From a virus, in the IMG/VR virus record IMGVR_UViG_3300033148_003908, positions 1 to 40,049 of that record: DNA of 40,049 bases. One strand, 5' to 3'. Shown here one piece after another: positions 1-40,049 of this stretch (within the stretch, counting starts at the first letter, position 1; the number at the start of each line of letters is the position of its first letter). The position numbers and the translations under genes are program-made. Below the pieces are notes generated by a model that saw only the letters and a program-made list of their open reading frames with translations, had not been told where the DNA came from and ran no database searches.

Positions 1-70
1 GTTTTTTAGGGGTACAACTTCCTAAGAAATCAGACCCCCCCCGTGTATCTATCGTGTAAACTAAATCTTA
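1..70. other. Candidate cos-like or packaging region at the window edge
   Basis: No gene is present here. The stretch holds a run of eight C (35-42) in otherwise very AT-rich DNA and a short inverted repeat TTAGG/CCTAA (6-10 and 21-25). It also has a TGTAAAC copy (55-61), a heptamer that recurs three times at the other end of the window. If the genome is circular, this stretch lies between the HNH cassette and the terminase genes, where cos sites of HK97-like phages usually sit. The cos reading is inference only. Confidence 0.3.
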
Positions 71-385
71 TTATTCATTTTGTGGTGGTAGTCTTGGTTC
101 AACTATTGGACGATATATAATCATAGCAGTTAGATTGTCTTGATATATTATTTCATTTACGTATTGATGATTATCTTTCAACCATTCATTAATATCTTTC
201 TCTAACATACGAACATCTGACCCACGAAACATTTTAATCTTTGTTTCATATCTTAGTATTTGTCTTATTGGTCGGTGTCCTTTAATAGCTATATGATTGT
301 CTCTCGCTATTAGAATCCTTATGAATAGCACTATGACTAATACAGATAATATTGCTATGTATGCCCACTCTATTGATATGTTCAT
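71..385 (-). CDS. Small membrane-anchored protein, unknown function
   Basis: 104 aa. Residues 6-27 form one strongly hydrophobic segment (AYIAILSVLVIVLFIRILIA), followed by a basic, soluble remainder, so this looks like a single-pass membrane protein with a cytoplasmic tail. It overlaps the upstream gene by 4 nt (ATGA), which indicates translational coupling. It is the last gene of the leftward accessory cassette. No family was recognised. The hydrophobic N-terminus could also be an uncleaved signal anchor. Confidence 0.75.
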   Translation of the reverse strand: MNISIEWAYIAILSVLVIVLFIRILIARDNHIAIKGHRPIRQILRYETKIKMFRGSDVRMLEKDINEWLKDNHQYVNEIIYQDNLTAMIIYRPIVEPRLPPQNE

Positions 386-585
386 CGCTTATCGTCCTTT
401 GAGTATCCACAAGTTATAGTTATTTCTCTTTTATGGTCTTCTGGATTGTATCCATAACTTCTCTTCACTATATTATCACTAAGTTCTTCTACTAATAGCC
501 TCCCGATCTCTATATCTTCTATTAGTATTTTTAACTTACCTATTGTTATTTCTTTTGCTTCACTATTGCTTAACATACCACTCAT
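382..585 (-). CDS. Hypothetical protein, 67 aa
   Basis: 67 aa, acidic and basic mix with no cysteines apart from one near the C-terminus. No motif or membrane segment was recognised. It is packed between neighbours in the leftward cassette and overlaps the following gene by 4 nt, which supports real translation. Function unknown. Confidence 0.65.
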   Translation of the reverse strand: MSGMLSNSEAKEITIGKLKILIEDIEIGRLLVEELSDNIVKRSYGYNPEDHKREITITCGYSKDDKR

Positions 586-597
586 TACTTATCTCCC

Positions 598-897
598 TTA
601 ATTTACATAAGCAAACTGAGTATTCAATCTACTAAGTCCATCCATGATCTCACGCTTATTCATATCCATCATAGCTTTAAACGTATCTTCACTAACTATA
701 TCTATCGTTGATGATAGATACACTACTTTAAACTTATGTCCTAATATTGTTCTATCTAGTATATGCATATCTCCATATGTGTCTATGGTTTTTAACTCTG
801 CATACTCTTTTTGCCCTAGTATAATGACAAAGCTATCACCCTCTAATGTTCTTAGCCTATCTTCTATATTGTGTATTAGTTTGCTTTTGTTACTCAT
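598..897 (-). CDS. Hypothetical protein, 99 aa
   Basis: 99 aa soluble protein. A central part (FVIILGQKEYAEL, then HILDRTILGHKFKVVYL) looks like an alternating alpha/beta fold in which a short strand is followed by a conserved-looking GHKFKV strand, a pattern seen in small phage structural or accessory proteins. No family was assigned. It overlaps the upstream HNH gene by 4 nt and so is co-translated with it. Confidence 0.65.
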   Translation of the reverse strand: MSNKSKLIHNIEDRLRTLEGDSFVIILGQKEYAELKTIDTYGDMHILDRTILGHKFKVVYLSSTIDIVSEDTFKAMMDMNKREIMDGLSRLNTQFAYVN

Positions 898-1265
898 GAT
901 TCTCTCTCCTGTTTTTCTAATTTAGTTTTCTTACTATGACAAGGCTTACAAAGTGATTGAAGATTATCCAACTCAAAAGCTAAATCTAATCTATCTTGTA
1001 ACTCTAAGATGTGATCCACTTCTTCAGCTTTAGCATCAATCCCTTTAGCTCTACACATCACACACATAAGCTCATCACGAACTAATGCTTTAACTCTCAC
1101 ATCTTTCCACTTCTTAGAGTTATATATCTTAGCTCTGTCTTTGCTTCTCATGGTTTTATCGTAAGTCTTATTGTTTGCCTTTTTACACTTAGGGCATGAT
1201 GTGTTTTCTATTGCGTTGTAAAAGCCATGCTTATTGCATATCTTGCGAGTGTTTATTGTTGGCAT
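894..1265 (-). CDS. HNH endonuclease, packaging-associated type
   Basis: 123 aa. The N-terminus has a zinc knuckle (CNKHG, then CPKC). The C-terminal HNH core shows CVMC around residue 66, VDHI for the catalytic histidine, a conserved Asn in DNLQSLC, and CKPCH closing the second zinc pair. Small HNH proteins of this layout (HK97 gp74 type) are encoded next to the terminase genes and are needed for terminase cutting at cos in those phages. On a circular map this gene would lie just upstream of the terminase genes, which fits that role. A homing function cannot be excluded from sequence alone. Confidence 0.88.
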   Translation of the reverse strand: MPTINTRKICNKHGFYNAIENTSCPKCKKANNKTYDKTMRSKDRAKIYNSKKWKDVRVKALVRDELMCVMCRAKGIDAKAEEVDHILELQDRLDLAFELDNLQSLCKPCHSKKTKLEKQERES

Positions 1266-1522
1266 TTTTCCTTCTTGCTATCAAGATATTTTATTCTTTC
1301 CTCTATCTTTTTAAGAAAAAAATCTCCATGGCATGTTGATGCACTATTTGTTATTCTGCTATGTACACTTCTCTCTGCTAGTTTAGCTAATTCTGCCATA
1401 TTCATTAGGTGGTTTATTACCTCGTCTTCACTATATTCTAGCGGAACATAAATCATATATCTTCGTTGCTTATCTACTGTTGATATGCTGTTGCACTTTT
1501 TACATCGGTATGGATATTTCAT
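1253..1522 (-). CDS. Small zinc-ribbon protein
   Basis: 89 aa. It starts with YRCKKCNS, a CxxC zinc-ribbon half; a further Cys lies at residue 64 (ASTCHGDFF) and one near the C-terminal end (EKCQQ). The middle is helical and charged, and the start ATG is at 1522. It overlaps the HNH gene by 13 nt. Function unknown; nucleic-acid or protein contact is plausible for such ribbons but not shown. Confidence 0.6.
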   Translation of the reverse strand: MKYPYRCKKCNSISTVDKQRRYMIYVPLEYSEDEVINHLMNMAELAKLAERSVHSRITNSASTCHGDFFLKKIEERIKYLDSKKEKCQQ

Positions 1523-1598
1523 TTTGTACCTCTACTAATCCCATTGCTATTACTGCTACAAATAGTCCAATTGTTATAATTAAATCTGTTTTTGTCAT
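1500..1598 (-). CDS. Tiny single-pass membrane protein
   Basis: 32 aa, from ATG at 1598 preceded by a strong ribosome binding site (AAAAGGAGAAAAATC). The product is MTKTDLIITIGLFVAVIAMG followed by LVEVQNEISIPM, one hydrophobic helix spanning about residues 6-22. It overlaps the start of the next gene by 23 nt in another frame. The Shine-Dalgarno sequence, which no other gene could use, is the main support. Function unknown. Confidence 0.5.
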   Translation of the reverse strand: MTKTDLIITIGLFVAVIAMGLVEVQNEISIPM

Positions 1599-1615
1599 GA
1601 TTTTTCTCCTTTTGT

Positions 1616-1975
1616 TTAATAATCATAATTGCAATCATCATATGGTGCAACCTCTGACTCTACCTCGTGCGAACAATGCTCACAAATCCAAATCCCATCA
1701 TCATAATCCATCTTAGTAAAATGACACGATGGTTGTTCTTTTTTTAATTCTTTCTCTATTTTATCAGCCATTTCACAATTAACTTCATTCATACCATCCA
1801 TAATTGCAAATTGTTCTAAATCTTCTTTTGAATGTTCTTTGTATGGGGTTGTTGGTTCTACCTCCATGCCCTCACCTATATCGCATGGTATTTCATTAAC
1901 TGGTAGTCTACTATTATGTTTATCGTAAAAGTTTTGAAGTGTATCGTTTTGACTTAATCCGCTGAAATCACTCAT
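1616..1975 (-). CDS. Acidic protein with C-terminal zinc ribbon
   Basis: 119 aa, strongly acidic. The last third has CHFTKMDYDDGIWICEHC, where paired Cys/His residues form a likely zinc ribbon, followed by a Tyr- and Asp-rich tail. The N-terminal half has no recognisable fold. It overlaps the upstream gene by 4 nt (ATGA). The gene belongs to the accessory cassette of small zinc-binding proteins on this strand. Function unknown. Confidence 0.65.
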   Translation of the reverse strand: MSDFSGLSQNDTLQNFYDKHNSRLPVNEIPCDIGEGMEVEPTTPYKEHSKEDLEQFAIMDGMNEVNCEMADKIEKELKKEQPSCHFTKMDYDDGIWICEHCSHEVESEVAPYDDCNYDY

Positions 1976-2370
1976 TGTTGTATTCCTGTTACTTTTACTT
2001 CATCTGAAATAGATTTCATTTGTTTTGCAACATCATATGGAGTTTTAAAGTTTGGCATTCCATCTTTTTCTCTTGTGCAATTATTATAGCCATCCTTAAA
2101 GCCATCATATAAGTGTTTATCTAGTTCTTCGTCTGTTCTAAAGTTGCACTCATTTAATTTTCTCCACTTTTTACCATCTGATATTTCTAGTGTTGATGGG
2201 TCTATTTCGAAAATACTATCAGGTGCTATACTTTCGTCATATTCAATGCTGCCTCTCAAAATAGCATGATATTCTCTTGTATAGCCAGCTTTGCTTTTAT
2301 AATAAAACCCCTCGATACACTCATCACTATCTATCTTTTTTGCTCTATATATTGGTATATAAGTTTCCAT
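1972..2370 (-). CDS. YopX-like phage accessory protein
   Basis: 132 aa. The start is taken at the ATG at 2370, which follows AAAGGTGG by six bases and lies two bases after the upstream stop; a GTG nine bases earlier is less likely. The N-terminal half (YIPIYRAKKIDSDECIEGFY, then SIFEIDPSTLEIS) resembles a common phage protein fold in which a request-style beta region ends in an IDP-S-TL motif. That fold is related to YopX-type proteins, whose function is unknown. The C-terminal part is helical. Confidence 0.65.
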   Translation of the reverse strand: METYIPIYRAKKIDSDECIEGFYYKSKAGYTREYHAILRGSIEYDESIAPDSIFEIDPSTLEISDGKKWRKLNECNFRTDEELDKHLYDGFKDGYNNCTREKDGMPNFKTPYDVAKQMKSISDEVKVTGIQQ

Positions 2371-2372
2371 AA

Positions 2373-2798
2373 CTACCACCTTTCACTTGCTGGTATTTGA
2401 GTTTGTTCACCTATCGGAATGTCGTTTAAATCTTCCATTGAGTTTATTTGTGTTGGTTTGTCTTGTTTTTGTGGTTTCAATCTGTATGTAGCTGTATGTG
2501 TGTACGTATTAAAAAATCCATGTTCTATATGACTTCCCAAAAAAGATACCCATTTTTTAGCAATTTTAACATACTGTTCAATGACTACGCTATTGTCATT
2601 AATAACTGCATCGGCTATTGCTTCGTGGTCTTTGTGGATTAATTTATATCCTAAAATGTTTATGATTTCATTTTCTGAAAATATATCATTATCAGGAATT
2701 CTTGTGTGAAATTCATAATCATTACCGTCTAATCCTTTCTTTCTAACAATTACATAATCGCCACTTTCATATAGCTTTTTCATTTGTTCAGTTGTCAT
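2373..2798 (-). CDS. Hypothetical protein, 141 aa
   Basis: 141 aa soluble protein. The N-terminus (MTTEQMKKLYESGDYVIVRK) is helical, followed by a mixed alpha/beta region and a low-complexity, Pro- and Gln-containing C-terminal tail (QKQDKPTQI). No family was recognised. It overlaps the upstream YopX-like gene by 4 nt, placing it in the same translationally coupled cassette. Confidence 0.65.
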   Translation of the reverse strand: MTTEQMKKLYESGDYVIVRKKGLDGNDYEFHTRIPDNDIFSENEIINILGYKLIHKDHEAIADAVINDNSVVIEQYVKIAKKWVSFLGSHIEHGFFNTYTHTATYRLKPQKQDKPTQINSMEDLNDIPIGEQTQIPASERW

Positions 2799-3229
2799 TT
2801 TTTATCTCCATATAGTCCTAGTTTGTTTTGTTGGATGGTGTCTATGATTTTTATGTTTTTAATTCTGTCTCTATATAGATTAAAAATTCTATTAAAATCT
2901 TCATTTTGCTTAGATTTTATCTCATACATTGCGTTATTGTCATTGTATGAAAAATATCCAACTCTCTTAGAATGTTCACACTCACATGCTATCTCTAAAA
3001 TATCGCAATAGCAACCCTCAATAACTTCAAACTCAAACACGCTACAATTAGCATAAATTTTATTGCCTTCTATGTCTGTTTTTTCTATATAGTCATGCTT
3101 TGTATAACAAGTGTCTTCAATCTTAGCCCAACCACTATTTAGTTTTATTTCGCCATTTCCATTAAGCAATATGTTTTTTTTGCTTACAAAGAATTTATTA
3201 TCTTTATCCCATAATCTAGACTCATTCAT
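2795..3229 (-). CDS. YopX family protein
   Basis: 144 aa. The start (MNESRLWDKDNKFF) and the later stretch YIEKTDIEGNKIYANCSVFE correspond to the two hallmarks of YopX proteins: an opening R-x-WDKxN motif, and a TGLKDxNGKxIYEGD-like motif, here degenerate. YopX proteins are widespread in phages and have no established function. Several extra cysteines (CYCDILEIACECEH) sit between the motifs and could bind metal. It overlaps the first gene of the cassette by 4 nt. Confidence 0.65.
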   Translation of the reverse strand: MNESRLWDKDNKFFVSKKNILLNGNGEIKLNSGWAKIEDTCYTKHDYIEKTDIEGNKIYANCSVFEFEVIEGCYCDILEIACECEHSKRVGYFSYNDNNAMYEIKSKQNEDFNRIFNLYRDRIKNIKIIDTIQQNKLGLYGDKK

Positions 3230-3381
3230 CTATTATCCTTTTCATCATTATATACAAAGCCACTACAGCTTCCATTCGTCACTACTGGGTTAAGCAAGTT
3301 AGTATCCGATATCTTTTTGTGGAAATTTCTCTTGCAAGCCTTGCATAGTCTCATTGTTCCTTTTTTCATACATCCTAGCAT
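3226..3381 (-). CDS. Tiny CxxC zinc-knuckle protein, first gene of leftward cassette
   Basis: 51 aa, from ATG at 3381 with AGGAG six bases upstream. The product starts MLGCMKKGTMRLCKACKRNF; LCKACKRNFH gives a CxxC-x4-H knuckle, and one more Cys follows at residue 39. It overlaps the YopX gene by 4 nt (ATGA), so it is probably the promoter-proximal gene of the leftward accessory operon. Function unknown. Confidence 0.55.
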   Translation of the reverse strand: MLGCMKKGTMRLCKACKRNFHKKISDTNLLNPVVTNGSCSGFVYNDEKDNR

Positions 3382-3524
3382 ATTGAACTCCTAGTTTTTA
3401 ATTCTCATTCGATATTGTAGTATTATCTACCTTAATGCAAGTTGATGTAAACTTACATTAAGTTATATTAATGTATACTTTCAAATATCGAAGTTAAAAA
3501 TGATTTATTAAGGAGGTTGAGAAA
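3382..3524. promoter_or_regulatory. Divergent early promoter and operator region
   Basis: This stretch separates the leftward cassette from the rightward early genes. Rightward, TTACAT (3453-3458) and TATACT (3474-3479) form a promoter 15 bp apart. Leftward, TTTACA (3451-3446) and GATAAT (3427-3422) are 18 bp apart. Two repeats, TTACATTA (3453-3460) and TTATATTA (3463-3470), are spaced 10 bp. An inverted copy lies at 3431-3442 (CTTAATGCAAGT, against ACTTACATTAAG at 3451-3462), and TACATTAA/TTAATGTA forms another inverted pair. An 18-base stretch (3448-3465) recurs exactly at 9493-9510, upstream of a ribbon-helix-helix gene. Confidence 0.65.
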
Positions 3525-3608
3525 ATGGCTAAGTTAATTAAAAATGCCGATAGTTTATTAAAAAGATTTGAAGATAAGATTTATAAACTATCCATGGAGT
3601 TGTTCTAA
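3525..3608 (+). CDS. Tiny early peptide with strong ribosome binding site
   Basis: 27 aa: MAKLIKNADSLLKRFEDKIY followed by KLSMELF. It starts 46 bases after the rightward -10 box and is preceded by a near-perfect Shine-Dalgarno sequence (AAGGAGG, seven bases before ATG). The peptide would form one basic amphipathic helix. As the first reading frame of the early transcript it may be a real host-interacting peptide or a leader peptide. No homology is claimed. Confidence 0.5.
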   Translation: MAKLIKNADSLLKRFEDKIYKLSMELF

Positions 3609-3640
3609 TTGAACTAGGTATTATAGCATAAAGGATTATT

Positions 3641-3709
3641 ATGATTTATGTGTTATTAGTTGATGGGTTAGTGGTGGCGGTTCTTTATTTGTTTAGAGAG
3701 TATGCTTAA
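3641..3709 (+). CDS. Possible tiny membrane peptide
   Basis: 22 aa: MIYVLLVDGLVVAVLYLFRE, then YA. Nearly the whole peptide is one hydrophobic helix. An AAGGAT sequence lies six to eleven bases upstream of the ATG. It follows the 27-aa frame by 32 bases. The short length makes a chance frame quite possible. Confidence 0.35.
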   Translation: MIYVLLVDGLVVAVLYLFREYA

Positions 3710-3717
3710 AAAGATAA

Positions 3718-3765
3718 TCACATATGTGAATCAAAGTTGTTATAACTCTGATTTGATGTGAATAA
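3718..3765. repeat. Palindrome and imperfect hairpin in early leader
   Basis: A perfect 12-bp palindrome, TCACATATGTGA, occupies 3718-3729. It is followed by an imperfect hairpin (AATCA with AG, pairing CT and TGATT, about 3729-3752) just upstream of the next early gene. It could be an operator or an RNA processing signal. The role is unknown. Confidence 0.35.
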
Positions 3766-3788
3766 GTTTAAAATGAAAGTGAGACAAT

Positions 3789-4022
3789 ATGCAAGTAGAA
3801 ACAAAATATAATTTAGGTGAAAAACTTTTTTATCTTAGTGCAGTTAAAAAAATAAAAGAACATGATGTAGTGAGTATTCATGTAACTGTTGATAATGATA
3901 TAGTTCGCGAGCTTTATACGATGGATAAACAATACGTTGGTGAATCATTAAGTAAAGATGATTTATTTAGAACAAAAAAAGATTTACTATTATCTCTTGA
4001 AGATGTTAACGAGGATAAATAG
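3789..4022 (+). CDS. Hypothetical early protein, 77 aa
   Basis: 77 aa soluble protein, mainly beta in the first half (EKLFYLSAVKKIKEHDVVSI) with a helical, acidic C-terminus. It abuts the DUF1351 gene, with stop and start adjacent (TAG then ATG), so the two are probably translated together. Upstream purines (GAAAGTGAG) may act as the ribosome binding site. No family was recognised. Confidence 0.65.
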   Translation: MQVETKYNLGEKLFYLSAVKKIKEHDVVSIHVTVDNDIVRELYTMDKQYVGESLSKDDLFRTKKDLLLSLEDVNEDK

Positions 4023-5195
4023 ATGGAAATAGCACTACTAGACAACAAAAAAAGCATTAAACAATTAGTTGGGGTAGATACAAATAAATCTATCCTAGAG
4101 TCAATAGAAAAAGAATTAGCAAAAAAAGAATACAACTTTATTGTTACTGCTGATGATATTCCAAAAGCTAAAAAGTTATTAGCTGATTTAAACAAAAGTA
4201 AAGAGATTATTGATACTTTTCGTAAAACTAAAGCTGCTTCTGAAAGTCTTAATATTAATTTGCTTAAAGATAATTGTGATGCGTATATTAATCTTTTTGA
4301 TGCAAAGCGTGAAGAGATTAAAAAGAAATTTGAAGTTTTCGAAAAAGAAAAAAAAGCTAAAATCACTAAAGAGTTATCTCTGTATACTGATGAAGCTATT
4401 AAAAATGCAAATCTAAGATATGATTTTACAAAAGTTGATACTGCTGATTTGATTGTTTTTGGTTCTGTTACTGCTAAAGGTGCATTGACTAAAAAAGCAA
4501 AGGAAACGATTGAAGGTCGCGTTATGGCTTGTAAATCTAAACAAGATAAGTATGATATGCGATTAAAAGATTTAGAGATTGAATCACGCAAAGCAGGTTT
4601 AGAAGCTATATTAACGATAACGCATGTACAAGGCATTATTATGCTTGATGATGATAATGAGTACAATGTGAAGTTAAATGAGCTTATATCGTCTGAAATT
4701 GAGAGACATGATACTATTAAAGCTAATATTCAAAGAGATGCTAATGAAAAAGCTCAAAGAGATGCACATCAAGAAGTTTTAGATGGTCAAAATCGTATCA
4801 ATTCTATATTTAATGATATCGCGAATAGGTCTAATCTTGATGTTGATTCAAAGATTGATTTAATATCTAATTATGAGTATGATAAGTTTTCGCAACTTGA
4901 AGGTTTTGCTCGTGCTAAAGGTCAAATGGTTATTTCTGAATTAAATGCTTATAAAAATAGTCTTAAACCTACTGAAGTTATTGTTAATGATAAAGAGATT
5001 CCAATCACTCACGAAACAATACCAAAAGATACTCCAAAAGTTGAAGATGGAAAAAAGATAGTTAAAATTCAAGCTGTTTTTGAAGTTGAAGTACCTAGTC
5101 ATGTTCCAGAGAGTGCAGTTTTAGAAAAAGTTAGAAGTAGATTATCTGAGTGTGATATTAATTCTGATACTCTTAAAAGTTTAGAGGTGGTTTAG
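4023..5195 (+). CDS. DUF1351-like recombination-module protein
   Basis: 390 aa, dominated by long charged helices and coiled coil (about residues 85-125 and 175-310), with a C-terminal beta region from about 345 (KIVKIQAVFEVEVP). Length, helical layout and position directly before an exonuclease and an annealing protein match the DUF1351 family, which sits in phage RecE/RecT-type recombination operons. The biochemical role of DUF1351 is not established; a scaffold or adaptor for the recombination proteins is a reasonable inference. Confidence 0.75.
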   Translation: MEIALLDNKKSIKQLVGVDTNKSILESIEKELAKKEYNFIVTADDIPKAKKLLADLNKSKEIIDTFRKTKAASESLNINLLKDNCDAYINLFDAKREEIKKKFEVFEKEKKAKITKELSLYTDEAIKNANLRYDFTKVDTADLIVFGSVTAKGALTKKAKETIEGRVMACKSKQDKYDMRLKDLEIESRKAGLEAILTITHVQGIIMLDDDNEYNVKLNELISSEIERHDTIKANIQRDANEKAQRDAHQEVLDGQNRINSIFNDIANRSNLDVDSKIDLISNYEYDKFSQLEGFARAKGQMVISELNAYKNSLKPTEVIVNDKEIPITHETIPKDTPKVEDGKKIVKIQAVFEVEVPSHVPESAVLEKVRSRLSECDINSDTLKSLEVV

Positions 5196-5369
5196 ATGAT
5201 TGACATAAGTTATAAAATAGAAAATGCTATCTTGTATATTTGTACTACCTGTTTGATATTAGGGTTGTTTTATATGAGCAATAGCTTTCATAGTTTATGG
5301 GGATTATTGCTGCTTGTGGCGATAACCTCGCCTCGTACAAAAAAAGAGAGTGTTCATCATGACATTTAA
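5196..5369 (+). CDS. Small membrane protein, two hydrophobic segments
   Basis: 57 aa, with the ATG directly after the stop of the DUF1351 gene and the stop 11 bases inside the exonuclease gene. Hydrophobic helices lie at about residues 11-28 (AILYICTTCLILGLFYMS) and 33-44 (LWGLLLLVAITS). The tight stop-to-start junction and overlap support expression as part of the operon. Function unknown. Confidence 0.5.
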   Translation: MIDISYKIENAILYICTTCLILGLFYMSNSFHSLWGLLLLVAITSPRTKKESVHHDI

Positions 5370-6294
5370 TGATGATGATTTTGAAGAAAAGCCAGTTGTA
5401 AAGGATTACTTTACAACTGAAAAACCAAATGATGAAGAAAGCTATCGTTTTGCTGATGATGGTAAAACGATAGAGTTTAACAAAATGATTGAGGGCTTAT
5501 CAAATGAAGACTATCATGGCTTTGGTGGTCTATCCTCAACTAAGTTCCCTTTGATGGATTTATCAATTAGAGCTTTTGAGAATAGAGGTTTATTTGATTT
5601 TGATAAGCCTGTTTTTGATTTGGGTAATTTATGTCACGACTGTATATTGTTACCTGATTTAGTGGAAGATGGATATATTGAAAGTCCTACTATTGGATTA
5701 GATACGCTTCAAGCTAAACAGATTCGTGATGAAAACCCCGATAAGATGGTAGTAGGTCAAGGTGATATTGAAAAGTATCAAACTATTGCTAAATTAGTTC
5801 GGGTTATTGTTCACTTTATCAACTTTGAAACTACAAAAAAGGAGGTTAGTTTTTTCCATAAGCATAAAGAAACTGGATTGATATTTCAGATTCGCCCAGA
5901 TATTTATAATCCTAAACTTGGGTTATTATATGATGTAAAATCAACTAAAGCAAATAATCATAAAGAGTTTAATAAAATCATTGAAGAGTATAATTATGAC
6001 CTCTCTATTGCGTTTTATTATGATGTTCTTTTGATGTGTGGTTATAAAGTTAATATTGAATATGTTGGTTGGGTATGTGTGCCAAAAATGAAGCCTAACA
6101 TCCCTTTTGTTTTTAGAGTTAGTCAAGAACTATTAGAGAAAGGTCGTGAAAAATATCAAAGACTTTTAACTAAGTATATTGATTACAAAAAGAGTGAGCG
6201 TGAGTTAGGTGAGGATGACAACAATTTGATTTATTCTGATATAGCTGAAAAACAAGCTCACTCATGGGAATTTAGAAAGGAAAGTTATGTTTAG
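5359..6294 (+). CDS. RecE-like PD-(D/E)XK exonuclease
   Basis: 311 aa from the ATG at 5359, chosen because GAGAG lies upstream; a GTG nine bases earlier is possible. The nuclease core reads RPDIY (Asp181), then LYDVKST (Asp192, Lys194), then YNYDLSIAFYYDVLL. These match the RPD / DVKTT / YHVQDAFYSDGY series of the E. coli RecE C-terminal nuclease. It should degrade one DNA strand 5' to 3' and feed 3' single strands to the Bet protein encoded next but one. The start overlaps a small membrane-protein gene by 11 nt and the end overlaps another by 8 nt. Confidence 0.88.
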   Translation: MTFNDDDFEEKPVVKDYFTTEKPNDEESYRFADDGKTIEFNKMIEGLSNEDYHGFGGLSSTKFPLMDLSIRAFENRGLFDFDKPVFDLGNLCHDCILLPDLVEDGYIESPTIGLDTLQAKQIRDENPDKMVVGQGDIEKYQTIAKLVRVIVHFINFETTKKEVSFFHKHKETGLIFQIRPDIYNPKLGLLYDVKSTKANNHKEFNKIIEEYNYDLSIAFYYDVLLMCGYKVNIEYVGWVCVPKMKPNIPFVFRVSQELLEKGREKYQRLLTKYIDYKKSERELGEDDNNLIYSDIAEKQAHSWEFRKESYV

Positions 6295-6490
6295 TGATTT
6301 TGAAGTCTATCTATGGGGTGTATTGTTTCCTTACATTTATACTGTGATTAGTATCGAGTTTCATGAAGAATATATGCAAAGATTTAGTGGTTTTTTTGTT
6401 TTAATGTTCGTACTTGTATCAAGTGCATTTAGTTGGGTATATTTGGTTGGTATGATTACTTATCAAATATATCGTAAATTTAAAAGATAA
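6287..6490 (+). CDS. Small membrane protein between exonuclease and Bet
   Basis: 67 aa, with hydrophobic segments at about residues 7-22 (VYLWGVLFPYIYTVIS) and 36-60 (GFFVLMFVLVSSAFSWVYLV). It has a basic C-terminus (YRKFKR), consistent with a two-pass inner membrane protein. The start overlaps the exonuclease gene by 8 nt, with AAAGGAAAG upstream. No family was recognised. It is one of several small membrane proteins slotted between replication and recombination genes. Confidence 0.65.
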   Translation: MFSDFEVYLWGVLFPYIYTVISIEFHEEYMQRFSGFFVLMFVLVSSAFSWVYLVGMITYQIYRKFKR

Positions 6491-6499
6491 AGGAAAGTT

Positions 6500-7150
6500 A
6501 TGAGTACAGATATAATAGAAAAAGATGAATGGTTATCTAAAGAGGATAAGTTAATTATCAGAAAACAGTTTTTCCCACCAAGTGCAACTGATGATGACAT
6601 GAAGTATTGTATGGGTGTTGCTAAAGCATTTAAATTAAACCCTATTTTAAAGCAGATATATTTTGTGCCTCGCGGTTCTTATCATAAAGATCCTAAAGGT
6701 GGAAAAGATATATGGATTGAAAAGATAGAACCTTTAGCTGGTCGTGATAGTTTTTTAACTTTAGCACATAGAAGCGGTAAATTTAATGGTATTGAAACTA
6801 CTGTTGATATTAAAGCTGTTCCAACACTAGAAAATAGCAAATGGGATATCAAAGATGATTTAGTAGCTACTTGCAAAGTGTGGGTTACTGGAATGGATAA
6901 CCCTTTTATAGTCGAGGTTAATTATTCCGAGTATGTTCAAAAAACAAAAAAAGGTGAAGTAACTAAATTTTATAGTGATAAACCAATTACTATGATTAAA
7001 AAAGTTGCTGAGAGTCAATGTCTTAGAAAAGCTTTTAATATATCTGGTCTTTATGATGAAAGTGAGATTAGAAATGATGAACATATCGAGACTGAAATTG
7101 TTGAACCTAATGAGATTGAAAATAAATCAAATGATATGAATAAACTATAA
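6500..7150 (+). CDS. bet: Phage recombination protein Bet (single-strand annealing)
   Basis: 216 aa. The order CMGVAKAFKLNPILKQIYFV, GRDSFLTLAHRSGKFNG, FIVEVNYSEYV, and MIKKVAESQCLRKAF is that of the Bet/RecT annealing fold (lambda Red-beta type: LdP.....I.. / G...lA.R.g...G / C.W....P..v / P..ml.K.A...alR.aF). It binds single-stranded DNA left by the RecE-like exonuclease and anneals complementary strands. AAAGGAAAG forms its ribosome binding site. The acidic C-terminal 25 residues may be flexible. Confidence 0.9.
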   Translation: MSTDIIEKDEWLSKEDKLIIRKQFFPPSATDDDMKYCMGVAKAFKLNPILKQIYFVPRGSYHKDPKGGKDIWIEKIEPLAGRDSFLTLAHRSGKFNGIETTVDIKAVPTLENSKWDIKDDLVATCKVWVTGMDNPFIVEVNYSEYVQKTKKGEVTKFYSDKPITMIKKVAESQCLRKAFNISGLYDESEIRNDEHIETEIVEPNEIENKSNDMNKL

Positions 7151-7641
7151 TGCCCTACTCTATATCACACCATACTAGATTGAATGACAAAAAGCAATCT
7201 ACTTTTGGAATATGTAAAAAACCTTTTGTAGGTAAAAACAAAAACCGAAAAGGTAGTTTAAAGCCTAGTGCTAAAAATCGTAATCCTTTAGATTTGTATG
7301 ATTTTTATATTCATATGGTTAAAATAGGTCGTTTAACTGGTTGTGATGCTCATCATTGGATGCCAAAAAGCAAACTAAAGCAAGATATATTCTTAACTTT
7401 AGTTCCTTATGATGAACATAGAAAGATTCATGCAAGTGGTAATGGTGTGAGTCCTATGCAGTGGGCTATTAACAAAGGGTTTAATGTTTTAGTTGATGAG
7501 TCTATGACTTATCTTGAAGAGTGGGCGAATGATAATGATTTGCCTAGTGAATATTTTGAGCTTATAAAAGATTTGAGAGATAATCCGTTAAACGCTCATG
7601 ATATTGCAAAAGATTTTATATTTAATAATAGGGGTTTGTGA
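7150..7641 (+). CDS. Probable His-Me-finger/HNH-like nuclease of recombination module
   Basis: 163 aa. The core DAHHWMPKSKLKQDIFLTLVPYDEHRKIHASG (about residues 73-104) pairs HH with a later H-x3-H spacing, the pattern of small His-Me-finger nucleases such as DUF968, which phages encode beside recombination genes. The basic N-terminus (residues 14-45) could contact DNA. The start overlaps the Bet stop by one base. The family assignment is tentative and activity is unproven. Confidence 0.55.
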   Translation: MPYSISHHTRLNDKKQSTFGICKKPFVGKNKNRKGSLKPSAKNRNPLDLYDFYIHMVKIGRLTGCDAHHWMPKSKLKQDIFLTLVPYDEHRKIHASGNGVSPMQWAINKGFNVLVDESMTYLEEWANDNDLPSEYFELIKDLRDNPLNAHDIAKDFIFNNRGL

Positions 7642-7850
7642 TGAGTAAAACATCGAACATATTAAACGATTTACAAAATGGCATAGTAGTAAATATGCTT
7701 AAAAATATTCCTAGATATGGAACGAGCTGCAGAAGTAGAATTGCAGAATTTAGACACAATGGTATTTATATTCTTTCAAGAACTGCGGATCAATCAAGCG
7801 GTGCTTTAGAATATTTTATACCTAGGTGTGCAAAAAATATAGGGGCATAA
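7641..7850 (+). CDS. Small winged-helix DNA-binding protein (HTH_39-like)
   Basis: 69 aa from the ATG at 7641, which has GGGG six bases upstream. ILNDLQNGIVVNMLKNIPRY and SCRSRIAEFRHNGIYILSRT, then LEYFIP, match the compact winged-helix pattern often labelled HTH_39 in phage annotation (I..L..G..I.....L...G......RI..LR..G..I). Such proteins lie in phage recombination and replication operons and are thought to bind DNA. It overlaps the preceding gene by one base. Confidence 0.7.
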   Translation: MSKTSNILNDLQNGIVVNMLKNIPRYGTSCRSRIAEFRHNGIYILSRTADQSSGALEYFIPRCAKNIGA

Positions 7851-7851
7851 A

Positions 7852-8631
7852 ATGCAAAAGTATCTAGCAATTTTAATTATTATCGTTTGTACCATTTTAT
7901 TACAAGCTCACTCTATTCCGTTTTGGTTAGAACAATCAGATAGCAATATCGGTTATCTATGGAGTTTTACAATAGAGGGTGTTGCTTTGTGGTTATGGTT
8001 AAATAAAAGAATGATATTAGCTACTGTTGCTAGTGCTATTATTATTTTAGTTCCTCTTATGCAATTGAGTAAACCTTTACTAAGCGAGATAAGACTATTA
8101 GAAGCAAATATTGAGATTAAAAAACTTAATAGCTTGTCAATATCTCAAGGTAAAAAATTGCAAGATAAATATTTAACTACCAATTGGGCTGGAACTATTA
8201 ATAAAAACACTACTCATTTAAGAAGTGAGATAGATAATCAAAGAGAGCTTTTATCTAATACTTCAAAATTAAAAAGTGTGTATGAAAATATCTTTATTAT
8301 TGTTTTGCAAAGTGTGGCTTTGATAGTTGTTTTATTAACTCAAATTCAAGCGTTGAGAATGTTAGCATTTAATGACTTTCAAATTATCGAAACTAAAAAT
8401 TACGATGATTCCGAAATTATCGAAACCCCCGAAACAAGGGCGAAACGGTTACTTGATGATATTAATGAATACATCAAATATATGGGTATAACACAGCTAG
8501 AAGTTTCGATAATGCTTGAAGTTTCAAATAGTACAATTAGTAAGTTAAAGAATCGTGTAAGCGGTATAGGTGAGCCTCTTAGTGATAAGAAGCTTAGTGA
8601 GCTAGAAAATAAATTTAAGGAGATAGAATGA
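7852..8631 (+). CDS. Membrane-anchored helix-turn-helix protein
   Basis: 259 aa. Hydrophobic segments lie at about 4-20, 32-50, 54-72 and 146-166; a charged coiled-coil region (78-140) lies between the third and fourth. After the last segment comes an acidic linker with a repeated EIIETxE phrase. The C-terminus (about 210-245) has a helix-turn-helix, ITQLEVSIMLEVSNSTISKL, with the T-x-x-E..L.VS.STIS pattern of XRE-type domains. A membrane-tethered DNA-binding protein encoded just before SSB could hold the phage genome or an operator at the membrane. This is inference. Confidence 0.7.
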   Translation: MQKYLAILIIIVCTILLQAHSIPFWLEQSDSNIGYLWSFTIEGVALWLWLNKRMILATVASAIIILVPLMQLSKPLLSEIRLLEANIEIKKLNSLSISQGKKLQDKYLTTNWAGTINKNTTHLRSEIDNQRELLSNTSKLKSVYENIFIIVLQSVALIVVLLTQIQALRMLAFNDFQIIETKNYDDSEIIETPETRAKRLLDDINEYIKYMGITQLEVSIMLEVSNSTISKLKNRVSGIGEPLSDKKLSELENKFKEIE

Positions 8632-8873
8632 ACGTAAATACAGGGCATTTAATTGCAAGTTTGGATGATATAGTAGGTGAAGAAAAAAGTAATTATGAAG
8701 AACTTCATGGACAAGAAGCTAAAGAAGCTAAAGAAGCTAATGTTATATTAAATGGTAAAAGAGATCACTATCTTGATTTAAGTGAAAAATCAAGATTAGC
8801 TAACAAAGCTAGAAATATTAGAAAAAAGAAAAAGAAAATGTCGCAAAAATCAAAAGTTAAAAATAAAGGATAA
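8628..8873 (+). CDS. Small highly charged protein with 9-bp repeat
   Basis: 81 aa with an acidic first half and an extremely basic C-terminus (IRKKKKKMSQKSKVKNK). At 8715-8741 the DNA carries three tandem copies of GAAGCTAAA, giving the peptide EAKEAKEAN. It overlaps the preceding gene by 4 nt and ends three bases before the SSB gene. The basic tail suggests nucleic-acid contact. Function unknown. Confidence 0.65.
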   Translation: MNVNTGHLIASLDDIVGEEKSNYEELHGQEAKEAKEANVILNGKRDHYLDLSEKSRLANKARNIRKKKKKMSQKSKVKNKG

Positions 8874-8876
8874 TAA

Positions 8877-9362
8877 ATGTTTAACAAAGTTATTTTAGTT
8901 GGGAATTTAACTCGTGATATAGAATTACGATACAGTCAAGCAGGTATGGGAATAGCTAATACTGCTATTGCTACTACTCGCAAGTTCACTTCAAATGGTG
9001 AAAAAAAAGAAGAGGTTTGTTTTGTAGATATTACTTTCTTTGCTAGAAGTGCTGAGGTAGCTAATCAATATTTACGTAAAGGTTCTAAAATTCTTGTGGA
9101 AGGTCGTTTAAATTTCGACCAATGGACTGACCAGAATGGACAAAAAAGAAGTAAACACTCAGTAGTAGTTGAAACTATGCAAATGCTAGATAGTAAAGGT
9201 GATAATATCGAAAATCAAGAGTATGGTGATAATGGTCGACCAATAGAACAAAATCAAGCACCATCTCAACAACAACAGTCATATCAAAAACCAGCACAAC
9301 AAATGCCTAAGTCTGATAATGTTCCTGTTATCGATATTGATGAGGACGAGATACCGTTCTGA
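8877..9362 (+). CDS. ssb: Single-stranded DNA-binding protein
   Basis: 161 aa. The OB-fold opening (MFNKVILVGNLTRDIELRYS), VCFVDITFFARSAEVANQYL and KGSKILVEGRLNFDQWTD are classic SSB motifs over residues 1-110. A Gln- and Pro-rich linker follows, and the protein ends in DIDEDEIPF, the acidic tip that recruits partner enzymes in bacterial SSBs. It protects single strands made by the exonuclease and by replication. A preserved C-terminal tip suggests it can engage host repair and replication proteins. Confidence 0.95.
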   Translation: MFNKVILVGNLTRDIELRYSQAGMGIANTAIATTRKFTSNGEKKEEVCFVDITFFARSAEVANQYLRKGSKILVEGRLNFDQWTDQNGQKRSKHSVVVETMQMLDSKGDNIENQEYGDNGRPIEQNQAPSQQQQSYQKPAQQMPKSDNVPVIDIDEDEIPF

Positions 9363-9484
9363 TGCTAAGACACAAATGCCCTAGTTGCTTCAATGAGTTT
9401 ATGCCTAATGTGAAAGTATGCACTATTTGTAAAGATGGTGTGAAACTTATTAAGGTGTATAAAATAAAATATTATAAAGTGTAG
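9362..9484 (+). CDS. Tiny zinc-ribbon protein
   Basis: 40 aa: MLRHKCPSCFNEFMPNVKVC, then TICKDGVKLIKV and a basic, Tyr-rich end. Two CxxC knuckles (CPSC, CTIC) form a rubredoxin-like zinc ribbon. The ATG shares one base with the SSB stop (TGATG), so translation is coupled to SSB. Function unknown; small ribbons like this may assist replication proteins. Confidence 0.55.
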   Translation: MLRHKCPSCFNEFMPNVKVCTICKDGVKLIKVYKIKYYKV

Positions 9485-9492
9485 TAATGATA

Positions 9493-9530
9493 TAAACTTA
9501 CATTAAGTTACATTAGTATATAATTTTGAA
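9493..9530 (+). promoter_or_regulatory. Promoter with operator repeats upstream of the RHH gene
   Basis: Two TTACATTA repeats (9498-9505 and 9508-9515) lie 10 bp apart, and a TATAAT box (9519-9524) follows three bases later. The 18 bases at 9493-9510 are identical to 3448-3465 in the early control region, where a second repeat and a -10 box are placed at exactly the same distances. This is best read as a repressor operator overlapping a promoter, with autoregulation by the ribbon-helix-helix protein encoded at 9554. Confidence 0.65.
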
Positions 9531-9553
9531 TAAATGATTTTAAGGACTAGCGA

Positions 9554-9694
9554 ATGGCTAAAAAAGAAACAACAACAATTACGGTTACGGACGTTGATAA
9601 AGCGGATACAGATTATATTAAGAGTACTGGTCTTGCTAAAACTGTATTTATTCGTATGGCTATAAAAGAAAAAAGAGCTAGAGATTCAAAATGA
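9554..9694 (+). CDS. Ribbon-helix-helix transcription regulator
   Basis: 46 aa: MAKKETTTITVTDVDKADTD, then YIKSTGLAKTVFIRMAIKEK and RARDSK. A polar strand (TTTITV), a first helix (about 14-24), a G-turn and a second basic helix (about 28-42) make the Arc/CopG-type ribbon-helix-helix layout, which binds DNA as a dimer through the strand. The gene follows a promoter carrying 10-bp-spaced direct repeats, the kind of site such dimers bind cooperatively. The same repeats occur in the divergent early promoter region, so it probably controls both. AAGGA lies upstream of the ATG. Confidence 0.65.
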   Translation: MAKKETTTITVTDVDKADTDYIKSTGLAKTVFIRMAIKEKRARDSK

Positions 9695-9804
9695 TAGATG
9701 ATTTTTTAGTGCAATACTATTCTTGTTTAGGTGGTGTTGCATTGGTTGTGTTTGTGCTGTATTTACTTTTTCGCAAAGGTAGAGTTTGGGGTGAAAATCC
9801 TTAA
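9691..9804 (+). CDS. Tiny membrane protein coupled to the RHH gene
   Basis: 37 aa, with ATG overlapping the regulator stop as ATGA. It begins MIDDFLVQYYSCLGGVALVV and continues FVLYLLFRKGRVWGENP. One hydrophobic helix (about residues 10-27) is followed by a basic flank, so the C-terminus is probably cytoplasmic. Function unknown. Confidence 0.5.
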   Translation: MIDDFLVQYYSCLGGVALVVFVLYLLFRKGRVWGENP

Positions 9805-9813
9805 TATTATTAT

Positions 9814-9907
9814 TTTACTTAACCGAGCCTACCATAACTCGCCCGACTTGCATTATGTAAGTTCGGTTAAGTAAATCTTGAAATAGATTAGATGAGTTAT
9901 GGTAGGC
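9814..9907. ncRNA. Interleaved perfect inverted repeats (pseudoknot-like element)
   Basis: Arm A, TTTACTTAACCGA (9814-9826), pairs perfectly with 9863-9875. Arm B, GCCTACCATAACTC (9827-9840), pairs perfectly with 9894-9907. The order A-B-A'-B' means the two helices can form together only as a pseudoknot, or else exclude each other. Between them, ACTTGCATTATGTAAGT (9846-9862) forms a small hairpin and resembles the RHH operator half-site. No reading frame covers it. It sits between the RHH unit and the clamp operon. A structured RNA, a replication origin or a cruciform operator are all possible; the strand is undetermined. Confidence 0.55.
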
Positions 9908-9966
9908 ACATCTTCTTATATTTCCTTTTGAATATTTTTACTTAAATTTTAAGGATACCATATAAA

Positions 9967-10347
9967 ATGAGTGAACAACGAATAGATGGAAAATGTAGTA
10001 AATGTGCTGCTGAATTTACGAAAATAGTTAATGCTGATAAATCTTTTAGAGAAGATAGTACTCGCTATGTATTTAGCGATAGTAATCATGAATATAATAA
10101 ATCTGGTATGGTTTATGATATTTTTAGATGTGATAAATGTACTAGCGTTATTGATGAATCTTGGATTGAAATTCAAACTAAATTATCTAAATTACAAGAT
10201 GATAGATTGAAACTTGTTAAACAATTAACGGATAATTCTATATCGAATTCTTATGAAGAAGTTACTGGACTTAAATCTAGCATAGACGAACTAGATGTAG
10301 AGATAGAAACAGAAATAGAAGAATCAAACAAAAGGAAAATCGTATGA
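9967..10347 (+). CDS. Zinc-ribbon protein with C-terminal coiled coil
   Basis: 126 aa. CSKCAAEF (about residue 10) and CDKCTSVIDESW (about 56) provide two CxxC pairs of a zinc ribbon. The second half is a heptad-like helix (LSKLQDDRLKLVKQLTDN onward) ending in a charged tail. The ribosome binding site is AAGGAT. It overlaps the sliding-clamp gene by 4 nt, suggesting a joint role in replication, though no family was recognised. Confidence 0.65.
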   Translation: MSEQRIDGKCSKCAAEFTKIVNADKSFREDSTRYVFSDSNHEYNKSGMVYDIFRCDKCTSVIDESWIEIQTKLSKLQDDRLKLVKQLTDNSISNSYEEVTGLKSSIDELDVEIETEIEESNKRKIV

Positions 10348-11408
10348 AAATCGTAATACCAAAAAGAGAATTAGAAAACACATTAGTTAAGTCAATACCA
10401 TTCTTAGAGGCTAAAGATATGTCTCAAATCACATCAAATGTGTTGATAACTTTAAGTGATGATACAATGTCAATTAATGCTACTGATTATCAAATGGGTT
10501 TAAAGTCTACTGTGAGCGTTATGGGTATTGTAAATGATGGAACTGCTATCGTAAATGGTAAAAAGCTGCTAGATATAATCAAAGTACTAAAAGATGATAA
10601 TGTAACTATTGAAACTAAAGGGAATGATTTACATATCTCTCAATCTCGAAGTAAGTTTAAATTATCGTTATTTGGTGATGGTGAGTTTCCTAGTTTTCCA
10701 AAAATGGATAATAGCATAGAACTTTCTATTGATTCTGCACGAATGATAAATGCACTTAGAGAGATTACACCATCTATTGATTTGAATAATCCTAAACATG
10801 AGTTTAATGGTGCGTTGATTGATATCAAGAGTGATGGGATTAATTTTGTATCTTCTGATATGAGAAGATTATCTTTAGTAAATATTCCAGGTGAAAACGA
10901 TAATGAACTTGCAATTATTATACCTAGAAAAGCGATATTAGAAATTCAAAAGCTATTTATTGAAGATGTGAAGATTTATTGTAATGATATTTATCTGATT
11001 ATTGAAGCTAACAATTTTATATTTTTTGCTAAATTAGTGAATGGTAAATTTCCAGATTATTCAAGAATCATTCCTAGTGAAATTAATCATTCTATTAATA
11101 TCCCTAAACTTTCAATGATAGAATCCATTAAGCAAGTGCAGATTGTATCTGATGAAATCACAATTAATATCAGCGATGATACTATGACTTTTGGTGCTGT
11201 TAATGATTTTAATGATAAATCTTCAACTGATATGGAAATTGAATATAGTGGTGGTGATATTGTATTTGCTGTAAACTCTAAAATTTTATTAGATTTCTTG
11301 AATGTGATTTATAATAATGAATTTACGATACAAATCAACGATGCTAATTTACCTTTTATCTTAGAATCTGGTGATTTAAAAACTATTGTTATGCCAATAC
11401 AATTATAG
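10344..11408 (+). CDS. dnaN: DNA polymerase III beta subunit (sliding clamp)
   Basis: 354 aa, close to the usual 355-375 aa. The three clamp domains are recognisable: residues 1-115 (MKIVIPKRELENTLVKSIPF, then SQITSNVLI), a middle domain with ALREITPSIDLNNPKHEFNG and FVSSDMRRLSLV, and a third domain after NGKFPDYSRIIP. It ends in IVMPIQL, like the conserved M-P-x-x-L terminus. The wording resembles Campylobacterota DnaN. No polymerase is encoded here, so the clamp probably redirects host polymerase to phage DNA. It overlaps the zinc-ribbon gene by 4 nt. Confidence 0.92.
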   Translation: MKIVIPKRELENTLVKSIPFLEAKDMSQITSNVLITLSDDTMSINATDYQMGLKSTVSVMGIVNDGTAIVNGKKLLDIIKVLKDDNVTIETKGNDLHISQSRSKFKLSLFGDGEFPSFPKMDNSIELSIDSARMINALREITPSIDLNNPKHEFNGALIDIKSDGINFVSSDMRRLSLVNIPGENDNELAIIIPRKAILEIQKLFIEDVKIYCNDIYLIIEANNFIFFAKLVNGKFPDYSRIIPSEINHSINIPKLSMIESIKQVQIVSDEITINISDDTMTFGAVNDFNDKSSTDMEIEYSGGDIVFAVNSKILLDFLNVIYNNEFTIQINDANLPFILESGDLKTIVMPIQL

Positions 11409-11417
11409 GGGTTTATC

Positions 11418-12785
11418 ATGGAATATGAAAAATTTATTGAATCTAAAATTGTTCTAAATATAAATAGTGGTTTTGACATCAAAGAAGAATATCTAAATGA
11501 ATCATTATTTGATTATCAAAAAGAGATAGTGATTCGTGCTTGTAAAAAAGGAAAGTATGCTCTTTTTATGGATACTGGATTAGGAAAATCTATTACTCAA
11601 ATGAATTTCGGATATGCTGTAAACAAGCAGTTAGGGAAGAATGTTCTTTTTTTAGCTCCATTAGTTGTCGTGTATCAACTTCTAAAAGAATCTAAAAAGT
11701 TTGGATATGAATTGAATCATGTTTATAAAGATAGTTTTCATAAAGATGGTTTAAATATTACTAATTATGATAATCTCAAAAATATAGATACATCTATATA
11801 TGATTGTGTAATTCTTGATGAAAGCTCTATCCTTAAAAATGCGAGTGGAAAACTTAGGACTATGATGAATGATTTATTTCATAATGTGTCTTATAAATTA
11901 CTATGTACTGCTACACCATCGCCTAATGATTTTTTAGAGCTTGGCACTCATTCCGAAATGCTGAATGATTTAAAAGTTACTGAAATGAAAATGATGTATT
12001 TTACACAAGATAGAGCAAATGTTCAAAATTTTGTATTAAAATCTCATGCTACTGATGAGTTTTGGAGATGGGTATCTTATTGGGCTGAGTGTATTTCTAG
12101 TCCTACTGATTTGGGATATGATGGAACTGCATATGTTCTTCCAAAACTAAATGAAAACTTTATTGAAGTTGAGTTTGATGATTGTACATATATAGATGAT
12201 GGATTATTATTTTCTTTTAGTGAATCCAATGCTACGACTATAAGTAAAAATAAGAAAAAAACTATCGATCTTAGAATTGATAAATTAAAAGAACTTCTGA
12301 AAGATGATGAACAACATATTATATGGGTAGATACTAACGATGAAGCTGATAAAGTTCATGCAGCTATTGATGGTATTGTCGAAGTTAGAGGAAATGATAA
12401 TCCAGATGTTAAAGCTCAAAGACTTATGGATTTTTCAGATGGTAAAATTAAATGGCTTATGACTAAGACTAAAATCGCAGGGATGGGCTTAAATTGGCAA
12501 AATGCTCATAATATGACTTTTATAGGTCTTAACTATTCTTATGAAAAATATTATCAAGCGGTTCGTAGAATGTGGCGATTTGGTCAAACAAATGAAGTGA
12601 ATGTAAATATTATTGTTGCTGATAATGAAATTCATATATTACAAAATATGATGAGAAAAAAGAAGCAACATGAAGATATGAAGCGATATATGCTCGATGC
12701 GGTTCAGAATGTAAGACAACAAAAAGAGTTGAAAAGTAATGCTAATACTAAATTTACTTTTCCAATGTTTTTAAAAACTAAATAG
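11418..12785 (+). CDS. SNF2-family DNA helicase/translocase
   Basis: 455 aa, superfamily 2. The motifs run in order: FDYQKEIV (Q-like), Walker A DTGLGKSIT (52-60), FLAPLVVVYQ, ITNYDNL, DExx box ILDESS (132-137) and CTATPSP (163-169). The second lobe has HIIWVDTNDEAD, TKTKIAGMGLNWQNA and the motif VI QAVRRMWRFGQTNEVNV. The compact size and immediate linkage to a beta-class methyltransferase are common in phage replication modules. It probably remodels or unwinds DNA during replication. The gene is 6 bases ahead of the methyltransferase gene. Confidence 0.88.
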   Translation: MEYEKFIESKIVLNINSGFDIKEEYLNESLFDYQKEIVIRACKKGKYALFMDTGLGKSITQMNFGYAVNKQLGKNVLFLAPLVVVYQLLKESKKFGYELNHVYKDSFHKDGLNITNYDNLKNIDTSIYDCVILDESSILKNASGKLRTMMNDLFHNVSYKLLCTATPSPNDFLELGTHSEMLNDLKVTEMKMMYFTQDRANVQNFVLKSHATDEFWRWVSYWAECISSPTDLGYDGTAYVLPKLNENFIEVEFDDCTYIDDGLLFSFSESNATTISKNKKKTIDLRIDKLKELLKDDEQHIIWVDTNDEADKVHAAIDGIVEVRGNDNPDVKAQRLMDFSDGKIKWLMTKTKIAGMGLNWQNAHNMTFIGLNYSYEKYYQAVRRMWRFGQTNEVNVNIIVADNEIHILQNMMRKKKQHEDMKRYMLDAVQNVRQQKELKSNANTKFTFPMFLKTK

Positions 12786-12791
12786 GGATTA

Positions 12792-13784
12792 ATGATGGAA
12801 TTTAAACAAAAAGAAAATGAATTTATAGTTGAAGATAAAATTGGTTTATATAATACAGATTGTGTAGAGTTAGCAAAAGAAATGCCAGATAATAGTATTG
12901 ACTTTTCGATATATAGCCCACCATTTGCAGATATGTTTGTATATAGTGATAATATAAGAGATATGGGAAATTGTAAAAGCTATGATGATTTCTTTGTTCA
13001 ATATGAATTTTTAATAAAAGAGATGTATCGTGTTATTCGTCCTGGTAGATTAGTTGCTATTCATTGTATTGACATGCCCTTATTTAAAGGTAAAGATGGG
13101 CGAAGTGGTTTAAGAGATTTTCAAGGGGATATAATTCGTGCGCATGAAAAATATGGATTCACTTTTCATAGTCGTGTTACCATTTGGAAAGATCCAGTTA
13201 TTGAAGTTACGAGAACTAAAGCTCATGGACTTTTATATGCAACAACTTTAAAAGATAGTGCTAATTCTCGTCAAGGTGTAGCTGATTATTTAGTGGTAAT
13301 GGGTAAAAAAGCAGAAAATACAGATAAAGATTATGTGCCTATTCATCATCCTAAAGATACATTTTATGATTATGCTGGTAGTTCTAAAATTCCAGCTCCT
13401 TATGATTATAAAGATCAAAAACAATATGAGAGATTATCAAGCATTAATATTTGGCAAAGATATGCATCTCCAGTATGGTTTGATATTCGTCAAACTTGCA
13501 CACTTAATACTAAAGTTGCTAAAAGTGATAAAGATGGAAAACATATATGTCCACTACAACTTGATGTTATCACTAGAAGTTTACAGTTATGGACAAATGA
13601 TGGTGATACTGTTTTTAGTCCTTTTAATGGTATTGGTAGTGAGGGATATTGCTCTATTAAAATGAATCGTAAATATATTGGTGCTGAATTGAAAAAAGAA
13701 TATTTTGATGTAAGTATTGATAATCTAAAAAGTGCAATGAGTGATAATATAAATCTTTTTACATATGACAATAATGATGAATAA
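12792..13784 (+). CDS. DNA N4-cytosine/N6-adenine methyltransferase, beta class
   Basis: 330 aa. The catalytic SPPF motif IV is at residues 42-45 (FSIYSPPFADMF), and the SAM-binding motif I lies near the C-terminus (SPFNGIGSEGYCSIK, then YIGAELKKEYFDV). This motif order defines the beta class, and SPP(Y/F) is typical of N4-cytosine enzymes, though N6-adenine is not excluded. It may protect phage DNA from host restriction or act with the adjacent SNF2 protein. Recognition site unknown. No cognate restriction enzyme lies nearby. Confidence 0.88.
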   Translation: MMEFKQKENEFIVEDKIGLYNTDCVELAKEMPDNSIDFSIYSPPFADMFVYSDNIRDMGNCKSYDDFFVQYEFLIKEMYRVIRPGRLVAIHCIDMPLFKGKDGRSGLRDFQGDIIRAHEKYGFTFHSRVTIWKDPVIEVTRTKAHGLLYATTLKDSANSRQGVADYLVVMGKKAENTDKDYVPIHHPKDTFYDYAGSSKIPAPYDYKDQKQYERLSSINIWQRYASPVWFDIRQTCTLNTKVAKSDKDGKHICPLQLDVITRSLQLWTNDGDTVFSPFNGIGSEGYCSIKMNRKYIGAELKKEYFDVSIDNLKSAMSDNINLFTYDNNDE

Positions 13785-14007
13785 TTTAAATTCAGTTCAA
13801 AAAGCAAAAATAAAAGAAATTCTCAAAAACGTAGAATCAATGAGAGATGGAGATTTAGAAGCACTTAGGTGTAATATCTCTTCATCTGATGGGAATATGA
13901 AAGTTAAAGAGTTGATTTTAGAGGGTATCGACTCTATAATGAATAAAAAACAGCTTACTAATATTGCTACTGTTTGTGATGGTGATACTAAATTTGATGA
14001 GGAGTGA
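13765..14007 (+). CDS. Hypothetical protein, about 80 aa
   Basis: 76-80 aa, depending on which of three closely spaced ATGs is used (13765, 13774 or 13777); none has a clear Shine-Dalgarno sequence. The start overlaps the methyltransferase end, suggesting translational coupling. The protein is mainly helical (VQKAKIKEILKNVESMRDGD) with a short acidic end. Function unknown. Confidence 0.55.
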   Translation: MTIMMNNLNSVQKAKIKEILKNVESMRDGDLEALRCNISSSDGNMKVKELILEGIDSIMNKKQLTNIATVCDGDTKFDEE

Positions 14008-14010
14008 TTT

Positions 14011-14658
14011 ATGAATGAGCAAATGTATTATATTCAAGATAGCAGAGACTATGTAGGTAACTCTCCTTTATGGTGGGGTAAAAATAGGAGTGGATATACT
14101 TGTGATATTGATAAGGCAGGACTATATACAGAAGAAGATGCTATGGGTCAATTTAATTCAAGAGAAACGGATGTTCCTTGGAAACAAGAGGATGTTGAAA
14201 AAGCAGTTAAAAGACTTGTCGACCATCAATATTTAAATAAAAATGACGAAGATGGATTTTATACAAGATTAGAAAAACTTCAAAAAGAAAAAAGACTACA
14301 GCTTAAAAAAGAAAGAGAAGAATACGCACTAAAAGAATATAAAGATAATGAACTATTTAGTATTTATGAGCAATTTACTTTTGGTATTCATGGGAATATT
14401 AAGAATAGTACTGATTTTGAAATTGAGTTTGATGATGAAGTTAAAGGAAATTTAGATTGGCACGAACATTATTATCCAACTGCATACCCGAAACAAAAAG
14501 AAGAAATATTTGAAGATTTGATTAAGTATGATTATATATTCAAGTGTGATGATTGTAAAAACTATTGTTTAACTTTAAATCGTGATGAAGACATTGAAAA
14601 AATTTGTGATAGTTGTGGAGAAGAAAGATGGGAACATGAACAAGATGATGAAGGATAG
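14011..14658 (+). CDS. Phage protein with N-terminal DYVGNxxxWW-type domain and zinc ribbon
   Basis: 215 aa. The N-terminal 50 residues (YYIQDSRDYVGNSPLWWGKN, then GYTCDIDKAGLYTEEDA) match a small beta domain common in phage accessory proteins, described there only as hypothetical. A charged helical middle follows (residues 75-120). A C-terminal zinc ribbon has CDDCKNYC and CDSCGEE. It starts 3 bases after the preceding gene. The role is unknown; a processing or regulatory protein of the replication module is possible. Confidence 0.65.
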   Translation: MNEQMYYIQDSRDYVGNSPLWWGKNRSGYTCDIDKAGLYTEEDAMGQFNSRETDVPWKQEDVEKAVKRLVDHQYLNKNDEDGFYTRLEKLQKEKRLQLKKEREEYALKEYKDNELFSIYEQFTFGIHGNIKNSTDFEIEFDDEVKGNLDWHEHYYPTAYPKQKEEIFEDLIKYDYIFKCDDCKNYCLTLNRDEDIEKICDSCGEERWEHEQDDEG

Positions 14659-14663
14659 ACACG

Positions 14664-15104
14664 ATGCTATTTAGAAAAAAGAAACAAAAAACGCTCACTT
14701 CAAAAGAATACAGAGAACTAACATACAACCAAATGAGTGAACAACAACATCAAGAACAGTTTATATACTGGCTTGATAAACACGCTATTTATTATGAAGT
14801 TTCGATATCTGGTGTATATTTTCCTAATCCTCATAAAAAAGGTTCTAGTTCGTGGGCTATCCAAAATAGAGCTAATTTAATTGAGGTTGGAAAGCTTAAA
14901 AAGAGTGGTTGGAATAAAGGGCAATCGGATATCAAAGTTTATTTGAAATCTGTTGAGTTGCAAATCGAACTTAAAAAGATAGGCGGTAGTGCTTCAAAAG
15001 AGCAGCTTAAAACTCAAAAGATAATCAATAAGACTAAATATGCTAAGTATGTTATTGTTGAAGGTTATATGGCTTGTATTGAGTTGGTTGAGAAGTATAT
15101 CTAA
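14664..15104 (+). CDS. VRR-NUC domain nuclease
   Basis: 146 aa. EQQHQEQFIYWLDKHAIYYE (about residue 30) gives the opening Glu helix, then GWNKGQSDIKVYLKSVELQI (Asp near 90), then ELKKIGGSASKEQLKTQKII carries the (E)xK of the PD-(D/E)XK core. The final strand is KYVIVEGYMACIELV. This is the standalone VRR-NUC pattern found beside SNF2 or DnaB-like helicases in phages. It probably cuts branched DNA or Holliday-like junctions in replication or recombination intermediates. Confidence 0.82.
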   Translation: MLFRKKKQKTLTSKEYRELTYNQMSEQQHQEQFIYWLDKHAIYYEVSISGVYFPNPHKKGSSSWAIQNRANLIEVGKLKKSGWNKGQSDIKVYLKSVELQIELKKIGGSASKEQLKTQKIINKTKYAKYVIVEGYMACIELVEKYI

Positions 15105-15106
15105 GC

Positions 15107-15136
15107 TTGACACGGTATAATAATATAAACTATGCT
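15107..15136 (+). promoter_or_regulatory. Possible sigma70-type promoter before the homing endonuclease
   Basis: TTGACA (15107-15112) and TATGCT (15131-15136) are 18 bp apart, but this would place the transcript start almost at the ATG (15148). A TATAAT lies nearer (15116-15121) without a fitting -35. The region is the only intergenic gap in this part of the operon, which suggests the endonuclease carries its own promoter. Weak support. Confidence 0.35.
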
Positions 15137-15147
15137 AAGGAATTATT

Positions 15148-15639
15148 ATGAGTAAAACAACACACGGAATGAGTAGAACACGGCTATATAGCATTTTTCA
15201 CGATATGAAAGGTCGATGCTATAATGAAAAAGACACTACTTATAAATACTATGGTGCAAAAGGTGTCACGATATGTAAAGAATGGCTCGATAATCAAACA
15301 TCATTCTTTGAGTGGGCTTTAGAAAATGGATATTCTGATGATTTAACTATTGATAGAATTAAAGTTGAAGAAAATTATGAACCTTCTAATTGTAGATGGG
15401 CTACTCAGCTTGAACAAAATTGTAATATGAGAATGTTATCTACAAATACGAGCGGTTATGTTGGTATCTCAAGAGCTAAACAATGGAAAAAAGAGTATTG
15501 GAGAGCTGTTATCAGCATTAATAATAAAACTAAAACGATTGGCTATGCTTCTACTAAAAAAGAAGCATTAAAGCTAAGAAATGATTTTATCATATCAAAT
15601 AGCTTACCTCAAAAAATACAAGAGTTTAAAGATGATTAG
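15148..15639 (+). CDS. HNH homing endonuclease with C-terminal AP2-type domain
   Basis: 163 aa. The N-terminal half has RLYSIFHDMKGRCYNE, KYYGAKGVTICKEWLD, SFFEWALENG, and LTIDRIKVEENYEPSNCRWA. That series marks phage HNH proteins of the IDRI-x(n)-Y-x3-NCRW type. The C-terminal part (TSGYVGISRAKQWKKEYWRA, then KTIGYASTKKEA) is an AP2-like DNA-binding domain. It probably propagates itself by cutting clamp-loader-free neighbouring sites in genomes that lack it. It overlaps the start of the cytosine methyltransferase gene by 8 nt. AAGGA serves as the ribosome binding site. Confidence 0.82.
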   Translation: MSKTTHGMSRTRLYSIFHDMKGRCYNEKDTTYKYYGAKGVTICKEWLDNQTSFFEWALENGYSDDLTIDRIKVEENYEPSNCRWATQLEQNCNMRMLSTNTSGYVGISRAKQWKKEYWRAVISINNKTKTIGYASTKKEALKLRNDFIISNSLPQKIQEFKDD

Positions 15640-16753
15640 ATTAGCAACTAGCTTCACTGGCGGGTTAAGTGCTATTGACTTTGCACTAAAGTATGAGAAT
15701 ATTAAATATAAACATATTTTTGGTGTAGAAATAGATAAATATGCAAGAAAACAATGTATTAATTTTCATGGCGAACCTGATGAATTCCATCACGATGTAA
15801 CAACTACATCGGCTACTCATCTAAAAGGCAAAGTTGATTTGTATGTTTTTGGAAGTAGTTGTCAAGACTTATCACTAGCTGGAAAAAGAAAAGGTTTTGA
15901 AGGTGAAAAATCTGTTCTTTTTAGAGATGGTGCTAGACTATTAGGTGAAATGAAACCTAAAGCATTTATATTTGAGAATGTGAAAGGTTTACTTAGTTCA
16001 AATGGTGGTGCTGATTATAAAGAAGTTGAAAAAACTTTTAGAGAGCTAGGTTATCACATGGCTATGAAAGTTGTAAATGCTAAACAGCAAGGTACTGCAC
16101 AGAATCGTGAGAGAGTTTTTGTGGTTGGATTTTTAGATGCAGATGCATATCATGACTTTCATTTTGCTGATAGTGTTCCACTTACTAAGTGTCTTAGAGA
16201 TTATCTTGAAGAAGAAGTGGATGAGAAGTATTATCTTAGTGATGATAGAACATTTGAACTTACTGGAAAACAGATTGGTGCTGTTGCAAAACTTACTGAT
16301 ACAAAATTTGAATCAGCACAAAGAATTCAAGGAGTTAATGGAATAGCATCGACTCTTATAACTCAGCAAGGTGGAGATCAAGAACCTAAAATATTAGTTA
16401 AAAGAAATCAATTAAATCCTTTGTACAAAAGTCAATGTAACACGATACATGATATTGACGGGGTTGCACCATCTTTGTGTGCAGGAACTCATGGTTATGC
16501 ATATGGCTATATTCGAGAGCCTATTTCTTTCAAGTGGTCGATAACCCCACCTGCTAACTGGTTGTTTAGAATCAGAAGATTAACCCCTCGCGAGTGTTTT
16601 CGTTTAATGGGTATGAATGATTCTGATATTGCTTTAGTGAACTCAGATACTCAAAGTTATAAGATTGCTGGAAATGGGATTGAGATAAATACTATGAGAA
16701 GTATCATTAGACAGCTATATAAACCAGTTAAGTCAAAAAATAGTTTATTTTAA
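15632..16753 (+). CDS. C5-cytosine DNA methyltransferase, variant motif IV
   Basis: 373 aa from the ATG at 15632. Motif I is unusual (ATSFTGGLSAIDFAL rather than F-x-G-x-G). Motif IV is FGSSCQDLSLAGKRKGFEG with the likely nucleophile Cys77; the proline of the usual PCQ is Ser76. Motif VI FENVKGLL (Glu115) and motif VIII AQNRERVFVVG are intact. The C-terminal end carries CFRLMGM and YKIAGNGIEI, the motif IX and X region. The enzyme would methylate cytosine at an unknown site, probably to evade host restriction. An inactive or altered enzyme is possible. Confidence 0.85.
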   Translation: MIRLATSFTGGLSAIDFALKYENIKYKHIFGVEIDKYARKQCINFHGEPDEFHHDVTTTSATHLKGKVDLYVFGSSCQDLSLAGKRKGFEGEKSVLFRDGARLLGEMKPKAFIFENVKGLLSSNGGADYKEVEKTFRELGYHMAMKVVNAKQQGTAQNRERVFVVGFLDADAYHDFHFADSVPLTKCLRDYLEEEVDEKYYLSDDRTFELTGKQIGAVAKLTDTKFESAQRIQGVNGIASTLITQQGGDQEPKILVKRNQLNPLYKSQCNTIHDIDGVAPSLCAGTHGYAYGYIREPISFKWSITPPANWLFRIRRLTPRECFRLMGMNDSDIALVNSDTQSYKIAGNGIEINTMRSIIRQLYKPVKSKNSLF

Positions 16754-16762
16754 AGGACATCT

Positions 16763-16987
16763 ATGAAACAAGTAGGACGGCCACCAATACTAAACGATGA
16801 TAGAGTGCCAGATGACCATGTATGCCATAAGTGCAAAAAAGACAATACAAAGGTAGGATTTAAAATACAAAATGATAATCCTAGTCAATGGTGCAATATT
16901 TGTCTTTATGGTATGAAAACACCTAGACATATAAGACGTGAGAATATAGCTAAAAGAATAAATGATTATCAAAATGGGATTAAGTGA
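16763..16987 (+). CDS. Small zinc-finger protein with AT-hook-like start
   Basis: 74 aa. The N-terminus MKQVGRPPILND contains a GRPP element resembling an AT-hook core. CHKCKKDN (about residue 21) and CNICLYGM (about 44) supply two CxxC pairs of a zinc ribbon, and the C-terminus is basic. It starts 9 bases after the methyltransferase stop, with AAAGGACA upstream. DNA binding is plausible but not shown. Confidence 0.65.
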   Translation: MKQVGRPPILNDDRVPDDHVCHKCKKDNTKVGFKIQNDNPSQWCNICLYGMKTPRHIRRENIAKRINDYQNGIK

Positions 16988-16999
16988 GTGAAAAATGAG

Positions 17000-17028
17000 T
17001 GATTAAAAGCATTAAAATATGCTATAAT
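17000..17028 (+). promoter_or_regulatory. Extended -10 promoter before the structured leader
   Basis: TGCTATAAT (17020-17028) is a perfect extended -10 element. The -35 position holds only a weak TGATTA (17000-17005), as is usual for Campylobacterota sigma70 promoters. Transcription would start near 17035 and enter the hairpin-rich leader. Confidence 0.6.
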
Positions 17029-17048
17029 TATATCGAACTTTTAATTCA

Positions 17049-17139
17049 GCACTACTGACTGTGAGGGTGTCACTTGATGCCCTTTCCGATTTTAGTTATG
17101 AGTTAAGGGTTTATTGGAGCAGTTAGTAGTGCATCTACT
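17049..17139 (+). ncRNA. Structured leader upstream of HNH and Rep genes
   Basis: GCACTACTGACTG (17049-17061) pairs with CAGTTAGTAGTGC (17120-17132) over 13 positions with one G-U. Inside, GGGTGTC-ACTT-GATGCCC (17065-17082) makes a compact hairpin, and CCCTT/AAGGG (17081-17085 and 17105-17109) can form an alternative. AGTAG-TGCAT-CTACT (17125-17139) competes with the outer stem. It is preceded by a perfect extended -10. It may be a regulatory RNA, or the double-strand origin for the Rep protein, since the hairpin contains CTTGAT as in some rolling-circle nick sites. It matches no RNA class I know. Confidence 0.55.
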
Positions 17140-17174
17140 CCCCCTTAAATTTATTAATATACTGAAAGCTACAT

Positions 17175-17771
17175 ATGAAGATATGTACACAATGCAAAAT
17201 AAATAGATGCAAATCAGAATTTCGCCCCAGAGTTGAATCCAGAGATGGGCTACATTCAAATTGTAAACAATGTGGAAGATTAAATGCCACTAAATACAGT
17301 CGCACCATCAAAGGGGTGATAGGAACTATATATAGGACTCAAAAAAGCAGTAGTAAGCATAGACTAATGCCACTCCCGTCCTATTCAAAACAATGGCTTA
17401 CAGAGTGGCTACTTAATCAAAAATTATTTCATAAACTATATAATGGATGGGTAGAAAGTGAATATGATAAGTACATGAAACCATCAGTTGATAGAAAAGA
17501 TGATGAGTTAAGCTATACCTCTGACAATATCCAACTTATGACTTGGCAAGAAAATAAAGACAAATATGATTCCGATAGGATTAGTGGTGTTGATAAAAAA
17601 CAAAATAAACAAGTTATCCAATACTCGATAGATGGTAATCTGTTAAAATCTTATCATTCTTTGTCTAATGCCAGCATTGATACTAAAATTTCTGAATCTT
17701 GCATATCTAATTGCTGTAATGGTAAGATAAAAACTGCTCGTGGCTTTATATGGAAGTATGCTAAGGTATAG
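17175..17771 (+). CDS. HNH homing endonuclease with NUMOD1-type C-terminus
   Basis: 198 aa. The N-terminus has two zinc pairs (CTQCKINRC and CKQCGR). The middle carries PSVDRKDDELSYTSDNIQLM followed by TWQENKDKY, the phage HNH variant seen in free-standing homing endonucleases. The C-terminus (QVIQYSIDGNLLKSYHSL, SNASIDTKISESCISNCCNG, RGFIWKY) is a NUMOD1/IENR1 DNA-binding module. It sits between the structured leader and rep, and its end overlaps the rep start. It therefore probably inserted between a leader or origin and its rep gene. Weak Shine-Dalgarno (GAAAG). Confidence 0.82.
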   Translation: MKICTQCKINRCKSEFRPRVESRDGLHSNCKQCGRLNATKYSRTIKGVIGTIYRTQKSSSKHRLMPLPSYSKQWLTEWLLNQKLFHKLYNGWVESEYDKYMKPSVDRKDDELSYTSDNIQLMTWQENKDKYDSDRISGVDKKQNKQVIQYSIDGNLLKSYHSLSNASIDTKISESCISNCCNGKIKTARGFIWKYAKV

Positions 17772-18570
17772 TTTTTCAAAACTTACTAATATAAAAAAAG
17801 CTAATGCCAGAAAACGGCATGATTATTATTTTATGTACAGTAAATATCGGGATAAAAAGAAGCTTATGCTTACTTTCACTCACTGTGAGACTAATCCATA
17901 TAAAAAGATGGAGATTACAGTTAGTATAAAAAAATATATCACTAAGCTAGTTTTAAACACTGGTAGTGATAATTTAAAATACTATTCTAATATAGAGCTG
18001 GGCGATGATTTTAAAACACCTCATCTGCATTGTCAATTCTTCTATGATGATAAAAAACAGTTGCTAAAAATAAGAGATAAAGTATTGCGTGAATTTGGCT
18101 TAGTTTCTGAATTTTGTTATATTACTGAGCCATCAAAAAAAGACAAAAACTACAATTATGTAATTAAAGATTACAAAAAAGATATGCTAGATGAAGACTT
18201 ATTGCTATTAGATGGTGTAAAGAGAGCGTATAGAGACGAATTAGGTGTTAACATAAGGTTTTGTTCACATAGTAAAGAAAAGTACACTAAGGCTATTTAC
18301 AGATATGCATATAAATATGGAATATTAAAACATAATGTTGACTATCTGATTGACAATAAAATTATAGATAAAAGTATTATTATTATTGATGTTAAGTTAT
18401 TAGAATTAGCCAAAATCCTACTTTTAGTACTATATAGAATAAATAATAGTAACAATAGTATATTCAGTTGTTCGGAAATACCGAATAGCTCAAATTTAAG
18501 AGAATTTCAATATCTCATCTTATTTGAGTGGTGGGTTTATGGGAAATATCGAAATAGTGATTTTATTTGA
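17758..18570 (+). CDS. HUH-superfamily rolling-circle Rep protein
   Basis: 270 aa from the ATG at 17758; a GTG at 17740 in the same frame is an alternative. Motif 1 is LMLTFTHCETN (about 36-46). Motif 2, TPHLHCQFFYDD, has the metal-binding His-Leu-His (89-91). Motif 3, YNYVIKDYKKD (132-142), has Tyr134 and Lys137 in the YxxK arrangement. Such proteins nick an origin and stay covalently bound through the tyrosine. Finding one in a 40-kb siphovirus together with a sliding clamp suggests rolling-circle initiation. A transposase of the HUH type is less likely, as no flanking transposon ends are visible. Confidence 0.72.
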   Translation: MLRYSFSKLTNIKKANARKRHDYYFMYSKYRDKKKLMLTFTHCETNPYKKMEITVSIKKYITKLVLNTGSDNLKYYSNIELGDDFKTPHLHCQFFYDDKKQLLKIRDKVLREFGLVSEFCYITEPSKKDKNYNYVIKDYKKDMLDEDLLLLDGVKRAYRDELGVNIRFCSHSKEKYTKAIYRYAYKYGILKHNVDYLIDNKIIDKSIIIIDVKLLELAKILLLVLYRINNSNNSIFSCSEIPNSSNLREFQYLILFEWWVYGKYRNSDFI

Positions 18571-18640
18571 CTTAGGTCAAAGACTTTAATTTAAATATTT
18601 TATACAATTGGTATATTAAAAGAAATAAAGGATTCAATAA

Positions 18641-18856
18641 ATGAAAGCAAAAAGATTAATAAAGCATGATTTTGACAACATGGAAAATATTTATGCAGAT
18701 GTGCATAGTGACTTAGGGCTATATGTTGACGAAGAAGGAAAAACGGCTCATTTAAAAATTAGTGAGTATCTACAAACTTTAACAGATGTCCCATATTTAG
18801 GGCATGATAACAACATATATCCGAAATATATCGTAAAAGAAGTTGAAATAAAATGA
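18641..18856 (+). CDS. Hypothetical protein, 71 aa
   Basis: 71 aa soluble, acidic protein (MKAKRLIKHDFDNMENIYAD start). No motif was recognised. AAAGGATT provides a ribosome binding site 7-9 bases before the ATG, and the 70 bases upstream are very AT-rich, with possible -10 boxes (TATACA at 18601, TATATT at 18612) but no clear -35. It begins the block of small genes at the end of the rightward region. Confidence 0.6.
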   Translation: MKAKRLIKHDFDNMENIYADVHSDLGLYVDEEGKTAHLKISEYLQTLTDVPYLGHDNNIYPKYIVKEVEIK

Positions 18857-18887
18857 AACCGAACGATACGCTTAAAAGGATAGCTAA

Positions 18888-19028
18888 ATGAAAAATTACA
18901 TAAACAAAATAATAAATAAATTAAGTCATTTCAAATACTTATTTAAAGCTATAAAGATAGTATGGTCAATGAACACCGATGAATACAAATCTCTTTATGA
19001 GAAAATTGATTTTAACTTTGGAGTTTAG
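18888..19028 (+). CDS. Hypothetical small basic protein, 46 aa
   Basis: 46 aa: MKNYINKIINKLSHFKYLFK, then AIKIVWSMNTDEYKSLYEKI and DFNFGV. It forms a basic amphipathic helix at the N-terminus. AAAAGGA lies upstream at suitable spacing, and it ends two bases before the next gene. A 12-codon frame (18853-18891) overlaps its start by ATGA and is not counted. Function unknown. Confidence 0.5.
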   Translation: MKNYINKIINKLSHFKYLFKAIKIVWSMNTDEYKSLYEKIDFNFGV

Positions 19029-19030
19029 TA

Positions 19031-19276
19031 ATGGAAACAATATATGAAAATAAAATAGATTTTGACGAAATAGTGCCAAAAACTTTTGATAATGGTTTTT
19101 TTCAATATAGAGTAAATACTGCAATTGATTTTTCTTTTATTGCAAGACATACTGATATATTCTTTAGTTGCATTACTATAACAGTAATCTGCTATCAAGA
19201 TACAGAGATAATAATAAATACACCTTTTGAATTAAGTGGTATTCATCATATTCGTGCTGAAAAGATAGAAAAATGA
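19031..19276 (+). CDS. Hypothetical protein, 81 aa
   Basis: 81 aa, largely beta in character (FFQYRVNTAIDFSFIARHTD, FFSCITITVICYQDTEIIIN). No family was recognised. It overlaps the following gene by 4 nt (ATGA). Its place at the end of the early region next to lysis genes gives no firm clue to function. Confidence 0.6.
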   Translation: METIYENKIDFDEIVPKTFDNGFFQYRVNTAIDFSFIARHTDIFFSCITITVICYQDTEIIINTPFELSGIHHIRAEKIEK

Positions 19277-19458
19277 GTCAAACATACAATATGGTATCAG
19301 CTCATGTATTTGCTTCAAAGCGTGATGTTGAACAAAGATTAGCTAATCATAATTATAAATGTGTTGCTGCAATAATTGAGGTTCAGCTATATATTGCAGT
19401 AGAAAATTTAAACTATGCCATGGATATGATAGATAAAAAAATAGCTACTCACTATTAG
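19273..19458 (+). CDS. Hypothetical protein, 61 aa
   Basis: 61 aa, a small alpha/beta protein (AHVFASKRDVEQRLANHNYK, then AAIIEVQLYIAVENLNYAM). It is the last rightward gene. Its end overlaps the end of the leftward endolysin gene by 14 nt, so the two transcription units converge without any visible terminator between them. Confidence 0.6.
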   Translation: MSQTYNMVSAHVFASKRDVEQRLANHNYKCVAAIIEVQLYIAVENLNYAMDMIDKKIATHY

Positions 19459-19906
19459 CTTCCATATAGTGTTCTATATTTCCCTTAGCATTCTTAGCAT
19501 AGGTATTATAATAGCGTTTCCAGTATTTAGCTCTATCCTCTAAAGTGGCAGGGATAACTACTGGTACTTTTTTATATTTCAATCTTGTAAAAATTAGACC
19601 TAAAAGAGGGTTATATCGTAAATGTTCCCATCCAACTAAATCAATATCGATATTAAAATAATCTTTTACTTTTTGCTTGTCTGATTTTTGAACTCTATCT
19701 AGTATGTCTTGAAATGGAAGTTTATCAATTTGAGTTATTCCCATGCCTGCGTATTTAGATTTGTCTTTGGCATTTCCATGTGAAGTTTCAGCACCGCAAG
19801 TCTCATACAATAATTTATCAGCGTTATTATTAGCACCATTACCTAAACACTCACAAACTTCTTTTATTGCATCGCTTAAGTGGTGTCTATTTACTAAACC
19901 GTACAT
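19445..19906 (-). CDS. Endolysin, lysozyme-like muralytic enzyme
   Basis: 153 aa. The pattern ETCGAETSHGN (Glu35 or Glu40), GMGITQIDKLPFQDIL, then WEHLRYNPLLGLIFTRLKYK, IPATLEDRAKYWKRYYNTYA, KNAKGNIEHYMEAN matches a phage endolysin family of lysozyme or transglycosylase type that ends in WK.YYNT..GKGT...Y. It cleaves the glycan of peptidoglycan at lysis. No signal peptide is present, so release needs a holin, probably the adjacent gene. Its ATG overlaps the upstream stop (TAATG), coupling it to the holin candidate. Confidence 0.82.
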   Translation of the reverse strand: MYGLVNRHHLSDAIKEVCECLGNGANNNADKLLYETCGAETSHGNAKDKSKYAGMGITQIDKLPFQDILDRVQKSDKQKVKDYFNIDIDLVGWEHLRYNPLLGLIFTRLKYKKVPVVIPATLEDRAKYWKRYYNTYAKNAKGNIEHYMEANSE

Positions 19907-20346
19907 TATTCAACACCTATCTGTATTTTACTCAGCAACATCTTCATCATGTCCTCTGTGTACGAGTTTACACCGAGATCAATTCTTCTTTCATCAAGAC
20001 CTCTAAGATATTTTATAGTGGTTAGAAAATCTATTACATCTATCTTGTTGTAATCCTTGAAAGCTTGTCTGACTTCGGCTTTCAACTGGCTAACGCTATT
20101 CTCTAATATTACTTCATTTAGTTGAGCTTGCATATTATTTTGCTTTAACTCTGATAATTTGTGCCTTTTGCTACTTAGAAAGTGATTAATATATATACCT
20201 ATTATAGTTAGTATAGCTAGGTGTATATTGTAAGCATAAATATATTCAAGAGTAACATTTTTGTCAATCATACTAACACCACCTATTGTAAATATCATTG
20301 TAATAAATAATCTAAGTTCTTTCATTAGAGCTATAAATTTTTCCAT
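19906..20346 (-). CDS. Probable holin-like membrane protein
   Basis: 146 aa from the ATG at 20346, chosen because GGAAG lies seven bases upstream. Hydrophobic segments lie at about residues 10-25 (ELRLFITMIFTIGGVSMI) and 36-57 (IYAYNIHLAILTIIGIYINHF), followed by a basic stretch, a coiled coil (SELKQNNMQAQLNEVILENS) and a C-terminal soluble domain. Two membrane helices and direct linkage to the endolysin suggest a holin, although the long soluble tail is unusual. A pinholin or spanin-like role is also possible. Confidence 0.55.
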   Translation of the reverse strand: MEKFIALMKELRLFITMIFTIGGVSMIDKNVTLEYIYAYNIHLAILTIIGIYINHFLSSKRHKLSELKQNNMQAQLNEVILENSVSQLKAEVRQAFKDYNKIDVIDFLTTIKYLRGLDERRIDLGVNSYTEDMMKMLLSKIQIGVE

Positions 20347-20347
20347 C

Positions 20348-21004
20348 TTAAAACTTCCACATATCATTTTCTACACCATCTATATAATTCTGCATAGGAT
20401 GGTCGAACATCGCAGTAAAAAAAGAAAACCATCTTTTACGCTTACTCTGATATAAAGTGTTTACATGTCTATACCAAAATAATAGTTTAGGCACTTTAGT
20501 CACTAAGTCATTACGATACACTACACGATAAGAATTTGTAACTATCTTATTAAAGTTCTTTATAAAAGCTCTATTCCCTACTCGTGGGCTGCCAAAAGTA
20601 ACGCAAGTGATATTTGAGCTTGTCCTAGCTAATTTATAAGCTGCAAGAGTAGATATAGCACCACCCATACTATGCCCAGCTATTATGATTCTGCTCTCAT
20701 TTTTACAATATTCATTAAGTATATTTTCAATGCTTCGATAAGCACTTTCAAAACCTACATGAACCTTTATATTACTAGATTCACCATTAAAGCGTGATGG
20801 TGCTAACCGTACATCAGTAACTACATCTTTAAACTCATCAGTACCAGCTATAAAGATATATACAGCGCCATGAGCTTTAAGTACATAGCCATTAATATGA
20901 CCTTTTTTAAAATGTTGAGAACGTGCAGCATGTTTATATTTATCAAGATATACATTATTACAATGATAAGCGATATACTGTATATCTTTTTTATTAAGAT
21001 TCAT
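20348..21004 (-). CDS. Class 3 lipase
   Basis: 218 aa. AGHSMGGAISTLAAYKLA carries the nucleophile Ser112 in the GxSxG elbow. YRNDLVTKVP supplies Asp166, and DHPMQNYIDGV supplies His202, completing the triad of class 3 (fungal-type) lipases. The HVGFESAY motif and VTFGSPRVGN are also characteristic. No signal peptide is visible. In the lysis region it could hydrolyse membrane lipids at lysis; a virion-borne lipase acting on outer membrane lipids is an alternative. It is one of the least typical genes of a siphovirus lysis cassette. Confidence 0.85.
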   Translation of the reverse strand: MNLNKKDIQYIAYHCNNVYLDKYKHAARSQHFKKGHINGYVLKAHGAVYIFIAGTDEFKDVVTDVRLAPSRFNGESSNIKVHVGFESAYRSIENILNEYCKNESRIIIAGHSMGGAISTLAAYKLARTSSNITCVTFGSPRVGNRAFIKNFNKIVTNSYRVVYRNDLVTKVPKLLFWYRHVNTLYQSKRKRWFSFFTAMFDHPMQNYIDGVENDMWKF

Positions 21005-21007
21005 GGT

Positions 21008-21412
21008 TTAACTCCAATCTATATCATCTAATAATACACCCTTAGATATAGCTATATTTTCTATAGTTCTTATAGAACTAATCCATGTATTTACCTCTCT
21101 ACAACTTTGCAGCAAAGCTTCTTCATCATCTGTAATCATGCTATCTATTTTTTTATCTAGCAAAGATATAGCTATACTAGATAATTTTCTTTGCTTTAAC
21201 GTCGAATATCTAGTCTCTATAATCTCAGTGGCTTTAGCTGCTATATCTGTTATTCTTTTAGTTTCTAAATCAGCAGCTATTGTAGTTTGTGACTTATATT
21301 CAATAGTACCCAATAGCTCTAGCTCTTTTTGATAAGATAATGGATAAAATGTATCATCTTTTTTAAATCCAATTACTTTTTGATTTTCATTATATTGTGC
21401 TATATAAACCAT
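21008..21412 (-). CDS. Tail-fibre-associated protein, possible assembly chaperone
   Basis: 134 aa. The start (MVYIAQYNENQKVIGFKKDD, TFYPLSYQKELELLG) followed by a helical C-terminal part is the general layout of small proteins encoded directly after tail fibre genes, some of which are fibre chaperones. It overlaps the fibre gene by 13 nt. The assignment rests mainly on position and shape. Confidence 0.55.
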   Translation of the reverse strand: MVYIAQYNENQKVIGFKKDDTFYPLSYQKELELLGTIEYKSQTTIAADLETKRITDIAAKATEIIETRYSTLKQRKLSSIAISLLDKKIDSMITDDEEALLQSCREVNTWISSIRTIENIAISKGVLLDDIDWS

Positions 21413-22236
21413 CTATCTTCCTTATAGGTTGCTGTAGTGTTGAATATTTCTGAATCAGCTTTCACTTCCATATATATATAACCGTCCGTATCACTTCCAG
21501 CAGATATAAACAGGTAATAGACGCCATCTATTTTTGGATTATGTGCACTCTGTGACCAATTGACCGAAGCAGTAATATTCGTAGTGACACTAGGTACTAT
21601 TCTCTTTTTCGCTTTAAAAAAGGCTGTGCCTGAAGTGTATTGACTAGAAGCAGTTGCAAATTGTCTAGTCTGAAAACTTAGGTTTTCTTCGTAAAATGGT
21701 AGGCACAATTCAAGCTCATTATGTCTAACTTCAGCATTCGTAACTATATCTCCCAGTTCAAAGTTATTTACTATAAAATCAGTTGTGCTGAACTCAATAG
21801 CCACATAATAACCAGCAGTTAAAGATACTGTCTCTCCACTTGCTACATTAGTTGCTAGTGTATTTGTGTTCCCATCTGCTATAGTTGTTGGGTAATCAGC
21901 TAATAAAGCTGGAAATTCATATACCTTAGCTGTAGCTGTTCCAGTAAAGCTTAAAGTGTGATTTCCACCAACATTCATGGTAGATTCAATTACTTGTATT
22001 TTACCGCCAGTTAATCCTCTTTGTTGGATAGATTTTCGAGGGTTAAGAATTAAATTTTTTGCCCCTGTCGGCTTTGCGTTTATTTCTGTCTTATTGTAAA
22101 CCTCTGTTTTAGTATATGATACACCCTCTATTATCGCTTCTATACTAGGTTTACCTGCACCTGTATTGTAATCTTCTACTATCGTTTCTATCGTGGGTTT
22201 ATCTTCGCCATTTAATACATTTGTTAAATTAGACAT
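21400..22236 (-). CDS. Tail fibre protein
   Basis: 278 aa. The N-terminal 45 residues form a short repeat (KPTIETIVEDYNTGAGKPSI, then EAIIEGVSYTKTEVYNKTE) that reads like a fibre shaft or attachment segment. Then GAKNLILNPRKSIQQRGLTG matches the N-terminal NL(I/L)xN...xQRG hallmark of carbohydrate-binding-like phage tail fibre domains. The rest is beta-rich. It probably contacts the host surface. It overlaps its neighbours by 8-13 nt in the tail operon. Confidence 0.75.
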   Translation of the reverse strand: MSNLTNVLNGEDKPTIETIVEDYNTGAGKPSIEAIIEGVSYTKTEVYNKTEINAKPTGAKNLILNPRKSIQQRGLTGGKIQVIESTMNVGGNHTLSFTGTATAKVYEFPALLADYPTTIADGNTNTLATNVASGETVSLTAGYYVAIEFSTTDFIVNNFELGDIVTNAEVRHNELELCLPFYEENLSFQTRQFATASSQYTSGTAFFKAKKRIVPSVTTNITASVNWSQSAHNPKIDGVYYLFISAGSDTDGYIYMEVKADSEIFNTTATYKEDRWFI

Positions 22237-23071
22237 ATGTTATTTCCTTATTTGAATTTGATACACTATCGGTTGTTATATAGCCTCCACTATCATCAAC
22301 TATATAATTAAGGCTATCGTCTTGAATATAATCAACTTCTCCAACAACCTTAACATTAATTCCCTGTTTCCAATGATAATCTTCTTTATTGTTTGATATA
22401 TCTTCCGTAAACTTAACTAGTGTTGTAGGGAAATCTTTATCGTAAGTTTCTCCAAAAAACGGAAGTGCTACTAAAAAAGGAATTGTGCCAAAACTACAAT
22501 CATCTTTCCAAAACTTGTATAATTCTATTGCTTCATCATCATCAACCATGAAAACATTAAGTGTTGAGTATTCTTGTCCTGTCAATGCTCTTTTACCTAA
22601 ATATTTAGTTGTTAGTTCTCTTTTACTTTCAAATGGGTGTTCAATAGTTGGTAAAATATCAAAGTCATATATAGGGATTATTGTATCATCTATTATAAAA
22701 CTTACATTGCTTTCTATTGTGTCAGTAATTTCACTAATAACCTTAACTTTTGCAGATTGTTTCCAGTGAGTATCTTCTTTGTTGTATATAATATCTTCCA
22801 TAAACTCAATTGTAGTATTAGGAACATTTTTATCGTAAGGAACTCCAAATATTGGAATAGCTACTTCAAATGGAGTCGTTCCATAATTACAATCATCTTT
22901 CCAAAAATCATATAGTTCTTTGGCTTCGGTATTGTCTTTTATAAAAAAGTTTAAAGTTGCGTATGTTTGACCTGATATTGCGTTTCTACCTAAATATTTA
23001 GTAGTGGATTCTTGCTCACTAATAAATGGGTATTCTATTGCTGGTAAAATATCAAAGTCATATATAGGCAT
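22229..23071 (-). CDS. Tail protein with a tandem 131-residue duplication
   Basis: 280 aa. Residues 3-120 and 134-247 are two copies of one domain: IYDFDILPAIEYPF against IYDFDILPTIEHPF, YDFWKDDCNYGTTPF against YKFWKDDCSFGTIPF, and NKEDTHWKQ against NKEDYHWKQ. The third, short C-terminal segment (DSGGYITTDSVSNSNKEI) is unrelated. Similar small domains (a strand-rich start, then a LYDFW-K-D phrase) occur in minor tail proteins of siphoviruses. It probably assembles near the tail tip. The copies are clearly diverged, so the duplication is not recent. Confidence 0.68.
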   Translation of the reverse strand: MPIYDFDILPAIEYPFISEQESTTKYLGRNAISGQTYATLNFFIKDNTEAKELYDFWKDDCNYGTTPFEVAIPIFGVPYDKNVPNTTIEFMEDIIYNKEDTHWKQSAKVKVISEITDTIESNVSFIIDDTIIPIYDFDILPTIEHPFESKRELTTKYLGKRALTGQEYSTLNVFMVDDDEAIELYKFWKDDCSFGTIPFLVALPFFGETYDKDFPTTLVKFTEDISNNKEDYHWKQGINVKVVGEVDYIQDDSLNYIVDDSGGYITTDSVSNSNKEITYV

Positions 23072-25108
23072 TTATACTGTTTCCTGCACTCTCATTGTTA
23101 AAGTAGCCATTTTTCCCAAATCTCCATCTTTTACATTTGATTTTATTGCAGGACTAACTACTCTAACTCGTCTGGTAAGTGAGCTAAAAATTGTTTTCCC
23201 GTCTGCTACTGCTCCATTTGAATCACTTGCATCTATTGTAACATTTTTCCCAGCGATTGACTCATTGAAAGATACTGAATAGTCATAATTTGTTAGAGGT
23301 ATGTCCATGCTAACTTCAAAAGTTGTGACGATTGCTTTAATTGACTCTGGTATATTTCCCCATGCATCTGGTGTGTAGTTGTTAAAATCTTGAATACCAT
23401 GAGAGAAACTAAGATTAGTAAATCCAGCGTCAATAGTATTATTTAAAGTAAAATCACCTAGTTCTACATCTCCAGTCGTATTAGTTATTGTAATTTCAAC
23501 CGTTGAGCCACTTGGCATTTGTTCATCTGCGTAATAGATGACCGTTGTTGGATAAAGTGATAAAGTTCCGTTTTCGTCACGCTTACAGTCAATCGCTATT
23601 GTTTCTTCTTTGATTAGTGTTGTATCTGATAGTCTGAATTTATATGTTACGCTAGTTGCTAGAACTTTTGCAAGTGTGAAAGCATTAAACTCTTCATCTC
23701 CAGAGATTTTATATATCATAGGGCTTGATGATATAGCAGGTGTTATGTTTTGACCGTCGAATGGTTTTAGTTGGTTTACTGCTCCGATTTGAGTTAAGTT
23801 TACAAAAGGGGATGGTGTTTCTTCTGATAGCAATGATATCGAATATCTATAATTATCTATTTTTACTATATCGCTGTTGCCATATGGTGTCCATTTTTCA
23901 TATACATAGTTATCTGTTGTTTCGGAAGTATCTGTATATGAAACAACACTCACATAATCGCCTAGCCCTAGTTGACCGTATGCATTTGTTCCAGATGACC
24001 ATATTGAATTATCATTCTTATGAATGCTACTATAATAATACCCGCTATTTACAGCCATCACATTAGTAATTGCACTATTTGTAAATGTTTCTCGGCTAGT
24101 TGTATCTCCTAATCCTAATTCTCCATTTCTATTTATTCCTGATACCCATAAATTACCGTTTGTTTGTATGGCAAACACATTATGAGAGTTGTTTGATATT
24201 TCAACAATATCTGATAATCCCGTATATGTAAACGTATTAACTTCTACTACACCATTCCCTAACCCTATCGCTCCATATTTAAATATAGATAATATACTAG
24301 CACCATTTATTCCTGTTCCCCATACTGTTTTATCTGTTTTAATTATAAGGGAACTACTAAAATTACTACATGCCACATTTAGAGCAGTTATTCCTGTATC
24401 AACAAAAGAGTTTCTATTATTATTGTCACCTAAACCTAATTGACCACTCAGATTATGCCCTGTTGACCATAAAGACTCATCGTTTTTAATGATAAAAGAA
24501 AATCCCCCTCCACAAGCAATTATCTTTACTTCGCCTATGTCTGTATCAACAAAAGAATTTCTATTATTATTGTCACCTAAACCTAATTGACCACTCAGAT
24601 TATGCCCTGTTGACCATAAAGACCCATCATTTTTGATAACAAACGATGAAAGACTACCACAAGTGACAATTTTCGCCACAACTCCTGTGTTTACAAAAGT
24701 ATTTTTATTGGTATTATGTCCTAGTCCCAACTGCCCCCTATTGTTTAAACCTACTGACCACACAGTGCCATCAATTTTGGTTATAACTGTATGGCTTTCT
24801 CCAACAGAAACATAACTGACATCTTCTATTCCTGTGCTAGTGTATGAATTTCTATTAGCAGTGTCTCCTAGCCCTAATTGACCATAATCGTTTTTACCAG
24901 TAGCATAAAGTACATTATCTTTAATAATAAAAGAATGAAACCCTAAATGCGATGACGATGTTATTCTTGTTAAATTGTACTCTTGCGTATCATCAGTAAC
25001 ATTAGTATCAACTAATTCACTTCCAACTTCTTCACCTATATGTGCCATATTCCTACCCTCGCAACTTAGCAAAATAAATGCTAGAATTATTATTAATATT
25101 GTTTTCAT
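23072..25108 (-). CDS. RCC1-repeat lipoprotein with C-terminal tail-like region
   Basis: 678 aa. The N-terminus MKTILIIILAFILLSCEGRN is a lipoprotein signal with lipobox LLSC. Residues about 45-410 hold seven RCC1-type repeats (each like SLWSTGHNLSGQLGLGD), enough for one seven-bladed propeller. The final ~270 residues (LTQIGAVNQLKPFDGQNITP onward) are beta-rich and unrelated. It lies in the tail operon between tape measure and fibre genes. It could be a receptor-related or superinfection-blocking surface protein, or a tail protein whose lipobox is incidental. A TATACT box and AAAGGAC precede it. Confidence 0.72.
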   Translation of the reverse strand: MKTILIIILAFILLSCEGRNMAHIGEEVGSELVDTNVTDDTQEYNLTRITSSSHLGFHSFIIKDNVLYATGKNDYGQLGLGDTANRNSYTSTGIEDVSYVSVGESHTVITKIDGTVWSVGLNNRGQLGLGHNTNKNTFVNTGVVAKIVTCGSLSSFVIKNDGSLWSTGHNLSGQLGLGDNNNRNSFVDTDIGEVKIIACGGGFSFIIKNDESLWSTGHNLSGQLGLGDNNNRNSFVDTGITALNVACSNFSSSLIIKTDKTVWGTGINGASILSIFKYGAIGLGNGVVEVNTFTYTGLSDIVEISNNSHNVFAIQTNGNLWVSGINRNGELGLGDTTSRETFTNSAITNVMAVNSGYYYSSIHKNDNSIWSSGTNAYGQLGLGDYVSVVSYTDTSETTDNYVYEKWTPYGNSDIVKIDNYRYSISLLSEETPSPFVNLTQIGAVNQLKPFDGQNITPAISSSPMIYKISGDEEFNAFTLAKVLATSVTYKFRLSDTTLIKEETIAIDCKRDENGTLSLYPTTVIYYADEQMPSGSTVEITITNTTGDVELGDFTLNNTIDAGFTNLSFSHGIQDFNNYTPDAWGNIPESIKAIVTTFEVSMDIPLTNYDYSVSFNESIAGKNVTIDASDSNGAVADGKTIFSSLTRRVRVVSPAIKSNVKDGDLGKMATLTMRVQETV
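24395..24631 (-). repeat. Recently duplicated RCC1 repeat unit
   Basis: Within the RCC1 gene, 24395-24484 and 24542-24631 are nearly identical over about 90 bases, differing at three positions. They are offset by 147 bases, exactly 49 codons, the length of one propeller blade repeat. The other repeats in the gene are much more diverged, so this pair results from a recent duplication or gene conversion. Confidence 0.75.
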
Positions 25109-25126
25109 TAGTAGTCCTTTTATTTC

Positions 25127-25140
25127 TAAAAGTATAACTA
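25127..25140 (-). promoter_or_regulatory. Possible -10 box upstream of the RCC1 gene
   Basis: Read leftward, TTATACTTTTAG contains TATACT followed by a T-run, similar to the other leftward -10 boxes of this phage (TATACTTTTG). It sits about 25 bases before the lipoprotein start codon in the only gap of this part of the operon. No -35 is seen. Confidence 0.35.
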
Positions 25141-25149
25141 ATATTTTCT

Positions 25150-28100
25150 CTATGTACCATATACTGCATCCTGTGTAGCTGATTTTGTGGACTCTTCTAT
25201 AGCTGTTACAACTTCATCTAGCTTATTCACTACATCTTGTGTTGTTGCTTCATCGGCTTGCTGTTCAATCGCACTTATATATCTTTGAAAGTCTGGGATA
25301 AACTCTTCACGCGTTCTTGTAGTTCCTTGACTAATTTCTGCTATAGCTCTTGAACTTGATACTCTATCCTCTGGTGTGATTGCTGTACGATACAAGTTAT
25401 TTGCGTATGATAGTTTTTCTATGTCACTTAAATAGCTGAGTGAACCTAGCATTTCGGCATTTACTTGTTTTGTGATTTCAGATTGTCTATTTGCTGAATC
25501 TTCTAATCCTTCTATCATGCTCTTATTGGCTTCTAAAAACTTTAAATCTGCATCTGTTAGTCCATCTACATCATTCGCTAACACTAAAGCAAGTTTATCA
25601 AGCTCTTCAAAGCTTTCTGCTACTTTTATAGTATTGTTTGTAAAAGACTCTACCTCTACATCATAATACCTAGATCCTCTACCAAACATTCCACCACCAA
25701 AAGGATTTCTTCTTCTTTCAACTTCAATAGTCCTATTTTGAGAGATTGTATCGTTAGCCATATCAGCTAAAAGTTCGCCTTGAGTTTTAAAACTGTCTGT
25801 CCATGTTTTAAAGTTTTCAGTAGATGTTAGTACCGCTTCATCTACTAAGTTTATCGCTTCAGCTAAATCTTGATATCTAGCAAATTCTGTATCACTAAGT
25901 ATTTCAGTTGCTCTTGCTATATCCCCTGCTGATTCTGTGCCTAATTTCATAGATAGAGCGATATTGTTTAGTTCAGTTTCATATGCTTTCATAGCTTCTA
26001 CATCTATATCTGATACTAATCCTTGGATTTGTGTCATTGTTAGTGCTGATATGTCTAAAGTATCGGCTAGTGAAGATTCGATTGCAACTAATAGTTCTTC
26101 TTCTGACTCAGCTATTTGTGCATTTTTATAATCATTAACCTTACCTTCTACTTCAGCACGAGAGTCACCTCTAAACGTTTGTCCGTCATATACAGCTTTA
26201 TATCTTGTTTCGAATGCTGAAGCCCCACCCGTAAATGGTGCTAAAAGATAATCTCCAACATCGGAGCTAGTTGTCCTATATGTTGAAATATCCCCAGCGC
26301 CTGCCTTTGAATATTTAGCTATGTTTTCTTGAAGTGAAGCTATTTGATTGCTCATTGAACTACCAACATTCCCAAAAGCTTCAAGTGCTTCACTAGCTTT
26401 GTCTAAACCTTCCATAAAAGAATCAAATCGCTCATCTGCTAACTCTTGTGCTGATTTTCCATCATCTCCACCAAAAAGAGAACTAATAGCCATTATCCCA
26501 ATACCTACACCTAAACCTGCAAGTCCAGCACCTGTAATAGATTGAGCTTTAATCATTTCAGCGACATAAGCTTGTGCTACAGATTTACCAAATCCACCTG
26601 CGAAATTTGATATAACACCTTGAAGTGAACCATCAGTTATTCCAGCTTCGATACCATCAACTATTGATCCGGTCATTTGTGTTTGTAATGTTTCTGATAA
26701 CCTAGATGCTACACTATCATCATCTTCAATACTATCAGCAAAAGCTTTATTGCGTTGTTTTAAAAATATTTCGAACTGTTTTAAGTCCATTTCTGCGTTT
26801 TTATTAAATGCTGACTGCTTCCAGTTTAAGAAGTCTGCAGTAACTTTTTTATTGTAATCAATTAATTCATCAGCGTTTTGTTTTGCGAACTCTAAACCTG
26901 CTTTGTCTAAACCTGCGGTAGACGATAAATCAAATCCAGCCCCTGTCTCTATAGAATCTAAATCAACACCACTAACCTTATTAAAGATTCTATCAGATGT
27001 TGCGACTACTTCTTTTTCAATAGCTAAGTATGACTTTTTAGCATCGTCAAATAAACCTTTATAATAATCTCCGTATTGAGTGCCACTAGTTCTTAGATAA
27101 GCCTTTTCAAGTCCTTCCATTTTATCAAAAGCTGTCACTAGATTTTTAATAGAAGTTTCGTATTTTCTATCTGCTAATATACCCTCACCAGTAAAACCTT
27201 TTGAATTTTTATCCACTTGGTCTTGATATTTTTTTGCTGCATCCTCTGCATTTACCCAAGCATCTGCTATTAAGTATATTGCTGTTGCTATGGCTACATA
27301 TGGTAATGCTTTAGTTGCTAATGTAAGTGCTTTAGTAGATACAGTTGTTAATAAAATAGCTCTATTTACTGCACCATAAGAACCGCCCATTAGTATATTA
27401 GCTGATGTTGCTAGTGCCGATGCAGTTGTATATCCTTTAACTGCTATAGTCATAGATGCTATGGTTATAGCTGCTACTTTTATTTGTTTTGTGGTTTCTT
27501 CGATATTTTCTGGAGTCATCTCATCCATAGATTTAGATATATCACTGATACTTTCAGCTATATATCTACTTGCCCCTGTTATTTCATCCAATGAGCCTAC
27601 TATCTTTAATGACGAGTTTTTAAATTTAGTTTGTGATTGATCTACTGTTAAGTTTACTTTTTTAAACTCTGTCTCTACTGATTCACTTTGTGATTTTAAA
27701 GCATCTATAATTATTTGAGTTGATAGCTTCCCATCTTCTGCATGTTTTTTAAATGCTTTACTTGAAAGATTAGTACCCTCTAATAGTGCTTGATAGAGTC
27801 TTGGCGCTTGTTCACGGATTGAAGCGAGCTCTTGTCCTACTGCTTGAAAATCTGCACTAAAAGCCTGTCCTAGCTGGATAATAGCAGCATTCATCGACTG
27901 AGCGGTACCACCACTAATAACCATAGCTTTGTTGATTGTCTCAGTTAATCCGATAATCTCTGTTTGTGATGTTGCGTAATCTCTTGTGCTTCTAGTAATA
28001 CGCTCAAATAAATCAACCGTACCTGAGAAACCAACTCTTGCTTCTTGCGATATATCAAAAAGTTCTTTTTGTGCTTTTGTTAATTCTTCTGTAGACTTAG

Positions 28101-28332
28101 TTGCTAATTTTAATCTTGTATCTATAAGCGTCATAGTATCGGCTTGTTTGACTAAATTACCAACTAAATCTATAGCGTTTAAACCTATATATGCAGCGGT
28201 TATTGTCTTAATCGCTGTTGTCATAATTCTAGCAGATTTGTGTACTGTGGTCTCTGCTCGTTTAAAACCTTTTGTTAATTGAGAAGTATCTGATTTGATA
28301 TTAACAACGATATCTCCGAGTGTCATAGCCAT
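25150..28332 (-). CDS. Tail tape measure protein
   Basis: 1060 aa from the ATG at 28332, which has TAGGAG upstream; an earlier in-frame start at 28359 lacks this. The N-terminus (MAMTLGDIVVNIKSDTSQL, KGFKRAETTVHKSARIM) and the region QTEIIGLTETINKAMVISGG, then AFSADFQAVGQELASIREQA, PRLYQALLEG match siphovirus tape measure proteins. A hydrophobic segment lies near 600-640 (LAGLGVGIGIMAISSLFGG). Length sets the tail: about 1060 residues predicts very roughly a 150-160 nm tail, using the known rule of about 0.15 nm per residue. Confidence 0.92.
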   Translation of the reverse strand: MAMTLGDIVVNIKSDTSQLTKGFKRAETTVHKSARIMTTAIKTITAAYIGLNAIDLVGNLVKQADTMTLIDTRLKLATKSTEELTKAQKELFDISQEARVGFSGTVDLFERITRSTRDYATSQTEIIGLTETINKAMVISGGTAQSMNAAIIQLGQAFSADFQAVGQELASIREQAPRLYQALLEGTNLSSKAFKKHAEDGKLSTQIIIDALKSQSESVETEFKKVNLTVDQSQTKFKNSSLKIVGSLDEITGASRYIAESISDISKSMDEMTPENIEETTKQIKVAAITIASMTIAVKGYTTASALATSANILMGGSYGAVNRAILLTTVSTKALTLATKALPYVAIATAIYLIADAWVNAEDAAKKYQDQVDKNSKGFTGEGILADRKYETSIKNLVTAFDKMEGLEKAYLRTSGTQYGDYYKGLFDDAKKSYLAIEKEVVATSDRIFNKVSGVDLDSIETGAGFDLSSTAGLDKAGLEFAKQNADELIDYNKKVTADFLNWKQSAFNKNAEMDLKQFEIFLKQRNKAFADSIEDDDSVASRLSETLQTQMTGSIVDGIEAGITDGSLQGVISNFAGGFGKSVAQAYVAEMIKAQSITGAGLAGLGVGIGIMAISSLFGGDDGKSAQELADERFDSFMEGLDKASEALEAFGNVGSSMSNQIASLQENIAKYSKAGAGDISTYRTTSSDVGDYLLAPFTGGASAFETRYKAVYDGQTFRGDSRAEVEGKVNDYKNAQIAESEEELLVAIESSLADTLDISALTMTQIQGLVSDIDVEAMKAYETELNNIALSMKLGTESAGDIARATEILSDTEFARYQDLAEAINLVDEAVLTSTENFKTWTDSFKTQGELLADMANDTISQNRTIEVERRRNPFGGGMFGRGSRYYDVEVESFTNNTIKVAESFEELDKLALVLANDVDGLTDADLKFLEANKSMIEGLEDSANRQSEITKQVNAEMLGSLSYLSDIEKLSYANNLYRTAITPEDRVSSSRAIAEISQGTTRTREEFIPDFQRYISAIEQQADEATTQDVVNKLDEVVTAIEESTKSATQDAVYGT

Positions 28333-28342
28333 CTTAAATCTC

Positions 28343-28624
28343 CTATTGTTTTTTAGCAAAAGGCATAAACATTGCCTTGATTTTATCTTGTAAGTCTTTT
28401 TGACTTAACTCTTTTTTCTCTATTTTTCTAATCATATAATCGCTATGTTTTAGTTTTGACTTTCCAAAACCTGCAACCATAGTACATATTGTTGCTAACT
28501 GAATTTCTAATCTATCAGCCATAAAAGGTTCTTCATTGTAGTAATCATACCACTCATAAAGCTCTCTAATACTCATAGTGTTTTCAAGCTCTGTAACAGT
28601 TCTATAATTTAACTGCTGAACCAA
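28343..28624 (-). CDS. Tail assembly protein T-like, reached by frameshift
   Basis: About 90 aa after the junction. TMSIRELYEWYDYYNEEPFM, then DRLEIQLATICTMVAGFGKS resemble the DUF4035/tail assembly T proteins (REL.EW..YY..EPFG). The frame opens with a TTG at 28624, and no Shine-Dalgarno sits at the right distance. The frame is in phase with the upstream chaperone after a -1 shift. It is therefore best seen as the T part of a GT fusion rather than an independent gene. Confidence 0.72.
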   Translation of the reverse strand: MVQQLNYRTVTELENTMSIRELYEWYDYYNEEPFMADRLEIQLATICTMVAGFGKSKLKHSDYMIRKIEKKELSQKDLQDKIKAMFMPFAKKQ

Positions 28625-29052
28625 TTTAAAGAGGAATTTTCGCTCCTCCTTTACTTTTTTTCTTCAGTTACCTCATCTTCTTTAACTTGTTTTTTTGCTA
28701 ACTCTACTATTTTTGCATGATAATGTTTTTTTTCTTTTGCTGTCATGCCTATAGTTGGTATTTTTGTAAAGATTTCATTCATTATTGCTTTTCCAATACC
28801 ACCAATAGTTTCAAATTCTTTCGGTGTAAAAAATGATGGCTCTACCATTACAGACTTACAAGCATATACCACACACTTTTCAAATCCATCTTCACTTTTT
28901 AATATTTCATTGTACTCTTTGTTTTCGGTGATATTCATTTCTTTTAATAGAAATTCTTTATCTTTAAAGTTTGTGTTTTTTAAACAATCTAACTTTACTG
29001 ATTCAGTTCTTACAGTTGATAGACTTAGTAAATCTTTTTTTGTCATATTCAT
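28343..29052 (-). CDS. Predicted G-T frameshift fusion (tail chaperone)
   Basis: A -1 shift at A-AAA-AAG (28660-28654) joins the G protein to the T frame, giving about 236 aa. The heptamer ends one base before the G stop codon. Five bases later a hairpin follows: GAGGA/TCCTC with an 8-base loop (28648-28631), extendable by AAA/TTT with one bulge. Lambda-like phages make G and GT in a fixed ratio this way to load the tape measure. The structure here has every component needed. Confidence 0.7.
28651..29052 (-). CDS. Tail assembly chaperone G-like
   Basis: 133 aa. A helical protein (MNMTKKDLLSLSTVRTESVK start, AKEKKHYHAKIVELAKKQVK near the end) placed between the tail tube gene and the tape measure, where lambda G lies. 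The product ends in TEEKK, just beyond a slippery AAAAAAG heptamer. AAGGAAA lies five bases before the start codon. It should bind the tape measure during tail assembly. The family assignment rests on position and the frameshift arrangement. Confidence 0.72.
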   Translation of the reverse strand: MNMTKKDLLSLSTVRTESVKLDCLKNTNFKDKEFLLKEMNITENKEYNEILKSEDGFEKCVVYACKSVMVEPSFFTPKEFETIGGIGKAIMNEIFTKIPTIGMTAKEKKHYHAKIVELAKKQVKEDEVTEEKK

Positions 29053-29099
29053 AGTTTTTCCTTATAGTTTTTGTTTATAGTTTTTGTTTATAGTTTTTG
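29048..29099 (-). repeat. 13-bp tandem repeat over the G start region
   Basis: Read on the leftward strand, CAAAAACTATAAA occurs twice, then CAAAAACTATAAG, then GAAAAACTATGAA, which contains the start codon. The unit is 13 bases. The start site itself seems to have been expanded upstream, giving an A-rich leader. It may tune translation of the chaperone relative to the upstream tail tube gene. Confidence 0.6.
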
Positions 29100-29104
29100 T
29101 CGAG

Positions 29105-29128
29105 GGTGGGAACTATTAAAAACCCACC
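29105..29128 (-). terminator. Stem-loop between tail tube and chaperone genes
   Basis: GGTGGG (29105-29110) and CCCACC (29123-29128) form a perfect 6-bp GC-rich stem with a 12-base loop, just after the tail tube stop codon. On the leftward transcript no U-run follows the stem, so it is more likely an attenuator or mRNA stabiliser that lowers expression of downstream genes than a full terminator. Confidence 0.5.
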
Positions 29129-29134
29129 TTGATA

Positions 29135-29617
29135 TTATGTAGCTAGTGTCATCACTGGTAAGCTAGATATTTCAACTGTTGAGTTATAAAGAACCGCTGC
29201 ATCTTTAGCAAGTGGGATAGTAACTCCTGATGGGAATATTTCATATATTATATATGTTGGATTACCAGTTGTTGGAGTAATTTGATCGTCAAGTTCGATA
29301 ATAAGCTGTCGTCTTTCCTTATCATCCCAAGCTGCGATTAAATCTTGTTGACCTGCTGCATCTGCCGCATTAAATAGTGTTGATAATTCTTGATTTCCAA
29401 GACTTACCGAACCTGCTGATTTGCTAACTTCATCAGAACTAATACAGCTATACTCTTGTACTGCTCTTGTCATTGATATATCTCCAATTGCCTGGAGACA
29501 TCCTATCTGTTTACCGCCACTTATTGCTGTTGCAATTGCTGCTGCATCTGATACATCTACACCTACTGCTACTAAATAGAGTTTTGTACCTTGTACATCT
29601 GTTTTTGGTAATGCCAT
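29135..29617 (-). CDS. Major tail tube protein
   Basis: 160 aa. The start ALPKTDVQGTKLYLVAVG, then GDISMTRAVQEYSCISSDEV and SGVTIPLAKDAAVLYNSTVE, read like HK97-type major tail proteins, in which a beta-rich tube domain carries D-I-x-x-x-R-x-x-x-E-Y-x-C (tail tube fold). The position between the tail completion gene and the chaperone pair supports this. A GC-rich stem-loop just downstream suggests differential expression. The ribosome binding site is AAAGGAT. Confidence 0.85.
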   Translation of the reverse strand: MALPKTDVQGTKLYLVAVGVDVSDAAAIATAISGGKQIGCLQAIGDISMTRAVQEYSCISSDEVSKSAGSVSLGNQELSTLFNAADAAGQQDLIAAWDDKERRQLIIELDDQITPTTGNPTYIIYEIFPSGVTIPLAKDAAVLYNSTVEISSLPVMTLAT

Positions 29618-29621
29618 GATT

Positions 29622-29978
29622 TTATCCTTTTAATTTAAAATCTATTAACTGTCTATAAAGTTTTGTATCTGGTTCGTAGTCATCCATGTTGCTTATGCTA
29701 TTTGATGATTTAAAACCTATTAACGCACTTAGTACAGCTTCTTTTATCGCCTTGACTTCTGAATATTTTGTACTCCATACATCAAGTTGAAACCTAGTAT
29801 CGTTTTGATACACTTCACCACCCATACATTGATTACTATTGTCATTTACGACTTGATAAGTAATATAAGGGTTAATGACATTTTGAGGTGCCATAAGTGG
29901 ATATATTCTCGTGCCAACTAAAGCACTAACTCCACTATCGTTTTTTAAATGAGCTACTAAATCAGATTCAATACTCAT
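29622..29978 (-). CDS. Tail terminator/completion protein (DUF3168-like)
   Basis: 118 aa. SIESDLVAHLKNDSGVSALV, then GTRIYPLMAPQNVINPYITY and RFQLDVWSTKYSEVKAIKEA match the DUF3168 tail completion family: L..D......RiyP...p.....PyitY......... ...d.ws..y..v. These form a ring closing the tail tube toward the head. It overlaps the upstream gp10-like gene by 4 nt and follows the standard HK97-like order. Confidence 0.85.
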   Translation of the reverse strand: MSIESDLVAHLKNDSGVSALVGTRIYPLMAPQNVINPYITYQVVNDNSNQCMGGEVYQNDTRFQLDVWSTKYSEVKAIKEAVLSALIGFKSSNSISNMDDYEPDTKLYRQLIDFKLKG

Positions 29979-30388
29979 CTTTTAGCCTTTGCTACTTCTT
30001 TTGGAAGTCTAACTTTTATGTATTCTTTTTCAGCTTGTAGAACTTCATCTACTTTGTTTTCTGCTGCTGGTCTTAAAAATGGATGTGCAATCATCTTTGA
30101 AGTACCTAGCTCTACAAACCGACCATAAAAAGGATCAAATTTTCCACCCTTTCTAGGGCTTACGGAAAAAACAACTTCACCTTTTTTTGATTTTCGCTTA
30201 ACTGAACCGATACTTTTTTTTACACCGCCAAATCTAACTGGAACTAATCTTTTAGCTTCATCCGATACAACTTTAGCCCCTGCTCTTGTAGCTCCCACCA
30301 TCACATTTTTTTGAATGTTAATAGGCAATTTCCCAAGTGCTTTTAAAAGCTGTTTTGCGTTGATTTCAGATGTTATGCCATTAGCCAT
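29975..30388 (-). CDS. Head-tail joining protein, HK97 gp10 family
   Basis: 137 aa. It shows KQLLKALGKLPINIQKNVM, GATRAGAKVVSDEAKRLVPV, then YGRFVELGTSKMIAHPFLRP, the conserved helix and the F-x-E-x-GT......PFLRPA box of HK97 gp10 proteins, which sit between connector and tail tube. It is basic throughout. It overlaps the head-tail adaptor gene by 8 nt. Confidence 0.9.
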   Translation of the reverse strand: MANGITSEINAKQLLKALGKLPINIQKNVMVGATRAGAKVVSDEAKRLVPVRFGGVKKSIGSVKRKSKKGEVVFSVSPRKGGKFDPFYGRFVELGTSKMIAHPFLRPAAENKVDEVLQAEKEYIKVRLPKEVAKAKR

Positions 30389-30707
30389 TGTTATCTTCCC
30401 ATGCTAAAGTTTCAATCACTTTAAAACGCTCACTAATATTTCTCGGATTCATAAAATTAAAATGTCTATCATTCCAAACTAAACGCATTGAAGCATTTAC
30501 TCCTGGTATGTATCTAAATCTAATCTTATGAGTAGTCTTTGAAAAATCAGTATTTGATAAAAAAGATTCTTTTCCGCTTATAGGTGTAATCGAACACCAA
30601 ACATCTTTGAACTTTTCATACTCACCCTCTTCAATTTCACCATACTCATTAGTAGTTGTTCCTACTTTTTGAATAACAGCTTTATTTCTTAGGATTCCAG
30701 CTCTCAT
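30381..30707 (-). CDS. Head-tail adaptor (SPP1 gp16/HK97 stopper family)
   Basis: 108 aa. MRAGILRNKAVIQKVGTTTN, YGEIEEGEYEKFKDVWCSIT, PISGKE and IRFRYIPGVNASMRLVWNDR, HFNF match the phage head-tail joining family: G.lr.rI.i......D..G.....W.....vwa.i.p..G.E. These act as the stopper below the connector. It overlaps the connector gene by 4 nt. One of the most secure assignments here. Confidence 0.9.
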   Translation of the reverse strand: MRAGILRNKAVIQKVGTTTNEYGEIEEGEYEKFKDVWCSITPISGKESFLSNTDFSKTTHKIRFRYIPGVNASMRLVWNDRHFNFMNPRNISERFKVIETLAWEDNNG

Positions 30708-31258
30708 ATCGTTTTTACCTTATACATATCAAGCATTTTCAAAGCCATAGGGTTAGCTAGTTTATCAACTGAAACACCTAAAACATAAAGCTCTCTATTT
30801 TCGTAAAGAGTTGATACGAGAATTTTAATATAAGAAACTATTGAAGATGGAACATTCTCATAACCAGCTTTAAAAGTTATCTTAATAGCTCTCTTATCGC
30901 TTTTATACGATGGTGTGCTTTCAATATAAATCTTCGCAGCTCCATACTCAAAATAAAGGTAATAGTCGTCTGTACTCAAAGTTTGATAAACTCCATCTTC
31001 ATCAAGATACTCAATACTTGATATCTCGGTTACTGTACTTTTTGGAATTGTTAAACCAGAGTATAAACAATCTGTAATTAGTTCCCACGTAGCGATTTCA
31101 AACTGTCTATTAGTATAGTTTTCTGCGTATTCTCTCGCACTTGCTATCATTGATTCGATTAAAGTATCTTCATCATCTTCTAGTATGTGCATAAAAGTTT
31201 TAGCATCTTCTAAACTTAATGGTTCGCTATCTGGTGCTACTGTTTGAACTAAATTCAT
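30704..31258 (-). CDS. Head-tail connector (gp6-like)
   Basis: 184 aa. The start SEPLSLEDAKTFMHILEDDE, then DTLIESMIASAREYAENYTN, RQF, followed by the strand region ITDCLYSGLTIPKSTVTEIS and YEKNRE-like tail, matches the gp6-like head-tail connector family of HK97-type phages (LslaeaK.hLRid...dD..i..li.aA......tgr). It builds the ring under the portal. It lies in the canonical place, directly upstream of the stopper. Confidence 0.9.
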   Translation of the reverse strand: MNLVQTVAPDSEPLSLEDAKTFMHILEDDEDTLIESMIASAREYAENYTNRQFEIATWELITDCLYSGLTIPKSTVTEISSIEYLDEDGVYQTLSTDDYYLYFEYGAAKIYIESTPSYKSDKRAIKITFKAGYENVPSSIVSYIKILVSTLYENRELYVLGVSVDKLANPMALKMLDMYKVKTI

Positions 31259-31269
31259 TTTTTACTCTT

Positions 31270-31596
31270 TTAGCTGATTGTTAGAATCTTTAAAGACTCT
31301 TTTGCATCGGATACGTTTGTATAGTTGACATTAAAAGCTTCACAAAGAATTTTTAAATCATCTGATTTTAAATCATCAACGATGTTTTTATCGTCTTTGT
31401 ATAATTCAATCAAATCATTTTTATATGTTTCTTCGTCTAATGGCTCATTATCCAAATCTTCAACATACTCTTTGATATTAATCCCAGCAGATTTTAAAAC
31501 TTCAATTCTATCTTCATCTAAATCAAGAACCTCACCAGCTTTAACATTTCTTTCAAGACCTTTATCAAAGTATGGGTTTAAAATTACAACATTCAT
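31270..31596 (-). CDS. Hypothetical head-region protein with possible HeH/SAP-like C-terminus
   Basis: 108 aa, acidic. The last 45 residues (KDDKNIVDDLKSDDLKILCE, AFNVNYTNVSDAKESL) read as two helices and a turn like short HeH or SAP-type modules seen in small phage proteins between capsid and connector genes. The N-terminal part (MNVVILNPYFDKGLERNVKA) is a small beta unit. Its start has AAAGGAAAAACT, similar to the G gene. Function unknown. Confidence 0.6.
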   Translation of the reverse strand: MNVVILNPYFDKGLERNVKAGEVLDLDEDRIEVLKSAGINIKEYVEDLDNEPLDEETYKNDLIELYKDDKNIVDDLKSDDLKILCEAFNVNYTNVSDAKESLKILTIS

Positions 31597-31622
31597 AGTT
31601 TTTCCTTTATAAAAGATATAGC

Positions 31623-32015
31623 TTAAGCGCTATATCTTAAATGGCCACGAGCTACTGTTGCAGCACCAAGTTTTCCAGCTTCATCGATTGTAACTTTTAC
31701 AGCATAATGATTAAAATCATTGTTTGTATCAAAATCATCACTTTTAACACCGACTGAAACCGTTACCGCTCCACTAGCTACTGATGTTCCACTTACTGCT
31801 GTAGCTAATGCTTTTGTGCCAGTACCGCTTGAATCAGTAGCTTGTAAAAGTTCTACTGTTGCGATTTTACCAGTTGTAAGTGCTGCTGTTGTAAGCGTTG
31901 CAAGAATTTGATCCGCTCCACTCATCGGTAAATAATCACCTGTGACATCGGCAGTACCAATATCTTGAGGTATTACACCTGCTACAACTTCTAATTCTTC
32001 ATTCATTAATTTCAT
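31623..32015 (-). CDS. Putative head-associated (decoration-like) protein
   Basis: 130 aa, rich in Ala, Thr, Val and Gly (ATLTTAALTTGKIATVELLQ, SVASGAVTVSVGVKSDDFDT), predicted beta. Small proteins of this composition encoded straight after the capsid gene are often capsid decoration or stabilising proteins. It is separated from the next gene by only five bases. The assignment is by position and composition, not by a specific motif. Confidence 0.6.
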   Translation of the reverse strand: MKLMNEELEVVAGVIPQDIGTADVTGDYLPMSGADQILATLTTAALTTGKIATVELLQATDSSGTGTKALATAVSGTSVASGAVTVSVGVKSDDFDTNNDFNHYAVKVTIDEAGKLGAATVARGHLRYSA

Positions 32016-32019
32016 TTTT

Positions 32020-32367
32020 TTATCCCTCCATTAAGATGGCTACTATTCCAGTGCCACCAGTAATCTCAATCGTACCTTTTAAATACTCTCTAATAGAGTC
32101 GGTATTTATTGATACAACTTCATCCGCTCCAATTGAGCCTACTTCAAATCCACCAGATACATCAATAGCACCTATTCCATCTATACCTACACTAGTTGAA
32201 CCGTCTCCATCAATCAAAGGAGTTAATGCACCTACTGTATCATTTCTTAGAATAAGTCTTTGTTTTTGATTTCTTTTAAATTCAAAAGTATCACTTGCAC
32301 CGAGAGTAGTTTCAGTAATAGAAACTACCCCCGAACCACCTGATTGTGTCGCTGCTATTGTTGCCAT
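32020..32367 (-). CDS. Putative head decoration or virion protein
   Basis: 115 aa, Gly-, Ser- and Ile-rich and beta-like (SGGSGVVSITETTLGASDTF, EFKRNQKQRLILRNDTVGAL). It lies 12 bases after the capsid gene, in the position of decoration proteins. The two small genes behind the capsid may provide separate surface proteins. No family was recognised. Confidence 0.6.
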   Translation of the reverse strand: MATIAATQSGGSGVVSITETTLGASDTFEFKRNQKQRLILRNDTVGALTPLIDGDGSTSVGIDGIGAIDVSGGFEVGSIGADEVVSINTDSIREYLKGTIEITGGTGIVAILMEG

Positions 32368-32378
32368 AACTTAGCTCC

Positions 32379-33623
32379 CTACGCTGATGGTACATCAAGA
32401 ATTACAAATGGTGATACTGTACTACCATTTTCTAATTTTAATGTTGTATTCATTGACGATTGACCGTCAACATTTGAAATCACTTTAAATAAAGTTTTAT
32501 CTTTTGTGAATTGAACATGCTCACTTGCAGAAATAACAATCCCTGAACCATCTTTTATATAGTAATAAGATAAGTCAAGTAGCATAATATCACCCTTAAC
32601 CCCGATTGTAGGAGTTCTCTCTGACCATCTAACAGGAAAACCTAACATCATTGGGGATACCCCATTAACACCATTTGTAAAGATTAACCCATTGTTAGGG
32701 TCTACCATTTCTGCAATTTTTTGATATAAAGTTTGAGATATAACCCATTCTTTCATATCACCTTTGTGATTCTGAACCATTGCAGTTAAATCAGTATATT
32801 TAACAGTATCTGCTGTATCTCTATTTATAGCTTTTGCAGAAGCATGACCTAAGAAACCTAGAGGTTTACCAACTCCATCACCACCAATAAAAGCATCTTC
32901 TTCAGCTTTTGCGATTGCTTGTCTTAACAGCATTGTTCCAAGTGTAGAAGCTGCTGCTGTATTTCTAAGTAACTTATTAGAAAATGCAATAAATCCAGCG
33001 ACTGCTTTTGGTGCCATTTTAATTTCTCTTGATGAAAATGAAGTTTCATCAATTTCTGCACCCTCTTCAACCCATGTAGTAACTACACCAGAATAAACAC
33101 CTTTATCACCGCTTTGATCTAATGCTGGAAAAGAAATCTCAGCATCTGGATTTTCGCCACCCGGGATAACTGTTGCACCTGCTCTAATAAATGACATCTC
33201 TGGTGTAAATGCTGTAATCATTTCTCCAAATTTTTGAGGTACTAAAAATCCACCCTCTGAACCATTGCCCATTGATTGTGCAGAAACAAAATTTAATCTT
33301 GGATCTGAACCACCAGCTTTTACAGCGTTCATAAACTCACCAAGGTTTTTAAACTCTTTTTCATCAACTAACTCAACATCTAAAACCTCTTTTGCAACTG
33401 GTGCATGAATTGGTGTTGACGTTGGTGCGTTCATCTCAGCATTTAAAGCTACTTGTGCTTCAGCTCTTACGATTTGACCTTTCAAAGCCTCTTGTTCCGC
33501 CATCAATGTGTCGTACTCTGTTGTTTGTTCTGCTGATAAATCAGCTCCATTTGCACCATCTAGTAGTGCCTGCATTGCTGCAACTTTAGTAGCTCTCGCT
33601 GCTATTAATTGTTGTAAATTCAT
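32379..33623 (-). CDS. Major capsid protein, HK97 fold
   Basis: 414 aa. An N-terminal helical delta-like region (about 1-95, ALLDGANGADLSAEQTTEYD) is followed by the capsid core: GNGSEGGFLVPQKFGEMITA, FIRAGATVIPGGENPDAEIS, WVEEGAEIDETSFSSREIKM, AFIGGDGVGKPLGFLG and late VQFTKDKTLFKVISNVDGQS. This is the classic series of HK97-type capsid proteins. The N-terminal part should be removed by the upstream protease during maturation. It overlaps the protease gene by 4 nt. Confidence 0.95.
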   Translation of the reverse strand: MNLQQLIAARATKVAAMQALLDGANGADLSAEQTTEYDTLMAEQEALKGQIVRAEAQVALNAEMNAPTSTPIHAPVAKEVLDVELVDEKEFKNLGEFMNAVKAGGSDPRLNFVSAQSMGNGSEGGFLVPQKFGEMITAFTPEMSFIRAGATVIPGGENPDAEISFPALDQSGDKGVYSGVVTTWVEEGAEIDETSFSSREIKMAPKAVAGFIAFSNKLLRNTAAASTLGTMLLRQAIAKAEEDAFIGGDGVGKPLGFLGHASAKAINRDTADTVKYTDLTAMVQNHKGDMKEWVISQTLYQKIAEMVDPNNGLIFTNGVNGVSPMMLGFPVRWSERTPTIGVKGDIMLLDLSYYYIKDGSGIVISASEHVQFTKDKTLFKVISNVDGQSSMNTTLKLENGSTVSPFVILDVPSA

Positions 33624-34462
33624 TTGCTTACCTCCATATTTAATAAGTCAATTTGTTTTTGTTTAGTAGATACACTACTATTAATGTTTGTTTGTTCGGT
33701 TTTTAAAGAAGATAACACATCCTCAAAAACTCCCACACTATCCGCTAACCCTGCATTTACTGCATCTTCTCCAACAAATAAACCTCCTTGACCATAATTT
33801 TCTAAAACATATTCAAAAGATACATTTCTATTTTTTGCTACATCTGTAACGAACTCTTCACCTAGTCTATCAACGATTGTTTGGAGTTCTGTATCGCTGT
33901 TTTTATTTGGCGATACTTTTGATTTATAAACTGTTTTTTTTATTCCAAATTTTTCTAACATTTCAGAATCATCATAAATCTCTAACATCGCACCAATACT
34001 TCCAGCGATTGCCGTTTTACTAATAACTATATTATCTGTAGCACTTGCTATCCAATAAGCAGCACTCGCACCACTTCCAGAGATATAAGAAGTAGTAGGC
34101 TTTAGCATTTGTGAAACTTTTTGAGTAAACTCACTTATGCCATTTGCTTGACCGCCTCCACTATCTACATAGAAAACTACTTTGTCAACATCTCTATGAT
34201 TTTCTGCAAAAGCTACATCTTCACTTAAGTTATCAACAGTTGTAAGATTGTAATAATCTGTAAAAATATTTGAATATCTAAAGATTGAACCTTTTACAGA
34301 AATAACTGCAATATTTCCGATAATTTGAACTCTCTCCGATGCTGATGTAGAGTATGGACTGCCATTTGCACTTTTTATATCAAATTTTTGTACTGCTGTG
34401 ATTATCTCTTTTAGAGCTTTTTCAGTAATAGCCCACGGATACTCTGTCAAAATATTAAGCAT
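33620..34462 (-). CDS. Capsid maturation protease, S49 (SppA-like) family
   Basis: 280 aa. VVFYVDSGGGQANGISEFTQ, YISGSGASAAYWIASATDNI (nucleophile Ser133) and IAGSIGAMLEIYDDSEMLEK, then VYKSKVSPNK with the candidate catalytic lysine (around 180-182), make the Ser-Lys protease of S49 type. YGQGGLFVGEDAVNAGLADS completes the fold. It cleaves the capsid N-terminal scaffold. It lies between portal and capsid genes, as in HK97-like phages, and overlaps the capsid start by 4 nt. Confidence 0.93.
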   Translation of the reverse strand: MLNILTEYPWAITEKALKEIITAVQKFDIKSANGSPYSTSASERVQIIGNIAVISVKGSIFRYSNIFTDYYNLTTVDNLSEDVAFAENHRDVDKVVFYVDSGGGQANGISEFTQKVSQMLKPTTSYISGSGASAAYWIASATDNIVISKTAIAGSIGAMLEIYDDSEMLEKFGIKKTVYKSKVSPNKNSDTELQTIVDRLGEEFVTDVAKNRNVSFEYVLENYGQGGLFVGEDAVNAGLADSVGVFEDVLSSLKTEQTNINSSVSTKQKQIDLLNMEVSK

Positions 34463-34544
34463 TTTTTAACCCCTTTATAAAGCTTGATGCTTTTGGTAGA
34501 TTTATCACAAATGGACTTCTTAAATAATTTAATATCCTAATCAT
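34455..34544 (-). CDS. Possible tiny peptide between portal and protease
   Basis: 29 aa: MIRILNYLRSPFVINLPKAS followed by SFIKGLKNA. The ATG overlaps the portal stop, and the stop lies inside the first codons of the protease gene, so the frame fills the only gap in the head gene block. It is a basic, hydrophobic peptide. It may exist only to couple translation. Support is positional. Confidence 0.35.
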   Translation of the reverse strand: MIRILNYLRSPFVINLPKASSFIKGLKNA

Positions 34545-35763
34545 TTGTTTTTACCTCTTGTTTTAAATTTTTTCCATCATTGACATTATCAACTGTTGTA
34601 TATGACATTTGAATATATCTTTTATTACCCTCTGGAACTTCATTCATATCTTCAAGCTTAAGAACATCATTAATAGTGAATATTCCATTTTTAGTAAACT
34701 TATCATACATTTCGGCTCTTGCTTTAATATCACCTCTTAGAAGTGCTGATAAATTATGTTTAATATAATAACCTTCGGCTCTTTCTTCCTTGGTCAATAA
34801 ATCACGCTGCATACATTGTTCAATTCTTATTAAAGATGGAGTTAGTGAGTAAATTACGAAACCTAGTGACAACTGCTCTATACTATTATAATTTGCTTTT
34901 TCAAGGTCGTTTATCATATGTAATGGAACTCTAAAAATAGCTGAAATATCTTGTTTTTGAAACTTTCTAGCTTCTAAAAATTGACTATCAACATTTGTCA
35001 TAGTTATTGGATAGAATTTTGCTCCTCCCTCTAAAACCATTGGCTTGTTGCTGTTTTTCATTCCAGTCCAGCTTGAATCAAAGTCTTTTTTCATTCTATT
35101 AAATGATGTATCTGATAATTCGCCCTCGATAGAAAAAATACCCGATGGACTAGCACTATTTTTAAAGAATGAACCTGCATGAGCTTCTAATGCTACTGAA
35201 ACCCCTAATGACTCTCTATTATATGCGATAGGGCTTATCCCGTTTATTCCATCAAGTGATAATCCGGCTACATTTAAAACTTCATCAAATTTAAGAGGTG
35301 CTTTTTTAGTTCCCATATCATATATAAATACAATTTCATTTGTTTTTTCAAGTCGTTTAGCACTTACTCTAGCCGTATCTAATCCCCATAATGAAACTAT
35401 TTCGTTTTTTCTATTTCGGATTATTTGAGTAAAATGATTACCTCTTAAATTAAGATTAGTTATCATAGTTTCACGCCACTGCATAGTGGTATTTTCTTTG
35501 TTTGGATTGCTATTTAGTAATTTATATAAAGGATGGTTTTTTGCTTTAACTCTATTCCCTTTATCATCTTCTTTATAAAGCACTAAAGGTAGGCTTGATA
35601 TTGATTCACTTAAAACACGATTACAAGCAAATACGACTGAATTTCTTAGTGCTGAATCTGCTGTTATTCTTACACCGCTTGATGTTTCTGCTGCACCATT
35701 GAATAGTTTTAGAAAATCATCGCTTGATGAGCTTGAATCCCATACTCCACCAAAGAAACTCAT
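34537..35763 (-). CDS. Portal protein, HK97 family
   Basis: 408 aa. VRITADSALRNSVVFACNRV, LSESISSLPLVLYKEDDKGN, HPLYKLLNSNPNKENTTMQW and NLNLRGNHFTQIIRNRKNEI, VSLWGLD are the HK97-type portal series, followed by LMVLEGGAKFYPITM-like text and QLSLGFVIYSLTPSLIRIEQ. It is the twelve-fold ring through which DNA is packaged. The ending overlaps a tiny frame leading to the protease. Start ATG at 35763, overlapping the membrane gene by 4 nt. Confidence 0.95.
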   Translation of the reverse strand: MSFFGGVWDSSSSSDDFLKLFNGAAETSSGVRITADSALRNSVVFACNRVLSESISSLPLVLYKEDDKGNRVKAKNHPLYKLLNSNPNKENTTMQWRETMITNLNLRGNHFTQIIRNRKNEIVSLWGLDTARVSAKRLEKTNEIVFIYDMGTKKAPLKFDEVLNVAGLSLDGINGISPIAYNRESLGVSVALEAHAGSFFKNSASPSGIFSIEGELSDTSFNRMKKDFDSSWTGMKNSNKPMVLEGGAKFYPITMTNVDSQFLEARKFQKQDISAIFRVPLHMINDLEKANYNSIEQLSLGFVIYSLTPSLIRIEQCMQRDLLTKEERAEGYYIKHNLSALLRGDIKARAEMYDKFTKNGIFTINDVLKLEDMNEVPEGNKRYIQMSYTTVDNVNDGKNLKQEVKTND

Positions 35764-35942
35764 TTGGTTCTCATTTGGCTATAGATTATTGATATGATTG
35801 CGATTAGTGGGATTGCTGAAAGTGAGAATCCTAGATATAGTTTAGCTATTTTTTCATCAAGTAAGTATACACCAAGTGCGGATATTGCAACACATACCAT
35901 AACAATGAAGAAAAATATTAATATATCTTTAGTAGGATTCAT
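35760..35942 (-). CDS. Small two-pass membrane protein upstream of portal
   Basis: 60 aa with hydrophobic segments at about residues 7-29 (ILIFFFIVMVCVAISALGVY) and 36-54 (LYLGFSLSAIPLIAIISIIY), and a short basic end (SQMRTK). Such a protein is not part of the virion gene set of HK97-like phages. AAAGGT, seven to twelve bases upstream, is its binding site, and that sequence can pair with an upstream TTACCTTT. A superinfection-exclusion role is possible but not shown. Confidence 0.65.
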   Translation of the reverse strand: MNPTKDILIFFFIVMVCVAISALGVYLLDEKIAKLYLGFSLSAIPLIAIISIIYSQMRTK

Positions 35943-35945
35943 TTT

Positions 35946-36001
35946 TTACCTTTAAGCAATAATTTCATGCTCGTTGTATGTGCCATTTCCCTAAAAGGTA
36001 A
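35946..36001 (-). promoter_or_regulatory. Possible ribosome-binding-site-sequestering leader
   Basis: TTACCTTT and AAAGGTAA (35994-36001 and 35946-35953) form a perfect 8-bp inverted repeat, and the second arm contains the ribosome binding site of the 60-aa membrane gene. The 40 bases between the arms contain a second AT-rich pairing. Read leftward, TACAAT (36024-36019) upstream is a possible -10. The mRNA could fold to hide the site, giving translational control. Confidence 0.4.
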
Positions 36002-36051
36002 TTTGGTCTTATTGCGTTATTGTATCATAAATTTTTAAAATACGATAATTT

Positions 36052-37005
36052 TTATTCTTCTATATCCACCAAAAGAATATCAAAAAATGCTGATACCGCT
36101 ACAGTTGCACTTGCTTCGGCTTCTATATAAATATCTGTTTTTTCTTGAATTTCCCTTGGAATAGCAAAAACCATCTCAATAAATCCTACCCCTAGTGAGT
36201 TTAAGGCTGCTTCCCCTTGAACTGTAAAGACTGAGCCAGGTGACCTCGCTTGCATTCTTATCGCAACTGCCGCCGCTTGCTTATTAGATATACCTGCCCT
36301 TTGAGCGACTAGATAGCCTTTTTTTCCTGCTGGCACAGTATAAGCTGCAATCATGGATGAATTATACCCTGCTGGAACTACTGCGAATATAACCGCTGTT
36401 GTAACACTTTGTCTTATTGTTATGTTTCCTACATTTACTCTGCCTGTACCTGCTTCTAAACCTTTTACCGTATCTAGTCTTATATATGATAATGTTGAGT
36501 TAACTTCATTCGTACCATCTAAGATTATATCCTCTGTTTGCTCTAAGTAGTCTGCATCTAGCCCCCATATTCTAATGGTTCTTAGTCCTGTTCCTGTTGA
36601 GTTATCGTCATCGCTAGAAGATACTATAGATACTATTTCCGCACCTGTAGCATCAAATCCGGTATAGCTTCCTCCACCATTCCATATCGTATCAAATCCA
36701 CTTGTTCCGACTGTTGGATTTCTACCAAATTTTGATTTTAATTTATGCCCGGTAACATTACCTTTTGCAATATTTAGATAAAAATTACCAACATCTAAAT
36801 TTCCATCTATTGATGATATTGGATTACCTGAACCATCTGATAAATTAGGAGATATGGAATAAGTACTATCGTTATTTTCGACTAATCTTACTTTTACTTT
36901 ATCTTTCCATGAGTCGTTTTCTAGTACTTGGTCGTATGCTGTATTTTCTGCAAATAGTCCACTAAATAACAATATACTTAGTAATATATATCTAAACAAT
37001 TTCAT
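36052..37005 (-). CDS. Exported virion-like protein, inserted between terminase and portal
   Basis: 317 aa from the ATG at 37005 (AAAAAGGCAT upstream). MKLFRYILLSILLFSGLFAE is a Sec signal peptide with a likely cleavage after LFA. The remainder contains FGRNPTVGTSGFDTIWNGGG, SYTGFDATGAEIVSIVSSSD, TIRIWGLDADYLEQTEDIIL and AAYTVPAGKKGYLVAQRAGI, a pattern I recall from proteins of marine phages of unknown role. Its own promoter (TGATATACT) precedes it, so it looks like a moron-type cassette. It is probably periplasmic, not virion-assembled. Confidence 0.7.
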   Translation of the reverse strand: MKLFRYILLSILLFSGLFAENTAYDQVLENDSWKDKVKVRLVENNDSTYSISPNLSDGSGNPISSIDGNLDVGNFYLNIAKGNVTGHKLKSKFGRNPTVGTSGFDTIWNGGGSYTGFDATGAEIVSIVSSSDDDNSTGTGLRTIRIWGLDADYLEQTEDIILDGTNEVNSTLSYIRLDTVKGLEAGTGRVNVGNITIRQSVTTAVIFAVVPAGYNSSMIAAYTVPAGKKGYLVAQRAGISNKQAAAVAIRMQARSPGSVFTVQGEAALNSLGVGFIEMVFAIPREIQEKTDIYIEAEASATVAVSAFFDILLVDIEE

Positions 37006-37025
37006 TTTATGCCTTTTTTTAATCT

Positions 37026-37041
37026 GCAAAAGTATATCATA
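37026..37041 (-). promoter_or_regulatory. Leftward promoter before the exported-protein gene
   Basis: Read leftward, TATGATATACTTTTG is an extended -10 (TGaTATACT) and is identical over 15 bases to the promoter at the window end (39983-39997). No -35 hexamer is visible. It lies within the intergenic gap just after the large terminase gene, so the exported protein can be transcribed independently. Confidence 0.6.
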
Positions 37042-37043
37042 TT

Positions 37044-38726
37044 TTATAATATTCTCATTCCTCTACCCTCATATACATTCTCTTCCTCTTTCTCTTCAAC
37101 GTCTTTGATTGCTATTCCTATCGCCATAGCCAATGCAACACCGCCATCTACTTTTTCAGTTGATTTTTCTTTATCAATTTTTACATTATCCGCTGGATCA
37201 CGTTTTAATACTACATTTGATATATTCCAGTTTAAAACTTGATTATCTCCATGATTTAACTTATTTTGGAGTGATAAAACCTCTATTTGTTTAGTTGGTG
37301 TAGACATTGAAGCAAAACCTTGACCGAATGGAATCAAGTCCACTACCTCATCATTTGTAAGATTTGTGACTAAGCTCGAGCTATTCCATCTATCATAAGC
37401 ACACATTTTCACATTAAATTTTTCACAATCTTTATGTATTTGAGCCTCTATAAAGTCATAATCAATCACATTTCCCTCTGTTACTATGATTAATCCCTCT
37501 TTTACCCAGTCAAAATATGGAACTTTATCACGTCTTACTCTCTCTCGCATCTGGTCTTTTGGTATAAAAAAACGAGGTAAAATATCGTAACCGCCCTCAT
37601 CTTTAGGAAATATCAAGCACCAACATGATAAATCTATTACTGATGATAAATCAAGTCCAGCGTAACACAATCGCCCTTTAAAATCATCTTCATTTATTGG
37701 TGTTTGATTTGCAGTCCATACAGAGTGTTTAATCCATACTGTGGCTTTGTCACAAAATACGTTTAAATGTTTGGTCTTGAAAGATATTAGTGCCTCTTCA
37801 GATTGCTCAGCAAGGACTACTTTACCTCTCATGTAGCTAAACGTAGGACTTACTCCTAAGTTAGGATTAGACTTATGCCATACACTCTCTTTTTTCCAAT
37901 AATTATCATCTTCTAAATCTTCATCGTCTGGCTCAAACATCACATTATAAAATCTTTCGTCCGTTATTATTCCTTGCTTTAGTTTTTTAGCGTATTGATA
38001 TATTTCACGATAGAAAAATCCTTGGAGATTGTATCCCGCAGTACTCATAAATATTTCAAGCGGTTGTGACCTTGAAGCCATACCATCTGAAATAATTTGA
38101 TACAGTTCTTTATTTGGATATGCGTGAGGCTCATCAATTAATATCAAACTAGGTCTTTTACCATCTTTACTATCTGCTGTGCTTGATAGTGCCTCATATT
38201 CATCTATAAATGCACCATTGTACTTAGATACTCTAGGAGGTTTGATAGTCATTTTTACCATCTCTTCTAATTCATCATTCTGTTTAATCATTGTAACAAA
38301 AGCTTTATGTAAAATCTTAGCTTGTTCTATTTCACTTGCTATTGAATAATGCTCTTTTGCTATTTCGTCATCTAAAAAGAATACTAAAAGGTTTATCAAA
38401 CTCCCATACTCTGTTTTGCCAAGTTTCTTAGCTCCAAAAAAGAGAACCCGTTGATACCTACGTAATCCTTTAAATTCTCCATCTATATATTTAGTTCCAA
38501 AAATATCTATAATACCTTTTAATTGAAAGTCCATAAATTGAAAATTAATACCGCCTAAGTCTCCACTTGTATGTTTTATTATACTGCCTATTTTTATATA
38601 GTTAATGGCTAACTGTTTATCTATGTAATATTTTCCCTCTTTTCTGAGTTCTTTATCTTTTTTTATTATATATTCTTTGGCTATCTTGTGGTAATGAGAG
38701 GGTGGATATATTTTTGGTTTATTCAT
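37044..38726 (-). CDS. terL: Terminase large subunit
   Basis: 560 aa. An adenine-binding/ATPase lobe has the Walker A variant GAKKLGKTEYG (98-108) and Walker B LILIDEPHAY (194-203). LSTAGYNLQGFFYREIYQYA-like text gives the coupling motif, written here as FMSTAGYNLQGFFYREIY. The nuclease lobe starts at CYAGLDLSSVIDLSCWCLIF and continues with AYDRWNSSSLV. This is the HK97/T5-type Terminase_1 pattern. It packages DNA through the portal and cuts at the packaging site. Four bases separate it from the small-subunit gene. Confidence 0.95.
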   Translation of the reverse strand: MNKPKIYPPSHYHKIAKEYIIKKDKELRKEGKYYIDKQLAINYIKIGSIIKHTSGDLGGINFQFMDFQLKGIIDIFGTKYIDGEFKGLRRYQRVLFFGAKKLGKTEYGSLINLLVFFLDDEIAKEHYSIASEIEQAKILHKAFVTMIKQNDELEEMVKMTIKPPRVSKYNGAFIDEYEALSSTADSKDGKRPSLILIDEPHAYPNKELYQIISDGMASRSQPLEIFMSTAGYNLQGFFYREIYQYAKKLKQGIITDERFYNVMFEPDDEDLEDDNYWKKESVWHKSNPNLGVSPTFSYMRGKVVLAEQSEEALISFKTKHLNVFCDKATVWIKHSVWTANQTPINEDDFKGRLCYAGLDLSSVIDLSCWCLIFPKDEGGYDILPRFFIPKDQMRERVRRDKVPYFDWVKEGLIIVTEGNVIDYDFIEAQIHKDCEKFNVKMCAYDRWNSSSLVTNLTNDEVVDLIPFGQGFASMSTPTKQIEVLSLQNKLNHGDNQVLNWNISNVVLKRDPADNVKIDKEKSTEKVDGGVALAMAIGIAIKDVEEKEEENVYEGRGMRIL

Positions 38727-38728
38727 TT

Positions 38729-39520
38729 TTAAAACTCATCTTTTTGATTTAATACATCAAATACGCTTTTCTTTTTACCCTTTTCAATATCAAGATTTAA
38801 GCGATTGCGTACACCAATTCCCATCATAGTAGCAAGTTTGCTCATGTGAGTGAAGCATTTATCCGCAACTAAGAAATATGGATGAATTTTTAAGTTTCCG
38901 AAATCGTCAGTAGTTGTATCATCATTCTTAGCCGACATAGTAACCGCATTAATATACTTTTGATAACTTATCGCATAAAATAAAAGTAAACTTCTATCGA
39001 CCTCTTCATAAGTTCCATTTTTAATAAGTAATTTTTCAACTCTTAAAAATTCACTTTGTCCTATTTTATTTAGTGGTGTAAATTCTTCATCATCTAAGTT
39101 TGTATTTTTTGGTTCATTTTTTAATACATCTGGTTTTTGTTCCTGGTCTTTTTTGATTACTTCTTTTTTTTTAGAAATTACTTTTTTTTTATCCTCAATC
39201 TTTTTTTTAAGTTTTGGATTTGTTTTTGATCTTTGAGCATTTGTTTTTTTGGCTACTTCTTTAATATCACTTTCGAGGTATAGATTTGCTTTACCTGCAC
39301 CTTGGGATTTAATAGTGATATTGTTTGCTCTAACTATTTTATTCAAACCTTGGCGAGTGGTTATATTTAGGATTAAATAGGCTAGTCTACCTGTTATGTA
39401 TTTATCTTCTTTTGCATTGAATTTATTTCCACATATACAGATTATAGATAAGTCCTCGTTTATCTTTTCAAATTTTTTAGACTTGCATTTAGGGCATATC
39501 TGTATTGTGAAGTTATCCAT
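38729..39520 (-). CDS. terS: Terminase small subunit (P27-like) with zinc ribbon
   Basis: 263 aa. The C-terminal 130 residues (LLLFYAISYQKYINAVTMSA, HPYFLVADKCFTHMSKLATM, GIGVRNRLNL) match the P27-type small terminase: L-x-x-Y...Y, hP......, L..lgi..R. The N-terminal part has CPKCKSKKF and CICGNKF, a zinc ribbon, then ITGRLAYLILNITTRQGLNK, a possible helix-turn-helix, and a Lys-rich linker (110-160). Such an N-terminal extension is unusual for a small terminase. It should bind the packaging site. Confidence 0.75.
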   Translation of the reverse strand: MDNFTIQICPKCKSKKFEKINEDLSIICICGNKFNAKEDKYITGRLAYLILNITTRQGLNKIVRANNITIKSQGAGKANLYLESDIKEVAKKTNAQRSKTNPKLKKKIEDKKKVISKKKEVIKKDQEQKPDVLKNEPKNTNLDDEEFTPLNKIGQSEFLRVEKLLIKNGTYEEVDRSLLLFYAISYQKYINAVTMSAKNDDTTTDDFGNLKIHPYFLVADKCFTHMSKLATMMGIGVRNRLNLDIEKGKKKSVFDVLNQKDEF

Positions 39521-39531
39521 TGGCTACCACT

Positions 39532-39723
39532 TTATGATTCTCTTACCATGTTCATGAATTTTTCCGCAGTAAGATTTTTAAATTTTTCTATTTCATTAGC
39601 TTCTACAATATCATCTAAGCTCTTTTGTAATTCTATTGGTAAATCATCACGATGTTCTCTAATTGCAGATATTAAGTTTTTAACTAAGTTTAGGTTTAGA
39701 ATATTCATCTCCATCTTTGCCAT
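39532..39723 (-). CDS. Hypothetical protein before terminase genes
   Basis: 63 aa. A short helical protein (KMEMNILNLNLVKNLISAIR, then DDLPIELQKSLDDIVEANEI). No motif was recognised. It lies in the late leader 11 bases ahead of the small terminase gene and is translated after the 72-aa protein, from which it is separated by three bases. Confidence 0.6.
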   Translation of the reverse strand: MAKMEMNILNLNLVKNLISAIREHRDDLPIELQKSLDDIVEANEIEKFKNLTAEKFMNMVRES

Positions 39724-39726
39724 AAT

Positions 39727-39945
39727 TTAATCCTTGATTAGTTTTTTTATTTTCTTCATGAATTTTTTAAGATTATGGGGTGCGACTAATATTCTCACTC
39801 TATATATGGATGGGCTTATATACCCATAAATAGATATAGAACATGGTATATTATTCTTTTGCATAGTTTTTTCTATATCTAGTCTTTTTTCACATTTAAT
39901 ATTTAACTTTATTTCTATTGATTGGTACTGGTCTATTTGTAGCAT
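39727..39945 (-). CDS. Hypothetical protein, first of the late leftward operon
   Basis: 72 aa, a basic, beta-leaning protein (QYQSIEIKLNIKCEKRLDIE, then YGYISPSIYRVRILVAPHNL). The start has AAGGAT upstream. It follows the late promoter by about 35 bases. No family was recognised. Confidence 0.6.
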   Translation of the reverse strand: MLQIDQYQSIEIKLNIKCEKRLDIEKTMQKNNIPCSISIYGYISPSIYRVRILVAPHNLKKFMKKIKKLIKD

Positions 39946-39974
39946 TTTAAATCCTTATTTTAATCATTTTAACC

Positions 39975-40026
39975 TGTAAACAAAAGTATATCATAGCGAA
40001 AACGGTTTACACCTTAATTGTTTACA
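39975..40026 (-). promoter_or_regulatory. Late leftward promoter with TGTAAAC repeats
   Basis: Read leftward, TATGATATACTTTTG (39997-39983) carries an extended -10. Three TGTAAAC/GTTTACA copies (39975-39981, 40005-40011, 40020-40026) flank it: one at the start point, two 15 bp apart around the -35 region. The sequence lacks a -35 hexamer. A further TGTAAAC lies at 55-61, which would be just upstream on a circular map. It looks like an activator- or repressor-controlled promoter for the structural genes. Confidence 0.55.
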
Positions 40027-40049
40027 TGTGCAAGCGATAAAAAGAAAGC

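Follow-up and report, generated by a model that had tools for sequence, protein, structure and literature searches.

An apparently new family of interleaved, probably bistable RNA elements in viruses of Sulfurimonas-like bacteria

Introduction

Several described RNAs share part of the behavior or layout of the element presented here. The putRNA of phage HK022 begins at about +3, folds into two stem-loops and occurs twice per genome as putL and putR, and it is, as is proposed for the present element, a cis-acting structured RNA (about 70 nt) near the start of an early phage transcript (PMC9378689). The two differ in that put sequences align between phages and the RNA makes contact with RNA polymerase, whereas the present element is variable in sequence and conserves two exclusive folds. 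To our knowledge, no conserved alternative interleaved fold exists in HK022 put. In Helicobacter pylori, a member of the same bacterial phylum as the presumed host, folding of the aapA3 mRNA leader changes during synthesis, and metastable hairpins of the aapA toxin mRNAs form co-transcriptionally in the leader and are later displaced by stabler pairing, much as is proposed below (PMC6733600). However, the aapA hairpins hide the Shine-Dalgarno (SD) sequence of the toxin mRNA, while the two folds of the present element leave the SD about equally accessible and the downstream genes vary. Metastable folding with translation as its output is likewise known from the levivirus (MS2) leader and the hok mRNA, which resemble the present element in their kinetic folding and in an early hairpin that delays the final fold, but differ from it in being of unrelated sequence and belonging to unrelated genes. 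Finally, the strand order P1-P2-P3-P1'-P4-P2' of HDV-like ribozymes corresponds to the order A-B-C-A'-linker-B' found here. The HDV ribozyme has a P1 of about 7 bp and a fixed core; the A helix of the present element is 9-16 bp long, no core residues are conserved in its 11 members and Rfam gives no match, and an HDV-like ribozyme was thus rejected.

The window analyzed, 40,049 nucleotides, is a 40-kb virus record (IMG/VR record IMGVR_UViG_3300033148_003908) that encodes RecE/RecT-like proteins, a single-stranded DNA-binding protein (SSB), a DnaN clamp, a helicase, methyltransferases, a terminase and a portal protein. The nearest counterparts of its SSB are in viral contigs and Sulfurimonas-type genomes, from which we infer a host among the Campylobacterota.

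Results

The gap at 9814-9907 of the window (element 1), which would encode an RNA of about 95 bases, holds a 13-bp helix A:A' and a 14-bp helix B:B', interleaved, with A and B abutting and 0 mismatches, just as the first-pass annotation had described them, an arrangement far above chance expectation. The + strand folds stably (z = -4.8 for 9790-9930 and z = -6.5 for 9809-9930, with 0 shuffles equally stable), and a descriptor of the flush A|B-C-A'-B' layout scores element 1 at 83 vs a maximum of 65 over 60 Markov shuffles of the window. The gap is situated downstream of an RHH-like gene, an earlier assignment for which neither Pfam nor PHROG gives a match, and of a 37-aa membrane peptide, and upstream of a gene for a 126-aa protein. 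The peptide, predicted at 9692-9805 (+), overlaps the stop of the RHH gene and carries a C-terminal RxWGENP; similar peptides are found in L016, L017, L019, L020, L032 and L041. On the + strand the sole promoter-like site listed upstream of element 1 lies at 9497-9524, and the transcript may start at this RHH promoter instead of at the candidate -10 of Table 1. Two promoter/operator-like blocks with 10-bp repeats (ACTTACATTAAGTTAYATTA) resemble each other, one at the early control region (3433-3478, +) and the other 5' of the RHH gene (9496-9525, +). An operator half-site had also been read into the inner segment 9846-9862, a proposal that did not hold up, as the window contains 16 copies of ACTTRCATTA (at most 1 mismatch) where 14 are expected by chance, and the inner hairpin sequence is not retained in relatives. 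A second element (element 2), located by the structural descriptor, occupies 17035-17141 of the same window, and its arm A is predicted to start at +1.

Table 1. Coordinates of the two window elements, their neighboring genes and associated conserved sequences (window positions unless a locus is named)
Feature	Coordinates	Strand	Basis or remark
Element 1, candidate weak -10 (TAATAT), may not be real	9802..9807	+	sequence
Element 1, arm A, 5' strand of A:A'	9814..9826	+	perfect complement of 9863-9875
Element 1, arm B, 5' strand of B:B', abuts A	9827..9840	+	perfect complement of 9894-9907
Element 1, hairpin C (ACUUGCAU/AUGUAAGU), stacked within B:B' in the final fold	9846..9862	+	folding
Element 1, arm A', 3' strand	9863..9875	+	complementarity and covariation
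Element 1, hairpin D, 5' strand (AGAUG), part of the A-form	9890..9894	+	folding; moderate support
Element 1, arm B', 3' strand	9894..9907	+	complementarity and covariation
Element 1, hairpin D, 3' strand (CAUCU)	9909..9913	+	folding; moderate support
First gene 3' of element 1, 126 aa, function unknown	9967..10347	+	start codon 59 nt after B'
DnaN sliding-clamp gene	10344-11408		after the 126-aa gene
Element 2, -10 box TATAAT, preceded by TGC	17023..17028	+	6 nt upstream of arm A
Element 2, arm A (GAACTTTTAATTCA)	17035..17048	+	descriptor and folding
Element 2, arm B (GCACTACTGACTG), abuts A	17049..17061	+	descriptor
Element 2, hairpin C	17063..17086	+	folding
Element 2, arm A'	17099..17112	+	descriptor
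Element 2, hairpin D, 5' strand (GGAG)	17116..17119	+	sequence; weak support
Element 2, arm B'	17120..17132	+	descriptor
Element 2, hairpin D, 3' strand (CTCC)	17138..17141	+	sequence; weak support
First gene 3' of element 2, HNH/NUMOD-type endonuclease	17175..17771	+	start codon 42 nt after B'
Shared 23-mer TTCTTAAATTTAGTTTTGTTAAT	L016:10657-10679; L230:1492-1514; G019 (L229:5507-5529); G024 (L231:303-325)	- in G019 and G024	immediately 5' of arm A
Second conserved, probably structured non-coding RNA, ~340 nt	L016:10830-11170; L230; G019 (L164)	- in G019 (L164)	

Nine further members come from related phage contigs, so that the family comprises 11, all with the A|B-C-A'-B' layout and an A-B linker of 0 nt. 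The SSB protein served as a productive bait, and among 45 viral loci linked to it a search for perfect repeats that interleave yielded L016, whose arm B shares CCTACCA/TGGTAGG with element 1 and whose A pair is unrelated, and a B-only pattern in 50 whole viral records yielded G008, G019 and G029 (L062, L059 and L061). A covariance model of the B helix and its sequence (R1) returned from 50 viral records the founder members only, together with weak chance matches, and for this reason the structural descriptor was written, which recovered element 2, G023, G024 and G021. Two further viral scans added L230 and L232, the latter with the arm B of element 2 and a different arm A, and picked up G023 and G024 again without using their A arms. 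Two candidates were left out: G033 (L219:1036), which is GC-rich and overlaps an ORF, and L025:1056-1126, whose arms are interleaved yet not abutting. Other routes were unproductive: blastn of the element 1 region against phages and plasmids gave no useful match, the clamp and the 126-aa protein as baits found no viral relatives in IMG/VR, and the 126-aa protein has no relatives among named phages. Model R1 had few candidates to score in 50 Sulfurimonas-type genomes and gave no match there, and CTACCA-type and upstream 23-mer patterns found no member in 228 Sulfurimonadaceae genomes, the layout of a single pattern match (G110) not fitting by eye. Within the limits of the patterns searched, the element thus looks viral.

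Covariation of the arms in relatives, which the first-pass annotation had proposed to look for, is pronounced. The count covers 9 A pairs and 10 B pairs in an ungapped block alignment with constant spacers between blocks, one bulged base being omitted from G024. Over these 19 pairs and 11 sequences, 99.5% of cells are paired and compensatory, double-sided changes occur in 18 of the 19 pairs, pairing being inflated in the rows of L016, element 2, G021, G023 and G024, which were first seen through searches that required complementarity and accepted G.U, not A.C. None of 500 shuffles reaches the observed values, and the pairing collapses once the partner is shifted by a single base. For members matched by the B pattern (G008, G019, G029, G023 and L232) or by the upstream 23-mer (L230 and G024), A pairing is an independent test. 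The A:A' helix of element 1 keeps its pairing in relatives despite unrelated letters, and in the collinear phages G019 and G029 the A arms are wholly replaced and still pair. Read on the strand of the neighboring genes, the helices contain 23 G.U wobbles and 0 A.C, a count inflated in the same rows and a bias partly built into the descriptor; members found by pattern show the same bias. The wobbles, one-sided on the gene-sense strand, therefore point to RNA as the functional molecule and indicate that the element acts as RNA, not DNA. Long perfect inverted repeats in a gap, with an inner near-palindrome, could also be expected of a DNA-level element such as a double cruciform, recombination site, origin or repressor operator. 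However, the direction of the wobbles, the wholesale swapping of arm sequences between collinear phages and the background frequency of the inner motif make a DNA-level role highly improbable. The earlier suggestion of a control or origin element is thus sustained for control, in the sense of a leader RNA, and not for an origin, as nothing indicates replication; GC skew in the window tracks gene direction.

In all 11 members the minimum-energy fold consists of B:B' and hairpin C (B-form, -31 to -44 kcal/mol), and when A:A' is enforced a second complete fold results (A-form, -24 to -40 kcal/mol), in which the A hairpin is lengthened by the 5' part of B, and B' is bracketed by a small hairpin, D. 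According to these nearest-neighbor estimates, from tools that treat nested structures only, full-length RNA favors the B-form over the A-form by 0.8 to 11 kcal/mol. A nascent RNA that ends just past A' reaches -19 to -32 kcal/mol at a point where the B helix cannot yet form; A:A' is thus computed to form first during transcription and B:B' to be the more stable fold. The direct-path barrier from A- to B-form amounts to 15-27 kcal/mol, an upper bound that ignores pseudoknotted intermediates. The hairpin C region has a mean z of -2.9 over the 11 members; for hairpin D the corresponding mean of -1.0 lends moderate support only. The A helix measures 9-16 bp and the A'-B' linker is as short as 4-10 nt in several members. 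From this geometry, together with the 0-nt A-B linker, it follows that both helices would not be complete at once, and the modeled RNA is bistable, A:A' and B:B' being mutually exclusive as full helices. Interleaved arms might instead build a stable H-type pseudoknot, serving as a nuclease block or a small RNA, and A:A' with the inner part of B:B' is geometrically allowed. However, such a pseudoknot would not need full-length, flush complementarity of both helices, and an A-B linker of 0 nt, with A'-B' linkers as short as 4-10 nt, appears to give too little room for two complete ones, which leaves this reading quite unlikely. Pseudoknot, exclusive hairpins and double cruciform were the options originally listed; the list was right, and it is the exclusive hairpins, as RNA, that are favored, while DNA cruciforms are disfavored.

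In 7 of the 11 members the element lies in a putative 5' leader, with the next start codon 38-61 nt past B'. The genes that follow are diverse: the 126-aa protein and clamp, the HNH/NUMOD endonuclease, a KilAC-domain antirepressor, a GIY-YIG protein, an AntA antirepressor, a 128-aa ORF and a possible replication gene, the last being our own reading with no Pfam match. A -10 box (at least 5 of 6 positions of TATAAT) is present 6-8 nt before A in 5 of the 11 (background 2.8%, P ~7e-6), and would place A at +1 in those five. No good -10 stands immediately before A in L016, L230, G019 or G024; these four carry the identical 23-mer of Table 1, which is not a clear -10 promoter. In L016, L230 and G019 the element is separated from the ORF by another conserved non-coding stretch of ~340 nt, for which Rfam gives no match, and the stretch of G024 analyzed ends 287 nt after the start of B. 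The unpaired fraction of the SD region is alike in A- and B-form in the seven leaders (largest difference 0.17, in G021), and a translational switch that sequesters the SD was rejected because access is about equal in both folds. An attenuator was likewise rejected, as neither window element has an intrinsic terminator (GC stem and U-run) after B', their tails being of mixed pyrimidine. These observations bear on a switch triggered by a factor or RNA, in which a ligand (riboswitch), protein or sRNA would stabilize the A- or B-form: two exclusive conserved folds and a high computed barrier between them suit such a device, but there are no conserved unpaired residues for a binding pocket and neither a terminator nor SD sequestration as output, and we regard it as unlikely.

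Neither the window element nor any of the relatives scanned matched a covariance model of Rfam 15, in agreement with the earlier statement that no element of such layout was known, and no description was found in the literature, most subscription journals lying outside the coverage. The element thus apparently constitutes a new RNA element family in viruses of Sulfurimonas-like bacteria, although bistable phage leader RNA as a kind is already known. Other RNA-like features were seen in the course of these searches. The Nitratiruptor phages NrS-2 and NrS-4 (L243:12540-12720 and L244:10530-10710) have a conserved, very stable RNA-like region in a gap near early genes, GC-richer, with partly interleaved arms, a strong internal terminator and no clear Rfam match. 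In L016, positions 10245-10294 (+) contain all parts of the hammerhead ribozyme core (CACGC-CUGAUGA-GGAUU/AAUCC-GAAA-CCUU/AAGG-UA-GCGUG) and fold as its three-way junction; this sequence adjoins a tRNA Pro-Gln-Trp cluster and is not listed in the Rfam scans. ARAGORN also calls a tRNA with an incomplete anticodon (cg) at L016:7116-7189 (+).

Discussion

Taken together, the present data allow a model in which the element serves phage operons as a bistable 5'-leader RNA that acts in cis, its output probably being timed protection of the 5' end or a related effect on elongation, a reading that we consider somewhat better supported than not. Sequence shows the arrangement of the arms, covariation in both helices, the strand that acts as RNA and the position in putative leaders, and the output is what we infer from these and from the computed order of stabilities. 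The model proposes that polymerase would first make A, B, C and A', upon which A could pair with A' as a long hairpin at or near the 5' end, keeping B in its loop and allowing hairpin D to form around B'. Once B' is synthesized, B:B' with hairpin C would be the more stable arrangement and would leave A as a free 5' tail and A' unpaired. As A and B are flush, the RNA would have to switch between the folds, possibly over time or on a trigger. The 5' end would thereby be masked in the A-form and exposed as a 9-16-nt tail in the B-form; bacteria of the presumed host type rely on RNase J. Alternatively, the output may be a co-transcriptional effect on elongation.

Because unlike genes, and even a non-coding RNA, follow the element and SD access differs little between the folds, an output at the level of the transcript is favored, and timed 5'-end protection or put-like help to polymerase is likelier than gene-specific control of translation. 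It is possible that the two stem-loops of the A-form bind RNA polymerase and make it resistant to pauses and terminators, as HK022 putRNA does. Such an antiterminator, the main rival to 5'-end protection, would fit the predicted position at or near +1 of operons, the placement before different genes and non-coding RNA, and the two copies in one genome, which recall HK022 putL and putR (PMC9378689). However, putRNA can be aligned by sequence, whereas the present element barely conserves sequence and keeps a full alternative fold, and a put-like antiterminator is accordingly rather doubtful, though less so than a triggered switch. Timed 5'-end protection can be taken further, to a previously undescribed class of folding-timer leaders, in which a 5'-terminal hairpin would protect or escort the early-operon transcript until a later interleaved helix unmasks the 5' end; this extension is put forward only tentatively. 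It is with similar reserve that we suggest that, in a folding timer, both folds would be under selection while the letters are free to change.

If the model is correct, the element would provide a covariation-supported RNA family for phages of Sulfurimonas-like bacteria, whose RNA biology is barely studied, and a natural example in which selection maintains two exclusive folds, both of full length. Its eleven diverged members would offer a ready test set for co-transcriptional folding, and the presence of two copies in one phage suggests a general device for operon expression.
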